Part shown: positions 1-35,282 of the stretch, piece after piece
How the letters are laid out: each line of letters begins with the position of its first letter
Position numbering within the stretch: the stretch's first letter is position 1
NCBI GenBank assembly: GCA_009703275.1
Contig: WLGJ01000004.1
Coordinates: 1-35,282 of the forward strand
Direction of reading: 5' to 3'
Source of the DNA: Actinomycetota bacterium
Lineage (GTDB): Bacteria > Actinomycetota > Acidimicrobiia > Acidimicrobiales > Acidimicrobilacustridaceae
Length of the DNA stretch: 35,282 nucleotides
Notes under the pieces: generated by a model
Database searches by the model: none
The model's input: the letters and a program-made list of their open reading frames with translations, nothing else
Told to the model about the DNA's origin: nothing
Made by a program: the position numbers and the translations under genes

Positions 1-162
1 GCCGTCGTGGTGGCAGCCGACCCATCAGCACCGCCCACGCTCGATGAACTCAGAGACCACGTGAAACAGACGCTTCCTGCATACTGTGCGCCACGACGCA
101 TTGAGCTTCTCGATGCGCTTCCACGCACTTCACTTGGAAAAGTCGAACGCAAATCGCTCTAG
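1..162 (+). CDS. AMP-dependent acyl-CoA synthetase/ligase, C-terminal fragment (5' end outside window)
   Basis: Frame 1 reads AVVVAADPSAPPTLDELRDHVKQTLPAYCAPRRIELLDALPRTSLGKVERKSL then TAG at 160-162; the P-R-T-x-x-G-K motif is typical of the C-terminal domain of AMP-binding ligases. No start in window, so absent from the ORF track. Confidence 0.8.
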   Translation, partial: AVVVAADPSAPPTLDELRDHVKQTLPAYCAPRRIELLDALPRTSLGKVERKSL

Positions 163-187
163 CGACACTTGCACCAAAGGGGAACCC

Positions 188-1006
188 ATGACTGAAAATG
201 ATGCACCGAGCCTTCTTGTCGAACGCGAAGGACCAGTACTCATCCTCACGATGAATCGACCACATCGTCGAAACGCGTTGGTACCCGACATGCTCGTGCG
301 CTTCGCCGATGCGTGGGACCTCGCTGACTCTGACGATTCCATTCGCTGCGTCATCCTCACCGGTGCAGGCGATGTCGCCTATTGCGCCGGTGGCGACTTG
401 AACGATGGCTGGATGTCCGGCGAAGTCACCGAAGAAGCAAAGCGAATTCAAGAGCGCCTCAAAGAAGATCCAGGTGTCGTCGGCAAGGGTTTGCTCCTCA
501 CCCATTGGTGCACGAAACCGATCATTGCTGTCGTAAATGGCCAGTGCATGGGCGGTGGTTGCGAAATGCTGCAGGCCACTGACATCCGAATTGCCGAGGA
601 ACATGCAACGTTCGGCGTTCCCGAAGTGAAGCGGGGCCTCATTGCCGGCGCCGGATCAACCATGCGCTTAAAGCGACAGATTCCCTACGCCGTCGCGATG
701 GACATGCTCATCACCGGTCGCGTACTCGATGCCGAAGAAGCACTTCGCTGGGGACTCGTCAGCCACATCGCACCGAGTGGCACCGGAATGGCAAAGGCCC
801 GAGAAATTGCTGACGTCATCTGCGCCAATGGTCCGCTCGCGGTCAAGGCTGCAAAGGCTTCAGTTATTGCGACAGGCTGGCTTCCCGAATCTGAAGCACA
901 GCCGATCGAGATCGGATTCGTTTCGCCTGTCATGCGCTCAGAAGACGCCAAAGAAGGCATGAAGGCATTCTCCGAAAAGCGCACACCCAACTTTCAGGGC
1001 AAATAG
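188..1006 (+). CDS. Enoyl-CoA hydratase/isomerase family protein
   Basis: ORF 86..1006; likely start ATG 188 (MTENDAPSLLVEREGPVLILTMNRPHRRNAL). Crotonase motifs NRPxxRNAL, AYCAGGDL, GQCMGGGCEM. Confidence 0.92.
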   Translation: MTENDAPSLLVEREGPVLILTMNRPHRRNALVPDMLVRFADAWDLADSDDSIRCVILTGAGDVAYCAGGDLNDGWMSGEVTEEAKRIQERLKEDPGVVGKGLLLTHWCTKPIIAVVNGQCMGGGCEMLQATDIRIAEEHATFGVPEVKRGLIAGAGSTMRLKRQIPYAVAMDMLITGRVLDAEEALRWGLVSHIAPSGTGMAKAREIADVICANGPLAVKAAKASVIATGWLPESEAQPIEIGFVSPVMRSEDAKEGMKAFSEKRTPNFQGK

Positions 1007-1018
1007 CGAAGGCGTAAC

Positions 1019-1846
1019 TCAGTTCATGTCTGACGGAAGCGGACCGAAGCGGCCGTCTTCCCGATCGATTGCATCGATCATGGCCATGTCATCTTCGCTG
1101 ATCGTGAAGTCGAACACATCGAAGTTCGACTGAATTCGCGACAGCGTTGCCGATTTCGGAATAGTGACGATCCCGTGTTGGATCTCCCAGCGAAGGGCGA
1201 TCTGCGCAGGAGTTCGACCGTAATTGTTGGCCAACATCACGAGAAGCGGATCATCGTCAACCGCTCCACGAGCGATGGGGCCCCAAGCTTCGGTCACGAT
1301 TCCATGAAGGTCATGGAAGTCGCGCAGAAGTTTCTGTTGGAAGAACGGGTGCAGTTCGACCTGATTCAGCGCCGGAACGACTCCGGTTGCTTCGATGATC
1401 CGATGCAGGTGTTCCGGCTCGAAGTTCGAAACACCGATTGAGCGAACTCGACCAGATTCACGAAGTTCGATGAAAGTTTCCCAAGTTTCGACGTAGAGAT
1501 CGTTTCCTGGCGCTGGCCAGTGGATCAGCAGAAGATCGAGGTAATCGAATCCGAGGGTTTCGAGTGAGCGTTCGAGCGATTCCGTCGACAGGGATCGACC
1601 CTGCGAACTGTTCCAGACCTTTGTGGTGACGAAGATGTCCTCACGGGGCAGACCGCAGTTGTTCACCGCAGCGCCGACGCCTTCCTCGTTGAAATAGCCC
1701 CATGCCGTATCGATATGGCGATAGCCGATGTCGATCGCCTGACCCACGAGTTGCTCGGCATCATCTGCCGGAATCTGAAAGACGCCAAAACCGATTTGCG
1801 GGATGGAATGGCCGTCATTGAATTCGATATGAGGGATCTGCGACAT
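1019..1846 (-). CDS. Aldo/keto reductase
   Basis: MSQIPHIEFNDGHSIPQIGFGVFQI...GYRHIDTAWGYFNEEGVG...LLLIHWPAP...IPKSATLSRIQSNFDVFDF: canonical AKR motifs. Start chosen at ATG 1844-1846 within ORF 1019..1942. Confidence 0.93.
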   Translation of the reverse strand: MSQIPHIEFNDGHSIPQIGFGVFQIPADDAEQLVGQAIDIGYRHIDTAWGYFNEEGVGAAVNNCGLPREDIFVTTKVWNSSQGRSLSTESLERSLETLGFDYLDLLLIHWPAPGNDLYVETWETFIELRESGRVRSIGVSNFEPEHLHRIIEATGVVPALNQVELHPFFQQKLLRDFHDLHGIVTEAWGPIARGAVDDDPLLVMLANNYGRTPAQIALRWEIQHGIVTIPKSATLSRIQSNFDVFDFTISEDDMAMIDAIDREDGRFGPLPSDMN

Positions 1847-1886
1847 GACCGCATCGTAGGACCTCATCGCCGATACCCTCCCGGCC

Positions 1887-3872
1887 GTGACAAATCGCCT
1901 CGCGAACGAAACCAGCCCGTACCTCCGCCAGCACGCTGACAACCCCGTTGATTGGTGGCCATGGGGGCCTGAGGCCCTCGCTGAAGCGGAACGCCGAGAT
2001 GTTCCCGTGCTTATTTCCGTCGGCTACTCGGCCTGCCATTGGTGCCATGTCATGGCTCATGAGTCATTCGAGGACGAAGCAACTGGCGAACTCATGAATC
2101 GATTGTTCGTGAACGTCAAGGTCGACCGTGAGGAACGACCCGATGTTGATGCGGTCTACATGGACGCTGTTCAGGCGATGAATGGCCATGGCGGTTGGCC
2201 TATGACGGTGTTCTGCCTACCCGATGGTCGCCCATTCTTTGCCGGAACCTATTTTCCGAAGACCTCACGTGGCGGGCATCTTGGTTTCGCCGAGCTCTGC
2301 GAACGCATCAATGAGTTGTGGAACACCCGGCGGAACGAACTCGTTGAACAAGCCGCCACCGTCACTGAGGCAATCGATGAGGGCGTGCAGCTCCCGCACC
2401 CAACACAAGAACCAGACGGTTCGCTCTTTGCAGCAGCCACTGCTGCGTTAGTCGGCCAAATCGACAAGATCGATGGTGGATTCGGATCGGCACCAAAGTT
2501 TCCCCAAACGTTTGCCATTGACGCTTTGCTTCGCCAGCACGCGCGAACAGGTGACCCCGAGGCACTCAAAGCCGCACTCCTTTCGCTCGACGCGATGGCA
2601 GCCGGTGGCATTTACGACCACCTCGGCGGCGGCTTCGCCCGATATGCCACCGACAAACGATGGCTCATTCCGCATTTCGAAAAGATGCTCTACGACGAAG
2701 CACTCCTTGCACGCGTTTACCTCCACGCCTGGCAACTCACCGGCGAACCGCGCTTTCTCCAAACACTTGAAGAAACAATCGAGTACGTGTTGCGCGACCT
2801 CCGACACCCGCTTGGCGGTTTCTATTCCGCCGAAGACGCCGACTCCGAAGGCGTCGAAGGAAAGTTCTACGTCTGGTCAATCAGTGAAATCCGTGAGATT
2901 TGCGGTGACGATGCCGATGCTGTCATCGAATGGTTTGGAGTCACCGAGCACGGCAACTGGGAACACACCAACATTCTCGAACGCGTCGTTCGCGGCGATC
3001 TCGCTCGACCCGATGCTGTTGAACGAGGCCGAGTCGCACTTCTTGCAGTTCGCGACAAACGAATTCGCCCAGGCCTCGACGACAAGGTGCTCGCCGAATG
3101 GAACGCACTCATGCTTTCCACGATTGCCGAAGCGGCAGCGGCAACGGGTTCCTCCAAATGGCTTGATGCTGCGGTTACAAACGCGAACTTTCTTTGCGAC
3201 AACCTGCGGGTGAATGGTCGCTGGATGCGTTCGTGGCAAGGCGAAGCCCGCGTCTTGGCCTTCAGCGCCGACTACGGGGCCCTCGTCGATGCATTCGTTC
3301 GCGTCCACGAAGCCACCGGTGATCCCCGCTGGCTCAATGAAGCCGCCGCAACCGCCGACGCGCTCATCGAATTGTTCTCCGACCCCGATGACATCGGTGT
3401 CTACACAAACGGCACCGATGGCGATCAACTCGTTGCCCGCCCCAAAGAACTCATGGACAACGCCACTGCGTGCTCAAACAGCCTCGCTGCTGTCGGGCTT
3501 CTCCGACTCGCTGCTCTCACTGGCAATGAGCGACACCGCGAGTTCGCAACCGCCATCGTCGATCGACTCGCCGAATCAGCTGCACGTTTACCGCTCGGCT
3601 TCGGCCATCTCCTTCTCGCTGCCGAACTGCGCGTTCTTGGCATTGAGGAAATCGTCATTTCGGGAGATCGCCCAGACCTGGTTGCCGAGACCCAACGCCG
3701 CTGGCTGCCTCGCAGCGTTCTCACTTGGGGAAACCCCGGCTCCTCTCCACTTTGGGAGGGCCGAGATGAACAAGGCTCGGAGGGACGGGCCTACGTGTGT
3801 CGCCAGATGGTGTGTGCTGCACCAGCATCCACCGTCGAAGAACTCGACGAACGACTCAACGCACTCGGCTGA
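1887..3872 (+). CDS. YyaL/DUF255-family thioredoxin-domain protein (spermatogenesis-associated protein 20-like)
   Basis: [31 protein letters not shown]...[17 protein letters not shown]...[17 protein letters not shown]...[10 protein letters not shown], with GTG start; hallmark of the family. Confidence 0.94.
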
Positions 3873-4472
3873 CTACCAGCCGCCGCGGTGCACAACCTCA
3901 TCAAACGGCCGACGCGGTCGTTTCGATGACGCGCTTGGTCGCTGCTCATCGGCGGCGTAGCCAATCGCGATCGTTCCGATCGGCCGACGATCATCGGGAA
4001 TGCCGAACGCGTTCTTCACTGCACCTTCGTGTTCGAACTGACCAAAAAACAACGCGCCGAGTCCTTCATCGACGGCCGCCAGCATCGCGACCATTGCAGA
4101 GAACGCGGTGTCGACATACCAATACGGCACGGACCAGGACTCTTCACGTTCACCAAGTCCTGTTCGCACTTTGTCCTGCTCGCCGTAGCGCTCAACATAG
4201 GCAGCAGGCCACGACACGGGAATGATCAACACCGGAGCATCAAGCAGCCGAGGCCAAGGAAAAGCAGCCCGACGTTCCATCGGCAATGTGGCATCCCAGT
4301 AACGCTGGGTTTGCTCGCCTTCGAGCACGACGAGGTCAAGACCTTGCGTATTTCCTGCCGCTGGCACTCGACGCGCAAGATCGAGAACGCGATCAAGAAC
4401 ATCCGAGGGGACCGGACGCGTTTCGAACGCACGAACCATGCGCCTGTTTACGACAACGTCGGCGAATTGCAC
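3873..4472 (-). CDS. Nitroreductase family protein
   Basis: MQFADVVVNRRMVRAFETRPVPSDVLDRVLDLARRVPAAGNTQGL...FGIPDDRRPIGTIAIGYA; NRRxVRxF and FGIPxxxxPxGxIxIGY are nitroreductase hallmarks. Confidence 0.9.
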   Translation of the reverse strand: MQFADVVVNRRMVRAFETRPVPSDVLDRVLDLARRVPAAGNTQGLDLVVLEGEQTQRYWDATLPMERRAAFPWPRLLDAPVLIIPVSWPAAYVERYGEQDKVRTGLGEREESWSVPYWYVDTAFSAMVAMLAAVDEGLGALFFGQFEHEGAVKNAFGIPDDRRPIGTIAIGYAADEQRPSASSKRPRRPFDEVVHRGGW

Positions 4473-4488
4473 TACGCCGACCTAAAGA

Positions 4489-5157
4489 TCACTTGATCTT
4501 GGCGAGATCCTCGGCCATTGCCCAACCGAAGGCAACGAGAGAGTCGCCTCGCTTGGCGCCGACGCTCTTGAACAACGCGACAATCTGCGGATCAATCTTG
4601 TCGGCTTCGAGTGATTCGTAATCAAGCGCCAACGGGAATGAGCCATCGCCAGTAGCGATGAAGGTCTTGTCGTCATACGAACTTGTGTCGATACCGAAAC
4701 GCTTGGCAAGACGACGACCCCAAGCACGCTCTTCGCCTGTCGCCTTGTGGTCGGGACGAGGAATGATGTCGTCGAGTGTGCGGAATGCTTCAAAGCCGCT
4801 CGCCGTGGCGAATCGAGTGCCCATGAGCACGTCTTCGTCGGGGAACGCCATGACGGCACGCTTGAACTGATCAGCGAGGATCGCACGCAGGACCGATGAA
4901 CGCTTCGAGGTCCGCTTGATCGATGCAAGACCGATGAGCACGCTGGGGGTGCCACCGATGCGCTCGAGTGTGCAGAACGAGAAGCCCTTGAGGCCATTGC
5001 CTTCTCGGGCGAGTGACACGAGGACCCATGCCTCGACCTGCTTGGAGAGTTGTCCGACCTCGTAGAGGCTCGGCCCATCCGCGCAGATATCTGCCATCTC
5101 GGCCAACTCAGCATCACTGAGTTGGGTGCAGTCCTTGGTAACGACCTTGATAGCCAT
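4489..5157 (-). CDS. Uncharacterised protein, possibly GNAT-like
   Basis: 222-aa ORF with ATG start; open frame flanked by same-strand genes. No family recognised with confidence; the alternating hydrophobic segments vaguely resemble a GNAT fold. Confidence 0.75.
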   Translation of the reverse strand: MAIKVVTKDCTQLSDAELAEMADICADGPSLYEVGQLSKQVEAWVLVSLAREGNGLKGFSFCTLERIGGTPSVLIGLASIKRTSKRSSVLRAILADQFKRAVMAFPDEDVLMGTRFATASGFEAFRTLDDIIPRPDHKATGEERAWGRRLAKRFGIDTSSYDDKTFIATGDGSFPLALDYESLEADKIDPQIVALFKSVGAKRGDSLVAFGWAMAEDLAKIK

Positions 5158-5238
5158 GGTTCAACAGCCCCTGAAACAGACAAAACCGGAGTACTAGTTC
5201 ACCCCGACTCGCCCGCTAACGCAATTCGGCCCCCGATG

Positions 5239-8200
5239 TCAGGCCGTTACTGCCTCTGGGCCAAGCAATTCCCTGAGTTCGGCAAGAAGCCCGGCGGTGG
5301 CAGAGACCGCGAAATTGTCAGGAAGAAGCAAGACCTGGCGCTCTCCGATATGGAGGAAGACCTGAGATTCGCCGGGATGTTCCGACAGCAAGGCCTTCAG
5401 GGCACTTAAGAGCTCATCGGAAAGGGCCGCTGGACGCAGATTGATATGGACCGGTGGATTTCCGTCGACGACAGGCTCGAAGCGTTCAAGTTCCATCGCC
5501 ATGAGCTTGGGTTGGTCGTCACGGGTGTCGACTCGGCCTCGGACAATGACCACGGCGTCGTCATCGAGAAGATGGCCGTAGTTCTGCATCGTCTTCGGGA
5601 ACACCATGACCTCGACGGTGGACTGAAGATCTTCGAGGGTGAAGACCGCCATGAGGTCGCCTTTGCGAGTCCACTTCTTCTGCAGCGACGTCACCAGGCC
5701 GCCGGTCGTGCGCATGGTGCCGTCCTCAACGCCTTCGAGTTCGGCGATGGTCGACTCGGTACGACGACGAAGGGATGCTTCGGCACCCATGAGCGGATGA
5801 TCAGACACATAGAGCCCGAGCATCTCTTTTTCGAAGGCCAGCCGTTGGCGCTTATCGAAATCCTCTTCCGGGATGACGATTCGGGTTCCGGCAACCAGCG
5901 CGCCATCGTCATCGTCATCGGCCATCGAGAAAAGATCGAACTGACCTTCGGCCTCTTTGCGTCGGCGCGCAACGGTGTCGTCGATGATGCGATCGAAGTA
6001 TCCGAGCAAACCCTTTCGGGAATAGCCCATGGAATCGAAACCGCCAGCCTTGATGAGCGACTCAAGTGTTCGTTTGTTGAGAACGCTGACATCGACGCGA
6101 TCGCAGAAATCGAAGAAGTCTTCGAAGGGGCCGTTCTCGTCGCGCTCAGCCAGCATGAGGCCGACGAGACCTTCGCCAACGTTTCGGACTGCCGACATGC
6201 CGAATGCAATTGCGCGAGTGCCATCGGGTTTGTCGAAGGCGATGAAGTCGCTCACAGAAATGTTGACATCGGGCACAAGTACTTCGATGCCCATCTGTCG
6301 ACATTCGTTGAGGTACACAGCGGCTTTATCGAGATTGGTTTTTACGCTCGTGAGAAGTGCAGCGAGGTATTCAACCGGATAGTGCGCCTTGAGGTACGCG
6401 GTTTGATACGCGATGAGTCCGTAGCCGTAACTGTGGCTCTTGTTGAACGCGTAATCGGCGAACGGTTCGATGACATCGAACAAGGCCGAACCAATTTCGC
6501 GCCCGTAACCAGCGGTGTCGCAACCTTCGACGAACTTCTCGCGTTCTTTCTGAATGAGTTCGCGAACTTTCTTACCGCAGGCTTTTCGAAGGTTGTCCGC
6601 ATCGGCCAACGAATAGCCAGCAAACTTCTGTGCGACTCGCATCACGGACTCTTGGTAAATCATGAGTCCGTAGGTATCGCCGAGAAGGTCGGCGAGATCG
6701 TCGTGCAGGTAATCGATGGGCTTACGACCGTTCTTGCGATCGGCGTAATCGTTGTGCATGTTGGCGGCCATCGGACCCGGTCGATAAAGCGCCACAAGAG
6801 CAGCGACGTCTTCGAACGAGGTCGGCGCCAGCGAGCGCATCAGCGCGCGCATTGGTCCGCCTTCCAACTGGAACACGCCGATGGAGTCGCCGTTGCGCAA
6901 CAACTGCAACGTGAGGTCGTCGTCGAGCGGAACGGTATCGATATCAACATCGATGCCCTGGGTGATCTTGAGCATCGCAAGAGTGTCGGTAATGACATCG
7001 AGGTTGCGCAGACCGAGAAAGTCCATCTTGAGGAGGCCAAGTTCCTCGACGCCATGCATTTCGTACTGCGTTACGACCGGCGCGAGTTCGGGATCGGACC
7101 CTGCTTCCGGCTTTCGCTGGATGGGCAAGTATTCGGTGAGCGGCTCTTTGGTAATCACCACAGCCGCGGCATGGATGCCGTCCTGGCGACGCAGCCCTTC
7201 GAGGCCACGAGCAACATCGATGACCTGACGCGCGTCGTTGTCGTTGGCGTAGACCTCGCGGAGGTCGGCCGCCATCTTGAAGCCGTCGGCGAACTTTGGA
7301 GTTTCTTCGAAGCATGCGTGCAACGGCGTATCGCGACCCATCACCAACGGCGGCATCAGCTTGGCGACCTTGTCACCAACGGCGTAGGGGTAACCAAGTA
7401 CACGCGCCGCATCGCGCACCGCAGCGCGGGCCTTGATCGTGGAGAACGTCACGATCTGAGCAACGTGGTCACGGCCGTACTTCTCGGCCGCGTAGCGAAT
7501 CATTTCGTCTCGGTACCGAGAGTCGAAGTCCATGTCGATATCGGGCATCGAGACACGGCTCGGGTTAAGGAACCGCTCAAAGAGCAAGTCGTATTCGATG
7601 GGATCGAGATCGGTGATGCGCAACGTGTAGGCCACTGCACAACCTGCGGCGGAACCTCGGCCTGGACCAACACGAATGTTGTTGTCACGTGCGTGCTTGA
7701 TGAGATCCCAGACGATCAAGAAGTACGAAGAGAACCCCATATCGGCGATGACCTGAAGTTCGTAGACCAAACGCTCAACGATGTGATCGGGAAGTTGCTG
7801 ACCCCAACGTTCTTTCGCACCTTCGAAGGTCAGATGACGCAGGTACTCGGCATCGTTTTCGAAACCTTCAGGGAGCGGGAAATTCGGAAGCTGCGGGTTA
7901 CCAAACTCGATTTCGACGTTGCACCGTTCGGCAATCCAGAGTGTGTTGTCGCAGGCTTCGGGGACCTCGTCGAAGAGCCAGCGCATTTCCGCAGCGGTCT
8001 TCAGATAGTGCTGATCGCCATGAAACTTGAAGCGATCGGGATCGCTCATGAGTGAACCTGTTTGCACACACAGCAAAGCGTCGTGTGAGACAGCATCGTG
8101 CTGGTGGACATAGTGGCTGTCGTTGGTCGCAACCAACGGTGCCTTAATTGCGCGCGCGATTTCGAGCAACTGTGGGTTGGTGGTCTTCTGCTCGGGAATT

Positions 8201-8778
8201 CCGTGATCTTGAATTTCAACAAAGAAGTTGTCTCGACCGAAAATATCTTGAAGTCGTGCAGCCTTTTCGAGCGCGCCGCGCTCGTCGCCATTCATGAGCG
8301 CCTGCAGCACCTGCCCACCGAGACAACCGCTGGTAACGATCAGTCCGTCGTGATGTTCTTCAAGAAGCTCCCAGTCGACCTTGGGCTTCATGTAATAACC
8401 CTCGAGAAACGCCCGGCTCGAAAGTTGGATGAGGTTCTTGTAGCCCGTGGCATTCTCGGCCAACGCAGTGAGGTGGTAGTACGCCTTTCGGCCGCCTTCC
8501 GCCTCGCCACCCGAATCGTCCATACGACCCCTGCGGGTGGGGCGCTCGGTGCGACTGTCGTAGGCCTGATAGAGCTCGGAACCAATGATCGGCTTCACGC
8601 CAACGTCTTTGGCCGCCTTGTAGAAGTCGAGGACGCCGTACATGTTGCCGTGATCGGTAATGCCGACCGCCGGCTGACCATCGGCCGCTGCCGCAGCCAC
8701 CACTTCGCCCACACGCGCGGCTCCGTCGAGCATCGAGAACTCGGTGTGCAAATGCAGGTGGGTAAAGGAATCGGGCAC
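5239..8778 (-). CDS. dnaE: DNA polymerase III subunit alpha
   Basis: PHP motif FTHLHLHTEFSMLDGA, GITDHGNMYGVLDFYKAAK, GPGRGSAAGCAVAYTLRITDLDPIEYDLLFERFLNPSRVSMPDIDMDFD. Likely GTG start at 8778 with GGAG upstream; the ORF track extends to a TTG at 8820. Confidence 0.97.
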   Translation of the reverse strand: MPDSFTHLHLHTEFSMLDGAARVGEVVAAAAADGQPAVGITDHGNMYGVLDFYKAAKDVGVKPIIGSELYQAYDSRTERPTRRGRMDDSGGEAEGGRKAYYHLTALAENATGYKNLIQLSSRAFLEGYYMKPKVDWELLEEHHDGLIVTSGCLGGQVLQALMNGDERGALEKAARLQDIFGRDNFFVEIQDHGIPEQKTTNPQLLEIARAIKAPLVATNDSHYVHQHDAVSHDALLCVQTGSLMSDPDRFKFHGDQHYLKTAAEMRWLFDEVPEACDNTLWIAERCNVEIEFGNPQLPNFPLPEGFENDAEYLRHLTFEGAKERWGQQLPDHIVERLVYELQVIADMGFSSYFLIVWDLIKHARDNNIRVGPGRGSAAGCAVAYTLRITDLDPIEYDLLFERFLNPSRVSMPDIDMDFDSRYRDEMIRYAAEKYGRDHVAQIVTFSTIKARAAVRDAARVLGYPYAVGDKVAKLMPPLVMGRDTPLHACFEETPKFADGFKMAADLREVYANDNDARQVIDVARGLEGLRRQDGIHAAAVVITKEPLTEYLPIQRKPEAGSDPELAPVVTQYEMHGVEELGLLKMDFLGLRNLDVITDTLAMLKITQGIDVDIDTVPLDDDLTLQLLRNGDSIGVFQLEGGPMRALMRSLAPTSFEDVAALVALYRPGPMAANMHNDYADRKNGRKPIDYLHDDLADLLGDTYGLMIYQESVMRVAQKFAGYSLADADNLRKACGKKVRELIQKEREKFVEGCDTAGYGREIGSALFDVIEPFADYAFNKSHSYGYGLIAYQTAYLKAHYPVEYLAALLTSVKTNLDKAAVYLNECRQMGIEVLVPDVNISVSDFIAFDKPDGTRAIAFGMSAVRNVGEGLVGLMLAERDENGPFEDFFDFCDRVDVSVLNKRTLESLIKAGGFDSMGYSRKGLLGYFDRIIDDTVARRRKEAEGQFDLFSMADDDDDGALVAGTRIVIPEEDFDKRQRLAFEKEMLGLYVSDHPLMGAEASLRRRTESTIAELEGVEDGTMRTTGGLVTSLQKKWTRKGDLMAVFTLEDLQSTVEVMVFPKTMQNYGHLLDDDAVVIVRGRVDTRDDQPKLMAMELERFEPVVDGNPPVHINLRPAALSDELLSALKALLSEHPGESQVFLHIGERQVLLLPDNFAVSATAGLLAELRELLGPEAVTA

Positions 8779-8959
8779 CGCTGGGGGCTCCGTAGCGCTG
8801 GTGTTCGAATGGGTCCGCAACTCGGCGAATTACACCGATGTGATGCCCGGCGATCGTAGCGTCACTCCCCCGATCCTGCTCCGGGGATCCCTGAGCCCGC
8901 CTGGGGCCGGTCCTAGCCTTTCGTGAACCTTTCAACACCCTTACAACCCGGAGGTCACT

Positions 8960-9538
8960 ATGACTGCTGCATCCGAAGACCGTTCCACCATGGACCTCCT
9001 ACGAGGCTCCAGAATCACCGCCTACTCGATTGGCTTCATCAGCCTCGTCGCAGGCCTCGTCCTGCTGTTCCGTCCCGATCGCGAACTCCAGATCATTGCG
9101 ATCATCCTCGGATTCCTCTTCGTAGTTTCCGGATTCAGCCAGGTCGCCGAAGCAGTCACCACACACCGCAAGGGCTCCTACTGGGGTCTGCTGGTCATTC
9201 GGGGACTCATTAACTTCGGAATCGGTCTCGCCCTCATCTTCTGGACCGGCGCAACCCTCACCGCAATCATTTGGCTGGTTGGCCTTGATTTCGTGATTAC
9301 CGGTCTTATCGCAATCGTTGTGTCGTTCATGATCGGCAAGGACGGCGGTCGAGGCGCACTCCTCATCGAGGGTCTCATCACCATCGCCATCGGCGTCATC
9401 ATCATGGCGTGGCCCGAAGCCACCAAGAACGTGCTCGGCATCGTGATCGGCATCGGCCTCACACTTCTTGGCCTGTTGTTCCTCTTCTCCGGCTACCAGC
9501 TGAGCAAGGTCAAGGCCACGCTCACTTCTGGCCGCTGA
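8960..9538 (+). CDS. HdeD family (DUF308) multi-pass membrane protein
   Basis: 192 aa, six hydrophobic segments with repeated G-x2-L/I-G patterns; GGAGG Shine-Dalgarno just before ATG 8960. Confidence 0.85.
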   Translation: MTAASEDRSTMDLLRGSRITAYSIGFISLVAGLVLLFRPDRELQIIAIILGFLFVVSGFSQVAEAVTTHRKGSYWGLLVIRGLINFGIGLALIFWTGATLTAIIWLVGLDFVITGLIAIVVSFMIGKDGGRGALLIEGLITIAIGVIIMAWPEATKNVLGIVIGIGLTLLGLLFLFSGYQLSKVKATLTSGR

Positions 9539-9553
9539 ACAGGCGCTGATTCG

Positions 9554-10057
9554 TTAGAGGTACGTACCGGGGCGGTCCTCGGGTTCAGGTATTCCTGGAC
9601 CTGGGCGACCGGCCCCGGGCGGAAGTTCTCCCCGCATGTTCTCGAGCTGCTGACGAGCAGCCATCTGCTGGGCAAACAACGTGGCCTGGATGCCATGGAA
9701 GAGGCCTTCGAGCCAGCCAACGAGCTGCGCTTGGGCAACACGCAATTCGATATCTGTCGGAGTCCCGTCTTCAGCGAATGGAAACGCAAGACGTTTCAAC
9801 TCGTCGCGAAGGTCGGGCGAGAGTGCCGAACCAAGTTCGTCGATTGACGTGTCATAAATCGCGCGCAGGCGAACTCGCGATGGTTCATCGAGTTCGGTCT
9901 GTCGCACTTCATCAAGCAACTGCTTGATCATTGAGCCAACGCGCATCACCTTCGCTGGTTCTGACACCATCTCGCGCTGCTCTTCCTCGATTGCGCTCTC
10001 GTCAATCGGAAGGATGAGTTCGCCTCGTTCTGCGCCGCCGGTCATTGAATCAGTCAT
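9554..10057 (-). CDS. bpa: Bacterial proteasome activator (Bpa/DUF2587) family protein
   Basis: EPAKVMRVGSMIKQLLDEVRQTELDEPSRVRLRAIYDTSIDELGSALSPDLRDELKRLAFPF...DIELRVAQAQLVGWLEGLFHGIQATLFAQQMAARQQLENMR...GTYL closely resembles mycobacterial Bpa, which ends in GQYL. Confidence 0.9.
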   Translation of the reverse strand: MTDSMTGGAERGELILPIDESAIEEEQREMVSEPAKVMRVGSMIKQLLDEVRQTELDEPSRVRLRAIYDTSIDELGSALSPDLRDELKRLAFPFAEDGTPTDIELRVAQAQLVGWLEGLFHGIQATLFAQQMAARQQLENMRGELPPGAGRPGPGIPEPEDRPGTYL

Positions 10058-10078
10058 CTCGACAGTCTCGCTGACGGC

Positions 10079-11209
10079 TCAGCGCGATCCAACCAGAAGC
10101 GGCACAAACATCTCGTCAGCGGTGAGTGAGCCGTGACGAGCCCGCAACGGGAATGCCCCGCTATCAGCCGGATCAGAGAAGGCCATGGCCTCTCTAGCCA
10201 CCAACGCAACGTCGCCAAGACGAGACCTTGCGGCATCGGTGACCTCGGAGCCAAACCAGCCCTCGTCAATCACCTGATCGACGGTGACCACCCATGATCG
10301 ATCCGAATGATGGGCAGTTGCATCGTCAAACAACGCCCGTGCATGACCGGGTCGGGCATGAAGCCAACGGAATCGGCCTTCACCCGACTGCAGATCGACA
10401 TGTGCCATCACCGATGAGTCCGGAGTGACGACGTCGTCACCGACATCGACCTGACCGTGGTCCGACGTAACCACAAGTACCGCGCCCGGCGGCAACACGC
10501 TCAGGACGTCGCCAACAAGACGATCGACAAACGCAAACTCAGCGTCGTAATGCGCGCCGAGTCCGAACTCGTGCGCAATCTTGTCGATGCCGTCGTAGTA
10601 CGCGTAAACGAAAGGTTCGTTGCGATTGACCGCTGCAGCAATCTCGGTCACCAATGTCGAAGAAACGCGCCAACCCACAAGGCGCGTCTTATCGAGGTGA
10701 GCGCGAGTGAAACCGGAGTCACGAAACTCTGACCGCGTAATCACTGGCGGACGTTGCCCTTCAAACGCGTCGAGCGTTTGGACTGACTCAGGAACAATGG
10801 TTTTGCGCGCGTCACGTCCGCTCGCGGACCAGCGCAAGATATTGAGAATGTCGCGACCAATCGCCATGCGATAACCCATGATCCCGTGCAACCCCGGCGC
10901 AACCCCAGTGCTGATTGACGTGAGAGCAGTCGCTGTCGTTGATGGCGCAACGCTGGTGATGGGTCCTCCCACCATCGCCGAGATCGTCGGTGCGAGATGT
11001 CGACGATCGAGCAATTGGTTCCAGCCGATTCCATCAAGCACGAGGAGCACGACCTGATCGGCATCGGCGGCGACCTCGGGAATCCACTTGGGCCATGGGT
11101 TCGATGGGTCGAGCAGAGCCGGAACGATGTTCGAGATGCAGGCCCCGTCATAGTCGGGGAGCACAAGTCCGTCGGACGAAGCAGAAGTTGTTGAAGATCG
11201 GGAATCCAC
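10079..11209 (-). CDS. Alkaline phosphatase family protein (nucleotide pyrophosphatase/phosphodiesterase-like)
   Basis: VVLLVLDGIGWNQLLDR...TSVAPSTTATALTSISTGVAPGLHGIMGYRM...VVTSDHGQVDVGDD; metal-binding and Thr-nucleophile context of the superfamily. GTG start with GGAGG upstream. Confidence 0.88.
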   Translation of the reverse strand: MDSRSSTTSASSDGLVLPDYDGACISNIVPALLDPSNPWPKWIPEVAADADQVVLLVLDGIGWNQLLDRRHLAPTISAMVGGPITSVAPSTTATALTSISTGVAPGLHGIMGYRMAIGRDILNILRWSASGRDARKTIVPESVQTLDAFEGQRPPVITRSEFRDSGFTRAHLDKTRLVGWRVSSTLVTEIAAAVNRNEPFVYAYYDGIDKIAHEFGLGAHYDAEFAFVDRLVGDVLSVLPPGAVLVVTSDHGQVDVGDDVVTPDSSVMAHVDLQSGEGRFRWLHARPGHARALFDDATAHHSDRSWVVTVDQVIDEGWFGSEVTDAARSRLGDVALVAREAMAFSDPADSGAFPLRARHGSLTADEMFVPLLVGSR

Positions 11210-11277
11210 GGTGGTCCTCCGGCAATCACGGTAGTGCCGAGGCCACTATGTCCCCGACTCGGCCGCTTCCCCCTACG

Positions 11278-11772
11278 ATGCCGGGCGTGAAGGTATCGAC
11301 CCGAGGCGACTACGCAAGCAGGGCACTGCTGTCCCTGGCATTGCACTCCGACGAGGGTGGACCCACGTCGGTGCGCGATATCGCCGAACGCACTGGTCTC
11401 CCCCAGCCATATCTTGAACAGATCCTTCTCGCGCTGAAAGGTGCTGGTCTCGTGCGCTCAAAGCGCGGCGTTGGTGGCGGTTACGTCTTGGCCCGGACGC
11501 CCGAGGAAATCAGTTTGTCCGACATCGTCAGCGCGGTTGATGGCCCGATCGTCGCCGGAGATTTCGGACAACCTCACACCGATGGTGCTTGCGACCACGA
11601 AGGTCAATGTGTGTTACTTGCCGTATGGGACGACGTCGGCGAACACATGCGTCGCTACCTCGAAGCTGCAACCTTGGCCGACATCGTTTCAATGGCCAAA
11701 GGTCAGGGCAAGTGGCCAACCGAAGTTGCCACCACTCCTTCGGTTACTCCTCCGTGGGCGTCTGGTTCCTGA
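11278..11772 (+). CDS. Rrf2 family transcriptional regulator
   Basis: VKVSTRGDYASRALLSLALHSDEGGPTSVRDIAERTGLPQPYLEQILLALKGAGLVRSKRGVGGGYVLARTPEEISLSDIVSAVDGP; classic Rrf2 winged HTH. Start could be 11248, 11278 or GTG 11287. Confidence 0.92.
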   Translation: MPGVKVSTRGDYASRALLSLALHSDEGGPTSVRDIAERTGLPQPYLEQILLALKGAGLVRSKRGVGGGYVLARTPEEISLSDIVSAVDGPIVAGDFGQPHTDGACDHEGQCVLLAVWDDVGEHMRRYLEAATLADIVSMAKGQGKWPTEVATTPSVTPPWASGS

Positions 11773-12685
11773 TTCGCTGCAGCACTGCCGCAAGATCTTC
11801 GGGAAGTTCCGAAACGAACTCGAGTCGCTCGTCGAGACGCACAGGGTGATCGAACGCAAGCGCGGCCGAATGCAAAAAGATGCGCGGTGTTTCGATTGCC
11901 GGTCGCGCCCCCCGATATCGATCGTCACCGACGACTGCATGACCAATTGCCGCCATGTGCACGCGGATCTGATGTGTGCGCCCGGTTTCGAGCCGACACT
12001 CAACCAACGCGCATTGCACGGGCTCGTCAAAGGTTTCAAGAACGGTGTAGCGGGTGCGCGCTTCTCGGCCTTGCGCGCTCACGACCATCTTGGTTGGTTC
12101 GCGAGTTGATCGACCGATGGGCGCGTCGATGAGACCACTACCGGCTTCGGGGATACCCCAGACCAGAGTGAGATAGGTGCGTTCGACTTCGTGCGCGGCC
12201 AACATTGAGCTGAGTTCGACATGCGCCTCTTGTGAGCGCGCCATGAGCATGAGCCCAGACGTGTCTTTATCAAGACGATGCACAACACCCGGTCGTTCTG
12301 GTTCCCCGATGTTGGCGATTTCCGGATAGATCGCAAGCATGGCCTGCACGAGCGTTCCGGTGGCATTGCCTGCACCAGGATGCACAACAAGCCCGGCAGG
12401 CTTATCGATCACAATCACGTCGTCATCGACATACACGATTGGCACATCGATATCGGGTTCGGCAATCAGTGGCTCTGGACCGAGGTCAGGCTCAACATTG
12501 ACCTCGATGGTGTCGCCATCGGCTACTCGACGAGAACGAGTGGAAACAACGGTGTCGTTACAAACAACGAGGCCCTGTTCAAGCCATTCAGTGACACGAG
12601 TTCGGCTCGCACCGGTAATCATTGCAACGACTCGGTCGATGCGTTCTCCGGCTAATGATGCGGGGATGACCTCGGTATAGGCCAT
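11744..12685 (-). CDS. rluD: RluA/RluD family 23S rRNA pseudouridine synthase
   Basis: S4-like N-terminus (GERIDRVVAMITGASRTRVTEWLEQGLV), VIDKPAGLVVHPGAGN, GVVHRLDKDTSGLMLMARS, LETGRTHQIRVHMAAIGHAVVGD. Confidence 0.93.
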   Translation of the reverse strand: MAYTEVIPASLAGERIDRVVAMITGASRTRVTEWLEQGLVVCNDTVVSTRSRRVADGDTIEVNVEPDLGPEPLIAEPDIDVPIVYVDDDVIVIDKPAGLVVHPGAGNATGTLVQAMLAIYPEIANIGEPERPGVVHRLDKDTSGLMLMARSQEAHVELSSMLAAHEVERTYLTLVWGIPEAGSGLIDAPIGRSTREPTKMVVSAQGREARTRYTVLETFDEPVQCALVECRLETGRTHQIRVHMAAIGHAVVGDDRYRGARPAIETPRIFLHSAALAFDHPVRLDERLEFVSELPEDLAAVLQRIRNQTPTEE

Positions 12686-12686
12686 A

Positions 12687-13238
12687 TCAGTTGCTCTCGA
12701 TCGTTGAGGATGATGACTCGACAGCAACGTCACTTGCGTCAGGTTCGGGATTCAAAAGTGTGGAGATCACGAGGAGGATGGCGCCACACACGACGCCGAT
12801 ATCGGCGATATTGAAGACCGGCCACCACTGGAGGTCGATGAAATCGATGACGCCACCTTGAAAGAACCCCGAATCGCTGCGAAACGCGCGATCGAGGACA
12901 TTGCCCAATGCGCCGCCAACGATCATGCCGAGGGCAACCGCCCCCAATCGTGTGCGGACTGATCCGCCCTTCCACACCAAGATCCCGACGACAACAAGTG
13001 CGAGGAGCCCAATCCAAGCGCCATACCCGGCACCAAGGCTGAACGATGCTCCGTAATTCGTCAGCAACTGAAAGCGCAGCGTCCAGACAACATCGATGGT
13101 GTTGTCCTTGAGTGAGGACACCGCCCACCACTTCGTAAGTTGATCGGCGAGAACCCACCCGACCGCAACCGCGCCAAACAGCACCCGGTGTGTGGGCGCT
13201 GAAGTGGCAGATGCAGTCGACGATGTCACGGGGTCCAA
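12687..13238 (-). CDS. lspA: Lipoprotein signal peptidase (signal peptidase II)
   Basis: [58 protein letters not shown]: SPase II conserved boxes with catalytic Asp residues. Probable TTG start (GTG 13229 is an alternative). Confidence 0.95.
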
Positions 13239-13270
13239 CCTAGGGGCTGATCTGCCCGAATCGTGGTTGT

Positions 13271-14053
13271 TCAGCGACGGAAGTTGCCAACCTTGTACTC
13301 AACACGCTCGCGACACCACGGAATCGCACGAAGGCGTTCTTTCGGAATTGCGAGACCAGAAATCTCGCAAATGCCGTAGGTGCCTTGACCAATTTTGGCC
13401 ATCGCCCGGTCGATTTCATCGACCTGATCGAGGAACTGTGCCGAAAGTGCGAGGTCACGTTCACGCTCAACTGCAAGCGTGTCGCCTTCGCCCGATTCTT
13501 CGTCGAACTGCACATCACCAGGCTCACGCAACTCGGCGAGCGAGTTGGCCTCGGCCGTAAGTGTTTCAGCGTCGTGAACGAGACGACGGCGTTCCTCGAG
13601 CAAATGCAATCGCTGAGCATCAAGGAACTTGGCGTCGAACGGGTACTTGATCTTCTTGGGTTCCTTCGGAATCGCCGGAAGGCGGTTGGGGCGCGGGGCG
13701 ACAACCGGGGCGACTTCAGCCTTCTTGGCGGGGGCTGCTTTCTTGGCCGGCGCCTTCGGGGCTGGAGCTTTGGCCGCGGCCTTCTTGGCCGGAGCCTTTA
13801 CTGCCGCCTTCTTCGCTGGGGCCTTCTTGGCCGGAGCCTTCTTGGCCGGAGCCTTCTTGGCCGGAGCCTTCTTCGCCGGAGCCTTCTTCGCCGGAGCCTT
13901 CTTGGCCGGAGCCTTCTTAACGGCCTTCTTCGCTGGGGCCTTCTTGACGACCTTCTTCGCTGGGGCCTTCTTGGCCGGAGCCTTGACTGCCGCCTTCTTG
14001 GCCGGAGCCTTCTTCGCTGCGGACTTCTTCGCCGGTGCCTTTTTGACTGCCAC
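13271..14053 (-). CDS. TraR/DksA-like protein with a long Lys/Ala/Pro-repeat N-terminal tail
   Basis: GTG 14051-14053 with GGGAG upstream; N-terminus [20 protein letters not shown]... (many APAKK units); C-terminus [46 protein letters not shown] is DksA/TraR-like. Confidence 0.9.
13809..13913. repeat. Seven tandem 15-bp units (TTCTTsGCCGGAGCC) encoding APAKK, within the DksA-like gene
   Basis: Plus strand reads ttcttcgctggggcc, ttcttggccggagcc x3, ttcttcgccggagcc x2, ttcttggccggagcc. Confidence 0.9.
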
Positions 14054-14162
14054 GGATGTTCTCCCTTGAGTGGCGGTGGATCGGCGGAGGGTAAGGGCGT
14101 CGCCCTCCCACGTCAACCCGCCCGCACCGAAGCCGTTCGGCGACAGCGTACGCTTGGCCCCC

Positions 14163-17100
14163 ATGCCATTCGGTCCCGTCGACCCAGATCTCGACCTCCC
14201 CACCCTCGAGCAACGCCGCCTAGAGCGCTGGAAGGCCGATGACACCATCGGTGCGACCCGCCGACTCCGGGCTGGTAGCGAGCCCTGGATCTTCTACGAG
14301 GGTCCCCCAACCGCCAACGGCCGACCCGGTCTCCACCATGTCTGGGCCCGAGTATTTAAAGACATCTATCCACGATTCCAAACCATGCGTGGCCGAGATG
14401 TTCCCCGGAAGGGCGGGTGGGACTGTCACGGTCTCCCCGTGGAGCTTGAGGTCGAAAAGGAACTCGGACTTTCCACGAAACAAGAGATCGAAGAATTCGG
14501 GATTGCCGAGTTCAATCAACGCTGTCGGGAATCGGTCCAGCGTTATGTCACCGACTGGACTGCGCTCACTGAACGATCGGGCGTGTGGATTGACACCGCC
14601 GACGCCTACTGGACCCTCGACAACTCCTATGTCGAATCAGTGTGGTGGCTCATTCGTCAGTTGTGGGACAAGGGACTTCTCTACGAAGGCCACAAGGTTT
14701 CCCCCTATTGCGGTCGATGCGGAACCGCGCTTTCGAGTCACGAACTTGGACAGCCCGACGTTTATCGCGACGTTGTTGATCCGTCGGTCTACGTCCGGTT
14801 CCCGATCGTCGATCGCGATGTCGATCTGCTTGTCTGGACGACCACACCCTGGACGCTCATCTCAAACGTCGCTGCCGCAGTCGGCCCCGACATTGACTAC
14901 GTGCGCGTGGCTTCCACTGACGGAACTCGCGATCTCCTCATGGCTGCAGCCCTCGCCCCTGAAGACGCAACCGTCGTTGAGACGTTCAAGGGCTCAGATC
15001 TAGTCGGCTGGCGCTACGAGCGCCCGTTCGACACCCTGACTCCCCCGGCCGGATCCGATGGTTGGCGCGTTGTTGCTGCCGAGTTCGTCACTACCGATGA
15101 CGGTTCGGGAATCGTTCATCTCGCTCCCGCCTTCGGTGAGGACGATGCTGCAGTTGGTCGCGCCGAGAAACTGCCCGTCCTTAATCCTGTGAATGCCGAC
15201 GCTGCCTTCGATGAATCGGTTCCTGCATTTACCGGGACGTTCGTAAAAGACGCCGACCGCGACATCATCGCCGACCTCGACGCCCGTGGCCTTCTCGTTC
15301 GCGAGCAGGCCTACGAGCACAGTTACCCCCATTGCTGGCGATGCAGCACGCCGCTCATTTATTGGGCCAAGACCTCCTGGTTTGTGCGCACGTCAGAACA
15401 TCGCGATCTGCTCATGCGAGAGAACGAGCGCATTGAATGGCATCCCGAATTCATCAAGCACGGTCGATTCGGAAAGTGGCTTGAAGGAAACATCGACTGG
15501 GCGCTTTCGCGCGACCGCTATTGGGGCACACCCCTCCCGATCTGGCGATGCGATGCGAACGGACATGAACACTGCATTGGTTCTGTCGAAGAACTCAGTG
15601 CTCTGACCAGCCGTGATCTCACCGAGCTTGATCTTCATAGGCCTCACGTCGACAACATCACCTTCACGTGCAGCACAGATGGCTGTTCAGGAACCATGCG
15701 TCGCGTCGCCCCTGTACTCGATGCGTGGTTCGACTCTGGCTCCATGCCTTCGGCGCAGCGTCATCATCCGTTCGAAAACGCGGACTCATTCAACGGTGCA
15801 TTCCCCGCAGATTTCATTTGTGAGGCCATTGACCAAACCCGCGGTTGGTTCTATTCGCTTCTTGCCGTGAACTCACTCGTCTTCGATTCAACGCCTTACA
15901 AGAACGTTGTGTGTCTCGCCCTCATCGTCGATGAGAACGGGCAGAAAATGTCGAAGTCGCGCGGAAACGTCATCGCGCCGTTCGATATTTTCGACACGTT
16001 GGGCGCCGACGCGTTGCGTTGGTATTTCTTCTCCTCCGGACAACCCTGGACTCCGCGCCGCGTTTTCAACGACGGAATTCGCGAGGCCACACGGCAAACG
16101 TTGCTCACGCTCTGGAACGTGTTCTCCTTCTTCGCGACCTATGCCGACCTTGATGGCTGGCAGCCCGATTCAAGCGCGACTGCACCGACACACGTCCTCG
16201 ACCGTTGGATCCTTTCTGAACTTGATGACACTGTCGCTTCAGTCACGACTGCACTCGAGAACTTCGACGCGCTCGGCGGTTCTGGTCGCATCGCAAAGTT
16301 CGTTGACGACCTGTCGAACTGGTACGTCCGTCGCAGTCGCCCTCGATTCTGGAAGTCAAGCGATGCCGCCGCTCACGCAACGCTGTATGAATGCCTCGCC
16401 ACCATTTCGCAGGTGTTGGCACCGTTCTGTCCGTTCTTGGCCGACGAGATCTACACGACCCTCACCAAGAACCAGTCCGTGCACCTCACCGATTGGCCTG
16501 TCGCCAAGGGCCGCCACGATGCGTCACTTGCCGAACAGATGGACGCTGCTCGACGGCTCGTGAGTTTGGGTCGCTCCGCTCGTACCGACGCAAAGATGAA
16601 AGTCCGGCAGCCATTGTCGAGAGCCCTCCTGCTCCACGGTGGCACCAATCTTGATCAGGCCATCGAGGCCGAGATCAAAGCCGAACTCAATGTGAAGAAC
16701 CTTGAGCGACTCGATTCGTTGTCAGGCCTCATGGGCTGGACCGTCATCCCCAATTTCCGGCTACTCGGCCCACGCCTCGGCCCTCGCGTCAACGAGATCA
16801 AAGCGGCTTTGGCCGATGCCGATGGTTCTGCGCTCCAAGCGCAACTTGCCGAGAACGGTTGGATCGAAATTGCTGGCGAACGCCTCACCGCCGAAGAGGT
16901 CGAAGTTCGGGCCGAGAAACACGCGGATCTTGCACTCGTTGAAGACGATGGCTGGGCAGTAGCGCTCGATCTCGAACTCGACGACGAACTCCGAGCAGAG
17001 GGAACAGCTCGCGAACTCGTTCGAGCCTTGAACGATGCCCGTAAGAGCGCCGGTCTCGAAATCGCTGATCGAATTGCCGTCACAATTGATGCCGACGAAA

Positions 17101-17240
17101 CCCTTCGTTCTGTGATCGAGACTCATCGCGAAACGATCACCACGGAGATTCTCGCTCGGTCGATCGAATTCGGAAACGGCGATCGAACAATCGAGATTGA
17201 CGGATCCGCTCTCTCGATCACCCTTCTTCGCGTCGACTGA
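14163..17240 (+). CDS. ileS: Isoleucyl-tRNA synthetase, type 2 (IleRS2-like), with altered HIGH motif GLHH
   Basis: YEGPPTANGRPGLHHVWARVFKDIYPRFQTMRG...KGGWDCHGLPVELEVEKELGL...ENGQKMSKSRGNVIAPFDIFDTLGADALRWYF. Start ATG 14163 preferred over ORF start 14070. Confidence 0.95.
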   Translation: MPFGPVDPDLDLPTLEQRRLERWKADDTIGATRRLRAGSEPWIFYEGPPTANGRPGLHHVWARVFKDIYPRFQTMRGRDVPRKGGWDCHGLPVELEVEKELGLSTKQEIEEFGIAEFNQRCRESVQRYVTDWTALTERSGVWIDTADAYWTLDNSYVESVWWLIRQLWDKGLLYEGHKVSPYCGRCGTALSSHELGQPDVYRDVVDPSVYVRFPIVDRDVDLLVWTTTPWTLISNVAAAVGPDIDYVRVASTDGTRDLLMAAALAPEDATVVETFKGSDLVGWRYERPFDTLTPPAGSDGWRVVAAEFVTTDDGSGIVHLAPAFGEDDAAVGRAEKLPVLNPVNADAAFDESVPAFTGTFVKDADRDIIADLDARGLLVREQAYEHSYPHCWRCSTPLIYWAKTSWFVRTSEHRDLLMRENERIEWHPEFIKHGRFGKWLEGNIDWALSRDRYWGTPLPIWRCDANGHEHCIGSVEELSALTSRDLTELDLHRPHVDNITFTCSTDGCSGTMRRVAPVLDAWFDSGSMPSAQRHHPFENADSFNGAFPADFICEAIDQTRGWFYSLLAVNSLVFDSTPYKNVVCLALIVDENGQKMSKSRGNVIAPFDIFDTLGADALRWYFFSSGQPWTPRRVFNDGIREATRQTLLTLWNVFSFFATYADLDGWQPDSSATAPTHVLDRWILSELDDTVASVTTALENFDALGGSGRIAKFVDDLSNWYVRRSRPRFWKSSDAAAHATLYECLATISQVLAPFCPFLADEIYTTLTKNQSVHLTDWPVAKGRHDASLAEQMDAARRLVSLGRSARTDAKMKVRQPLSRALLLHGGTNLDQAIEAEIKAELNVKNLERLDSLSGLMGWTVIPNFRLLGPRLGPRVNEIKAALADADGSALQAQLAENGWIEIAGERLTAEEVEVRAEKHADLALVEDDGWAVALDLELDDELRAEGTARELVRALNDARKSAGLEIADRIAVTIDADETLRSVIETHRETITTEILARSIEFGNGDRTIEIDGSALSITLLRVD

Positions 17241-17249
17241 GTCAACGCG

Positions 17250-17265
17250 GCGCCTTCGCGCTTTT
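17250..17265 (+). terminator. Weak Rho-independent terminator downstream of ileS
   Basis: GCGC-CTTC-GCGC hairpin followed by TTTT, 9 nt after the ileS stop; extendable only by G.U pairs. Confidence 0.4.
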
Positions 17266-17272
17266 ATGAAAA

Positions 17273-17309
17273 CGAAACGGGACCCCTCATCCGAAGATGA
17301 AGAGTCCCG
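17273..17309 (-). terminator. Rho-independent terminator downstream of divIVA, cUUCGg tetraloop
   Basis: Minus-strand RNA CGGGACUCUUCAUC-UUCG-GAUGAGGGGUCCCG (14-bp stem, two G.U) followed by UUUCGUUUUC; stem 17278-17309. Confidence 0.85.
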
Positions 17310-17336
17310 AACGTTGGAAGAAGTCGTTTGACGAAT

Positions 17337-18245
17337 TCAGCGACGGTCGTCGTCGAAATCGGCATCGAAGAAGCGTCGCATCGCCGCATCGGCGTCATCG
17401 TCGTCTTCGGCGAGGAATTCATCGTCAAACACCGGAACTGCGGAGGTGACTGGACCACCGTCGGCCTCTTCGTCGACAAAGAGCGACGTCGGGGCTGGTT
17501 CGGGGTTCCACCCGGTGTCCTCGGCCAGGATTGGCTGGAAGACCTCAGGCTCGGCTTCGGGGGCAGTTGCTGGTTCAGGAGCTGCGAAGGCCGCAGGGGC
17601 CGGTGCAGGGGCCGGTGCTGGGGCCGTAAGTTCAACCGGCGCGGTTCCGACTCGAAGTGCAGCCGGATCATCGAGAACGGCCTGAATTCGAGATACCCCA
17701 TTGGCAATAACTGCACGCTGTTCCGAAAGGAACGCATCGAGTGCAGCGTTGTCGGCTGCGAGTTCACGACGGGTCTTGTCGAGATCGCGAATGGCCTCAT
17801 CGGCTTGTGTCTTTGCGGCCGCAAGAATTCGGCTGGCTTCGAGCTCAGACTCCGAGAGCATCTGTGCAGCATTCGTTCGCGCTTCGTTGATCGTTGCATC
17901 GGCGGTCCGCTGTGCCATCACAAGCACTGACGACGCTTGTTCGGCGTCGATCGTCGGGTCGACCGAACGAATCGGCGCAACAACCGATGCCGGCGCTACA
18001 CCTGCTCCTGATTCAAGTTCTGCAATGCGCGCCTGCAGACGGCTTTCATTACGAACCGCGTCGGCAGCGCGAGTCTCGGCGGCTTCGGCTGAAGCAGTTG
18101 CCTGGCGAAGCTTGTCCTGCAGCTGCGCAACCGCAGCGCTGACGCGCTCAAGGAAGTTGTCGACCTCGTCGGGGTCGTATCCCTTGCGGCTGACAGAGAA
18201 TCGAACGTCAGTAAGAAGGTGGGGAGTTCCGGGAGTGGTTTCCAT
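17337..18245 (-). CDS. divIVA: DivIVA/Wag31-like coiled-coil cell-division/polarity protein
   Basis: LLTDVRFSVSRKGYDPDEVDNFLERVSAAVAQLQDKLRQATA: DivIVA N-terminal motif, then coiled coil, Ala/Pro-rich linker and acidic tail. Position downstream of yggT is canonical. Confidence 0.88.
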   Translation of the reverse strand: METTPGTPHLLTDVRFSVSRKGYDPDEVDNFLERVSAAVAQLQDKLRQATASAEAAETRAADAVRNESRLQARIAELESGAGVAPASVVAPIRSVDPTIDAEQASSVLVMAQRTADATINEARTNAAQMLSESELEASRILAAAKTQADEAIRDLDKTRRELAADNAALDAFLSEQRAVIANGVSRIQAVLDDPAALRVGTAPVELTAPAPAPAPAPAAFAAPEPATAPEAEPEVFQPILAEDTGWNPEPAPTSLFVDEEADGGPVTSAVPVFDDEFLAEDDDDADAAMRRFFDADFDDDRR

Positions 18246-18300
18246 GGCGGCGATGGTATCGGCCGAACGGCACCCGGGTGTCAACGACTTCGAACAGGGC

Positions 18301-18558
18301 TCAGCCCGGCAAAAAGCCCAGCAGAATTTGCAGGCCAATAAACACGATCATCGGAGAGAGATCGAGTCCCATTCCGCCTAAACGAATCGGAGGCAACAGG
18401 GCCCGAATAGGCCCCAGCAATGGCTCAGTGATGCGGAAAAGAATCTGCCGAATGGTCTCAAGTGGGCCAGGGCCAGATGGCGGAAACCAACTCAGGACGA
18501 TGCGACCAAGAAGGCAGAACAGATACAGCTGCGCGATAAAACGAAAGAGGTCCCACAC
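18301..18558 (-). CDS. YggT family membrane protein
   Basis: 85 aa, LYLFCLLGRIVLSWFPPSG...ITEPLLGPIRALLPPIRLGGMGLDLSPMIVFIGLQIL: YggT signature; canonical position between sepF and divIVA. Confidence 0.9.
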   Translation of the reverse strand: MWDLFRFIAQLYLFCLLGRIVLSWFPPSGPGPLETIRQILFRITEPLLGPIRALLPPIRLGGMGLDLSPMIVFIGLQILLGFLPG

Positions 18559-18567
18559 GGCAGTGGA

Positions 18568-19155
18568 CTACAGATCTTCGTCGATGCTGCCGAGCAGAAG
18601 CGCTCGTTCCTGCTCGGGCACGTCAACCCCGACCGGAAGAATGAGGTACACCGAGGAACGCTCGAGGCGTTGCATCGTTCCCCCGATTCCGTAGCAAAGG
18701 CCGCTCGAGAAATCGATGAGTCGGCGAGCCAAGTCACCATCGGCGTCGGAAAGATCCATCGCAACGGCCTTACCGGCCTTGAAGTTGTCGGCGACGTCTT
18801 GGGCCTGGTTAAAGCGAGTCGGCGTTACGACAAGAGGGCGAACCGACTGACGGCGAGGCACTGCACGAACTCGCGGCTTCGATGCGTCTTGGCCACCGGT
18901 GGGATAAGAGCTCGGCGCGGCGACGGGACGCACCGCTGAGACCTCTCCGGTCTCGGGAGGAGTGGACAACACTGGCCCACTCGAAACTGGCGGACGTGCG
19001 CGCACGGTGCCAGTTGGTCGTGCAGGTTGCTGACGAGCCGCCTGCGCAGGCGGTGGTGGCAACGGGCGATCGTCAGGGGACGCCGCGTAATCGTCGTACT
19101 CGTCGTCGGGCCCAAGCCCGAGGTACACCATGGCATTGCGCCACATCGAAGACAT
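18568..19155 (-). CDS. sepF: Cell division protein SepF
   Basis: N-terminal amphipathic segment MSSMWRNAMVYLGLG; SepF core RFNQAQDVADNFKAGKAVAMDLSDADGDLARRLIDFSSGLCYGIGGTMQRLERSSVYLILP. GGAGGG SD before ATG 19155. Confidence 0.95.
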   Translation of the reverse strand: MSSMWRNAMVYLGLGPDDEYDDYAASPDDRPLPPPPAQAARQQPARPTGTVRARPPVSSGPVLSTPPETGEVSAVRPVAAPSSYPTGGQDASKPRVRAVPRRQSVRPLVVTPTRFNQAQDVADNFKAGKAVAMDLSDADGDLARRLIDFSSGLCYGIGGTMQRLERSSVYLILPVGVDVPEQERALLLGSIDEDL

Positions 19156-19259
19156 CTGACCCTCCGTGCGGGGGAACTCCCCCCCGGTCCGACTCGGCAG
19201 GCTAGTTCCTCCGCGCCGATTGTCGACATTCGCTCCGGCCAGCAGCGGAATTCGCCTCG

Positions 19260-19937
19260 TCAAACCCCGTCCCGAGGGGCCCGTGCCCCAAAGAGACCGG
19301 TCCCAACCCGCACCATGGTTGAACCCTGCGCGACAGCGACTTCGAGGTCGTCGGACATGCCGATCGAGCGCTCAGAAAGCCCCAAGCCATCGGCAAGAGC
19401 GACCAACTCTCCGAAGGCTGCAGCCGAGTCGGTCGGGTCTCCAGCACTGCCCACGCCCATGAGGCCAACAACGTCGAGACCCACGCTGCGGGCATGGCGC
19501 ACCAAAGCGGGACCTTCCAGAATCGGGGCGCCGCCCTTCTGCGGCTCCTCGCTCAAATTGAGCTGGATCATGACCTTTGCCCCTGGTGCGCGTCGAGCGA
19601 TTTCGTCAATCAACTCGATCCGATCGACGCTCTGCCATACCGACACAATCGGAGCCAGGCTCCGGACTTTGTTGCGCTGCAAGCGTCCGAGAAAATGCCA
19701 CTCGATGCGCTCTCGTTCAGCTGGCGAAAGTTCTTCGTGTTTCGAAACAAGCTCTTGCGCGTAATTCTCTCCGATCATTGTGAGACCAGCGGCAAGTGCG
19801 GCGCGAGGCGCATCGACGCCGAATCCTTTTGTGACTGCGACGATTCGTACGTCTCGATCTTGAGACAACTGAGCGAGTCGATCCTGAAGGTCGTGGATGT
19901 TTTTCGCCACGAGTTGCGCGTTCACTTCAACTGTCAT
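19260..19937 (-). CDS. yggS: YggS family pyridoxal-phosphate homeostasis protein
   Basis: RIVAVTKGFGVDAPRAALAAGLTMIGENYAQELVSKHEEL...WHFLGRLQRNKVRSL...VMIQLNLSEEPQKGGAP...GLMGVG...SIGMSDDLEVAVAQGSTMVRVGTGLFG. Confidence 0.95.
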   Translation of the reverse strand: MTVEVNAQLVAKNIHDLQDRLAQLSQDRDVRIVAVTKGFGVDAPRAALAAGLTMIGENYAQELVSKHEELSPAERERIEWHFLGRLQRNKVRSLAPIVSVWQSVDRIELIDEIARRAPGAKVMIQLNLSEEPQKGGAPILEGPALVRHARSVGLDVVGLMGVGSAGDPTDSAAAFGELVALADGLGLSERSIGMSDDLEVAVAQGSTMVRVGTGLFGARAPRDGV

Positions 19938-20623
19938 GATTCCTCGATCCAGATCACGGTGGCATGACGGGCGATGTCGGCACGAGCTCGATGCGAAAAG
20001 AAACCACCAGCACACGCTGTACACGCGTCGTCATCAACGTCGATAACAACATGGTTCCGAAGAAGTTCCGAAATCACACCAGCTCGCACATCGAGCGCAG
20101 AACGGCCGTCACTTGTTGTCCCACGTATCGCAGAACCAAATCTTGCCTCGAGACGCTCAAAATCTTCAGCGCCGAACTCGTAGCACTCAGGACCGATAGA
20201 TGGACCAATGAACGCATGAAGTGCTGCTGAGGTTTGGGCCCGCATGGAACGCGTTGTCGTTTCGATCACACCAGCTTCGAGCCCCCGCCACCCCGCATGC
20301 ACTGCGGCAATGACACCATCAAGAGACCAGAGCGCAATCGGAATGCAATCGGCGGTCTGAATCGAAAGTGCAAGATCGGTTCGGCGCGTGATCAACGAAT
20401 CAGCTGGAGCACCACATGCACCTTCGAGTCCAACGGCATCGACGTCGACACAGACATCGCCGTGCACTTGAGTAAGCCACACCCACGGTCGATCGACAAC
20501 CAAGCGACGACGGGCGTTGAGTTGATGGTCCGCGTCTCCAATAGCGAAATCGCCATCAGTTTCTTCCGTGCTCCGGACGCGGATCGAGCGCCCGTTGACG
20601 AGCGCTCGATCAAAGAACCGCAC
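19934..20623 (-). CDS. pgeF: Peptidoglycan editing factor PgeF / YfiH laccase-domain protein
   Basis: WVWLTQVHGDVC, ADSLITRRTDLALSIQTADCIPIALW, VHAGWRGLEAGVIETT, FIGPSIGPECYEFG: YfiH motifs. Confidence 0.94.
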   Translation of the reverse strand: MRFFDRALVNGRSIRVRSTEETDGDFAIGDADHQLNARRRLVVDRPWVWLTQVHGDVCVDVDAVGLEGACGAPADSLITRRTDLALSIQTADCIPIALWSLDGVIAAVHAGWRGLEAGVIETTTRSMRAQTSAALHAFIGPSIGPECYEFGAEDFERLEARFGSAIRGTTSDGRSALDVRAGVISELLRNHVVIDVDDDACTACAGGFFSHRARADIARHATVIWIEES

Positions 20624-20638
20624 CGGGCGGAGACGTAA

Positions 20639-21709
20639 CTACTGAAGGAACGACGGGACGTCGAAGTCGCCGTCGTCATCGAGGTCGTCGTCGGTGGAGA
20701 ACACGTCACGAGCGATCGGGCGATCCTCACGTGCAGAACGACCTGAACGAACTTCGCCGTCCCAGCGGTCGAAACCTGCGGCGATGACGGTGACTCGAAC
20801 TTCGTCGCCCATTTCGTCGTCGATGACCGTGCCGAAGATGATGTTGGCATCGGCATGTGCAACACCGTGAATGATCTCGGCTGCTTCGTTGACCTCGAAC
20901 AAGCCAAGGTCGCTTCCACCGGCAATGGTGAGAAGGATGCCGCGTGCGCCTTCGATCGAGGCTTCGAGCAACGGCGAAGAAATCGCCGCCTTGGCTGCAG
21001 CCACCGCACGACCTTCGCCCGAGCCATAACCGATGCCCATAAGCGCCGAACCGGCGTCGCTCATGATCATCTTGACGTCGGCGAAGTCGGTGTTGATAAG
21101 GCCAGGTGTCGTGATGAGGTCGGTAATGCCTTGGACGCCCTGGAGGAGGACTTCGTCAGCCATCTTGAAGGCGTTGAGCACAGAGGTCTTGTCGTTCGAG
21201 ACCGTGAGCAACCGATCATTCGGGATGACGATGAGGGTGTCGACCTTTTCCTTCAAGGTCTTGATGCCCGTATCGGCCTGGGTCGAACGACGCTTGCCTT
21301 CGAAGCCGAAGGGGCGAGTGACCACACCAATGGTGAGTGCACCAAGGCTCTTAGCGACCTGTGCAATAACAGGAGCTGCACCAGTGCCAGTGCCGCCACC
21401 CTTACCGGCGGTGATGAACACCATGTCGGCACCCTTAAGTGCCTCTTCGATTTCGTCGACATGCGCTTCGGCGGCGGCACGGCCGATGTCGGGATCGGAA
21501 CCAGCGCCGAGACCCTTGGTGAGGTCACGACCGATGTCGAGCTTGACGTCGGCATCGCTCATGAGGAGCGCCTGAGCATCGGTGTTCACCGCAATGAACT
21601 CGACCCCCTTGAGTCCGGCGTCGATCATGCGGTTGACGGCGTTAACGCCACCACCGCCAACGCCGACGACCTTGATCACCGCGAGATAGTTCTGCGGACT
21701 GGCGGCCAT
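20639..21709 (-). CDS. ftsZ: Cell division protein FtsZ
   Basis: [33 protein letters not shown] tubulin signature, [23 protein letters not shown]-terminal DFDVPSFLQ. Confidence 0.99.
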
Positions 21710-21790
21710 GGGGAGCTCCTTCGAGAGAAATGCAGGACGGACTTCGGGAAGAGATAGAAGAACTGGAGCGAGGTTACTCGCCCCATAGGG

Positions 21791-22582
21791 CTATTTCGGG
21801 GTTCTCACAACCACGGGGGTCGAGGGATTGACCACATTGATGGTGGCGAGGTCCCGTTGGTCGACCTGGCCCATCACGGTTCGCAACGAGTCGACCTTGG
21901 CTGGCAGGTCTGTGGGCGGTCCCATAATGACGGTGCCCTGGGGCTTCAGCGCCAGATTGAGCGAACCGTCGGGGGCAGTTGCAATCCCAGCGACTCGGGT
22001 CCGCATACCCGGGGTAAGCAGCGAGGCCACCTCGAGGGCGCCAGAGACGCCCTCGACGATCGTTCCGGGGGCACCCGCCTCAACCCCGATGAGAACCGTC
22101 TCGACACCGTCACCTGCGGTGTGGACGCCGATCACTCGGCCCGACCCATCGATAAGCATCGCAACCCCGTCGGCGGAGGCTGCAATCGCTACTGGCACTC
22201 GTTCGGACACGGTGACCGTCACGACGCCGTTCCACTTTCGAACGACTGAGGCGGTCTCGATGTAGGGAAGTTCACGGATACGAGATGCTGCGGCTGAGGT
22301 ATCAACTTCAAGGAGGGCCTCGCCCGGGCGAAGCCCGGAGATCGCGATGATTTCGTCCGATGTCGTCAGAACCGCGCCGCGCACCTCGATGCGATCAACA
22401 TCAAGAAGCGGAGTACGCGTAATGAACCACGCACCAACGAGCACTGCCGCAACGATCGCAGCGAGAAGCCACCAACGACCACGTCGGCGGCGCTTCTCGG
22501 TTTCAACGGCGTCGCGACGCGCCGCAATGCGCGGATCAATATCGGAAGTGGAACCTGACCTATTGCGCAGTCTGATGGCCAT
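21791..22582 (-). CDS. ftsQ: Cell division protein FtsQ (POTRA domain)
   Basis: Single TM near the N-terminus, then VDRIEVRGAVLTTSDEIIAISGLRPGEALLEVDTSAAASRIRELPYIETASVVRKWNGVVTVTVSERVPVAI; position murB-ftsQ-ftsZ. Confidence 0.93.
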   Translation of the reverse strand: MAIRLRNRSGSTSDIDPRIAARRDAVETEKRRRRGRWWLLAAIVAAVLVGAWFITRTPLLDVDRIEVRGAVLTTSDEIIAISGLRPGEALLEVDTSAAASRIRELPYIETASVVRKWNGVVTVTVSERVPVAIAASADGVAMLIDGSGRVIGVHTAGDGVETVLIGVEAGAPGTIVEGVSGALEVASLLTPGMRTRVAGIATAPDGSLNLALKPQGTVIMGPPTDLPAKVDSLRTVMGQVDQRDLATINVVNPSTPVVVRTPK

Positions 22583-23538
22583 CAGGCGAAGTCCTCGACC
22601 CGTTGAGCACCAGCCGCCGCCGCGACGTGCGAGGCAAAACCGAGGAAATGAGTCTCCGCGTGCAGATCCACACCAGTGTGATCGCGCACCTGTGCACGAA
22701 CTGCCGTCATCAGCGCTGCGACATCGTTCGCCGAACCACCATCGTCAACCTGAATGAAGTTGGCATGTTTGGTCGACACTTCTGCCGAACCGATTCTGAG
22801 TCCTTTCGCCCCGGACTCGTCGACGAGCCTGCCGGCCGAGTCGGGGCGAGGGTTCACGAAGACAGAACCGGCGTTGGCTCCGCCAGGTTGATTTTCCCGA
22901 CGCCAACGAACGATTTCTGAGATCTCTGCTTCGGCAACAGCTCGATCGCCCACCGCAAGCGCAAGTTCGGCTTCAGTTACGACGAGCGAACGGCCGAGCA
23001 CCGAGGAGCGGAATCCGAGTTCAAGGTCAGCCAACGACAATTGCGCTTGGTTGCCCGACGCGAGATCCACCACACGCACAGTGACAAGCGATTGCGCCAT
23101 GTCCGAACCGTGACCACCAGCATTCATGCGAATTGCTCCGCCGATAGAACCGGGGACACCCACGGCCCATTCGAAACCAGTGAGCCCCGCTGCTGCAGTG
23201 CGCCGGGCGACAACCGGGAGCGGAACTGCGCCACCGGCGCGAACGGTTGTGCCGGAGATGTCGATTGACGCGAGACCATCGCCGAGCGTGATGACAATGC
23301 CGTCAAAACCTTCATCGGCGACGAGGAGATTTGAACCACGCCCCACCACTGCGAATTGTGAACCGGACTTGGCGATCAGTTTTCCGATCACCTCAAGGTC
23401 GGACGCTGATTCGACTCGAACTCGAATCGAAGCCCGACCACCGACTCGATAGGTCGTGAGTTCGCCTAGAGCAGCATCGCGCTCAGAGCGTTCGCCAAAT
23501 GTTGCCTCAAGTTCGTGAGCGACTTCGCTGAGGTTCAC
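22582..23538 (-). CDS. murB: UDP-N-acetylmuramate dehydrogenase
   Basis: ELTTYRVGGRASIRVRVES, AVVGRGSNLLVADEGF, GFEWAVGVPGSIGGAIRMNAGGHG, FVNPRPDSAGRLVDESGAKGLRIGSAEVSTKHANFI. GTG start overlapping the murC stop (GTGA). Confidence 0.95.
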   Translation of the reverse strand: MNLSEVAHELEATFGERSERDAALGELTTYRVGGRASIRVRVESASDLEVIGKLIAKSGSQFAVVGRGSNLLVADEGFDGIVITLGDGLASIDISGTTVRAGGAVPLPVVARRTAAAGLTGFEWAVGVPGSIGGAIRMNAGGHGSDMAQSLVTVRVVDLASGNQAQLSLADLELGFRSSVLGRSLVVTEAELALAVGDRAVAEAEISEIVRWRRENQPGGANAGSVFVNPRPDSAGRLVDESGAKGLRIGSAEVSTKHANFIQVDDGGSANDVAALMTAVRAQVRDHTGVDLHAETHFLGFASHVAAAAGAQRVEDFA

Positions 23539-24944
23539 GACGCTTCCCCATCGACAAGAAGCGGAAGAACTTCGTCTGCGAGTTTGGTGATATCTCCTGC
23601 GCCTAGTGAAAGACACAAGTCGCCTTCGCGAAGTTCTTTAGAAAGAACTTGCGCTAGCGCAGAACGATCGGCGACGTAAAGAACTTCCTGCTCGGGGTGT
23701 GCACCGGTGACCGCATCGACGATGAGTTGCCCTGTGACCCCTTCGCGAGGCGCTTCACCTGCTGGGTAAATCCCGGTGAGCACAAGTACATCAGCATCGA
23801 TGAAGGCGTCGGCATACTCGCGCCATAACGATTGAGTTCGGCTGTAGCGGTGGGGTTGAAATACCGCCACCACCCGGCCCCAATTCCCGTCGCGACCTGC
23901 TGATATCGCAGCTTCAATCTCGGTAGGTAAATGGGCATAGTCATCAACAAAGACCACGCCACCGGCCTCTCCCCGATTTTCAAACCGACGACGCACACCA
24001 CCGAAGTTCTTGAGCGCAGACGAACACGCCGAGAACGGGACGCCAAGTTCCGTGGCTAATGCGATCACCGCGCACGCGTTGAGTGCATTGTGCGTTCCAG
24101 GTACGGGAAGGTGGATGTGTCCGATCTGCGCGCCGTCTTGCACAACATCGAAATCGATTCCAGAACGTGAACTCTTTACATTCAGCATGCGCACAGCGGC
24201 GTCTTCAGATTGTCCATAGGTAATCGCACTCGTGCCACGAGCGATCGCAGCGGTCTCTGGATCGTCGGCGCACAAGACCACTGGTCCGCGAGTTGCTGAA
24301 ATGAACGATTCAAATGCGTTGCGAAGATTTTCGAACGAGCCGTGATGCTCAAGATGATCGGCTTCGATATTGGTGACGATGAGTGCTTCGTGATCAATGG
24401 TGAATCCCGAGCCATCACTTTCGTCGGCCTCCAGCACAAACCATTCACCCTGGGACCACTTCGCGTTAATCCCGAGTTGGCTGATATCGCCGCCAATAAG
24501 AAATGCCGGGTCAAGACCCGCTTCTAAAAGGACCAATGCGAGCATCGACGATGTCGTCGTCTTCCCATGGGTGCCCGTTACTGCAATTGTGCGGCGCTCG
24601 GAAGCCATCGCTGGTAACAGCGCCGTGCGACGAACGACAGGGATCTCGAGGGCACGTGCCGCAAGAACTTCGAGATTGTCATCGGGAATCGCAGTGGAAA
24701 CCGCGACGAAATCGGTCTCGGTAGCGATGTTGTCGGCCGAATGCCCGACGAACACAACGACACCTTCAGATCTGAGGCGATCAAGAACTGCTGATTCGAC
24801 AACGTCGCTTCCCGATACCGAATGACCCATACCAACAAGCGCTGAGGCGATGGCTGACATCCCCGGACCGCCAACGCCGACCACATGGATCGATCGAGCA
24901 GTCCCAAGCGACGGACACGGATCACTTTCACGAGCGGCGGGCAT
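23535..24944 (-). CDS. murC: UDP-N-acetylmuramate-L-alanine ligase
   Basis: IHVVGVGGPGMSAIASAL, AVTGTHGKTTTSSMLA, VLEADESDGSG, FVDDYAHLPTEIEAAI, VFQPHRYSRT. Confidence 0.97.
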   Translation of the reverse strand: MPAARESDPCPSLGTARSIHVVGVGGPGMSAIASALVGMGHSVSGSDVVESAVLDRLRSEGVVVFVGHSADNIATETDFVAVSTAIPDDNLEVLAARALEIPVVRRTALLPAMASERRTIAVTGTHGKTTTSSMLALVLLEAGLDPAFLIGGDISQLGINAKWSQGEWFVLEADESDGSGFTIDHEALIVTNIEADHLEHHGSFENLRNAFESFISATRGPVVLCADDPETAAIARGTSAITYGQSEDAAVRMLNVKSSRSGIDFDVVQDGAQIGHIHLPVPGTHNALNACAVIALATELGVPFSACSSALKNFGGVRRRFENRGEAGGVVFVDDYAHLPTEIEAAISAGRDGNWGRVVAVFQPHRYSRTQSLWREYADAFIDADVLVLTGIYPAGEAPREGVTGQLIVDAVTGAHPEQEVLYVADRSALAQVLSKELREGDLCLSLGAGDITKLADEVLPLLVDGEAS

Positions 24945-26058
24945 GACGCTCCACTAATTCAGCGACGGCACCGGCGGCGTCGGGTTGAGCCAACGTGTGT
25001 GCCGCAGTTCCCATTCGTTCAAGCTGCGAAGGATCACCGAGTAGCGCGTCAATTTCGGCGACGAGTCGGTCGCCGTCGAGTTCCGCGTCGGGAATAAGCA
25101 ACGCAGCTCCGACCCTTACGAGGGCGGCCGCGTTTGCGGTTTGGTGATCGCGAGGTGCTTGCGGCAACGGCACCAGCACACCTCCAACACCAACTTCAGC
25201 GAGTTCAGCAACCGTCGTTCCCCCTGCGCGACCAATAAGCAGATCAGCTGCAGCAAGAACCGTTTCCATGTGTTCTTCGTAGCGCACAGCGACGTACTCA
25301 AGAGCGTCGCCCTCTGGAAGCGAGTCCTGCACCGACTCCCAGTCGCGAGAGCCAATCACATGTCGAACGGAAAGATCGTTCCTCGCCGACCACTTTGGCA
25401 CAGCGGCAAAAACGGCTTCATTCACCTTGCGTGATCCGAGTGATCCCGTGATCACCGCAACGAATATGCGATCACCCGAGACTCCAAGTGTTGCTCGTGC
25501 AGCCACGCGGTCGCGTTCTCGGTTGATCGCGAGAACTTCCGCACGAACCGGATTTCCAGTCACGACACTGCGCGGCAAATCGGTTTCAGCGAATGGAACG
25601 GCACAGGCTTTCGCAAATCGACCAGCAAGACGATTTGCTGCTCCTGCGCGAGCGTTCTGCTCCATCACGATGATCGGAACTCGCCAGATCACTGCGCCGA
25701 TAGTGCAGGCGATGCTGGCGTATCCACCGAGGACCAGGACCACGTTTGGACGTCGTCGACGAACAATCCCGATCCCCTTCGCCACCGCTCGTAAAAGACC
25801 CCAAGCTGCTGCGATGTTTTCAAGTGTCAGGCGACGCTGAATGCCGCGTCCGGGCAGCAGCGTGACAGCAAAGCCCGCATCGGGCACCAATGTTCGCTCA
25901 AGCCCACGTTCGCTTCCAACAAAATGAATCGACGAACTGTCATGACCTCGATCGACAAGCGCCCGTGCAACCGCCAAACCCGGAAGCACGTGGCCTGCGG
26001 TTCCACCACCGGCCACAAGGGCATAGGTGGCGGAATCGGCAACGGGCCGACTCCTCAT
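24928..26058 (-). CDS. murG: UDP-GlcNAc:undecaprenyl-PP-MurNAc-pentapeptide GlcNAc transferase
   Basis: LVAGGGTAGHVLPGLAVARAL, VLGGYASIA, EQNARAGAANRLAGRFA, VAVITGSLGSRKVNEAV, LLIGRAGGTTVAELAEVGVGGVLVPLPQAPRDHQTANAAAL. Confidence 0.97.
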   Translation of the reverse strand: MRSRPVADSATYALVAGGGTAGHVLPGLAVARALVDRGHDSSSIHFVGSERGLERTLVPDAGFAVTLLPGRGIQRRLTLENIAAAWGLLRAVAKGIGIVRRRRPNVVLVLGGYASIACTIGAVIWRVPIIVMEQNARAGAANRLAGRFAKACAVPFAETDLPRSVVTGNPVRAEVLAINRERDRVAARATLGVSGDRIFVAVITGSLGSRKVNEAVFAAVPKWSARNDLSVRHVIGSRDWESVQDSLPEGDALEYVAVRYEEHMETVLAAADLLIGRAGGTTVAELAEVGVGGVLVPLPQAPRDHQTANAAALVRVGAALLIPDAELDGDRLVAEIDALLGDPSQLERMGTAAHTLAQPDAAGAVAELVERHARRS

Positions 26059-27215
26059 CAGCGTCCCTGTCGGGCGATGTTCAGAAGAATTCCAGAGGCC
26101 GCCATCGTGACGACAAGAGATGAACCGCCTGCAGACACAAACGGCAGAGGGACACCTGTGATGGGAAGGACACCTACGCAGGCACCAACGTTGATGAATG
26201 CCTGAATGAGAATCCACGTTGTGATGCCGGTGGCCAACAACATTCCAAAACGATCACGAGCATGAAGCGCGGTTCGAATACCCAGGAGCGCAAATGCAAG
26301 AAATATTCCGATTACGAGCACTGATCCGACGAGGCCGATCTCTTCGCCGATGATCGCGTAAATGAAATCCGTGTGAGCTTCTGGAAGGAATCCCCACTTC
26401 GCCCTCCCCTGACCGAGGCCGGTACCCAGAACTCCACCGTTCGCAAAACCAATCTGACTCTGAAGGCTTTGGTAGCCGGTATAGAGCGGGTCTGCCCATG
26501 GATCGCGGAACGACATAAGTCGGCGCCATCGGTAGGGCTCACGGATTGCAAAGAACGCAGCAGCGCCAACCAATAGCCCCGAAAGGAGAGCAAGAGGCTT
26601 GCCCGGAACACCGCCAACGAAAAGCATCACAAGAACAATCGTGGCGAGAATGATCGTTGTGCCCAGATTCGGCTGCGCCATGAGCATCACTGCGAATGCG
26701 CCAAACACAATTGCGATAGGACGCATTACTGCCTTCCAATCGCGAATCTGACCAACGCGCCGAGTAAGAGTGTCGGCTGCGTAAAGAATGACCGCGAGTT
26801 TCACAAATTCGGAAGGCTGCATGCGCAGCGGGCCCCAGCCAAGCCAACGCGAAGAGCCGTTGACCGACACGCCAACACCTGGGATCAGCACCGCGACCAT
26901 GAGCCCTGCGGAGCCAAAGAGGGCCAACTTCATCCACTTCGACAGTTTTTCGTACGAGTAGCGGCTCATCACAAACATTGCGAAACACCCAATGGCAAAC
27001 CAAATCGCTTGGAGGCGGAACTGATACCAAGAGGTTCCGTACTGATAGAGCGCCGTTACCGATGACGCAGACAGGATCATCAACAAGCCAAAGAGATTGG
27101 CGACAATGACGACGATCCAGAGAAATTTGAAATTGGTTGTTCGCGGCTGCGGTTCGCGAGCAGAACGCAGCAATCGACCGACTGAGGGTCGCTCGTCAGC
27201 AACAGTTGCACTCAT
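26058..27215 (-). CDS. ftsW: SEDS-family lipid II polymerase FtsW
   Basis: GVGVSVNGSSRWLGWGPLRMQPSEFVKLAVILYAAD, MLMAQPNLGTTIIL, GLGQGRAKWGFLPEAHTDFIYAIIGEEIG, TGVPLPFVSAGGSSLV. Confidence 0.97.
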   Translation of the reverse strand: MSATVADERPSVGRLLRSAREPQPRTTNFKFLWIVVIVANLFGLLMILSASSVTALYQYGTSWYQFRLQAIWFAIGCFAMFVMSRYSYEKLSKWMKLALFGSAGLMVAVLIPGVGVSVNGSSRWLGWGPLRMQPSEFVKLAVILYAADTLTRRVGQIRDWKAVMRPIAIVFGAFAVMLMAQPNLGTTIILATIVLVMLFVGGVPGKPLALLSGLLVGAAAFFAIREPYRWRRLMSFRDPWADPLYTGYQSLQSQIGFANGGVLGTGLGQGRAKWGFLPEAHTDFIYAIIGEEIGLVGSVLVIGIFLAFALLGIRTALHARDRFGMLLATGITTWILIQAFINVGACVGVLPITGVPLPFVSAGGSSLVVTMAASGILLNIARQGR

Positions 27216-28579
27216 GGCGCTCCCTCCATCATGAATCCGGGGAGAGCTCGCACCGCATTGGCAAACTGATCGCCACGTTCTCCATAGGACGTAAACCAGT
27301 CGAAGGAAGTACATCCAGGAGAGAGCAGAACTACATCTCCGGGCTGGGACATCTCCGCTGCAGCTGCAACCGCGTCAGCCATCGAGGTTTCGATGACACG
27401 AATGTCGCAACGTCCTTGAAACGCCTCGCGCACTTCAGCGGCCGCTTCACCTATCGCTACGACTGCTCGAACCGGCGGTACGTGCGCCCCAAGAGCAGCA
27501 AGATCAAGACCCTTATTGCGTCCACCGGCAAGAAGCACAACAGAATCGAACGCTTGCAGTGCAGTTTCGACAGCATGCGGAGTTGTGGCCTTCGAGTCGT
27601 CATACCAGCGCGCGCCATCGACCTCGCCGACGTACTGCACCCTGTGATGAAGTCCCTTAAACGAACGAAGCGTGTGTCGGACGCCCTCGACCGTTGCCCC
27701 TGCAGCCAATGCCGCAACTGATGCGGCGAGTGCATTCGTAATGTCATGGGGAAAAGAACGCGGAAGTTCGTCGACGGCAATGAGTTGAGTTCCGTCCGGC
27801 AAGCAAAGCCAGCCATCAGACACGGTGGCGTCGGCGCTGGTCCCGGCTCCCCCGAACGTGAGCGTAGAGACCTCGGGGTTGCGGTTTGCGAGTACGACCG
27901 GATCGGTCGCCGAGGCGATTGCGACGCCGGAGTTGGCATCAAGATCTCTCCAAATCGACGCCTTCGCAGATTCATAGGAGGAAAGTGAGGTGTGCGCGTC
28001 GAGGTGGTCGGGAGCAAAGTTCAGCCACACCGCAACTGAAGGTCGGAACCAGCGCGTTGTCGCCAAACGGAACGAGGAAGCTTCGACCACAAAGACTTCG
28101 ATATCGGGATCGGAGATCGCCTCAACCAAAGGGGTTTCGGTATTGCCGCAAGCGATCGACCGAACACCGGAGGCGAGAAGCATCGCAGTGACCATGGTCG
28201 TGACCGTGGTTTTTCCGTCAGTGCCCGTAATGGCGACGATCGGACGCGAATCCCATCGATCGGCAAGATCAAACTCCGACTCGATTGCGACTCCTTCGGC
28301 CTTAGCAAGTCCGAAGATCGGGTGGGATTCGGGAATTCCGGGACTGGGAACGACAAGATCGCACCCTGAGACAAGGCGCGTGAGTTCCTGCGGAGAAGGC
28401 GATTCGACCAGTTCCACTCCCATCGATGCTGCCTCAGCGCGAATCGCGTCGGTGGGATGCTCATCGACCGCCACAACAGAAACGCCTCGAGAGGTAAGAG
28501 CAGTCGCTACCGCACGGCCAGTGACGCCAAATCCCAGGACAAGTGCCGACCGAAGTGGGCCGCGCGTCGGCGCTTCCAT
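27212..28579 (-). CDS. murD: UDP-N-acetylmuramoylalanine-D-glutamate ligase
   Basis: ALVLGFGVTGRAVATAL, VVPSPGIPESHP, AITGTDGKTTVTTMV, GNTETPL, VEASSFRLA, LNFAPDHLDAHTS, WYDDSKATTPHAVETAL. Confidence 0.97.
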   Translation of the reverse strand: MEAPTRGPLRSALVLGFGVTGRAVATALTSRGVSVVAVDEHPTDAIRAEAASMGVELVESPSPQELTRLVSGCDLVVPSPGIPESHPIFGLAKAEGVAIESEFDLADRWDSRPIVAITGTDGKTTVTTMVTAMLLASGVRSIACGNTETPLVEAISDPDIEVFVVEASSFRLATTRWFRPSVAVWLNFAPDHLDAHTSLSSYESAKASIWRDLDANSGVAIASATDPVVLANRNPEVSTLTFGGAGTSADATVSDGWLCLPDGTQLIAVDELPRSFPHDITNALAASVAALAAGATVEGVRHTLRSFKGLHHRVQYVGEVDGARWYDDSKATTPHAVETALQAFDSVVLLAGGRNKGLDLAALGAHVPPVRAVVAIGEAAAEVREAFQGRCDIRVIETSMADAVAAAAEMSQPGDVVLLSPGCTSFDWFTSYGERGDQFANAVRALPGFMMEGAP

Positions 28580-29613
28580 CAGTCGATTACCCCTGGCAAT
28601 CGCACGAAGTCGGCGTAGTAGATGCCCAGCGCCAGGGCAGTAAACAGGCCAGCGACAATCCAGAGTCGAATGATCACCGTTGTTTCAGGCCATCCTCCAA
28701 GTTCGAAGTGATGATGGAGTGGCGCCATTCGGAAAATGCGTCGACCGAACGCTCGATAGCTGCCCACCTGAAGAATGACCGAAACGGTTTCCATGACGAA
28801 GAGTCCGCCGACGATGGGAAGAAGCAGGATCGTGTTGGTGCTCAGTGCAAGGGCCGCAAGCCCTGCCCCAATCGCAAGGGCTCCGGTATCGCCCATGAAG
28901 ATTCGAGCTGGAGCCGCGTTCCACCACAAGAATCCGGCGACAGCCGCCATCATCGATGCCGATACAACAGCAGTATCGAGGAAGCTCTCATCGCCGTAGA
29001 TGGAGTTATGGCGGAAGCCCCAGAAGGCGATCACTGTGTATGCGGCAAATCCGAAAATTGATGCACCAGCGGCGAGACCATCAAGACCATCAGTGAGGTT
29101 CACCGCATTTGTCGTGGCATAGAAGATGATGACGGCCAGAACTACCCAACCGATCTTTCCGATTTCAATGCCAGGAAAGTCGAAGCGAGTGAAGGACAAC
29201 GTGGTGGTGACGTTGGTAAACGTCAGCATTGAAACGGCGTAGGCAACAGCAACAGCAAGGAGGCCAAACGTTTTTGCCCTCTTAGTCAACCCAAGGTTGC
29301 GCTCGCGGAACACCTTGATGGAGTCATCAAGGAGACCGACCAGTCCGGCTGCGATGATCGCCGCCATACAGAGCAATCCGCGCCGCGTGAAGACTGCACC
29401 GCTGAGATCACTCACGAACCACCCAACCGCAGCGGCAGCAACAAAGGCCAGACCGCCCATCGTGGGGGTACCCGCTTTGGTGATGTGACCCTGAGGGCCA
29501 TCTTCGCGAATGGGCTGTCCAATTCGACGATGTTCGAGCCAAGAGATCAAAAGACGTGTGCCAAATAACGAAAGGGCAAGTGAAATTGCCGCAGCAATGA
29601 GGAGGCGGATCAT
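28579..29613 (-). CDS. mraY: Phospho-N-acetylmuramoyl-pentapeptide transferase
   Basis: GQPIREDGPQGHITKAGTPTMGGLAFV, NAVNLTDGLDGLAAG, FMGDTGALAIGAGLAALAL, FRMAPLHHHFELGGWPETTVIIRLWIVAGL. Confidence 0.98.
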   Translation of the reverse strand: MIRLLIAAAISLALSLFGTRLLISWLEHRRIGQPIREDGPQGHITKAGTPTMGGLAFVAAAAVGWFVSDLSGAVFTRRGLLCMAAIIAAGLVGLLDDSIKVFRERNLGLTKRAKTFGLLAVAVAYAVSMLTFTNVTTTLSFTRFDFPGIEIGKIGWVVLAVIIFYATTNAVNLTDGLDGLAAGASIFGFAAYTVIAFWGFRHNSIYGDESFLDTAVVSASMMAAVAGFLWWNAAPARIFMGDTGALAIGAGLAALALSTNTILLLPIVGGLFVMETVSVILQVGSYRAFGRRIFRMAPLHHHFELGGWPETTVIIRLWIVAGLFTALALGIYYADFVRLPGVID

Positions 29614-31043
29614 CGAGTGGCCTCCAGTTGTTTCCATTCCTCGAATGCAACGAGTCGGTCATCGAAGGGAGTGGTCGACTCGCCAATGATCTGGACAGTC
29701 TCGTGACCCTTGCCAGCGAGGAGAACAATGTCTCCATTCACTGCGCTTCGAAGAGCCATGGAAATCGCTGTCCGGCGATCGGGTTCCACGATGATTGAAC
29801 TTGCCCGTGGACTCGACACCCGCTGCACACCTTCCACAATCGAAGCGATGATCTGATCAGTTGATTCAGACCTTGAATTGTCTGCAGTAATGATGACCGA
29901 GTCAGCACGCTGGGCTGCGGTTTCTCCCATCATCGAGCGCTTCGACGGATCCCGGTCGCCGCCGCATCCAAAAACGACGATGACGCGACCCTCAACAATC
30001 TCGCCAGCAGCGCGAAGAAGTTGCTCGAGGCCATCTGGGGTATGTGCATAGTCAACGATGATTGCGAACGGTTGTCCTGCATCGACTCGTTCGAATCGGC
30101 CTTCAACGACGAGCGGAAGGGAAAGCCCTTTAGCAATTGTGGCGTCGTCGACACCCAAGATACGAGCAGCGTGGGCGGCACCGAGTGCGTTGCTCACATT
30201 GAACAAACCGCCAAGAGGCAGTGAGATTTGGTGCCCCATCCACCGAAAGGTCGAACCCTCAACTGAGAGTTGCAACTCTTCGACTTCGTCTAGCGAATAG
30301 CCATCGGTGGGAACCGTTGCGGCATCAGCAAGAAGTCGACCATGGGGACTGTCGAGGTTCACAACCGCCGACTCGCAGCGTTCAGGATCAAAAAGACGAG
30401 CCTTCGTTTCGAAGTACTCCTCCATCGAACCGTGGTAGTCGAGGTGATCGCGGCTCAAGTTTGTGAACAAGGCAACGCGAAACTTCATCGCGTCGACACG
30501 GCACTGGTCGATCGCGTGAGACGAAACTTCCATCGCGACAATCTCGACACCGTCATCACGCCATTCGGCCAAACGGCGTTGGAGATCCGGAGACTCAGGA
30601 GTCGTACGTGCACCAGAAAGAGTCCCGATTACCTCACTCTTTCGTCGAGCGGCCGTAAAGATGTTGCGCAGCATCCACGTGGTGGTGGTTTTCCCATTTG
30701 TGCCAGTCACGCCAACGACGAGAAGGCCATCGGCCGGATGTCTAAAACACGTTGCCGAGACCGTCGCCATTGCTTCCCGAACGTTCGCAACTACAAGCTG
30801 AGGAACGTCGACATCTACGCGGTGATCGACAAGTAACGCCACTGCTCCGGCTGCAACAGCATCACCGGCATGGAGGTGTCCGTCATCAGAAACTCCGGGG
30901 ACACAACAAAAGAGTGATCCCGCTCGAACCTGGCGGGAATCAAAATTCACGTCTGTGATTTCCAGATCATCGAATGAGGGCGAGCCACCGAGGCCCACCA
31001 TTTCAACCTCATTCAATTCGGCAACGATCGTCGCCAGGCGCAC
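29610..31043 (-). CDS. murE: UDP-N-acetylmuramyl-tripeptide synthetase
   Basis: DSRQVRAGSLFCCVPG, GVTGTNGKTTTTWML, MEVSSHAIDQCRVDAM, FTNLSRDHLDYHGSMEEYFETKARLF, VDYAHTPDGLEQLL, GCGGDRDPSKR, ITADNSRSE. GTG start. Confidence 0.96.
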   Translation of the reverse strand: MRLATIVAELNEVEMVGLGGSPSFDDLEITDVNFDSRQVRAGSLFCCVPGVSDDGHLHAGDAVAAGAVALLVDHRVDVDVPQLVVANVREAMATVSATCFRHPADGLLVVGVTGTNGKTTTTWMLRNIFTAARRKSEVIGTLSGARTTPESPDLQRRLAEWRDDGVEIVAMEVSSHAIDQCRVDAMKFRVALFTNLSRDHLDYHGSMEEYFETKARLFDPERCESAVVNLDSPHGRLLADAATVPTDGYSLDEVEELQLSVEGSTFRWMGHQISLPLGGLFNVSNALGAAHAARILGVDDATIAKGLSLPLVVEGRFERVDAGQPFAIIVDYAHTPDGLEQLLRAAGEIVEGRVIVVFGCGGDRDPSKRSMMGETAAQRADSVIITADNSRSESTDQIIASIVEGVQRVSSPRASSIIVEPDRRTAISMALRSAVNGDIVLLAGKGHETVQIIGESTTPFDDRLVAFEEWKQLEATR

Positions 31044-31046
31044 ACG

Positions 31047-33347
31047 TCACCTCACCGCTGCGGTTTTGCGCGCCGCCGTTGTCGTAGTCGTCGTCGTCGC
31101 TCGTGGGGCGATGGTGGTCGGTGCCGAGAATGCAATTGCTTCAGGTGAGCCGGCAGTCAACGCGCGAACCCTGTCACCTTCGGTAACAATTGCCTGGCTT
31201 GAGGAACTCGGGAGTCCAAGCACTGCAGAGACTGGGGCGCCCCCAAGTGCGATGTCAGTAGCAGCAGGAGCAATGCCGAGACGATTAAGAGCGAATGAGC
31301 CGAGTTTCGAGAAAACCGGAGCAGCCGTTGCGCCACCGGTATAGGCGCCACTCGGTTCATCGATCATGACGTAGACCGAGAGTGCTGGCTGTTGTGCCGG
31401 CACAAATCCAACAAAGGTTGACTGGTAGCGAACCACGCCCATCTTGTCGATGTAGCCGCCGCCTGGCTGCGGCTTGCGAGAGGTACCCGTCTTCCCGGCG
31501 ACCGAGTATCCGTTGATGGCAGCAAGACGACCGGTCCCCTCCTCCACCACACTGCGCATCATGACGTTCAGATTGTCGGCAGTACCGGCACTCACTGCCC
31601 GATGTGAATCACCAGCTGCAGTCGGATGTTCGACGCCATCAGCATCGATGGTTGAGTCAACCAACTTCGGTCCCACATAGATGCCCTGATTTGCAATCGT
31701 GTTGTAGGCGAAGAGCATCTGCATTGGCGTTACCGAAATACTCTGACCAATTGCGATTGAAGGAAGTGACGTCCCGGAGTACTTCGACGGAGCGAGCACC
31801 GAGCCAGATGCTTCATTTGGGAAGTTGAGTGAAGTCTTTGAGCCAAAACCAAACGCCTTCTGCGCGGAATACAACGCGTCTTTACCCAGACCTTGGCCGA
31901 TCTTGATCGTCCCGACATTCGACGAATGAGTGAGGATCTGAGTGGTGTCCCACGTCACCGTTCCGCGTCCTTCGGCTTCGCCAAATTCCGCGTCGTAGAT
32001 CCTGAGCGTTGGTGGAAGATTGAATTGTGAAGTCGGACTGATCTGCCCAGCATCCATTGCGCCAGCGAGCGTGACAATCTTCATCACCGAACCTGGCTCG
32101 TACTGGGTAGTTAACGCTGAGTTGTTTGAACTTACGCGCACAGCCCCCGTCTCAGGATCGAGCACCATGTCGGCAATCGCCAGAACTTCACCCGTACCGG
32201 GCTTGCTGACAATCGCGATGCCTCCCTTTGCCCCAGTGGCCTTCACCTGTTCGCCGAGCAAACGCTCGGCTTCAAACTGAATCGACTGATCGATAGTCAG
32301 TTTCAGGTCGTCACCCTTCTGCGCAGGAGTCACCGAATGGTCACCAACTGCAATTGTCTGACCCCGAGGACTGCGCTCAAGCGAGATCTTTCCTGGCTGG
32401 CCAGTGAGTGCTTCCCCGAATTGCGACTCCAGTCCAGAAATTCCAACGTTGTCGACATCAACGCTGCCCAACAGTGAGCGAGCCGAGTCACCAGCGGGCG
32501 CGAAGCGTTCGCTTTCTTCAAGAAACGCCACACCGGCAAGGCCGAGAGCAGCAACCTGATCAGCAACTTCCGCAGTGACGCGACGCGCAAGATAAGCGAA
32601 CCGGCCCGTTCCATTCATTTTCGATTCGATGAACAACGGATCGAGGCCAAGTATCGGTGCCAGTTGCGCTGCCTCACTCGAGGCGTCGGTCACGAGCTTT
32701 GGATCTACGAAAATTGACCGTCCGGGACGAGAGATCACAAGTTCAGCGCCGTTGCGGTCAAGAATCGCACCGCGATCGGCAGCAAGCACCTGCGTATTTG
32801 TTCGCTGGTTTGCTCCATAAGCGACGTAACGATCTCGGCCAATCGTTTGGAGGAAGACGACTTTCGTAAGGACGCCCGTAAAGAGAAGGACGAAGACCAC
32901 CAAGAGAGCCAGTGTGCGCCGACGTTGATTCCCCACCGAGGTGCTCACCAAAACAGGCTTCGAGCCCTTTCCTGAACTCGATGGGTCGAAGACTCCCTGA
33001 AGCGATGAAATGACAGATGCAACTGTCGACGAGATTGCGACTTGGATCAGTTCAGAAGCCGGCCGCGAACTGTGCACAGACGGTTGACGGGTCGCATAGG
33101 TCGCCGAGGAAGCGGGACTGCGCTCAGTCCCGCGCTCTCTGGACTGCACACGATCAACCGGACGGACTTCGCGAGGTGCGCGCGCAGTGCGAGGTGCGGT
33201 GGTGCCGCGTCCTGATGAATGACGAGCCGGACGCGTCGGTGTGGTCACACGACGGCGACCACGAGGCAGATAATCAGGCGAGTTCCAAGGGGCGCTCTTT
33301 TGCGGATGGTCAACCGAAGGGGCTCCGGGACCGGGAGGCGGATTCAT
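31047..33347 (-). CDS. ftsI: Peptidoglycan transpeptidase FtsI/PBP3 (class B PBP)
   Basis: Class B PBP: RGAILDRNGAELVIS; active-site SVMK (YEPGSVMKI), SSN (THSSNVGTI), KTGT (VAGKTGTSRK). About 140-aa Pro/Arg-rich N-terminal extension before the TM. Confidence 0.96.
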   Translation of the reverse strand: MNPPPGPGAPSVDHPQKSAPWNSPDYLPRGRRRVTTPTRPARHSSGRGTTAPRTARAPREVRPVDRVQSRERGTERSPASSATYATRQPSVHSSRPASELIQVAISSTVASVISSLQGVFDPSSSGKGSKPVLVSTSVGNQRRRTLALLVVFVLLFTGVLTKVVFLQTIGRDRYVAYGANQRTNTQVLAADRGAILDRNGAELVISRPGRSIFVDPKLVTDASSEAAQLAPILGLDPLFIESKMNGTGRFAYLARRVTAEVADQVAALGLAGVAFLEESERFAPAGDSARSLLGSVDVDNVGISGLESQFGEALTGQPGKISLERSPRGQTIAVGDHSVTPAQKGDDLKLTIDQSIQFEAERLLGEQVKATGAKGGIAIVSKPGTGEVLAIADMVLDPETGAVRVSSNNSALTTQYEPGSVMKIVTLAGAMDAGQISPTSQFNLPPTLRIYDAEFGEAEGRGTVTWDTTQILTHSSNVGTIKIGQGLGKDALYSAQKAFGFGSKTSLNFPNEASGSVLAPSKYSGTSLPSIAIGQSISVTPMQMLFAYNTIANQGIYVGPKLVDSTIDADGVEHPTAAGDSHRAVSAGTADNLNVMMRSVVEEGTGRLAAINGYSVAGKTGTSRKPQPGGGYIDKMGVVRYQSTFVGFVPAQQPALSVYVMIDEPSGAYTGGATAAPVFSKLGSFALNRLGIAPAATDIALGGAPVSAVLGLPSSSSQAIVTEGDRVRALTAGSPEAIAFSAPTTIAPRATTTTTTTAARKTAAVR

Positions 33348-33868
33348 CGCTTCACCGCAGTCGTCGGAGTGGTTGCCTTTGCAACTGTGGTTGGCGTCGT
33401 CTTCGGAGCAACCGTGGTTGCCGTGGCCTTCGGTGCGGCCTTCGGTGTCGGTGCCGGGGGCATTTCGGCCGCACGAGCGTCATCAGTCATCTTGGGTTGC
33501 AGGTAGACCGGCGTCGGCGACGGAATCATTCCAAGCTTCGTTGTGGCAGCTGTCGTGATGTTCTGCGGACTCTGTAATTGTGCAAGCTCGACACGGAGAA
33601 GCTCAGCGCGAGTTTCCGCTTCGGCAATGCGATTGTTGACGCGATCGATGTGCGCCTGTTCCGAAATGATCAAGGTTTGGGCGGCTGCGATTGCGAAAAG
33701 CACAACCACTACTCCGACGACACCAGCAATCAAACCGATACGGCGACGTTCAGGTGCAGTGCGATCGACAAGTCGAAGTCGCGATCGAAGCCCCTCACGA
33801 GTTGACTCCTGTGGTGCGCGAAGATTCGCGGCGCGACGACCTTCTGCGGCAACTCTTGCGCTGGTCAT
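33344..33868 (-). CDS. ftsL: FtsL-like septum formation initiator with Ala/Pro/Thr/Lys-rich C-terminal tail
   Basis: Basic N-terminus, one TM (IGLIAGVVGVVVVLFAIAAAQTLII), coiled coil (EQAHIDRVNNRIAEAETRAELLRVELAQLQSPQNITTAATTKLGMIPSPTPVYLQP); position rsmH-ftsL-ftsI. Confidence 0.85.
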   Translation of the reverse strand: MTSARVAAEGRRAANLRAPQESTREGLRSRLRLVDRTAPERRRIGLIAGVVGVVVVLFAIAAAQTLIISEQAHIDRVNNRIAEAETRAELLRVELAQLQSPQNITTAATTKLGMIPSPTPVYLQPKMTDDARAAEMPPAPTPKAAPKATATTVAPKTTPTTVAKATTPTTAVKR

Positions 33869-34806
33869 GACCGTTCTGCGATTCGAAGACGGGCGCTTTC
33901 AGCACGAGGGTTGCTCTCACGTTCGGCTGCACCTGGTGTGGTTCCGCCGCGACGGACAAGCCGAACCGTCGACGTGGCACCACAAACGCAGGGAAGGTTC
34001 GTGGGGCAGGTGCAACCGCCGGACTCGGCATCACGCATGACCTGCTTGACGATGCGATCTTCGCCCGAGTGGTAGGACAAAACCACCAGACGGCCAGCAG
34101 GATTCAGAGAGTCGATCGCAGCTTCAAGCGCAACGGGAAGTACGCCGAGTTCGTTATTCACTTCAATGCGAATCGCCTGAAATGTTCGTTTGGCCGGATG
34201 CCCGCCTGTACGGCGCGCAGGGGCAGGAATCGCGTCGCGAGTGATCTCTGCAAGTTGTGTCGTGGTCTCAACTGGTCGAGCAGCGATGATCGCTCGGGCG
34301 ATACGTCCAGCGAAGCGCTCATCACCAAACTCACGAAGAACACGGGCAAGAGACTTTTCGTCGTACTCATTAACGACTGTCATCGCACTGAGCGCACGAG
34401 ACGGATCCATTCGCATGTCGAGAGGCGCATCGAAGCGGTAGCTAAAGCCGCGCTCCGCTCGGTCGAACTGCGGAGAGCTCACACCAAGGTCGAAGAGCGC
34501 ACCAACAATTGGCTGACCGGCGAGTTCCGCATCGACGACCGTCGAAAACGAGTCGAAACGGGCCTGCACGGTGCGAGCACGATCGCCAAAGGGCGCAAGG
34601 CGTTCACGAGCAACTGCAAGTGCATCGGGGTCCTGGTCGATACCAAGTACCGAAAGATGCGGGTAGGCCTCGAGAAGAGCAGTTGTATGGCCAGCGCCAC
34701 CGAGGGTTGCGTCGATAACCCAACCAGCCGGGACTGACTCGAAGGCCGCCACGATCTCGTCGAGCATCACCGGGCGGTGGTCGAACGATTCGTGGGCTGC
34801 GGCCAT
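33865..34806 (-). CDS. rsmH: 16S rRNA (cytosine(1402)-N(4))-methyltransferase RsmH (MraW)
   Basis: HRPVMLDEIVAAFESVPAGWVIDATLGGAGHTTALLE, FDLGVSSPQFDRAERGFSYRFDAPLDMRMD, FQAIRIEVNNELG, VLSYHSGEDRIVK. ATG 34804-34806 with GAGAGG SD 8 nt upstream; the frame is open to 35031. Confidence 0.97.
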   Translation of the reverse strand: MAAAHESFDHRPVMLDEIVAAFESVPAGWVIDATLGGAGHTTALLEAYPHLSVLGIDQDPDALAVARERLAPFGDRARTVQARFDSFSTVVDAELAGQPIVGALFDLGVSSPQFDRAERGFSYRFDAPLDMRMDPSRALSAMTVVNEYDEKSLARVLREFGDERFAGRIARAIIAARPVETTTQLAEITRDAIPAPARRTGGHPAKRTFQAIRIEVNNELGVLPVALEAAIDSLNPAGRLVVLSYHSGEDRIVKQVMRDAESGGCTCPTNLPCVCGATSTVRLVRRGGTTPGAAERESNPRAESARLRIAERS

Positions 34807-34814
34807 GACAGATA

Positions 34815-34988
34815 CCTCTCGCTGCTGAGCCAGTCGGCAGAGCCGGTACCGGTCCTCAGCAGTCCCTCGGAACACCGGCGCCCGCCGGGATTTCTCCCCG
34901 GTCGGGCTCGATGGGAAGCGGGCGGAGTAGGGGCCTTCCATCGTGTGTTCCGAGAGACTGCTGAAAATCGGGCGACCGGCTCGGTCGC
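34815..34988 (-). ncRNA. Candidate structured 5'UTR RNA of rsmH (three-way junction plus upstream hairpin; possible mraW-motif-like cis element)
   Basis: P1 34856-34875/34945-34964 (20 bp, one G.U); P2 34909-34918/34935-34943 (9 bp, one bulge); P3 34880-34889/34897-34907 (10 bp, one bulge); P0 34972-34978/34982-34988 (7 bp perfect). Noncoding gap between mraZ stop and rsmH start. Confidence 0.7.
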
Positions 34989-35039
34989 AGGAGTGGTCCT
35001 TTCGTTGGTGGGTCAGGGACAAAGGGGACATGACACGGA

Positions 35040-35282
35040 CTAGAGCCCCAAAGACGTAACGGCTTGGGTGAGGCTGTCGTCGGCGAGTGATGCTTGGTCG
35101 TTCCAGCGACCTGCGTTCCAGATCTCGATGCGACCGAAGGCGCCAATGACGACGGCTTCTTTGTCGAGCGAGGCGAAATCGCGCAAGCGCTGGGGAATGG
35201 TGATGCGGCCTTGAGAATCGGGTCGGACTTCGTGGGCGTTGGCGGCGAAGGCGCGGAGCGATTCCTGGCTGGTTTCACCCGA
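35040..35282 (-). CDS. mraZ: Transcriptional regulator MraZ, C-terminal part (5' end outside window)
   Basis: Minus strand from the window edge: SGETSQESLRAFAANAHEVRPDSQGRITIPQRLRDFASLDKEAVVIGAFGRIEIWNAGRWNDQASLADDSLTQAVTSLGL then TAG; second SpoVT/AbrB-like repeat of MraZ (D-x-Q-G-R-I-x-I-P). Not in the ORF track because no start is in the window. Confidence 0.93.
   Translation of the reverse strand, partial: SGETSQESLRAFAANAHEVRPDSQGRITIPQRLRDFASLDKEAVVIGAFGRIEIWNAGRWNDQASLADDSLTQAVTSLGL

Follow-up and report, generated by a model that had tools for sequence, protein, structure and literature searches.

The gap between mraZ and rsmH in the window, the whole 35,282-nt stretch of DNA analysed here, carries a structured RNA element that is, with virtual certainty on the evidence of homologous sequences, a member of a real RNA family maintained by selection. 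This is a genuine family without counterpart in Rfam 15, and its kind is that of the cis-regulatory leader RNAs. The element very probably acts in cis on rsmH. No earlier description of it was found in a limited literature search.

Fold, covariation and distribution of the mraZ-rsmH intergenic RNA

The element consists of an outer stem (P1) and, in the window, two inner hairpins (P2 and P3). The features of the region are as follows.

33868..34806 (-): rsmH (mraW), encoding the 16S rRNA m4C1402 methyltransferase; likeliest start ATG 34806-34804
34854..34856 (-): ancestral rsmH start site (putative); AUG or GUG in many relatives, AGG in the window
34848..34972 (-): whole RNA element, mraZ-rsmH intergenic; match of covariance models R1/R2
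34945..34971 (-): P1 5' strand; core 34964-34945, extension to 34971 weaker
34909..34943 (-): P2 hairpin; strands 34943-34935 and 34918-34909, one bulged C
34917..34928 (-): P2 loop ACUCCGCCCGCU; CCGCCCG at 34925-34919 is identical to 16S 1399-1405, C34922 corresponding to C1402
34880..34907 (-): P3 hairpin; loop GAGAAAU; missing in short-form relatives
34849..34875 (-): P1 3' strand; core 34875-34856; conserved purine run GAGGG at 34868-34864, a G-run in relatives
35040..35282 (-): 3' part of mraZ, continuing beyond the window edge

A three-way junction had been proposed at 34856-34964 from the sequence alone, and the strings and coordinates given for its pairings are all exact. P1 runs 7 nt further outward than had been noted (to 34971/34849), which gives the model match at 34972-34848. 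The junction linkers of the window element are A, A and GCCG. RNAfold returned the three-way junction on the minus strand as both the minimum free energy (MFE) and the centroid structure, with an MFE of -69.6 kcal/mol, whereas shuffled sequences averaged -41.3 (z = -7.34; 0/200 shuffles). Any inverted repeat folds on its antisense strand too, and the antisense strand of the element gave a weaker fold (z -5.2). The preference for the rsmH-sense strand, also proposed from the sequence alone, was borne out by the homologues, in which 235 G-U pairs stand against 59 A-C mismatches, indicating that the rsmH-sense strand is the structured strand. The element is present as a single copy in its own genome, which rules out a mobile or repeated element.

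Starting leaders for the comparison were reached via the RsmH proteins of the genus and of named genomes. The first seeds were chosen by their loop letters, and later matches came from whole-structure searches. In the building of model R1 alone, seven of the seed sequences had a bulged C removed to ease their alignment; alignment A5, model R2 and all A5 counts use unmodified sequences. Covariation, suggested earlier as a check on the fold, was found: in A5 (62 homologues), which was fitted to the structure so that pair counts on it lean towards the structure, 42 of the 45 base pairs have double (compensatory) changes, paired cells make up 92.4%, and covariation scores 0.557, compared to 0.201 after shuffling and no more than 0.104 when partners are slid. 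A structure-blind MAFFT alignment of 17 leaders had compensatory changes in 20 of 36 pairs, and 12 of the 26 pairs of P1 had them already among 13 seeds. Among sequences of the genus and its closest relatives, the element has a pairwise identity of 90.5% (0.968 for P2). The flanks are less conserved than the element in the same genus set, at 79% for mraZ, 69% for rsmH and 62% and 55% for the two gaps.

Of 247 genomes from the class Acidimicrobiia, 166 gave a match with the R1 covariance model, and R2, built from 62 diverse matches, detected the element in 210 of the 247 and in 107 of 124 genera; the E-values of the covariance models are rough. In a 298-genome draw across the phylum, all 15 matches fell within Acidimicrobiia, and the ~270 genomes of other Actinomycetota classes gave none. 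Eighteen genomes had first been scored as element-free. Three of these (L223, L226 and L227) carry a divergent copy, and the remaining genomes of the 18 have no recognisable copy. In several of these remaining genomes, among them L214, L216, L217 and L218, mraZ nearly abuts rsmH, and these four class members are apparent losses. The titles of two records look wrong: L032 (CAMCTW010000018.1), titled Bifidobacterium breve, encodes an RsmH 85% identical to that of the window, and L042 (JAGWYK010000004.1), titled Acidobacteria bacterium, encodes one 71% identical to it.

Long and short forms and the rsmH start codon

The element occurs in a long form with P1, P2 and P3, as in the window, and in a short form of 90-101 nt with P1 and P2 (L157-L159, L162, L164, L165, L167, L170, L172, L174, L177-L182, L184-L189 and L233-L239), in many copies of which a conserved GCCAG linker takes the place of P3. 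The core of the P2 loop, UCCGCCC, is 97-100% conserved in 62 sequences; by column, UCC is present in 62/62, G in 60/62, CCC in 60-62/62 and the following G in 57/62. The P3 loop of the long forms keeps GAGAxA, and five purine positions of the P1 3' strand are kept in 61-62 of the 62 sequences. The low-GC loci (family f33; L233-L239) come from ~1-Mb genomes of 30-31% GC whose RsmH is only 32-36% identical to that of the window. They have the short form, in which the loop reads ACUCCGCCCA and P1 contains the rsmH AUG. Retention of a GC-rich loop at 30-31% GC is strong evidence for selection on the loop letters.

Two other resemblances to 16S rRNA were rejected. The 8/10 identity of the P3 loop to the 690 loop is equalled at several other rRNA places, and a copy of that loop is further weakened as an explanation by P3 being dispensable in the short form. 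The 5-7 nt match of the short-form linker GUGCCAG to the 515 region is expected by chance.

The gene rsmH lies downstream of the element in 62 of 62 loci, and mraZ lies upstream in 61 of 62. These counts make the cis-regulatory part of the sequence-only reading very probable, while its extension to control of the whole dcw operon stays conjectural; the evidence points to rsmH itself, rather than the whole dcw operon, as the regulatory target. By strict column, 25 of the 62 sequences have an in-frame rsmH start codon in the P1 3' strand, where it follows the purine run at a distance of ~7 nt. Of the 22 short forms, at least 19 have both the start codon and the preceding G-run paired within P1, as do 10 of the 40 long forms and f33. 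The predicted unpaired fraction of the P1 3' strand is 0.09, and it rises to 0.34 with the P1 5' strand removed. The other 30 of the 40 long forms, the window included, have no in-frame start inside P1, yet P1 is conserved in them.

In the window, the likeliest start of rsmH, the ATG at 34806-34804, is conserved in all close relatives. The start inside P1 has apparently been lost in this lineage, with AGG at the putative ancestral site, and 42 nt now separate the element from the apparent start of rsmH. For the Shine-Dalgarno (SD) sequence of the window rsmH, predicted exposure is independent of P1 (0.27 against 0.30 in the comparison with and without the P1 5' strand). On these predictions, start hiding is widespread in Acidimicrobiia but is not how the window copy would work.

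The window also contains CUCAGCAG and CGAGAGG before the rsmH start (34829-34814), which are repeats or complements of parts of P1 and might compete with it. A switch between P1 and this SD-proximal repeat (~34829-34814) was rejected, because the repeats are not kept in relatives and removal of the P1 5' strand leaves the predicted SD exposure unchanged. In four other loci (L018, L019, L021 and L190), the AUG at the ancestral site lies outside the rsmH frame and would open a small overlapping ORF, a possible coupling or decoy start.

Proposed mechanism and alternative explanations

We propose that the element is a class-wide cis-regulatory RNA of Acidimicrobiia in the 5' leader of rsmH, in which P1 would be the switch and the P2 loop the reading head for a trans-acting factor. 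In many relatives the closed P1 would hide the rsmH initiation region. RsmH would be the most economical ligand, binding or methylating a loop that would copy the CCGCCCG around C1402, and an excess of free RsmH would stabilise P1 and thereby lower RsmH synthesis. Since the start codon has apparently been lost from P1 in the lineage of the window, the closed stem there would have to act indirectly, through spacing, ribosome access or RNA stability. As a whole, an rsmH translational operator, possibly with feedback by RsmH, is the best explanation, and we give it about an even chance of being correct. Judging from sequence, action at translation initiation is probable.

RsmH methylates N4 of C1402 in 16S rRNA (PMC5053481). 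The context of C1402 is ACACCGCCCGUC, and the loop ACUCCGCCCGCU has CCGCCCG in common with it. Four 16S-23S stretches from the class each hold a single CCGCCCG, and it is centred on C1402. Its absence upstream of rsmH in the non-Acidimicrobiia loci tested counts against the reading. The match was noticed after the fact, and an identity of this length spanning C1402 has a chance probability of 0.2-0.4% with random letters and 3-4% with a shuffled C-rich loop. The f33 loop has CCGCCCA, only 6 nt identical to the 16S site. A search for pairing of the P2 loop with rRNA found no conserved complementary place in four operons. The E. coli enzyme acts on 30S subunits, not on free 16S rRNA (PMC5053481), and the human METTL15 shows no sequence specificity in its RNA binding (PMC10828496). 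The likeness of the loop to the C1402 site is suggestive, a lead rather than a result. That RsmH is the ligand throughout the class, recognising and perhaps methylating a copy of the C1402 site on its own leader, is tentative, and we lean against it. The loop gives a testable hypothesis, in which synthesis of a near-universal rRNA-modifying enzyme would be matched to its substrate.

The leader could instead respond to another protein or to a small molecule, as a riboswitch would, with the P2 loop, P3 loop and junction as the binding site and P1 as the expression platform. The position of the conserved letters, in loops and linkers (UCCGCCC, GAGAxA in P3 and the short-form GCCAG) on a covarying scaffold, is what such a leader would be expected to have. 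However, P3 is dispensable, which leaves one conserved loop and a short linker, small for a metabolite, and no known riboswitch family matches. We consider another ligand rather doubtful.

Among the alternatives without a ligand, the strongest is sensing of the state of the ribosome: a stem-locked rsmH start would need C1402-methylated ribosomes, and RsmH would in this way tune its own synthesis. In B. subtilis cmpA and isp mRNAs, stems over the ribosome-binding site (RBS) or start have been shown experimentally to make translation dependent on MraW (RsmH) (PMC13317604), and the Acidimicrobiia P1 spans the G-run and the rsmH start in many species. However, this leaves the near-invariant P2 loop unexplained, and many long forms have their start outside P1. 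P1 also greatly exceeds the B. subtilis stems in strength, and when the cmpA stem was artificially strengthened, translation was blocked completely even in the wild type (PMC13317604). Ribosome-state sensing is an unlikely account of the family.

Processing by RNase III is less probable still. In all homologues P1 forms an extended duplex almost free of interruptions, and a cut in its 20-27 bp would separate mraZ from rsmH mRNA and set their stability. Duplex length alone, however, would not require a conserved G-run, and neither the invariant P2 loop nor the rsmH start codon inside P1 would be explained.

The sequence-only reading had also raised the mraW RNA motif (RF01746), as the identity of the element or as a range extension of that family. 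Both RNAs occupy the same place upstream of rsmH and have a C-rich apical loop (ACUUCCCC in the motif, ACUCCGCCC in the element). However, cmscan gave no RF01746 match in the window (E<=5), in any of 21 related genomes, or in any Acidimicrobiia locus tested, six further loci included. With mraW membership set at a covariance-model score of at least 50 bits, three positive-control loci (L062, L067 and L068) scored 72-74 bits. Conversely, R2 scores mraW RNAs at 12-15 bits, which is chance level, and the motif is a single stem as opposed to a junction. Membership of RF01746 is thus very improbable. Among the 4227 models of Rfam 15, no family matches the element; three weak matches in the window were to eukaryotic models, far below threshold, and were discarded. 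An N-terminal extension of RsmH starting at 35031 or 34941, whose reading frame is uninterrupted in the window and in close relatives, is effectively excluded as the cause of the conservation: the distance from loop to rsmH falls in all three frames among homologues (25/25/9), base changes follow the pairing, and conservation of the element exceeds that of the coding regions.

Comparison with known systems

Like the element, the mraW RNA motif is a structured RNA in the mraZ-rsmH gap of Actinomycetota, and its function is unknown (PMC5640933). In Corynebacterium, a transcription start at the predicted mraW element and its 5' leader have been observed (PMC3890552, PMC4046766). The motif forms one long hairpin with the apical loop ACUUCCCC, whereas the element forms a junction or P1 and P2 with the loop ACUCCGCCC. 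The motif also belongs to a different bacterial class, and the rsmH start is not inside its stem in the three loci examined. In L062, L067 and L068, the mraW RNA loop ACUUCCCCG is loosely like ACUCCGCCCG of the element and ACACCGCCCG of 16S rRNA, which may be chance. Across different actinobacterial classes, the mraZ-rsmH gap contains two or more structured RNAs with no detectable relationship to each other, which suggests that RNA-level control of rsmH has been selected repeatedly.

Leaders that mimic rRNA, of ribosomal-protein and other genes, combine an rRNA-like loop with a stem able to hide the initiation region. A review on such autoregulatory leaders is cited in PMC11109978. The element resembles them in its position, in the 5' leader of a gene whose product acts on the rRNA site that the P2 loop may mimic. 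It differs from them in that the protein is an rRNA methyltransferase and the candidate rRNA match is only 6-7 nt.

UpsM of R. sphaeroides, compared here by description only, shares with the element RNA-level control of the dcw cluster, but it is an extended 5' leader and sRNA ahead of that cluster in an alphaproteobacterium (PMC5089854). The MraW-dependent stem-loops of B. subtilis cmpA and isp concern other genes and have short stems with no conserved loop reported; like the element, they place a stem over the RBS or start and have a link to RsmH and C1402 (PMC13317604).

Follow-up and report, generated by a model that had tools for sequence, protein, structure and literature searches.

Between the 3' end of an upstream gene and rsmH, the window—the whole stretch of 35,282 nt that was analysed—carries a structured leader RNA composed of a long basal helix (P1) and two hairpins (P2 and P3). 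The features of this region, all encoded on the minus strand, are the following:

33865–34806, minus: rsmH, encoding the 16S rRNA m4C1402 methyltransferase, start ATG at 34806; assigned from tblastn matches in relatives
34815–34820, minus: GAGAGG, the Shine-Dalgarno sequence of the displaced rsmH start, read directly from the sequence
34822–34829, minus: downstream CUCAGCAG, the competitor strand proposed in an earlier note on this DNA; not conserved
34842–34973, minus: the whole leader RNA element, matching covariance model R1 with 130.3 bits (E 4.9e-31), this leader being part of the training set of R1
34849–34875, minus: P1 3' arm, GAGGGACUGCUGAGGACC here, degenerated from the GGGGCUGCnnAUG of many relatives, which holds the rsmH Shine-Dalgarno sequence and start codon
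34880–34907, minus: P3 hairpin with the conserved loop GGAGAMAW, identified by covariation
34910–34942, minus: P2 hairpin, identified by folding and covariation
34919–34932, minus: P2 loop CCCUACUCCGCCCG, the core of which (CUCCGCCC, 34927–34920) is nearly invariant and resembles 16S rRNA positions 1396–1405 around C1402
34945–34971, minus: P1 5' arm of the basal helix, with 26 pairs in the leader L001 and helix covariation
35040–35282, minus: 3' end of the upstream gene (stop at 35042–35040), putatively mraZ by gene order and sequence type

Two open frames cross this region on the minus strand. The rsmH frame is open through the entire leader (33865–35031, giving 388 amino acids from an ATG at 35031), such that annotation pipelines may wrongly lengthen rsmH, and a second frame over the leader is open from 34856 to 35281.

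The leader in the window has a folding z-score of -6.1. In a set of 62 aligned leaders (alignment A1), with a structure of 28 pairs in P1, 8 in P2 and 9 in P3, 92.0% of the cells were paired, compared with 80.0% in shuffles. Compensatory changes were found at 38 of the 45 pairs of the three helices, the compensatory cells numbered 364 against 117.6 in shuffles, and none of 500 shuffles matched the leaders on any of these measures; a control in which the partners were slid by 1–3 columns gave only 35–45% pairing. In P1, 26 of 28 pairs had changed on both sides; eight of the nine P3 pairs carried compensatory changes, as did four of the five outer pairs of P2—with the inner three varying on one side only. 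Moreover, an unguided RNAalifold prediction recovered P1 and the outer part of P2, with compensatory changes in 30 of its 33 pairs. The leader is a real folded RNA with a conserved secondary structure, its compensatory changes going beyond the controls, and the P1/P2/P3 fold from which the earlier note set out is thus confirmed by both folding score and covariation.

P1 contains 24–28 near-perfect pairs in most loci and is partly conserved in sequence (GCAG/CUGC), and P3 is absent from locus L092 and from several class-level families. We also observed that the loci of families in which P3 is missing (L193, L196, L207–L214, L235–L237, L243, L244 and L249–L255) have an extended P2, followed by a short conserved GCCAGCGC before the P1 3' arm—which takes the form GCCAG in AT-rich genomes. 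We dropped the idea of a kissing interaction between the P2 and P3 loops (CUCC with GGAG), as four loci (L050, L056, L067 and L068) alter the P3 loop with the CUCC of P2 unchanged.

To describe the distribution of the element, genomes were searched with R1, which matched 242 of 296 Acidimicrobiia genomes. In a phylum-wide sample, likewise of 296 genomes, 19 matched, 15 of them belonging to Acidimicrobiia; the four matches outside the class (G414, G476, G486 and G534) were weak, had no rsmH alongside and were taken as chance. In each of the 154 class loci that were inspected closely, rsmH follows the element. Among 19 class genomes that contain rsmH without an R1 match, two (L313 and L314) carry the element on inspection; in most of the others, the mraZ coding sequence runs close to rsmH and there is no leader, indicating that the element tends to be either kept together with its loop or lost as a whole. 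Additionally, 30 genomes of other actinobacterial families held no comparable leader besides the known mraW type, and the window itself is placed in Acidimicrobiia by the named public records that contain the P2 hairpin: nearly all come from this class or from unplaced actinobacterial metagenome-assembled genomes (MAGs), the kind of record that supplied most of the sequences analysed. We take the element to be a cis-acting leader RNA of the rsmH operon that is spread across the class Acidimicrobiia and matches no Rfam family, and a search of the literature outside subscription papers found no description either of it or of RsmH autoregulation. As a side observation, three MAGs titled Bifidobacterium breve (L108, L120 and L140; CAMCTY010000003.1, CAMCTW010000018.1 and CAMAYJ010000003.1) carry the Acidimicrobiia leader, and judging from their sequence these titles look wrong.

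The most constant part of the element is the P2 loop, with CUCCRCCC present in 148 of the 154 loci; this motif also anchored the count, so the frequencies at its individual positions hold only given its presence. In the AT-rich genomes (L249–L255) the loop core is kept, and the surrounding outer stems change with compensation. When the loop was compared with the whole 16S rRNA gene, the best ungapped 10-nt match was the C1402 segment (ACACCGCCCG against ACUCCGCCCG), identical at 9 of 10 positions and unique. C1402 is the base methylated by RsmH (PMC5053481, PMC10828496). Composition-preserving shuffles gave P values of 0.0125–0.0325 for the width-10 match and of 0.01–0.05 overall; at a width of 8, the match was not significant (P 0.13–0.32). 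Antisense pairing of the loop to 16S rRNA was also considered and set aside as uninformative, since 7-nt matches occur at several places in the 16S sequence.

Turning to the basal helix, the P1 3' arm contains an rsmH start codon in frame in 56 of the 154 loci, no more than 16 codons ahead of the conserved N-terminal block of the protein; a few rows in this count were scored on a GTG just after an ATG, and in these the ATG also lies in P1. The usual form of this arrangement is GGGGCUGCnnAUG (GGGG-CUGC-nn-AUG), with the Shine-Dalgarno sequence at normal spacing. Such loci are scattered among distantly related families, with AT-rich genomes of ~1 Mb (L249–L255) included, and this spread makes the arrangement plausibly ancestral. 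The remaining 98 loci, the window among them, have the rsmH start outside P1—where the AUG of the helix is often mutated and, in the genus of the window, the start is displaced 43 nt downstream of P1. The helix is still maintained in these loci, and masking of the start thus cannot be its only role. In two of the displaced-start loci (L024 and L041), the AUG of P1 opens an out-of-frame reading frame of 13 and 19 codons, respectively, the stop of which abuts or overlaps the probable start of rsmH; this layout could reflect translational coupling in some displaced-start species.

The upkeep of P1 where the rsmH start lies outside it is better explained by the main rival account than by masking. 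According to this alternative, RNase III would cut the long P1 duplex, part mraZ from the rsmH message and free the start region, with a factor at the P2 loop tuning the cutting. A duplex of 24–28 pairs suffices for RNase III, and P1 is long enough in this respect. However, a bare duplex needs no almost invariant loop, and an enzyme that acts on the duplex only would not require the partial conservation of GCAG/CUGC in the helix. On balance, we regard processing by RNase III as somewhat unlikely.

A different link between the fold and rsmH had been proposed in the earlier note, namely a switch in the window in which CUGCUGAG, at the end of the P1 3' arm, pairs either within P1 or with the downstream CUCAGCAG and thereby controls the rsmH ribosome-binding site. 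The sequence elements it named are all in place on the minus strand: CUGCUGAG at 34862–34855 and CUCAGCAG at 34829–34822, forming eight of eight Watson-Crick pairs; CGAGAGG at 34821–34815, followed by the ATG at 34806; UCAGCAG of the P1 5' arm at 34964–34958; and, for a second alternative pairing, CGCCCGC of the P2 loop at 34924–34918 and GCGGGCG of the P3 3' arm at 34885–34879. The perfect 8-bp complementarity is mildly unusual for a single locus, with a chance of about 1%: shuffles of the 44 nt leading up to the ATG produced a perfect complement to the P1 3' arm, 8 nt or longer, in 42 of 5000 cases (0.8%). Energy and conservation argue against the switch. With P1 closed, the minimum free energy is -107.7 kcal/mol, against -97.5 kcal/mol with the alternative enforced—that is, the alternative is disfavoured by 10.2 kcal/mol. 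The Shine-Dalgarno sequence is mostly occluded in both folds, so the alternative stem brings no obvious on/off change in its accessibility. Moreover, CUCAGCAG is intact only in seven closely related genomes (L001–L007, at least 95% identical to the window in the leader region). The competitor is lost within the same genus: in L008–L013, CUCCGCAG replaces CUCAGCAG with the P1 arm unchanged, reducing the longest complement from 8 to 4 nt, and among the related loci compared no equivalent was found in L014–L030 and beyond. The pairing of the P2 loop with the P3 3' arm lacks covariation (66.5% of cells paired against 66.6% in shuffles, with one compensatory cell). We reject both alternative pairings; the proposed control of the rsmH ribosome-binding site by CUCAGCAG is very improbable, and what the earlier note had picked out is accidental complementarity beside a genuinely interesting feature. 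Its broader idea, a connection between the RNA fold and translation of rsmH, survives in another form, as the start codon located inside the P1 3' arm in 56 of the 154 loci implies that the helix would mask the ribosome-binding site on its own and make a downstream competitor unnecessary.

Drawing these observations together, our best explanation, to which we give about an even chance, is an Acidimicrobiia rsmH leader RNA that acts through masking by P1 and a trans-acting factor at the P2 loop. The architecture consists of the long basal helix carrying P2 with its nearly invariant C-rich loop ACUCCGCCCG, usually accompanied by P3, just upstream of rsmH. In the species with the start in P1, the helix would keep translation of rsmH silent or weak, and the frequency of initiation at the start site would be set by a trans-acting factor that reads the P2 loop. 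The candidate factor is RsmH, proposed because the loop resembles its substrate site (16S positions 1396–1405, with C1402 as the target); such mimicry of the substrate site would give feedback control of rsmH. We offer autoregulation by RsmH itself as a tentative hypothesis. Against it, METTL15, the human homologue of RsmH, is reported to bind RNA in vitro via the backbone and without sequence specificity (PMC10828496). In the genus of the window, where the start lies 43 nt past P1, any link to translation would have to be indirect or relaxed. The near-perfect 25-bp P1, much more stable than the usual switch helices, counts against this explanation. We regard as somewhat unlikely the full form of the proposal, an undescribed RNA family in which RsmH would regulate itself via a P2 loop imitating 16S 1396–1405, with the loop possibly methylated and with rsmH and the downstream cell-wall genes coupled to the amount of unmodified 30S subunit.

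A metabolite riboswitch could also be imagined, with the three helices serving as the receptor for a small molecule—e.g., SAM or a precursor of the cell wall—the binding of which would either release P1 or lock it. The three-helix layout, the conserved loops and a basal helix masking the ribosome-binding site are in keeping with this possibility. However, P3 is dispensable, as seen from its absence in L092 and several families; conservation is concentrated in one apical loop and not in a pocket at the junction; the basal helix is very long; and no Rfam riboswitch matched in the window. We consider a riboswitch improbable. Returning to the preferred explanation, a class-wide leader that often lies over the rsmH start and has a loop like the target of the enzyme provides a concrete, testable handle and, if the explanation is true, would tie expression of the division cluster to ribosome maturation.

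Several known systems offer points of comparison. By analogy, the proposed logic would be shared with the autogenous leaders of ribosomal proteins, in which a leader resembling an rRNA site covers its own ribosome-binding site; the Acidimicrobiia leader differs from these in that the candidate regulator is an rRNA methyltransferase, the binding of which is putative. In the literature searched, we found no published example of an autogenous rRNA-mimic leader for an rRNA methyltransferase. Translational riboswitches that mask the ribosome-binding site likewise have a basal P1 containing the Shine-Dalgarno sequence and the start codon, whereas the Acidimicrobiia leader has a P1 of 25–28 bp, no pocket-like conservation at the junction and no known ligand. 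In Rhodobacter sphaeroides, the mraZ end of the division and cell-wall (dcw) cluster also has a structured 5' RNA, an extended leader that involves the small RNA UpsM (PMC5089854). Going by the title of that report, the UpsM leader precedes the dcw cluster, whereas the Acidimicrobiia leader occupies the gap between mraZ and rsmH.

The closest counterpart by position is the mraW RNA (RF01746), a leader of Actinomycetales at the same location, for which no function was assigned in its description (Weinberg et al. 2010, PMC2864571), and which has been seen in Corynebacterium transcripts (PMC4046766, PMC5784534). Searches with the mraW model placed none of 99 relatives above the cut-off of 50 bits, and the leader in the window gave no mraW match even at E values of up to 5; as a positive control, the model recovered the known mraW genomes in their own taxa. 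Sub-threshold mraW matches lie on other contigs or at other positions than the rsmH leader wherever both are known. One such match (31.9 bits, loop GUGCACUUCCCC) lies at 1498–1618 on the minus strand of L031, on a contig of genome G022 other than the one with rsmH, and could represent either a second element or a hairpin that is there by chance. Other Rfam matches in the window, at E values of 0.1–5, were to eukaryotic families and are attributed to chance. The Acidimicrobiia leader could nonetheless be a form of mraW RNA derived from a shared ancestral rsmH leader and diverged past recognition by the model. The same gene position, the long hairpin and the C-rich apical loop (UACUUCCCC in mraW RNA, UACUCCGCCC in the Acidimicrobiia leader) favour this origin, against which stand the failure of the mraW model to match any of the Acidimicrobiia leaders, the different loop, the extra hairpin and the lack of intermediate leaders among the 30 genomes of other actinobacterial families. 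The two RNAs are alike in outline and share their position, and we consider a common origin less likely than not; it would be compatible with the best explanation. Like the Acidimicrobiia leader, the mraW RNA is structured, lies directly upstream of rsmH (mraW) and forms a long hairpin with a conserved C-rich apical loop. The mraW RNA is a single long hairpin with the loop ACUUCCCC, whereas the leader described here has the loop ACUCCGCCCG (CUCCRCCC), usually contains P3, is confined to Acidimicrobiia and often has the start codon inside its basal helix. The Acidimicrobiia leader also points to a direct experiment on the mraW RNA of Actinomycetales.
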